A DNA stretch of 20,433 nucleotides from positions 1 through 20,433 of the forward strand of contig JAOBWK010000106.1 in NCBI GenBank assembly GCA_025463305.1. Reading direction: 5' to 3'. Shown here one piece after another: positions 1 through 20,433 of this stretch (position 1 is the stretch's first letter; every line of letters begins with the position of its first letter). Below the pieces are notes generated by a model. The model did no database searches and was not told the origin of the DNA. It saw only the letters and a list, made by a program, of their open reading frames with translations. Source of the DNA: Ilumatobacteraceae bacterium. GTDB lineage: Bacteria; Actinomycetota; Acidimicrobiia; Acidimicrobiales; Ilumatobacteraceae. The translations under genes and the position numbers were made by a program.

Positions 1-662
1 ACTCGACGACGGCGACCACCGACGCCACGACCGGCCTCAGCGCCGTGCCGGAGGAGACGGCCGGTCCGTATCCCGGCGACGGCAGCAACGGCGTGCAGGT
101 GCTGACCGAGAGCGGCATCGTGCGCAGCAACATCCGCTCCAGCTTCGGCTCGTCCACCACGGACGCCGGCGGCGTGCCGACCACGCTGAAGATGACGCTC
201 GTCGACACCTCGACGGGCAAGCCGCTCGTGGGTGCCGCGGTGTACGTGTGGCACGTCGACCACCAGGGTCGCTATTCGATGTACACCCAGGGCGCCACCG
301 ACGAGAACTACCTGCGCGGCGTGCAGGCCTCCGACTCGAACGGGCTGGTGACGTTCGAGAGCTACTACCCGGCCTGCTACGACGGCCGTTGGCCGCACAT
401 CCACTACGAGGTGTACCCGAGCGTCGACAGCATCACCAGCGCCTCGAACAAGATCGCCACCTCGCAGATCGCGCTGCCCGACGAGGTCAACAAGGTGGTC
501 TACGCCGACAGCCGCTACACCAGCAGCCCGTCGATCTACGCCACCGTGTCGCTCGCCACCGACCTCGTGTTCAGCGACGGCACCACCAACGAGACGCCGA
601 CCGTGACGGGCAGCGTGGCCGACGGCTACACGATCGAGCTGACCGCGCCGATCCGCGCCTGA
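1..662 (+). CDS. Intradiol ring-cleavage dioxygenase-like protein, secreted type (5' end missing)
   Basis: The reading frame is open from the left edge (codons in phase from base 3), so the true start lies outside the window. The GTG at 45 is only an internal codon. The first visible residues are a Thr/Ala-rich linker, as in lipoprotein or exported members of this family; the signal peptide itself is not visible. The core matches the intradiol dioxygenase fold: a WHVDHQGRYS motif whose Tyr codon is at 273-275, and a CYDGRWPHIH motif with Tyr at 378-380 and His at 396-398 and 402-404. These fit the 2-Tyr/2-His non-heme Fe(III) site of catechol and protocatechuate dioxygenases. Known members cleave catechol-type rings between the hydroxyls. 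The substrate here is unknown, and exported relatives are poorly characterised. It converges on the MBL gene with a gap of three bases. Confidence 0.85.
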   Translation, partial: STTATTDATTGLSAVPEETAGPYPGDGSNGVQVLTESGIVRSNIRSSFGSSTTDAGGVPTTLKMTLVDTSTGKPLVGAAVYVWHVDHQGRYSMYTQGATDENYLRGVQASDSNGLVTFESYYPACYDGRWPHIHYEVYPSVDSITSASNKIATSQIALPDEVNKVVYADSRYTSSPSIYATVSLATDLVFSDGTTNETPTVTGSVADGYTIELTAPIRA

Positions 663-665
663 CGG

Positions 666-1544
666 TCACACCGGGTCGGCGTCTCGAGCCGTGACCGTCA
701 TCAGGTCGCGGCCGACGCTGACCCGTCCGGTGTAGCCACCGAGGCGGAGGTCGGCGTCGAACTCGGCTTCGGCGGCCTCGGTGCCGGGCGGCGGGATGAG
801 GTGGGTGAGCAGGACGTGCGCCACCCCCGCCCGTTCGGCGAGGCCACCGAGCGGCACGGTGTCGGCGTGGTAGCCGAAGATCGCCTCGAGACGGGTGCCG
901 GCGATCAGATCGCGCAATGCCGTCGTCCGGCAGGCCTCGTGGACGAGCACGTCGGCGCCGTTCGACAACCGCTCGACCTCGGCGCACACCACCGTGTCGC
1001 CCGAGATGACCACGATTCCGGTCGGCGTGGTGACCCGATACGCGACTGCGTCGACCACCGGCTCGTGGTGGACGGCGATCGCGTCGACGGTGACCGCACC
1101 GTCATCCGACGTCCACACCGTGGCGGGCTCCGACGTCGGAACGAAGGCGCGGACGTCGATCGTCGGGGCCCCGTGCTGCACGTGGGCGATGCGCACGGCG
1201 ATGTCGTCGGCCCACGGCTCGAGCACGCGGTTCGCGAACTCGGTCGCGGCGCCCGCCGGGGCGACGATCGGCAGGGCGGTGTGGCTGCGCCCCTGGAGCC
1301 AGCGGGTGAGCACGACGTCGGCGAGGTCGACGAGGTGATCGCTGTGGATGTGGGTGATGAACAGCGCGCTGATCGCGTGCGGTTCGATGCCGGCCTCGAC
1401 CAACCGCAGCACGGAGCCGCGGCCCGCGTCGAACTGCAGGGCGATCTCGCCGAAGCGAACGAGCGCGCCCGGGCCGGCGCGCCCCGGGCAGGGATGCGGC
1501 GTCCCCGTGCCGGTGAGCGTGACGGTGGTGGCGGGTGTGGGCAT
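666..1544 (-). CDS. MBL-fold metallo-hydrolase, RNase Z/arylsulfatase-like
   Basis: A 292-residue metallo-beta-lactamase-fold hydrolase. The zinc motif THIHSDH lies at residues 64-70 (H65, H67, D69, H70). Further ligand candidates are H160 (in VHHEP), D183 (in SGDT) and H248 (in LLTHLIPP). The N-terminal LTGTGTPHPCPGR and the overall order resemble the RNase Z/ElaC superfamily, including phosphodiesterase- and arylsulfatase-like members. Substrate cannot be fixed from sequence. The ATG at 1544 is supported by a TAGCCT box exactly 6 nt upstream, implying a leaderless transcript. The gene stands alone, converging on the dioxygenase-like gene and divergent from the sortase. Confidence 0.85.
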   Translation of the reverse strand: MPTPATTVTLTGTGTPHPCPGRAGPGALVRFGEIALQFDAGRGSVLRLVEAGIEPHAISALFITHIHSDHLVDLADVVLTRWLQGRSHTALPIVAPAGAATEFANRVLEPWADDIAVRIAHVQHGAPTIDVRAFVPTSEPATVWTSDDGAVTVDAIAVHHEPVVDAVAYRVTTPTGIVVISGDTVVCAEVERLSNGADVLVHEACRTTALRDLIAGTRLEAIFGYHADTVPLGGLAERAGVAHVLLTHLIPPPGTEAAEAEFDADLRLGGYTGRVSVGRDLMTVTARDADPV

Positions 1545-1550
1545 GTCGGG

Positions 1551-1556
1551 AGGCTA
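1551..1556 (-). promoter_or_regulatory. -10 box of leaderless promoter for the MBL gene
   Basis: On the minus strand the sequence reads TAGCCT, then 6 nt (cccgac), then ATG. This is the TANNNT spacing expected when the start codon is the first transcribed base, as is common in actinobacteria. No Shine-Dalgarno sequence lies between them. Confidence 0.55.
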
Positions 1557-1681
1557 TTGGGCGCCGGCCGTTCGGCCGGATGCGGATGCGGGGTGCCGAC
1601 CCGCCGGGCGGCGACCCGGGTAGCGTTTCCCGACGGCATGTGCTGGCGCGACCGGCGACACGATGCCATCCGGAACTCGGC

Positions 1682-2593
1682 ATGGACGCTCCTCGATCTC
1701 AGAAGGCAACGCTGACCGCTGCGCAGCGACAGCGGCGCGTCACGTTCGGCTGCCTCGGCGCGCTCGCCGCGGTGGTCGCGATCGTGATCGTCGCGGTCGC
1801 TGCCGGCTCTGGCAACGATGCGCCCGCCAACGCGCTGGCGGGCGTCGCTGTGTCGTCGACGCCGACGACGGTCGCCGTGACCGCGCCACCGCCGACCGCA
1901 ACCACGGCGCTGGCGTCCACGGTGCCGCCGACGTCCTCGCCGGAGACCACCACCTCGGTCGCGGAGAGCGCGACCACCGTCGTCGAGACCACCGCGGCAA
2001 CGCCCGTCGCGACGGCCGCCACCGTGGCCCCTGTGCCACCGACATCCGCCGCGCCGCCGGTCGCCACCGTCCCGCCGGCCACCGCGGCTGCCAACCCGGG
2101 CTCGAACTGCTCGAACGCCGGCGCGATCAGCATCGCCTCGATCAACGTGCTGCAGCCGATCCTCGCCGAGGCGACGCAGTTCGACGACGGGCTGCTGTGC
2201 GGCAACCACAAGTCCGACGGCGTGTCCAACGGTGTCGACATCCTGCCCGGCTTCGCCTCGGTCGATGCGAGCGCGCAGGGCGGTTCGGCGATGATCGGCC
2301 AGGTGCCGGCCGTGATCTTCGGGCACCGCAAGTCGCACAACCACCCGTTCCTGAACATCAACAAGCTGCGCGCCGGCGACGTCGTGGTGATCCATCGCCT
2401 CGACGGCACCGAGCTCGACCTGCAGGTGTCGACGGTGGAGCTGCACTCGATCGCCGATGCGACGAGCCTGCTGTTCGCGCCCTCGACCGACGGTGCGCCG
2501 GAGGTGCGACTGGTGGCGTGCTCGCACGCCGACGGAACGCCCGGCGGCGTCAACTACCGCTGGATCGCGACCCTCGTCCCCGTCCCCGCCTGA
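1682..2593 (+). CDS. Membrane-anchored sortase (class E/F-like) with Pro/Thr-rich linker
   Basis: 303 residues from the ATG at 1682. This start places a short basic N terminus (RQRR, 16-19) just before a single transmembrane segment (about 20-42); longer in-frame starts upstream would add an unlikely Arg/Gly-rich extension. Residues about 45-138 are a low-complexity Thr/Ala/Pro/Val linker that would span the cell wall. The C-terminal sortase domain has the catalytic triad: H215 in FGHRKSHNHPF, C280 in RLVACSHADG and R293 in NYRWIATL. Sortases are transpeptidases that anchor proteins by a C-terminal LPXTG-like signal; actinobacterial class E enzymes favour LAXTG. No substrate protein or pilin is encoded nearby, so this is probably a housekeeping enzyme. 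The Cys context (ACSH rather than TLTTC) is unusual, so the class is uncertain. Confidence 0.85.
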   Translation: MDAPRSQKATLTAAQRQRRVTFGCLGALAAVVAIVIVAVAAGSGNDAPANALAGVAVSSTPTTVAVTAPPPTATTALASTVPPTSSPETTTSVAESATTVVETTAATPVATAATVAPVPPTSAAPPVATVPPATAAANPGSNCSNAGAISIASINVLQPILAEATQFDDGLLCGNHKSDGVSNGVDILPGFASVDASAQGGSAMIGQVPAVIFGHRKSHNHPFLNINKLRAGDVVVIHRLDGTELDLQVSTVELHSIADATSLLFAPSTDGAPEVRLVACSHADGTPGGVNYRWIATLVPVPA

Positions 2594-2605
2594 TCGCGCC
2601 GGCGG

Positions 2606-3058
2606 TCAGGCTGGCGCGTCGGCCACCAGGGCGGCTGCGGCGGCGTTCGGGTTGAAGAACTCGCGCTGGAAGCAGATCCTGCCCTCGCGGAACCGGAACA
2701 CGTTGATGTACTGGTTGGCGTAGGACTTGCCGGTCGTGAGCACCGTGCCGTCGCTGACGAACTCGACGACGAGCTCGTCCGGATCGAGGCACTCGTGCAC
2801 GGTGGTGATCGTGAGCTGCATCCGGAACACCTGGAACGCGTTCGACAGGTAGGTCAGCGCTGCCGCCTTGCCCTCGACCCGCTTCGGCGGGTTCGTGTAC
2901 GGCAGCTCGAGCACCAGGTCGTCGACGTACTGCGCCATCTGCTCGGAGGCGTCAGCGTTGCTGACACCGCGGAACGCGGCTTCGACGGCGGCGACGTTGG
3001 CGGCCCGTCGATCGGCGTCGGCTGCCGGCACGACGGGAGTGGAGCGTTGGTCGGACAT
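2606..3058 (-). CDS. NTF2-like (SnoaL/PhzA-B-like) protein
   Basis: A 150-residue protein with the cone-shaped NTF2-like fold pattern: an N-terminal helical part (RAANVAAVEAAFRGV) followed by beta strands. It ends in YINVFRFREGRI and REFFNP (132-137), a tail recalling PhzA/PhzB and SnoaL-type isomerases or cyclases. No specific catalytic residue can be assigned. Such proteins act on small hydrophobic molecules or are non-catalytic binders. The start at 3058 is supported by TACGGT 7 nt upstream. It converges on the sortase gene with a 12-nt gap and appears to be a single-gene unit. Confidence 0.75.
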   Translation of the reverse strand: MSDQRSTPVVPAADADRRAANVAAVEAAFRGVSNADASEQMAQYVDDLVLELPYTNPPKRVEGKAAALTYLSNAFQVFRMQLTITTVHECLDPDELVVEFVSDGTVLTTGKSYANQYINVFRFREGRICFQREFFNPNAAAAALVADAPA

Positions 3059-3065
3059 CGGCGTG

Positions 3066-3071
3066 ACCGTA
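3066..3071 (-). promoter_or_regulatory. -10 box of leaderless promoter for the NTF2-like gene
   Basis: Minus strand reads TACGGT, 7 nt, then ATG at 3058. TANNNT lies at leaderless spacing, with no ribosome binding site between. Confidence 0.5.
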
Positions 3072-3153
3072 CCGCGCCCCTGCGCGGTGGATCGAGATGA
3101 CCCGGTACGGGTCCACCTGACGTGGGCATCGGGGCATCGGCTAGACCAGACGC

Positions 3154-3858
3154 ATGGACCCCTCCGGAATCATCTTCGCCGCGCTCGACTGCGATGCCGA
3201 CGCGATCGAGACCTGGAACCGCTGGTACGACCTCGAGCACACGCCGATGAACGTGTGCCTCGACGGCGTGATGCTCAGCCGCCGCTACGTCGCCACGCCC
3301 GAGCTCCACGCGGCGCGGCTCATGGCCGACGGCTCGCCGTTCGCGGGTGGACGGGCGACGTTCCTCACCACCTACGTGCTCGGCGGCGATCCGCAGATCG
3401 CGTTCGACGCGATGAGCGTGGAGCTGCCGAAGCTGTACGAGGACGGGCGGATGACGTTCCCCGCGGCGAAGAAGGTCGTCCGCGAGGGCGATGTGTTCGC
3501 CGGCTCCGACGCCGTCGGCCGCGCGGTCCTGCAGCTGCGGCCGCGTGAGGTGCCGTTCGTCGGGCACACCGGCGTCATCGTCGTCCAGCGACGCGAGGAC
3601 GACGGCCGCGCCGCGAAGATCGCTGAGCTCGACGGCGTCACCGGCGTGTGGTCGATGGCGTCGCGCAACCGGCCCGGGCTGTTCCTCGACATGATCTTCG
3701 TCGAGGACGATCCGGCGGGACGCGCCGTCGCGATCCGCGCCGCGGTGCCGCACACCACCGAGTTCCTGGTCGACGCCCCGTACCTGTTGATCAACCCGAT
3801 GAGCTACCCGTGGGCGGACGCGATCCGCGACTCGGACCTCCCGAGGACGATCGCCTGA
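3154..3858 (+). CDS. Conserved hypothetical protein, probable dimeric alpha/beta-barrel (EthD/Dabb-like)
   Basis: A 234-residue protein. The N terminus (GIIFAALDCDADAIETWNRW then YDLEHTPMN) has the W-YDxEHxP pattern of EthD/Dabb-like ferredoxin-fold proteins, in which a short strand is followed by a helix carrying a conserved His. The second half (GVIVVQRREDD, about 140-150, then GVTGVWSM) may be a second copy of the fold, as in two-repeat members. Function is unknown; relatives include monooxygenase-like and decarboxylase-like enzymes. The ATG at 3154 is preceded at 6 nt by TAGACC, one base off TANNNT. It sits alone between the NTF2-like gene and the 3' end of the selenoprotein gene. Confidence 0.7.
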   Translation: MDPSGIIFAALDCDADAIETWNRWYDLEHTPMNVCLDGVMLSRRYVATPELHAARLMADGSPFAGGRATFLTTYVLGGDPQIAFDAMSVELPKLYEDGRMTFPAAKKVVREGDVFAGSDAVGRAVLQLRPREVPFVGHTGVIVVQRREDDGRAAKIAELDGVTGVWSMASRNRPGLFLDMIFVEDDPAGRAVAIRAAVPHTTEFLVDAPYLLINPMSYPWADAIRDSDLPRTIA

Positions 3859-3877
3859 ACGGACGTTCTCGAGTGGG

Positions 3878-5635
3878 TCAGCTGCAGGCCTCGCGGTTGT
3901 CGATGCGGCACACCAGGTCAGGCGAGTAGCTGCGGTCGACGGCTGCGCTCGTCCAGTTCCCGTGCGGCCCGTCGTGGCTCATCGCGTACGCGTTGGCCCG
4001 TCCGGGATCACCGGCGACGGCGATCAGGAGGCCGCTCGGCGCGGCCACGATCGGCACCATCCGCTCCGGATCGTCGGAGACCGCGAAGTCCGTTGGCGCG
4101 TGCCCGCCGGCGACGAGCTCGACCAGGGTCGGACGGCCCGGAGCGAGGTTCGACCAGTCGCCGATCAGCGCCTCGAACTTCCACGCCGGGAGGCGGGCGT
4201 GCTCGTAGAGGGCGGTGCGGACGTCGTCCTTCGACCAACCGGCCCGGGCGAAGGTGCGCGCCAACAGCGGTGACAGCACGAGCAGCGGGCGGTAGTGACC
4301 GTGCCCGAGCCCGGCGAGATGGACGAGGTCCCAGCCGCTGACCCGGACGAGCCCGTCCGCGAGGTATGGGATGATCTCCGCGGGCGTCGAACCGACGACG
4401 CTGCCGATGATGATGCCGCTGTTGATGCGTCCGATGGTGACCACGTCGTCGCCGCTGCGGTGACCGAAGTCGGCGCACAGCGACGACCAACCGATCTCGC
4501 GCAGCGCCGCCTCGTCCTCGGCGAGCACCACCCGGGCGCTGTTCCCGAACGTCGCCTTGTCGTGCTCGTCGGACGTGAAGCCGCACACGTTGCGGAGGAA
4601 CATCCGCAACCAGCGCGCGACGCTGGTGTTGGCGTGCGCCCCTTCGCGGAGGGCACCGGGACCGTGGTTGAACCCGAGGTCGTCGATCACGCTGCCGTTC
4701 AGGACGACCAACGCGTCGGCACCGGTGGTGTTGCCGGAGTGCTCGACGCCGTAGTGAGGATCGATCAGCACCTCCGCGATCGCGAGGAGCACCGGAAGGT
4801 GGGCCGGCTCGCAGCCGACCATCACTGCGTTGACGGCGATGGACCACACCGTGATGTCTCGTCCGGACGGGCGAGCGATGCCGAGCGTGCGCCACGGGTC
4901 GTGGCCTGTCGGCGCGATGTACGCCTCGACGCGAGCGCGGGTCGGCGGCACGATCGGCAGGCCGTCGGTCCAACCGCGCTCGCCGAAGGCGCGGTTGACC
5001 TCGTCGATGGAGCCCGACACGGCCGTGTCGAGTGCGCTGGGCTCGGCGATGGCCGCCATGCCGATGTCGAGCGGTCGGGTCAGCCCGTCGACGACCTGCT
5101 GGAACGTGTGCTCGAGGAACGACGTGAGCATCTCCTCGGAGGACTGCGCGTCGACGTGGCCACGCATCACCGCGAGCGCGAGCCCGTCGAACCCGAGCCC
5201 GCGCCCGGTGGCGCGCGCCTGCCGTTCGAACCCTTCGCAGACCAGGGAAACGGTCGGCACGCCGGCACCTTCAGCTCTGACGGATGCCCGCAACACGGCG
5301 GGCGTGCAACTGCCTCAACAACCGTTGCCGACGACCACCGCGTCGATGCCGTGCTCGGTCAAGGCCATCGGCAGGTCGCGGATGATCGCGTGTTCGTCCG
5401 GGCCGTGGATGTTGCCGAACACGTCGTACCCGACGACCTCGATGCCCTCGTAGCGGTGCTTGAGGGTGCGCTCGAGCGCAGCGAAGATCTCCTCGCCGCG
5501 GAACAGGTAGTCCCACACGAACGCGATGCGCTTGCCGACGAGGGTCTCGAGCCGCTGCGCCGCCTGGCGGGACTGGACCCCGAGGGGCGACCTCGGCCAG
5601 ACCACGTCGTACATCGGCTCGGTGTTCGTCGTCAT
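3878..5635 (-). CDS. UGSC-family selenoprotein (in-frame UGA read as selenocysteine)
   Basis: One 585-residue frame, interrupted only by a TGA at 5317-5315 that I read as Sec107. The sequence around it is V-G-N-G-C106-U107-G108-S109-C110-T-P-A-V: the U-G-S-C signature of the UGSC (seleno)protein family, with conserved SCTPAV and PTVSLV following in the same frame. Residues 1 to about 200 form the UGSC domain (KRIAFVWDYLFRGEEIF, then VVVGNGC). From about 210 a second domain begins with GWTDGLPIVPPT (221-232), then a Gly-rich region with NAVMVGCEPAHLPVLLAIAE. Its function is not established; UxxC plus a neighbouring Cys suggests a redox role. The ATG at 5635 is preceded by GGAG 6 nt upstream. 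Left unrecognised, the gene would be split into a 106-residue ORF and a 472-residue ORF starting at GTG 5296. Sec insertion requires selA, selB, selC and selD, none of which lie in the window. Confidence 0.85.
5286..5303 (-). promoter_or_regulatory. Putative bacterial SECIS hairpin downstream of the Sec codon
   Basis: In the mRNA, 11 nt after the UGA, a perfect 6-bp GC stem (GCCCGC / GCGGGC) closes a 6-nt loop CGUGUU. The apical loop starts 18 nt after the UGA. Its second base is G and is followed by U. As I recall the bacterial SECIS consensus, it calls for an upper stem of at least 4 bp, a short loop with G in its first two positions, and a UGA-to-loop distance of roughly 16-37 nt; this hairpin meets all three. 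Bacterial SECIS elements bind SelB and lie inside the coding region. High GC makes chance hairpins possible, but the position is exactly where one is required. Confidence 0.7.
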
Positions 5636-5659
5636 CCGCTGCTCCGTTCGATGATGTCG

Positions 5660-5688
5660 CATGACTAATGCAGCCATGCAACATGACT
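5660..5688. promoter_or_regulatory. Candidate TetR operator: CATGACT direct repeat in the divergent intergenic region
   Basis: The heptamer CATGACT occurs at 5660-5666 and 5682-5688, start-to-start 22 bp (two helical turns). Between them lie GCATG..CATGC inverted arms and TGCAGCCATGCA. This is an AT-richer island between the TetR gene and the selenoprotein gene. The second copy overlaps TACAGT (minus strand, 5691-5686), a possible -10 for the selenoprotein gene with a leader of about 44 nt. Binding by the adjacent TetR protein is inference. Confidence 0.4.
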
Positions 5689-5710
5689 GTATCACGCGCG
5701 CGACGGCGCG

Positions 5711-5716
5711 TATCCT
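5711..5716 (+). promoter_or_regulatory. -10 box of leaderless promoter for the TetR gene
   Basis: TATCCT followed by 6 nt (gcgtcc) and the GTG at 5723. This fits TANNNT at leaderless spacing and favours the GTG over the ATG at 5726. Confidence 0.5.
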
Positions 5717-5722
5717 GCGTCC

Positions 5723-6304
5723 GTGATGGAGATCGACGATCCCGCCCTCCTCGATGCCGTCGGGCGGATCCTGAACCGCGATGGTCTGACCGGGCTGTCG
5801 ATCTCGGCGGTGGCCATCGAGGCCGACGTCTCCCGGGTGACGCTGCACCGCCGCGGCATCGAGATCGACGCCCTGCTCACGGCCGCCGTGCTGCGCGCCA
5901 CGGCGGATCTGCGGCAGTCGCTGCTCGCGCCGCTGACGAGCGGCGAGGACGCGGCCGGGCGCCTCCGCCTCGCCCTGCACGTGCTGTGCGAGGTCGTCGA
6001 GCGACACGGGCCACTGCTGTCGGCGCTCTACCACCAGACCGTCGGACCGAGCTCGCCGACCTCGGCGCAGAAGGCGAGCTTCGAGTTCACCGATCCGTTC
6101 GAGCGCTTCCTCGCCGACGGTGTCCTCGACGGCACGCTCGACACCGACGATCCTCACGAAGACGCGGAGATGCTCGTCAACACCGTGGCGTGGACGTACC
6201 TGCACATGCGCCGGTCGCATCGCTGGTCGGCCCGCAAGGCGGCCGACCGGACGATCGACCACTGCATCGCCAAGGTGCTGCGCAGTCCGTCAGCCGTCGG
6301 CTGA
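5723..6304 (+). CDS. TetR/AcrR-family transcriptional regulator
   Basis: A 193-residue protein. The N-terminal helix-turn-helix spans about residues 8-55: DAVGRILNRDGLTGLSISAV, then EADVSRVTLHRRG, then a helix leading into the ligand-binding domain. The C-terminal part is all-helical, with no recognised subfamily. The GTG at 5723 (directly followed by ATG) is set by the upstream -10 box. It is divergent from the UGSC selenoprotein gene across 87 bp, the classic arrangement for a local repressor of its neighbour. The ligand is unknown. It converges on the TOPRIM gene with a 7-nt gap. Confidence 0.85.
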   Translation: MMEIDDPALLDAVGRILNRDGLTGLSISAVAIEADVSRVTLHRRGIEIDALLTAAVLRATADLRQSLLAPLTSGEDAAGRLRLALHVLCEVVERHGPLLSALYHQTVGPSSPTSAQKASFEFTDPFERFLADGVLDGTLDTDDPHEDAEMLVNTVAWTYLHMRRSHRWSARKAADRTIDHCIAKVLRSPSAVG

Positions 6305-6311
6305 CGGGCGA

Positions 6312-6884
6312 TCACGCCAGCGTCGACGCGACGTGGGCGAGCAGCCGCGCCAGCGGTCGTGGCACCTCGTCGGGCTCGAGCATCTGGACCAGCACGCGTG
6401 CGTAGTGGCCCTTGCGGCCGGACCTCGTCCCCATGAAACGCCGAAGTTGCGCGTGCGCGTCGCGGCCGACCTGAGCGGGCTGCTGCTGGAAGATGCGGAA
6501 CGAGCGCAGGTCGCCCTCCGCGGCGAGCGCGGATTCGACTCGCGCGGTGCCCAGGGCGCGGATCAGCTCGTCCTCCAGATCGACGTCGCACACGAAGAAG
6601 CCGAGCGCCTCCATGCCGTTCAGGTCGAGCGACTCGCCCATGCCCGCGCGCTGCAGCGCCCGTCGGAAGTAGCGCACCTCGGCCGCGTCGCAGAGCCCGG
6701 CGATGCCGACGGCGAAGCCCGCAGGGCCGAACAGTTGGAGGAAGTGCCCGATGCTCGTCGCGCCGCCCATCGCGACGATGACGATGCCGGACGCGTCGAG
6801 GTCGAGGCCCTGGCGAACGGCGAGCGCGGTCAGCGCGACCTGATCGCTCTCGCCCTCGACCAGGACGACGGCGTTGGTGTCCAC
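6312..6884 (-). CDS. Stand-alone TOPRIM-domain protein (OLD-nuclease type, no ATPase)
   Basis: 190 residues from a GTG at 6884. The N terminus VLVEGESDQVAL carries the TOPRIM glutamate. Further acidic motifs are GLCDAAEVRYF and FFVCDVDLEDELIRALG, then the conserved tail QLRRFMGTRSGRKGHYARVL. This arrangement matches the TOPRIM half of OLD-type nucleases, found in actinobacteria as a separate small protein. TOPRIM domains bind Mg2+ for phosphoryl transfer on nucleic acid, but the role of this solo form is unknown, and the ABC-type ATPase of full OLD proteins is absent. The start is supported by TATCGT 6 nt upstream. The gene lies 23 nt after the TauD-type gene, so it could be co-transcribed or have its own promoter. 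Confidence 0.8.
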   Translation of the reverse strand: MDTNAVVLVEGESDQVALTALAVRQGLDLDASGIVIVAMGGATSIGHFLQLFGPAGFAVGIAGLCDAAEVRYFRRALQRAGMGESLDLNGMEALGFFVCDVDLEDELIRALGTARVESALAAEGDLRSFRIFQQQPAQVGRDAHAQLRRFMGTRSGRKGHYARVLVQMLEPDEVPRPLARLLAHVASTLA

Positions 6885-6890
6885 CCGGCC

Positions 6891-6896
6891 ACGATA
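6891..6896 (-). promoter_or_regulatory. -10 box of leaderless promoter for the TOPRIM gene
   Basis: Minus strand reads TATCGT, 6 nt (ggccgg), GTG. It lies in the 23-nt gap after the TauD-type gene, suggesting an internal promoter in that two-gene unit. Confidence 0.5.
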
Positions 6897-6907
6897 GGCG
6901 GGTGGCC

Positions 6908-7726
6908 TCAGACGGGGATCTCGCCGTCGACGGTGCACCGCCGCATCAGCCGGTGCTGGGGGAAGTGGTCGCCGAGGGCGCGGTGGTTGGTGCACCGCTC
7001 GTCCCAGATCGCGACGTCGCCGACCCGCCAGCTCCAACGCATCTGCAGCTTCGACTCGTCGACGCGTCGGCGGAAGTGATCGAGCAGCCACGCGCTCTCG
7101 TCGGCATCCATCCCAACGATGGACTCCATGAAGCTGCCGGCGACGAACAGTGCCTTGCGCCCGGTGACGGGGTGGGTGCGCACCAGCGGATGTTCTGCCC
7201 CGGGGAACGCGACGCGCAGCGCGTCCACGACGTCGGCCGGAGCGCGCTTGCCGAACGCTGCCCAGAACGCCTCGCCCTGGCTGTGCCGCACGCGCAGTCC
7301 ATCCGCGACGGTGCGCATGGCCGGTGAGAGGTGCTCGTAGGCGCCGTACAGATCGACCCACAGGGTGTCGCCGCCGTACTCGGGGATGTCGAGCGCGGCG
7401 AGGATCGCGACCTTCGGCGGCGCATCGATCCACGTGATGTCGGTGTGCCAGGTGTCGGCATCTGGGCCGTTGGTCTCGGTGTCCTCGATGTGGCTGAGCT
7501 CTTCGGTGCCGCCGAAGTGGCGGGCAAGGGGGAACACCGATGGCGTCCCGAACCGCGCCGCGAGCGAGCGGTGACCATCCTCGCTGAGGTGCTGCCCGCG
7601 CAAGAACACGACCTGATGGGCGAGCAGCGCATCGTCCAGCTCCTTGAACTCGTGATCCGTGATGGTCTCGAGCTGCAGTCCTTCGATCTCGGCACCAAGG
7701 GTGCCCGTCAGCCGACGAATCCTCAT
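6908..7726 (-). CDS. TauD/TfdA-family Fe(II)/2-oxoglutarate-dependent dioxygenase
   Basis: 272 residues, normal for the family. The facial triad is H94 and D96 in WHTDITW and H248 in DERCTNHRAL. R263 in HRLMRRCTV corresponds to the 2-oxoglutarate-binding Arg of TauD. Family members couple 2-oxoglutarate decarboxylation to hydroxylation of taurine, alkyl sulfates, aryloxyacetates and similar acids; the substrate here cannot be named. The ATG at 7726 lies 6 nt after TACATT, with no ribosome binding site. It is divergent from the MarR gene across only 37 bp, so MarR control is likely (inference). Confidence 0.9.
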   Translation of the reverse strand: MRIRRLTGTLGAEIEGLQLETITDHEFKELDDALLAHQVVFLRGQHLSEDGHRSLAARFGTPSVFPLARHFGGTEELSHIEDTETNGPDADTWHTDITWIDAPPKVAILAALDIPEYGGDTLWVDLYGAYEHLSPAMRTVADGLRVRHSQGEAFWAAFGKRAPADVVDALRVAFPGAEHPLVRTHPVTGRKALFVAGSFMESIVGMDADESAWLLDHFRRRVDESKLQMRWSWRVGDVAIWDERCTNHRALGDHFPQHRLMRRCTVDGEIPV

Positions 7727-7732
7727 CCGCGC

Positions 7733-7738
7733 AATGTA
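7733..7738 (-). promoter_or_regulatory. -10 box of leaderless promoter for the TauD-type gene
   Basis: Minus strand reads TACATT, 6 nt (gcgcgg), ATG. It shares a 37-bp intergenic region with the MarR promoter. Confidence 0.55.
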
Positions 7739-7742
7739 CTAC

Positions 7743-7764
7743 GCCAGCAAATAATATGCCAGCA
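7743..7764. promoter_or_regulatory. Candidate MarR operator between the TauD-type and MarR genes
   Basis: An imperfect 13-bp palindrome, GCAAATAATATGC (7747-7759), pairs at 5 of 6 positions around its centre. It is overlapped by a direct repeat GCCAGCA at 7743-7749 and 7758-7764. The AT core contains the MarR -10 box, so binding there would shut the regulator's own promoter and probably the divergent one. Inference from position only. Confidence 0.4.
7752..7757 (+). promoter_or_regulatory. -10 box of leaderless promoter for the MarR gene
   Basis: TAATAT, then 6 nt (gccagc), then ATG at 7764. It is the strongest -10 match in the window. Confidence 0.6.
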
Positions 7765-8225
7765 TGGATGTTCTCGAGGATTGGATCACTCGGCTGTCGC
7801 GGATGAACACGGCTGCGATCGAGACGTGCTGCGCTGAGGTCGGCATGACCGCCTCGGAGGTGAGCGTGCTCGGGATGCTGGCCCGAGCCGATGGGGCCCT
7901 CAGCCCGACCCGCCTGCAAACCCTCGTGATCCAGTCCCCGGGCGGCCTCACCAAGACGCTCCGCCGGCTCGAAGATGCCCGGTATGTGCGTCGCCGTGCT
8001 GATGCCAAGGATCGACGGTCACTGCTCGTCGAGCTGACGGCAACCGGGCGTCGGGCCGCGATGCGCGCGACGAGGCTCGTGCATGCGCACTACGCCCAGG
8101 TGCTGGAGGGCATCGACCCAGGGGAGCGGCAGCTGCTCACCGTGCTCCTCCGACGCATCATCGACGGACTCGAGGTGCAGTCGGGTCAACGTACCGCGGC
8201 GGTGGACGCAGTCGTCGCTGGCTGA
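7764..8225 (+). CDS. MarR-family transcriptional regulator
   Basis: A 153-residue winged-helix protein. The HTH covers about residues 35-75 (ASEVSVLGMLARADGALSPT, then LQTLVIQSPGGLTKTLRRLE). The wing follows, with VRRRADAKDRRSLLVELTATGR, the DxRxxxxxLT pattern typical of MarR proteins. N- and C-terminal helices would form the dimer interface. It is divergent from the TauD-type gene and upstream of a DHA2 exporter on the same strand. MarR proteins often control exporters or degradative enzymes in response to phenolic or aromatic ligands, so either neighbour could be the target. A strong hairpin follows its stop codon. Confidence 0.9.
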   Translation: MDVLEDWITRLSRMNTAAIETCCAEVGMTASEVSVLGMLARADGALSPTRLQTLVIQSPGGLTKTLRRLEDARYVRRRADAKDRRSLLVELTATGRRAAMRATRLVHAHYAQVLEGIDPGERQLLTVLLRRIIDGLEVQSGQRTAAVDAVVAG

Positions 8226-8242
8226 GATCGCGTCGAGCACTC

Positions 8243-8274
8243 GCGCAGAGCGCCCACGCGTGGGCGGTCTGCGC
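8243..8274 (+). terminator. Strong GC hairpin after the MarR gene (terminator or operator)
   Basis: It starts 18 nt after the MarR stop. The outer arms GCGCAGA (8243-8249) and TCTGCGC (8268-8274) enclose a perfect 14-bp palindrome GCCCACGCGTGGGC (8252-8265). There is no T-tract, so it would be a non-canonical actinobacterial terminator. Because its core CACGCGTG recurs 41 bp downstream, a protein-binding role is also possible. Confidence 0.5.
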
Positions 8275-8291
8275 GGCCAGGTCGCACCACC

Positions 8292-8307
8292 CGCGCACGC
8301 GTGCGCG
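8292..8307. promoter_or_regulatory. 16-bp perfect palindrome with CACGCGTG core
   Basis: CGCGCACGCGTGCGCG is a perfect palindrome between the MarR and DHA2 genes. It shares the octamer CACGCGTG with the hairpin centred 41 bp upstream. Possible paired operator; no regulator can be assigned. Confidence 0.35.
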
Positions 8308-8386
8308 TACTGCGCGGCGACGCAGCGACAACGCAACCGCCGGCGGGTCATCGGCCGTTCGAATCGAGGGGCCGGAGCGGCGTCAA

Positions 8387-8402
8387 CTAGAATTGGTTCT
8401 AG
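8387..8402. promoter_or_regulatory. KstR-like TetR-type operator overlapping the DHA2 gene promoter
   Basis: A perfect inverted repeat CTAGAA-TTGG-TTCTAG lies 49 bp before the DHA2 start. Its inner 14 bp, TAGAATTGGTTCTA, differs by one base from the TAGAACNNGTTCTA form bound by KstR, the TetR-family repressor of cholesterol catabolism. TAGAAT (8388-8393) fits a -10 box, so a bound repressor would block the promoter. No KstR gene is in the window. Confidence 0.5.
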
Positions 8403-8451
8403 GCACTCCGACCGGGTGTCGATCATCGGAAGACCCGGGGGCGAGCGATCC

Positions 8452-9948
8452 ATGACCGACGCACTGCACGACGATGCGTCGCCGCACGTGCCGGCCGCCC
8501 GTCCCACGGTAGTGCTGGCCGTGCTGTGCTTCTCGCAGCTGCTGCTGGCCATCGACGTCACGATCGTGGCCGTCGCCAACCCGTCGATCGGAGCCGCACT
8601 GGGGTTCGATGATGCGTCGCTGCAGTGGACGATCACGGCGTACGCGCTGACGTTCGGTGGGTTCCTGCTCCTCGGCGGACGGGTGGCCGACCTGTTCGAC
8701 CGGCGGATGCTGTTCGTGGTGGGCATCGGCGGGTTCACGGCAGCGTCCGTGATCGCGGCCGTGGCGCAATCGCCGGTGCAGCTCGTCGCGGCCCGTGCCG
8801 TGCAAGGGCTGTGCGCCGCGGCGATCTCGCCGTGCACCCTGTCGATCCTCGCCTCGACCTTCGCCGAGGGCCCGAGCCGCCGTCGCGCCTACGGGCTCTG
8901 GGCTGCGACGGGCTCGCTCGGCGGTGCGGTCGGGTTCCTGCTCGGCGGGTTGCTCACCTCGGGGTTCGGCTGGCGCTCGATCTTCCTGATCAACGTGCCG
9001 GTCGGCGTGGCGGCCGTGCTCTGCGCGCTGCGCTTCCTGCCCCGCCACTCCGCCACGGTGGAGCGTCAGCCCGTCGACCTCCCGGGTGCGGTCACCGTCA
9101 CCCTCGGCAGCGGGCTGATGATCTTCGGCGTCAGCCAGGCCGAGTCGCACGGCTGGAGCTCGCCGGCGTGCTGGGGCCCGATCGTCGGCGGCGTGCTGCT
9201 CACCGTGGTGTTCCTCGGCATCGAGCGTCGGGCCGCTCATCCGCTCCTGCCGATGCGGATCGTGCGCCGCAAGGGCTCGGTGGCCCTGCTCCCGTTGGTG
9301 ATGATCGCCGTGCTCAGCAACGCCGTCGTCTACCTGACCTCGCTGTTCCTGCAGAACGTGCTCGGCTTCAGCGCCGGCGAATCCGGTGCCGCGGTGCTCG
9401 GACTGCCGGTCGGGTTCGGCATCGGCGTGAACATCAGCGCCTGGCTGGTCGAACGCCTCGGTGTGCGGCGCCAGGCGGTGCTCGGCTTCGGCCTGATCGG
9501 CGTCTCGGCGGCGTGGCTGGCTCGGTCGTCGAACCACGCCTCACTCGCGACGTCGATCATCCCCGGCACGTTCGGCGCAGGGCTCGGGCTCGGCATCACG
9601 CTCGTGGTGCTGATCACCACCGTCACCTCCGGCGTCGATCAGGGTGATCAGGGCATCGTCGCCGGTGTCTACGGGATGTCGCAGCAGCTCGGCGGCGCGG
9701 TCGGCCTCGCCGTGCTGGCGAGCATCGCCGCGTCCGGAGGCATCGCCGGCGTCGCTCGAACCGTGGACCAGCACGGCCACGCCATCCGCCTCGCGTTCGT
9801 CGTCAGCGCCGGGATCGCGGCCGTCACGGTGATCGTCGTTCGGCTCACGCTGCCGCGCACCGTCGACGATCCAGCCGATCCGGCGCTCATCCACGACGCG
9901 GCGATCTCCTCGGCGTTGCCGGGCGAGATCACCATCCTCGAATCGTGA
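8452..9948 (+). CDS. MFS transporter, DHA2 (EmrB/QacA) family drug exporter
   Basis: 498 residues from the ATG at 8452, which gives the usual short hydrophilic N terminus before TM1; longer in-frame starts upstream would run through the operator region. Features are D35 in TM1 (LLAIDVTIVAVA), MFS motif A as GGRVADLFDRR (75-85), and a motif C-like TM5 region ending in GWRSIFLINVPVG, typical of DHA2 proteins. Length and hydrophobicity fit 14 TM segments. It is a proton-driven inner-membrane antiporter probably exporting drugs or hydrophobic metabolites; specificity is unknown. It lies downstream of the MarR gene but behind its own palindromic operator. It converges on the ECF sigma gene with a 30-nt gap. 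Confidence 0.9.
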   Translation: MTDALHDDASPHVPAARPTVVLAVLCFSQLLLAIDVTIVAVANPSIGAALGFDDASLQWTITAYALTFGGFLLLGGRVADLFDRRMLFVVGIGGFTAASVIAAVAQSPVQLVAARAVQGLCAAAISPCTLSILASTFAEGPSRRRAYGLWAATGSLGGAVGFLLGGLLTSGFGWRSIFLINVPVGVAAVLCALRFLPRHSATVERQPVDLPGAVTVTLGSGLMIFGVSQAESHGWSSPACWGPIVGGVLLTVVFLGIERRAAHPLLPMRIVRRKGSVALLPLVMIAVLSNAVVYLTSLFLQNVLGFSAGESGAAVLGLPVGFGIGVNISAWLVERLGVRRQAVLGFGLIGVSAAWLARSSNHASLATSIIPGTFGAGLGLGITLVVLITTVTSGVDQGDQGIVAGVYGMSQQLGGAVGLAVLASIAASGGIAGVARTVDQHGHAIRLAFVVSAGIAAVTVIVVRLTLPRTVDDPADPALIHDAAISSALPGEITILES

Positions 9949-9978
9949 GCCGACCCCGCCCGACCTGACGCGATGCGG

Positions 9979-11265
9979 TCAGTCGCTCTCGGCGCGCTCG
10001 AGGGCATCGCGGGCGCGCTGCTCGGACAGCTGCCGCTCCTGCGCGTTGGCGGCCAGCGACGCCGCGAGCTCGAGCTCCGCGTGCGCCTCTCGGTGCCGGT
10101 CGAGCCGCGTCAGCAGGTCGGCCCGGACGCTGTGCAACAGGTGATAGCCGTCGAGCGTGTGGGTCTCGATCAGCTGGTCGACGAGGTCCAGTCCGGCGGC
10201 GGGGCCAGCCGCCATCGAGAGCGCGACGGCGCGGTTCAGCTCGACGATCGGTGACGGCATCACCGACGCCAGTGCGTCGTACAGGTCGAGCAGGTGCTGC
10301 CAGTCGGTGTCCTCGGCGCGTGCGGCGCGCGCGTGACACGCGGCGATCGCGGCCTGCAGGGTGAACGGGCCGGGCATCGGTGGCGTCGACAGCGCCATTG
10401 CCCGGTCGAGCGACGCGAGGCCGCGGTTGATCAGCAGGCGGTCCCATCGTCGGCGATCCTGATCGAGCAGCAGGACCGGTTCGCCGCCGGGACCGACGCG
10501 GGCGGTCAGCCGCGACGACTGGATCTCGATGAGCGCGACGAGTCCCTGCACCTCCGGCTCGGTCGGTGCCAACGCAGCCAGGAGCCGACCGAGGCGAAGC
10601 GCCTCGCGGCACAGGTCGTGGCGGAACCACTCGTCGCCGGCGGTGGCCGAGTAGCCCTCGTTGAAGATCAGGTAGACGACGTCGAGGACGGAGCCGAGGC
10701 GCTCGGCGCGGTCGTCGCCGGCCGGCACCTCGAACGGGATCCCGGCCGCGGCGATCGTCTTCTTGGCGCGAACGATGCGCTGGGCGATCGTCGACTCGGG
10801 CACGAGGTGGGCGCGGGCGATCTCGGCCGTGGTGAGCCCGCCGAGCAGACGCAGGGTGAGCGCCACCCGTGCGGGCACCGGCAGCACCGGGTGGCAGGCG
10901 ACGAACATCAACCGCAGCCGGTCGTCGGCGATGTGATCGTCGTCCGCCAGCTCGTCGACGGGGTCCGACGAGGCACGACCTCCGTGCTCCGGGTCCCGTC
11001 CGAGCAGCTCCACCTTGCTCGCGAGCGTGCGATCGCGGCGGAACCGATCGACGGCCTTGCGCTTGGCGACGGCCATCAGCCACGCGCCCGGGTTGCGCGG
11101 TGTGCCCTCGCCTGGCCACTGGGCGAGTGCGTCGACGAGCGCGTCCTGGGCGAGCTCCTCGGCCAGCCCGATGTCGCCGACGCGCCGGGTGAGGCCCGCG
11201 ACGAGCCGGGGGAACTCGATCCGGAAGACCGCCTCGATCGCGGCGGTTGGATCAGCGGCCGTCAC
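9979..11265 (-). CDS. ECF42-type RNA polymerase sigma factor with C-terminal TPR-like extension
   Basis: 428 residues, about twice a normal ECF sigma factor. Region 2 spans about residues 10-78 (EELAQDALVDALAQWP, then KRKAVDRFRRD). Region 4 spans about 125-175 (ALTLRLLGGLTTAEIARAHL, then STIAQRIVRAKK). The rest is an alpha-helical extension (DUF6596/TPR-like) with VVYLIFNEGYSAT, DEWFRHDLCREALRL and LLDQDRRRWD, diagnostic of group ECF42. In that group the extension controls sigma activity, no classical anti-sigma factor is present, and DGPF/YCII proteins are encoded alongside, as here. The GTG start at 11265 lies 62 nt after the YCII stop, so the two genes are probably one operon. The inducing signal is unknown. 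Confidence 0.9.
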   Translation of the reverse strand: MTAADPTAAIEAVFRIEFPRLVAGLTRRVGDIGLAEELAQDALVDALAQWPGEGTPRNPGAWLMAVAKRKAVDRFRRDRTLASKVELLGRDPEHGGRASSDPVDELADDDHIADDRLRLMFVACHPVLPVPARVALTLRLLGGLTTAEIARAHLVPESTIAQRIVRAKKTIAAAGIPFEVPAGDDRAERLGSVLDVVYLIFNEGYSATAGDEWFRHDLCREALRLGRLLAALAPTEPEVQGLVALIEIQSSRLTARVGPGGEPVLLLDQDRRRWDRLLINRGLASLDRAMALSTPPMPGPFTLQAAIAACHARAARAEDTDWQHLLDLYDALASVMPSPIVELNRAVALSMAAGPAAGLDLVDQLIETHTLDGYHLLHSVRADLLTRLDRHREAHAELELAASLAANAQERQLSEQRARDALERAESD

Positions 11266-11327
11266 GCCGCTGATTCAACCACTCGCCGCTTCGAGTCGTC
11301 TCCGCGCCGAGCTTCCGGCGCGACCGA

Positions 11328-11672
11328 TCACTCCGGCCCGAACACCGGGCGGATCCGCACCTCGCCCTCGCCGATCACCCCGATGAAGCGCTTCGACCAC
11401 TCGATCGCCTCGTCGAGGTCGCGGCACTCGAGCAGGGCCCAGCCGCCGATCAGCTCCTTGGCCTCGGCGAACGGGCCGTCGACGACCGTGTAGTTGCCGT
11501 CGGTGAGCGAGATCTTGGCGCCCATCGCCGTCGGGGCGATGCCGCCGGTGGCGACGATGACCCCTGCGGTCGTGGCCTCTTCCATGAAGGCGCCCATCTT
11601 CTCGAAGAACTCGGGCGTCGGGGGAGCGACGGGCGCGGACTCGTCGCCGAGGGTGTATCCGAGGAATCTCAT
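11328..11672 (-). CDS. YCII/DGPF-family protein, partner of the ECF42 sigma factor
   Basis: 114 residues starting MRFLGYTLGDE. The family motif DGPF occurs in YTVVDGPFAEAKELIGGWAL, followed by LDEAIEWSKRF and the terminal RIRPVFG. The YCII fold is a ferredoxin-like alpha/beta barrel of unknown, possibly enzymatic, function; DGPF proteins are the conserved targets of ECF42 sigma factors. The ATG at 11672 has GGAG 6 nt upstream. It is the first gene of a YCII-ECF operon with a matching ECF42-type promoter upstream. Confidence 0.9.
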   Translation of the reverse strand: MRFLGYTLGDESAPVAPPTPEFFEKMGAFMEEATTAGVIVATGGIAPTAMGAKISLTDGNYTVVDGPFAEAKELIGGWALLECRDLDEAIEWSKRFIGVIGEGEVRIRPVFGPE

Positions 11673-11727
11673 GATGATCTCCGTTTTCCGTGGTGAGGCG
11701 AGCGCTGTGCTCACCTTCACTGATTGC

Positions 11728-11754
11728 GTCGAACGGGCTCGACCCGGATCGACA
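11728..11754 (-). promoter_or_regulatory. ECF42-type promoter upstream of the YCII gene
   Basis: On the minus strand TGTCGA (11754-11749) is followed by 17 nt and CGAC (11731-11728). As I recall, ECF42 targets in Streptomyces have TGTCGA at -35 and CGA/TC at -10, so this is a full match. It lies about 55 nt before the YCII start, leaving room for a leader with the GGAG site. It implies positive autoregulation of the YCII-sigma operon. Confidence 0.65.
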
Positions 11755-11781
11755 TCGACGGGAGAAATTCCTTCGAGCGGA

Positions 11782-11787
11782 TACCGT
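11782..11787 (+). promoter_or_regulatory. -10 box of leaderless promoter for the EVE-like gene
   Basis: TACCGT, 7 nt, then ATG at 11795. It favours this start over longer in-frame starts upstream, which would run into the ECF42 promoter. Confidence 0.5.
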
Positions 11788-11794
11788 GTGGTCC

Positions 11795-12484
11795 ATGCGG
11801 CGCGTGTGGATGATCCGGGCGGGCGACGAAGCGCAGGCCATCGACTCGATGCGGGCTGCCGGCCAGATCGGGGTCCGCTACGAGACCATCGGCGACGCCC
11901 GCCTCTGGACGCCGGCCGAGATCGACGAGGCCACCAGCGCTGCCGGTCGCGGGTCGGGCCGCGCACTGCTGCGGGCCAACGTGCTGTCGTTCGCCAACCA
12001 CGTGCGCCTGGGCGACCTCGTCGTGTCGCCGAACCCGCGCCGCCACGAGATCTGGCTCGGCGTCGTCGCCGGCGAGTACCAGTACGCGGAGGAGCCCGCT
12101 GTCGAGGGCTACCAGCACACCCATCAGGTCGAGTGGAAGGGCTGGCTCGATCGCGATGCCGTCTGGATCCGCGACCAGCTGAAGACCCTGGACCGTCCGC
12201 TCGTGATGTACGAGCTGCCGGCCCGCGAGTGGTGGTGGCACCAGGTCGACACCCGTGAGCTCGGCTACCAGCCGCGCCCGGTGCGTGCCGAGACGGCCAA
12301 GGCAGCTCGCGCTCCCCGGTCGTCGTCGCCGGCGGCTCCCCGCGGGCCACGCGCCCCACGTCCGTCCACCTCCACGCGCAAGCCGCCGATCGTGATGGTG
12401 CGCTGTGCCGGCACGTGCGGCTTCCAGTGGGCACCGTCGTCGCTGGTCAACGGGCTCTGCGCCGACTGCCGGGCCGACCTCTGA
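11795..12484 (+). CDS. EVE/Mrr-N-like domain protein with C-terminal zinc ribbon
   Basis: 229 residues. Residues 1 to about 145 resemble the EVE/PUA-like N-terminal domain found in Mrr-type restriction proteins: WMIRAGDEAQ, then IGVRYETIGD, then LSFANHVRLGDLVVSP, then a GVVAGEYQY strand and HTHQVEWKGW. Residues about 160-198 are a basic Pro/Arg/Ser/Ala linker. The last 26 residues form a zinc ribbon with C204-x3-C208 and C222-x2-C225. EVE-like domains recognise modified bases in DNA or RNA, and zinc ribbons commonly bind nucleic acid, so a modified-nucleic-acid reader is plausible. No nuclease domain is present. Domain assignment is by motif only. Start chosen from the leaderless promoter. 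Confidence 0.65.
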   Translation: MRRVWMIRAGDEAQAIDSMRAAGQIGVRYETIGDARLWTPAEIDEATSAAGRGSGRALLRANVLSFANHVRLGDLVVSPNPRRHEIWLGVVAGEYQYAEEPAVEGYQHTHQVEWKGWLDRDAVWIRDQLKTLDRPLVMYELPAREWWWHQVDTRELGYQPRPVRAETAKAARAPRSSSPAAPRGPRAPRPSTSTRKPPIVMVRCAGTCGFQWAPSSLVNGLCADCRADL

Positions 12485-12533
12485 GCTGAACCCCGATCGC
12501 AACCGTGCGGGCATCCGGGGTCAAGATGGGGCG

Positions 12534-13493
12534 ATGAGCACGACCGAGGCACACGGGTGGGGATCCACGACGACGACGGACGAGGTCCTCGCCGGCGTCG
12601 ATCTCACCGGGCACACTGCGATCGTCACCGGCGCCTCGTCGGGCATCGGCGCCGAGACGGCACGAGCGCTGGCATCGGTGGGCGCCACCGTCGTGCTCGC
12701 GGTTCGCGACCTCGACGCGGGCGCGCTGGTTGCCGACACGATCCTCGAGCAGCATCCGTCCGCTCGTGCCCAGGTCTCGGCCATGGACCTCACCGACCTG
12801 CGCAGCGTGCGCCGCTTCGCCGACGAGATGCTCGGTGAGTTCGGCGGCATCGCCCTGCTGATCAACAACGCCGGGGTGATGGGCACGCCGTTCCTGCGCA
12901 CCGCCGACGGGTTCGAGATGCAGTTCGGCACCAACCACCTCGGCCACTTCCTGCTGACGAACCTGCTCTGGCCGCTGCTGCGGTCGCCCGGCACGCGCGT
13001 CGTCAACCTCAGCTCCGGCGGCCACGGCCTGTCCGACGTCGTGTGGGACGATCCCAACTACCACGATCACCCCTACGACAAGTGGGAGGCGTACGGCCAG
13101 TCGAAGACGGCCAACATCCTGTTCACGCTAGAGCTCGAGCGTCGCCTGGCATCGACGGGCGGCCACGCCTATGCCGTGCACCCGGGGATGGTCGGCACCA
13201 ACCTCGGCCGATCGTTCGAGCCGGGCGACTTCAAGGCGCTGATGTCGCGCAGCCCGCGCACCGACGGGCCGAAGCCGACCCCGGTGCCGATGAAGTCGAT
13301 CCCGGCGGGCGCTGCCACCACGATCTGGGCCGCGACGGATCCCGGCCTGGCAGCCCACGGCGGCACCTACCTCGAGGACTGCGGCATCGGCGTCCCCAAG
13401 GAGTACGCCCTCGACGCGGCCGCGGCGGCGCGGCTGTGGGCGATGAGCGAGGCCCTCGTCGACCAGGCGTTTCCGGCACCCGATCTCGCGTGA
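12534..13493 (+). CDS. Short-chain dehydrogenase/reductase, retinol dehydrogenase-like
   Basis: 319 residues, long for an SDR. It has the NAD(P)-binding TGASSGIG (32-39), the structural NNAG (111-114), catalytic S160/S161, and Y187 with K191 in YGQSKTANILF. The NHLGHFLLTNLL segment and the long insert before the active-site Tyr are typical of retinol-dehydrogenase/WW-oxidoreductase-like SDRs, which act on alcohols or ketones of lipids and retinoids. The substrate is unknown. The ATG at 12534 was chosen because the N terminus leads directly into the Rossmann fold. It lies 49 nt after the EVE-like gene, possibly co-transcribed. Confidence 0.9.
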   Translation: MSTTEAHGWGSTTTTDEVLAGVDLTGHTAIVTGASSGIGAETARALASVGATVVLAVRDLDAGALVADTILEQHPSARAQVSAMDLTDLRSVRRFADEMLGEFGGIALLINNAGVMGTPFLRTADGFEMQFGTNHLGHFLLTNLLWPLLRSPGTRVVNLSSGGHGLSDVVWDDPNYHDHPYDKWEAYGQSKTANILFTLELERRLASTGGHAYAVHPGMVGTNLGRSFEPGDFKALMSRSPRTDGPKPTPVPMKSIPAGAATTIWAATDPGLAAHGGTYLEDCGIGVPKEYALDAAAAARLWAMSEALVDQAFPAPDLA

Positions 13494-13575
13494 CGCTCCG
13501 ATGTGCCCGGCGCGCCTCGCGCTGACAGGATGGGGCGGGCCGAGCGATGTCGGCCGATGATCGAGGGGACGAGAG

Positions 13576-14448
13576 ATGAGCAACGACACACCGGTCGCGT
13601 TCGTGACGGGAGCGAGCAGAGGCATCGGCAAGGCGGGCGCGATCGCCCTCGCCGAGGCGGGGTTCGACGTCGTCATCACCGCGCGCACCGAGCGTGAGGG
13701 CGAGGGCCGCACGGAGGCGAACTCGGTGCGCAACGACGACCCGATCGTGCAGATCGTCGGCAGCCTCGAGTCGACCGCGAAGGAGATCGAGGCGAGGGGC
13801 CGCCGCGCCCTGCCGATCAAGCTCGACCTGCTCGACACCCAGGCGATCGTCGACGTTCCGGCCCAGGCGTTGGCCGAGTGGGGCCGCATCGACGTGCTCT
13901 TCAACAACGCGGTGTACGCGGGCGGCGCGACGATGGACCGGATCATGGACCTCACGCCCGAGCGGATGCTCCAGCTGATGGCCGGCAACTACGCCAACCA
14001 GGTGCTGCTGATCCAGCAGGTCATCCCGCACATGCTCGAACGCGAGTCCGGGAAGATCATCAACATGGTGTCCGGCTCGGCCCGGCAGGACCCGATCGCG
14101 CCGGCGGGCCTTGGCGGTTGGGGGATCGGCTACTCGGCATCGAAGGCAGCGTTCGCCCGCGTCGCCGGTGGCATCGAGGCCGAGTTCTCGAAGTTCGGCA
14201 TCCGCGCCTTCAACGTCGATCCCGGCAACGTGATCACCGAGAAGCGCAAGGCGCTGCGCCCCGACGACGCGTTCTCCGGCAACTACGGCTCCGAACCCGC
14301 CGAGGCGACCGGCGCAGTGGTGGCCTGGTTGGCGACGAGCCCGGATGCCACGTCGATGGTGGGCAAGTGGATCTACGCGCCGAAGCTGTGCGCCGATCGC
14401 GGCCTGCTCCCGGGTTGGCCCGAGGCCGACCCGGCGACGGCGGGCTGA
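13576..14448 (+). CDS. Short-chain dehydrogenase/reductase
   Basis: 290 residues with TGASRGIG (11-18), S166 in MVSGSARQ, and Y186/K190 in GYSASKAAF. The usual NNAG is NNAV (110-113), a mild deviation. There is an insert of about 25 residues after the second strand (around 42-66). FNVDPGNVITEKR is the loop after the active site. The ATG at 13576 follows a purine-rich GAGGGGACGAGAG, a plausible ribosome binding site. The next gene begins 5 nt after its stop, so the two are translationally coupled and probably share a pathway. Confidence 0.9.
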   Translation: MSNDTPVAFVTGASRGIGKAGAIALAEAGFDVVITARTEREGEGRTEANSVRNDDPIVQIVGSLESTAKEIEARGRRALPIKLDLLDTQAIVDVPAQALAEWGRIDVLFNNAVYAGGATMDRIMDLTPERMLQLMAGNYANQVLLIQQVIPHMLERESGKIINMVSGSARQDPIAPAGLGGWGIGYSASKAAFARVAGGIEAEFSKFGIRAFNVDPGNVITEKRKALRPDDAFSGNYGSEPAEATGAVVAWLATSPDATSMVGKWIYAPKLCADRGLLPGWPEADPATAG

Positions 14449-14453
14449 GCGAC

Positions 14454-14915
14454 GTGGCTGCGTCCCCTGAAGCGATCACGGCCGCCATCGCCGACCGTCT
14501 CGCGCTGCTCGACATCGCGTACGCGTACGCGCGCTGCGCCGACCGGATCGAGGCCGAGCAGCTGGGTGCGCTGTTCGTCGCCGACGGCGTGCTGCGCATC
14601 GTGCGCCGCGGCGTCGACGCGCCGCCAGTGCAGCGCAACGGACGGGCCGAGATCACGACGGCGATCGCCAAGCTCGATCGCTACGAGAAGACGTTCCACA
14701 TGATCGGCAACCACACCTACGACATCGACGGCGACACGGCCACCGGCGAGGTGTACTGCATCGCCCACCACGTCCACGGCGAGCCAGGTGAGCGCCGCGA
14801 CCACGTGATGATGATCCGCTACCAGGATCAGTACCGGCGCGAGGCCGACGGTTGGAAGATCGTCGTGCGCGAGCTGCAGGTCGACTGGACCGAAGAGCGT
14901 CTCGTCACCGACTGA
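14454..14915 (+). CDS. SnoaL-like (NTF2-fold) protein coupled to the SDR
   Basis: 153 residues from a GTG at 14454. It has the N-terminal helix pattern of SnoaL_4-type proteins (DRLALLDIAYAYARCADRIE), followed by strand motifs HMIGNHTYDIDGDTATGEVY, then HHVHGE, and a terminal DGWKIVVRELQVDW. Members include dehydratases, isomerases and small-molecule binders; several conserved His residues could be catalytic. The gap of 5 nt to the upstream SDR stop indicates translational coupling. It converges on another NTF2-like gene with only 3 bases between. Confidence 0.8.
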   Translation: MAASPEAITAAIADRLALLDIAYAYARCADRIEAEQLGALFVADGVLRIVRRGVDAPPVQRNGRAEITTAIAKLDRYEKTFHMIGNHTYDIDGDTATGEVYCIAHHVHGEPGERRDHVMMIRYQDQYRREADGWKIVVRELQVDWTEERLVTD

Positions 14916-14918
14916 GCG

Positions 14919-15410
14919 CTACACGCCGGCGTAGGTGATGTCCGTCCGGTCGCGATGGCCGACGGTGTAGTCCTCGGCGAACACGTAGCCGCGGTCGACG
15001 GGCTGGGTGTTGGTCCAGTCGAACGCACACACCCGCTTGGCGATCAACCATGCGCCGTCGCGACGCTCGAACCGGTCGACGTAGCGCAGGCCGAGGACCA
15101 TGTCGGTTGCGTCGGAGATGTGGTGGGCCACGCAGTAGGTGTCGACGTCGGCGATGTCGGGGTCGGCGCGGAAGCGGATGTACGGCGCGCCGATGAAGTG
15201 CATCGTCGCGCTGAAGTGGGGCAGCACCGTGCACACCCACTGGGCGAAGTCGGTGCCGGATCCGCGGAACGCGTTGTGGTCGTCGAAGCCGTCGGGGTGG
15301 TAGCAGCCGGCCATCATCTCGGCGTCGAGCCGATCCGTGCCGCGGGCCAGCCGCTTGACGACGTCGCCGATCTCCTCGCGGTCGAGCAGTTCCTCGACCG
15401 TGGGCCTCAT
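14919..15410 (-). CDS. SnoaL-like (NTF2-fold) protein, last gene of the Rieske operon
   Basis: 163 residues: N-terminal helix EELLDREEIGDVVKRLARGT, then DRLDAEMMAGCYHPDGFDDH, THYCVAHH-type strands (TYCVAHHISD) and DGAWLIAKRVCAFDW. It resembles SnoaL_4 proteins. It starts 10 nt after the Rieske oxygenase stop, with GAGGA upstream. Ring-hydroxylating oxygenase beta subunits also have this fold, so it could be a beta-like partner, though it looks more like a free-standing SnoaL enzyme. Confidence 0.8.
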   Translation of the reverse strand: MRPTVEELLDREEIGDVVKRLARGTDRLDAEMMAGCYHPDGFDDHNAFRGSGTDFAQWVCTVLPHFSATMHFIGAPYIRFRADPDIADVDTYCVAHHISDATDMVLGLRYVDRFERRDGAWLIAKRVCAFDWTNTQPVDRGYVFAEDYTVGHRDRTDITYAGV

Positions 15411-15420
15411 GATCCGGTCC

Positions 15421-16722
15421 TCACGACTCTGCTCCGCACCACTCCTCGAGGTTGCGGTGGAGGTTGATCAACCGCGCCTCCTCGGCCGACACGGCGAGGT
15501 GCTTCAGGCCGGGCTGGTGCAGGCCGCGCTGGGCCGTCTTCATCATGTTGATGTCCTGGCCCATCACCAGCCCGAGCGGCAGATCGTCCCCGGCGTTGTC
15601 GAGCGTGAACGGCTTCGAGCGCGGCGCGCCGGCTGGCACCCGATGCCAGTTCATGATCACGAACTGGCACTCGTCGGGCGTGAGCCCGGGGCGGGTGGAG
15701 AGCACGTTGACCATGTCCGACCACACGAGCATCGTGCTGTTCGGGAAGAAGTTGTACTGCGTCGCGCCGGTGAGCCGCTTGGCGTCGAGGTGGGAGAGGT
15801 CGACACCGTTCGCTGCCTGGGTCCGCACGATGCGCTCGGCGATGATCTCCTGCACCGTGGTGCCGTCGGGGATGTGCGGGCACGGCTCGGCAGCACCGAC
15901 GCCGAGCCGGCTGCCCATCGACTCCACCCACGTGTCCCACACGACGTGCTGCTCCACGTCGCGGCCGAGGCGTGGCGAGGGAACGCCGTAGTCCTGGTAG
16001 CTCGCGCCGTGGCGATGCCAGAGCTGCTGGGTGGCGTCGACGTCGTTGATGTAGCCCAACATCTCCGGGTGCACGCCCTGGATGTGGTACGTCTCGGAGA
16101 AGCCCTCGGACACCACCTTCCAGTTCGCCGGCATCGGGCGGACGATGAGGCTGTTGCAGCGGTAGTCGTCGAAGCCGGCCCAGGCCATGTCGTCGGGCAC
16201 GCCCTCGAGCCACTCCGTCAGCGGCATCGCGTCCATGTCGAGGTTGATCCACACCGACGGTCCCCACGTGTCGACGCGGGCGGGGATGAGCGCGTACTCG
16301 TCGCTGTCCATCGTGCCGAACCAGCGGCGCGAGGGGACTTCCTTGAGCTGCCCGTCGTTGTTCCAGGCCCAGCGGTGGTAGGGGCAGCGCAGCTCGGCCA
16401 TGCCCGATCCGGTGCCCTGGCAGATCATGTTGCCGCGGTGCCGGCACGCGTTCTGGAAGGCGCGCAGCACGCCGTCGTCGCCGCGCACGACGAGGATCGA
16501 CAGCCAGCCGGCGCGGTACTCGTAGAAGTCGCCGGGTTCGGCGACGTGATCGAGCGAGCACGCGATCTGCCACGCCTTCTGCCAGACCTTCTCGTTCTCG
16601 ACGGCCATCCACTCCGGCGAGATGTATCGCTCGACGGGGATCAGGATCGGCTTGGAGGCGTTGAGCCCGTGGCGCTGCGGCGCGCCGACGGGCACGTCGA
16701 GCAGATCATCGATGACGGTCAT
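15421..16722 (-). CDS. Rieske non-heme iron oxygenase, alpha subunit-like
   Basis: 433 residues. The Rieske [2Fe-2S] ligands are C93/H95 in NACRHRGN and C113/H116 in RCPYHRWAWN. The mononuclear iron site has H213 and H218 in SETYHIQGVHPE and probably D390 in GQDINMMKTAQRG. The residue that bridges electron transfer between subunits, Asp in naphthalene dioxygenase, is E210. These enzymes hydroxylate aromatic rings, steroids or N-methyl groups using a separate reductase, which is not encoded in this window. The ATG at 16722 has GAGAGGAA upstream. It follows the amidohydrolase by 25 nt in the same operon. Confidence 0.92.
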   Translation of the reverse strand: MTVIDDLLDVPVGAPQRHGLNASKPILIPVERYISPEWMAVENEKVWQKAWQIACSLDHVAEPGDFYEYRAGWLSILVVRGDDGVLRAFQNACRHRGNMICQGTGSGMAELRCPYHRWAWNNDGQLKEVPSRRWFGTMDSDEYALIPARVDTWGPSVWINLDMDAMPLTEWLEGVPDDMAWAGFDDYRCNSLIVRPMPANWKVVSEGFSETYHIQGVHPEMLGYINDVDATQQLWHRHGASYQDYGVPSPRLGRDVEQHVVWDTWVESMGSRLGVGAAEPCPHIPDGTTVQEIIAERIVRTQAANGVDLSHLDAKRLTGATQYNFFPNSTMLVWSDMVNVLSTRPGLTPDECQFVIMNWHRVPAGAPRSKPFTLDNAGDDLPLGLVMGQDINMMKTAQRGLHQPGLKHLAVSAEEARLINLHRNLEEWCGAES

Positions 16723-16747
16723 GAGCGGGTTCCTCTCGTCTCGGGCT

Positions 16748-18457
16748 TCATCGGGAGCGCACCAGGCTGCCCGGGCGGGCGCCGGTGTCGGCGTCGTTGC
16801 GGCGGGTGACGGTGCCGGCGACGAGCGTGGCGACGTAGCCCTCGGACTCCTGCACCAACCGGGCCGCGCCGCCGGGCAGGTCGTTGCGGAACTCCGGCGC
16901 GTGCAGCGTCAGCCGGCGCATGTCGATGACGTTGATGTCGGCGCGCTTGCCAGGGGCCAGGACCCCGCGGTCGGCGAAGCCGTACAGGTCGGCGTTGTTC
17001 TTGGTCATCTTGTGGATGACGGTCTCGATCGGCAGCGTCGCGCCGCGGGTGCGGTCGCGCACCCAGAGGGTGAGCATCGAGGTCGGGGTCGACGCGTCGC
17101 AGATCACTCGGACGTGCGCACCACCGTCGCCGACGCCGAGCACGGTGGACTCGTCGAGCAGCATCTCGCGCACGGGGTCGAGGGTGAGGTCGCTGTAGCC
17201 GACGAGGGGGCGCAGCAGCAGCTCGCGTCCGTCGCGCCGCAGCAGCATGTCGTACATCAGGTCGTCGGCGTCGACACCGGTGCGTGCCGCGATCGCGGCG
17301 ACCGAGGTCTCCGGAGCGGGCTCGTAGTCCGGCGGATCGCCGAGCGGGAAGATGCGGTCGCGGCCCATGCCGATGTAGGCCGGGAGCGGGACGAGGTCGT
17401 CCTCGCCGAGGATCTGGCGGCGCACGGACGGCTTGTGCAGCTCGGCGACGAGATCGGCGAGCGGCCGCTCGGCGAGCGCCATCATGGTCGGGCGCAGGCG
17501 GAACGGGTTGAAGCCCTGCAGGCCGAGCAGCATGCCGATCGGTCGGCCGGTGATCTGTGGGCGCAGCGGCACCCCGTCGGCCGACGCGGCACCGATGATG
17601 TCGAGCAGTCGCCGCCAGTCGTTCGGGGCGATGTCGTGCTGCAGGAACCCGAACGTGATGGGACGGCCGGTCTCGGCGGCGAGCCGCCGCATCCACGACA
17701 CCTCGGTGTCGGGCGCGGACATGTCCTCGCCCTGGATGCCGGCGGGGGCGAGCTCGAACACGCCGCGGCCGGCCTCGGCGAGGGCGCGACCCATCGCGAA
17801 CAGCTCGTCCTCGGCGGCGAACGTGCCCGGGACGGGCTCGCCGTCGACGGCCTTGTGCAGGATCGTGCGCGACGTCGAGACGCCGACCGCGCCGGCGGCG
17901 ATGGCCTCCGACACGATGGCGGCGATCGCGGCGATGTCGTCGGAGGTGGCCGGCTCGTTGCGCGCCCCACGCTCGCCCATGACGTAGGAGCGGATCGCAC
18001 CGTGGGGTGCGAGCGCGGCGACGTCGAGCGCGAGCGGCATCGTGTCGATCGCGTCGAGGTACTCCGGGAACGTCTCCCACGACCAGCGGATGCCCTCGTG
18101 CAGTGCGGTGCCGGGGATGTCCTCGACGCCCTCCATCAACCCGATCAACCACTCGCGCCGTTCCGGCTCGACGGGCGCGAACCCCACGCCGCAGTTGCCC
18201 ATCACCAGCGTGGTGACACCGTGCCAGCTGGTGGGCGACAGCGTCGGATCCCACGTGACCTGCCCGTCGTAGTGGGTGTGGATGTCGACGAAGCCCGGTG
18301 TCACCACCATGCCCGTGGCGTCGATCTCCTCGGCGCCTGCGTCGTCGACGCGCCCGACCGTCGTGATCCGGCCACGGTCGATCGCGACGTCGGCGAGGCG
18401 CGCCGGCGCGCCCGTGCCGTCGACGACCGATCCGTTGCGAATCACGATGTCGTGCAC
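16748..18457 (-). CDS. Amidohydrolase family 3 (N-acyl-D-amino-acid deacylase-like)
   Basis: 569 residues from a GTG at 18457. The amidohydrolase metal motif HTHYDG has H60 and H62. C89 in GNCGVGFAP corresponds to the metal-bridging Cys of D-aminoacylase. A late Asp lies in GVGDGGAHVRVICD, and the C-terminal GKRADINVID strand closes the composite beta domain. The two mid-protein His ligands of D-aminoacylase are not obvious: their regions read GVFELAPAG and GFLQHD. This suggests a mononuclear or divergent site acting on another C-N or ring bond. It starts 12 nt after the KSI-like gene stop, so it is tightly linked. Confidence 0.85.
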   Translation of the reverse strand: MHDIVIRNGSVVDGTGAPARLADVAIDRGRITTVGRVDDAGAEEIDATGMVVTPGFVDIHTHYDGQVTWDPTLSPTSWHGVTTLVMGNCGVGFAPVEPERREWLIGLMEGVEDIPGTALHEGIRWSWETFPEYLDAIDTMPLALDVAALAPHGAIRSYVMGERGARNEPATSDDIAAIAAIVSEAIAAGAVGVSTSRTILHKAVDGEPVPGTFAAEDELFAMGRALAEAGRGVFELAPAGIQGEDMSAPDTEVSWMRRLAAETGRPITFGFLQHDIAPNDWRRLLDIIGAASADGVPLRPQITGRPIGMLLGLQGFNPFRLRPTMMALAERPLADLVAELHKPSVRRQILGEDDLVPLPAYIGMGRDRIFPLGDPPDYEPAPETSVAAIAARTGVDADDLMYDMLLRRDGRELLLRPLVGYSDLTLDPVREMLLDESTVLGVGDGGAHVRVICDASTPTSMLTLWVRDRTRGATLPIETVIHKMTKNNADLYGFADRGVLAPGKRADINVIDMRRLTLHAPEFRNDLPGGAARLVQESEGYVATLVAGTVTRRNDADTGARPGSLVRSR

Positions 18458-18469
18458 GGCGCGTCCGGC

Positions 18470-18850
18470 TCAGGCGTCCGGGTCGGCTTCGCCGTCGGCG
18501 AAGGCCCGCATCGAGGTGATCTTGCCGGCCTCGTCGAACGTCATCACGTCGGTGGAGGTCATCTTGATCTTCATCTCGCCGAGATCGATGTCGATCCGGA
18601 ACTGGAAGGCTGCCTCGCCGCCGCACACGCACACCGGCCCGATGCGGGTCATCTTCGGGTCGACCTCCATCGCGGCGATGCCGGCGTAGAACTCGCGGAT
18701 GGCGTCCTTGCCGACCTTGCGCTCGGAGCCGATCGGATCCTCGATCCAGCAATCGTCGGCGTACAGCGCCATGATCCCGTCGGTGTCGCCGGCGTCGACC
18801 AGCTCCACGTAACGGTCACAGGTCGCAACGAGCTCGGCACGTGCAGTCAT
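18470..18850 (-). CDS. Ketosteroid isomerase-like protein (steroid delta-isomerase family)
   Basis: 126 residues that align closely by eye with bacterial delta-5-3-ketosteroid isomerase: the RYVELVDAGDTDGIMALYAD segment, then EDPIGS and AIREFY, are near-signature. All three catalytic residues are in place: Y14, D38 (in WIEDP) and D101 (in TSTDVMTF), equivalent to Y14/D38/D99 of the Comamonas enzyme. The reaction moves a C5-C6 double bond to C4-C5 in 3-ketosteroids; related NTF2-fold proteins do other chemistry, so the substrate is not certain. The ATG at 18850 follows a G-rich stretch. First gene of the minus-strand operon KSI, amidohydrolase, Rieske, SnoaL. Confidence 0.85.
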   Translation of the reverse strand: MTARAELVATCDRYVELVDAGDTDGIMALYADDCWIEDPIGSERKVGKDAIREFYAGIAAMEVDPKMTRIGPVCVCGGEAAFQFRIDIDLGEMKIKMTSTDVMTFDEAGKITSMRAFADGEADPDA

Positions 18851-18879
18851 TCAGGGGCCCCTTCCCTCAGGTGTTGGTG

Positions 18880-18885
18880 AGCATA
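18880..18885 (-). promoter_or_regulatory. Possible -10 box for the KSI-amidohydrolase-Rieske operon
   Basis: Minus strand TATGCT about 30 nt before the ATG at 18850; it matches TANNNT. No clear -35 is seen. A weak hairpin CCCCGG-tttcc-CCGGGG lies just upstream at 18889-18905. Confidence 0.35.
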
Positions 18886-18924
18886 AGCCCCCGGTTTCCC
18901 CGGGGCCGACCCGTGGCGGCTGTG

Positions 18925-18955
18925 TACCCTCTGGCCCGAGCGACGGGGGCGTCGC
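18925..18955 (+). promoter_or_regulatory. Possible promoter and inverted repeat before the third SDR gene
   Basis: TACCCT (18925-18930) fits a -10 box. The inverted repeat GCGACG-gggg-CGTCGC (18940-18955) follows at the expected transcript start. It could be an operator or a 5'-leader hairpin ahead of the GAGGGGG ribosome binding site. Confidence 0.35.
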
Positions 18956-18977
18956 CGAACAGCGAGGGGGCAGCGCG

Positions 18978-19715
18978 ATGCGCTTCGACGACAAGGTGGT
19001 CCTGGTGACCGGCGCGGCCTCGGGCATCGGCCGCGAGATCGTGCTGCGGATGGCGTCCGAGGGCGCGACGGTGTTCGGCCACGATCGCGACGCCGCCGGC
19101 CTCGAAGAGACCGCGGCGATGGTGGGCGGCATGCAGATGCGGGTCGGCGACGTCGCCGACCCCGACGAGTGCAAGGCGACGGTGGCCGCGTGCATCGCCG
19201 CCCACGGCCGGCTCGACGTGCTCGGCAACGTCGCCGGCATCGCCCGCTCCGAGCACTTCCTCGACGTGACGGTGGATCAGTACCGGCAGATGATGTCGGT
19301 GAACACCGACGCTGCGTTCTTCTTCTGCCAGGCGGCGATCCCGCACCTGCTCGAGACCGGCGGCAACATCGTGAACATCGCGTCCAACGCCGGCGTGATG
19401 GGCCAGGCGTACACCGTCGCCTACTGCACCTCGAAGGGAGCCGTGGTGCAGCTCACCCGCGCCCTCGCGATGGAGTTCGTGAAGACCAAGCTTCGCGTCA
19501 ACGCGATCGCGCCGAGCGGCGTGAACACCAACCTGATCAAGGGCTTCCAGTTCCCGCACGAGGCCGACTTCACGCTGATGCAGCCGTACCTCGGCCATCG
19601 GCCGATGACCGAGCCCGACGAGATCGCCGCGCTGTTCGCGTTCCTCGCGTCTGCCGAGGCCCGCTCGATCAACGGCGCGATCGTCAACGTCGACAACGGG
19701 ATCACCGCCGGCTGA
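18978..19715 (+). CDS. Short-chain dehydrogenase/reductase, classical type
   Basis: 245 residues, the standard classical SDR length. It has TGAASGIG (11-18), NVAG (84-87) in place of NNAG, S136 in NIASNAG, and Y149/K153 in AYCTSKGAV. RVNAIAPSGVNT and the terminal NGAIVNVDNGITAG are family hallmarks of 3-oxoacyl-ACP-reductase-like and hydroxysteroid-dehydrogenase-like members. The ATG at 18978 has GCGAGGGGG upstream. It is divergent from the KSI operon across 127 bp, so shared control is possible. A hydroxysteroid or hydroxyacyl substrate would suit the neighbours, but this is inference. Confidence 0.9.
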   Translation: MRFDDKVVLVTGAASGIGREIVLRMASEGATVFGHDRDAAGLEETAAMVGGMQMRVGDVADPDECKATVAACIAAHGRLDVLGNVAGIARSEHFLDVTVDQYRQMMSVNTDAAFFFCQAAIPHLLETGGNIVNIASNAGVMGQAYTVAYCTSKGAVVQLTRALAMEFVKTKLRVNAIAPSGVNTNLIKGFQFPHEADFTLMQPYLGHRPMTEPDEIAALFAFLASAEARSINGAIVNVDNGITAG

Positions 19716-19787
19716 CGTCGCCCCCGAAGGTGAACGGCAGATGGCGCGCCTCGCCGGATGCGCCGGCCGTTCGCGACCATGGCACCC

Positions 19788-20433
19788 ATGCCGCTGAGCC
19801 GCTTCGACGAGTACCTGACCCACCAGACCTCGGAGACGTTCGACCACGTCGCCACGTCCGACCGCAACTTCTACGACCGCTACTACTTCAACATGCACTC
19901 GAGCAGCGACGAGCTGTTCGTGATCATGGGGATGGGCCAGTACCCGAACCTCGGTGTCACCGACGCGTTCATCACGGTGTCGATCGGCACCGAGCAGCAC
20001 ACCGTGCGCGCCTCGCGCGAGCTGGGGGTGGACCGGATGGACACCAACGTCGGGCCGATCGGCGTGGAGATCATCGAGGGCCTGCGACGACTGCGCGTCA
20101 CCGTCGAACCCAACGAGTGGGGCATCGATGCCGACCTCACGTTCGTGGGCACGGTCGATGCGCTCGAGGAGCCGCGCACGTTCACGCGCAAGTACGGCCG
20201 GGTCGAGCAGGACGTCACCCGCTACGCCCAGATCGGCACGTGGGAGGGCCACCTGAACGTCGCCGGCCGGCACTTCGACGTCACGCCCGATCGATGGAAG
20301 GGCGTGCGCGACCGGTCGTGGGGCGTCCGCCCCGTCGGCGAGCGCGAGCACCCCGGCATCAAGATCCGCCAGAACACCGACGGCCACGGCTACCGCCACG
20401 ACTGGCTGCCGATGCAGTTCGACGACCACATGC
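19788..20433 (+). CDS. DUF7064/DUF7065-like protein (3' end missing)
   Basis: The frame is open to the right edge and gives at least 215 residues. It starts MPLSRFDEYL at 19788, or nine bases earlier at ATG 19779 (MAP added); no ribosome binding site separates the two. Visible motifs are HSSSDELFVIMGMGQYPN near the N terminus, NEWGIDADLTFVG, and RDRSWGVRPVG near residue 180. This pattern fits a family of actinobacterial proteins with lipocalin/CrtC-like beta architecture often found near lipid and steroid catabolic genes. Biochemical function is unknown. It follows the SDR by 72 nt on the same strand. Confidence 0.7.
   Translation, partial: MPLSRFDEYLTHQTSETFDHVATSDRNFYDRYYFNMHSSSDELFVIMGMGQYPNLGVTDAFITVSIGTEQHTVRASRELGVDRMDTNVGPIGVEIIEGLRRLRVTVEPNEWGIDADLTFVGTVDALEEPRTFTRKYGRVEQDVTRYAQIGTWEGHLNVAGRHFDVTPDRWKGVRDRSWGVRPVGEREHPGIKIRQNTDGHGYRHDWLPMQFDDHM

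Follow-up and report, generated by a model that had tools for sequence, protein, structure and literature searches.

UGSC is, to our knowledge, a known selenoprotein family that is functionally uncharacterised. It also occurs in fused form, as the selenoproteome of the Global Ocean Sampling already contained, by the excerpted account of 2008, a UGSC selenoprotein domain joined to a conserved domain of unknown function (UGSC/Unknown_1; PMC2398784). Two further systems invite comparison, namely GrdB and PrdB, which according to the available extract of PMC13188914 carry out selenol-driven reductive cleavage, and the selenoproteins of thioredoxin fold. The gene described here lies on contig JAOBWK010000106.1 of an Ilumatobacteraceae bacterium, within a stretch of 20,433 nucleotides that was analysed as a whole and is referred to as the window. 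By the published account, as far as the extract goes, a UGSC domain fused to an unknown domain is not new, and the present gene adds a member.

On the minus strand, positions 5635–3878 form a single frame of 585 codons with one internal TGA and no other stop, as read directly from the sequence and translated with TGA as U. Codons 1–106 run from ATG 5635 to 5318, with a Shine-Dalgarno-like GGAG (5645–5642) 6 nt 5' of the ATG; codon 107 is the TGA at 5317–5315, and the frame then continues through C-U-G-S-C-T-P-A-V (residues 106–114) to the terminal TGA at 3880–3878. The preliminary description had proposed two open reading frames (5635–5318 and 5296–3878) in one frame with a single TGA between them, which, read as selenocysteine, gives U-G-S-C followed by TPAV and a 585-residue product without frame shift, and this is borne out by direct reading and translation. 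Its forecast of how gene callers would split the gene held in part: the recorded protein of this contig in the public database does start after the TGA, but it has 460 residues, beginning MPTVSLV (start GTG 5260 by count), and is not the predicted 472-residue product of the frame from GTG 5296, a codon that falls inside the loop of the hairpin discussed below. The gene very likely encodes one selenoprotein with a redox role in general terms. Insertion of selenocysteine at UGA107, probably helped by the hairpin just 3' of it, is strongly supported by comparison (probability of roughly 0.95), and the earlier proposal to this effect gains support from the conservation of the TGA, cysteine in orthologues, the placed hairpin and the selenocysteine machinery of relatives.

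As a selenoprotein, the product belongs to a fused branch within the UGSC superfamily. PF24696 (UGSC) matches residues 11–186 (5605–5078) with an E value of 4e−28 and 99.1 bits against a gathering cut-off of 25, and this one domain bridges the TGA at 5317–5315. The family assignment made earlier from the motif therefore stands at the level of Pfam, but not at that of the NCBIfam UGSC equivalog NF041046, which scored 47.2 bits versus a curated cut-off of 125; taken together, the two scores point to a divergent, fused branch. With the UGSC family (PF24696/NF041046, “UGSC family (seleno)protein”) the gene shares the Sec-Gly-Ser-Cys motif, present as C-U-G-S-C in the window and with selenocysteine or cysteine in relatives, as well as a putative SECIS hairpin in the same place. 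In contrast to standalone UGSC relatives, where the residue before selenocysteine is mostly Asp, a Cys precedes it here, and approximately 390 extra residues are fused to the domain. In Pfam at an E value of 0.001 nothing besides UGSC was found in the 585-residue protein, and NCBIfam holds no family for the C-terminal part (residues 196–585; 5050–3881). The latter domain, whose homologues are also encoded by separate genes, has 5414 matches at E 0.001 and forms part of a large unnamed family. UGSC/Unknown_1 has a comparable architecture by description in the extract of PMC2398784, and its Unknown_1 may correspond to this C-terminal domain. At two loci (L058 and L059), one gene encodes the UGSC part and another the C-terminal part. 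The second of these, from Microbacterium, contains genes for aconitase X and its small subunit (recognised by eye), followed in a row by the separate Cys-UGSC and C-terminal-domain genes (L059:4094-7588).

With GrdB/PrdB, the UGSC domain shares the succession of a strand, Sec-x-x-Cys, a helix, and then Glu-x-x-Gly-[IV]-Pro-[TS], whereas the C-terminal domain has no detectable similarity to GRDB. The comparison was drawn only with 12 GRDB-like proteins that the relatives encode: PF07355 was matched in 10 of the 13 relatives' genomes tested, and the 12 GRDB-like loci, read through their TGA, contain V-D-x-x-L-L-x-P-V-U-P-x-C, then E-x-x-G-[ILV]-x-T. When the profile of 58 UGSC domains was compared with that of these 12 sequences, the probability was 84.8 and the score 47.0 over 65 columns, with the selenocysteines and the cysteines of the two in register; as controls, the best of 20 column shuffles scored 18.3 and the C-terminal domain against GRDB 12.7. 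For the 585-residue protein itself, PF07355 was not reported at an E value of 0.001. The profile likeness is modest evidence and may reflect either common descent or convergence.

A UxxC motif at a helix start is also what the protein has in common with selenoproteins of thioredoxin fold, and a thioredoxin-like fold was proposed for UGSC in the extract of the 2008 report (PMC2398784). Both would suit a general thioredoxin-like thiol-disulfide oxidoreductase or antioxidant instead of a metabolic reductase, an alternative that we consider rather unlikely. The UGSC domain is predicted to adopt a Rossmann-like fold, in contrast to the thioredoxin-fold proteins, and the 50 structure matches listed for the model were all Rossmann-like or of a similar three-layer type, with no thioredoxin among them, which does not exclude one; a sequence search of the PDB gave a best E value of 0.86. 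Moreover, the conserved 390-residue partner domain suggests a specific substrate, and the resemblance of the UGSC domain to GRDB likewise argues for the metabolic reductase.

A candidate partner for such a reductase emerged from the neighbourhood. When the open reading frames of 57 loci (window included) were clustered by BLAST, 15 loci were found to have a thioredoxin-reductase-like gene beside the selenoprotein gene and in the same orientation, directly upstream in L045–L052, L055 and L056, and downstream in L036, L039 and L042–L044. This neighbour matched TIGR01292 with 218 bits (below the cut-off of 343) and Pyr_redox_2 with 113 bits, and a CxxC (CATC, CAFC or CAYC) is present in 15 of 15. 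It accompanies 15 of the 18 loci titled as Proteobacteria or Acidobacteria, and two of the remaining three (L040 and L041) are truncated by a contig end; no such neighbour was found in the window or in the flanks of the loci from actinobacteria. At twelve actinobacterial loci an Lrp/AsnC regulator is encoded divergently, and in six alphaproteobacterial loci a second copy of the C-terminal domain lies next door. Further neighbour clusters comprise short-chain dehydrogenases (14 loci, window included), TauD dioxygenases (seven, window included) and P450 (five). The window itself encodes a TauD, a Rieske oxygenase, short-chain dehydrogenases, an amidohydrolase and an intradiol-dioxygenase-like gene, a content that fits catabolism and names no substrate. 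The literature searched contained no mention of a thioredoxin-reductase-like partner or of a relation between UGSC and GrdB, which is not proof of absence.

The best mechanism for the protein is that of a selenol-based reductase. UGA107 would be decoded as selenocysteine with the help of the hairpin just downstream, and the resulting Sec-x-x-Cys pair at a helix start of the UGSC domain, beside a second cysteine (C106), would constitute the redox centre. The selenol may then attack or reduce a substrate bound with the C-terminal domain, whereupon a selenenylsulfide would form at the Sec-x-x-Cys pair, to be reset by a thioredoxin-reductase-type flavoprotein that uses a pyridine nucleotide. Within this scheme, a thiol/selenol redox role is probable, resetting by the thioredoxin-reductase-like flavoprotein, at least in Proteobacteria, stands at even odds, and GrdB/PrdB-like reductive chemistry on a small metabolite is offered tentatively. 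A wider and doubtful proposal is that, in environmental bacteria of mostly aerobic habit, the UGSC fusion reduces small organic molecules in a selenol-dependent way. It would then be a remote offshoot of the selenocysteine domain of GrdB/PrdB, served by a thioredoxin-reductase-like flavoprotein of its own and equipped with a substrate-binding domain from a large family that is as yet undescribed. If this is true, reductive chemistry with a selenol, known from anaerobes that ferment amino acids, would also have a place in the catabolism of Acidimicrobiia, Binatota and Proteobacteria. The thioredoxin-reductase-like neighbour and the GrdB/PrdB resemblance lead to a testable biochemical guess on what UGSC fusions do.

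Two genes of the window directly flank the selenoprotein gene. A 234-residue reading frame on the plus strand (3154–3858), without Pfam or NCBIfam match, is convergent and ends 19 nt from the selenoprotein stop. On the other side lies a divergent TetR-like gene (5723–6304), for which control through an operator was considered and rejected: it scores below the Pfam cut-off (24.7 versus 26.4), it is not a conserved neighbour, and a repeat search (seed 6) returned only an 11-nt, 82 % inverted repeat at 5691–5727. By eye, a 10-nt inverted repeat with 9 of 10 positions complementary (5684–5675/5663–5654) is visible between the selenoprotein and TetR-like genes and may be an operator.

The selenocysteine reading itself draws on how well the codon is conserved. 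Scanning the genomes of bacteria and archaea yielded 66 homologous loci, in which the aligned codon is TGA in 56, TGC or TGT in four (L058, L059, L062, L064), misaligned in one (L060) and uncovered in five. The TGA loci, at 26 to 72 % identity, are titled in their records as Actinomycetota, Binatota, Pseudomonadota, Acidobacteriota and Chloroflexota, and TGA is likewise found in every one of 20 loci that were read from the 32 carrier genomes in the order of G004. A protein search returned 2079 homologues among 7997 scored, and the best 120 listed all have 456–490 residues as compared to the full 585, meaning that they were called from a start located past the TGA; the product of this gene, one of many, is thus cut short in databases. 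With residues 1–195 alone, 174 matches were obtained, and the best 120, which were considered, include 15 full-length proteins (558–586 residues), the other 105 being shorter. The preliminary description had asked for cysteine at position 107 in homologues, and this is what all 15 full-length orthologues listed contain, as CCGACT or CCGSCT. In a tree of 82 rows (67 Sec, 15 Cys), built by a quick method with SH-aLRT only and with very long branches for L057 and L154, the Sec/Cys label needs three changes, and the starred branches force three. If selenocysteine is ancestral, this amounts to three replacements by Cys. A plasmid search with a Cys orthologue gave 24 records, all below 60 % identity, which were set aside.

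These data leave hardly any room for a broken gene or a sequencing error, with the TGA being a real stop or a miscalled TGT/TGC: standard gene callers do stop there and most listed database homologues are truncated, but the same TGA recurs in the 56 loci and in the 20 read in the order of G004, the hairpin behind it is frozen, and the frame has no other stop. It is just as hard to believe that two proteins are made, one of 106 residues and a C-terminal one with a start of its own. The separate genes at L058 and L059 could be taken in favour of such a division; there, however, the split falls between the domains and not at the Sec codon, leaving each part whole, whereas a break in the window would halve the UGSC domain, and the 15 Cys orthologues are one chain.

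For the reading as a single selenoprotein, the second line of evidence is the hairpin GCCCGC-CGTGTT-GCGGGC at +12 to +29 after the TGA (5303–5286; arms 5303–5298 and 5291–5286, loop 5297–5292), whose function as a putative SECIS element is strongly supported; a search of the window in Rfam gave no match above the gathering score. Synonymous sites were evaluated in 56 sequences (the window and 55 loci) with 500 simulations from each gene's own codon use, L057 being excluded because its hairpin differs. Every one of the 56 sequences uses CCC (Pro), GCC (Ala), GTG (Val) and CGG (Arg) as codons +5, +6, +7 and +9, and 52 of 55 use ACG for Thr +4; the expected codon shares at these five positions are 0.40–0.54, and none of the 500 simulations reached the observed value at any of them. 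The conserved bases form GCCCGC-CGTGNT-GCGGGC, again at +12 to +29, so that the synonymous sites of the hairpin are frozen across phyla, while the first base of codon +8 and codon +10 are free, as the hairpin predicts. Constraint extends beyond the hairpin as well, with Cys −1, Ser +2, Ser +21 and Ser +23 exceeding the simulation, and the only unbroken constrained block that matches arms and loop is +4 to +9. Pairing is kept at the inner five positions in 56 of 56 sequences and at the outer pair in 53 of 56.

A second sample, taken from the genome searches, comprised 36 loci (L139–L174), of which 31 fit the first pattern and 13 of these repeat earlier loci. The 18 new loci all retain the inner five pairs (18/18), and their outer pair is G-C in 11, A-T in two, G-T in one, C-C in two and T-T in two, the exchange of G-C for A-T being a compensatory change in 2 of 18. 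The UGAC variants L139–L141 bear the same hairpin. Furthermore, 14 other UGSC genes with TGA from the same genomes (L102–L115; L102–L104 are near-copies, L110 has a long downstream frame and L115 is an outlier) have a hairpin at the same place composed of different bases. Standard pairs fill 91 of their 98 pair cells, a number that falls to 14, 46, 29 and 46 on displacing the 3' arm by +1, +2, −1 and −2, and compensated pairs occur at +18:+24 (C-G in 11, G-C in three) and +16:+26 (T-A in nine, A-T in three). Sec and Cys genes cannot be told apart by folding energy alone, as Cys homologues fold at the hairpin site too.

That the host has its own selenocysteine machinery, as the preliminary description had predicted, we infer from its relatives; the 20,433-nt window contains no tRNA gene. 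The search covered 27 genomes, which stand behind 27 of the 66 loci and of which 22 have a TGA gene. Among these 22, tRNA-Sec was found in 20 (score of at least 63.5 bits, all UCA by ARAGORN), and matches over the cut-off were obtained for SelA in 20, SelB in 21 and SelD in 21. One TGA-gene genome (G013, that of L032) has none of SelA, SelB, SelD and tRNA-Sec above the cut-off, another (G022) is without tRNA-Sec, and in a third (G004) SelA is a mere fragment at the beginning of a contig; we take these gaps for incomplete assemblies. The Cys-type Microbacterium genome (G024, L059) is without SelA, SelD and tRNA-Sec and has no SelB over the cut-off. In a sample of alphaproteobacteria, the fusion was matched in 15 of 385 genomes, and SelA was found in 15/15 carriers as compared to 41/370 others (Fisher p 5e−14); in the order of G004, carriers numbered 32 of 298, with SelA in 30/32 versus 145/266 (p 6e−6). 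Both samples include seed genomes (G015–G017 and G004), without which p is 2e−11 and 9e−7, and all of these values ignore kinship.

The machinery also counts against an altered code, in which UGA would be read as Trp or another amino acid, and against plain readthrough. An open frame alone cannot discriminate between these and selenocysteine, but the full-length orthologues have Cys and not Trp at the position, the gene's own terminator is a TGA, and tRNA-Sec together with SelA, SelB and SelD occurs in relatives; decoding by either route is accordingly very improbable, and insertion of selenocysteine remains the preferred reading. The SelD match itself contains an in-frame TGA in ten genomes (G002, G005, G006, G007, G011, G012, G014, G015, G016 and G022). 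In Geodermatophilus ruber (G025; L061; L082 and G025:C24:74493-75002), a tRNA-Sec-like gene has the anticodon CUA (Pyl according to ARAGORN), and a UGSC gene contains an in-frame TAG; a CUA tRNA together with in-frame TAG has been reported for the family of this organism, as stated in the extract of PMC5330540.

Several minor observations concern the distribution of UGSC genes. A second kind also has TGA and reads on far downstream (open frames of 554–564 codons); it is distinct from the branch in the window and is represented by L110, G015:C10:22501-23007 and G016:C109:139458-139961. Three genomes (G008, G009 and G010, of loci L009, L010 and L012), titled Binatia or clustering therewith, contain eight UGSC matches each; L009, whose record title is Desulfurellaceae bin18, groups with the Binatia loci in the tree and has a range identity of 63 % to them, and its title may be wrong. 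Finally, the fusion is present in Novosphingobium and Steroidobacter (L055, L056, L046), genera that include steroid degraders, and is the sole UGSC match in G020 and G021.
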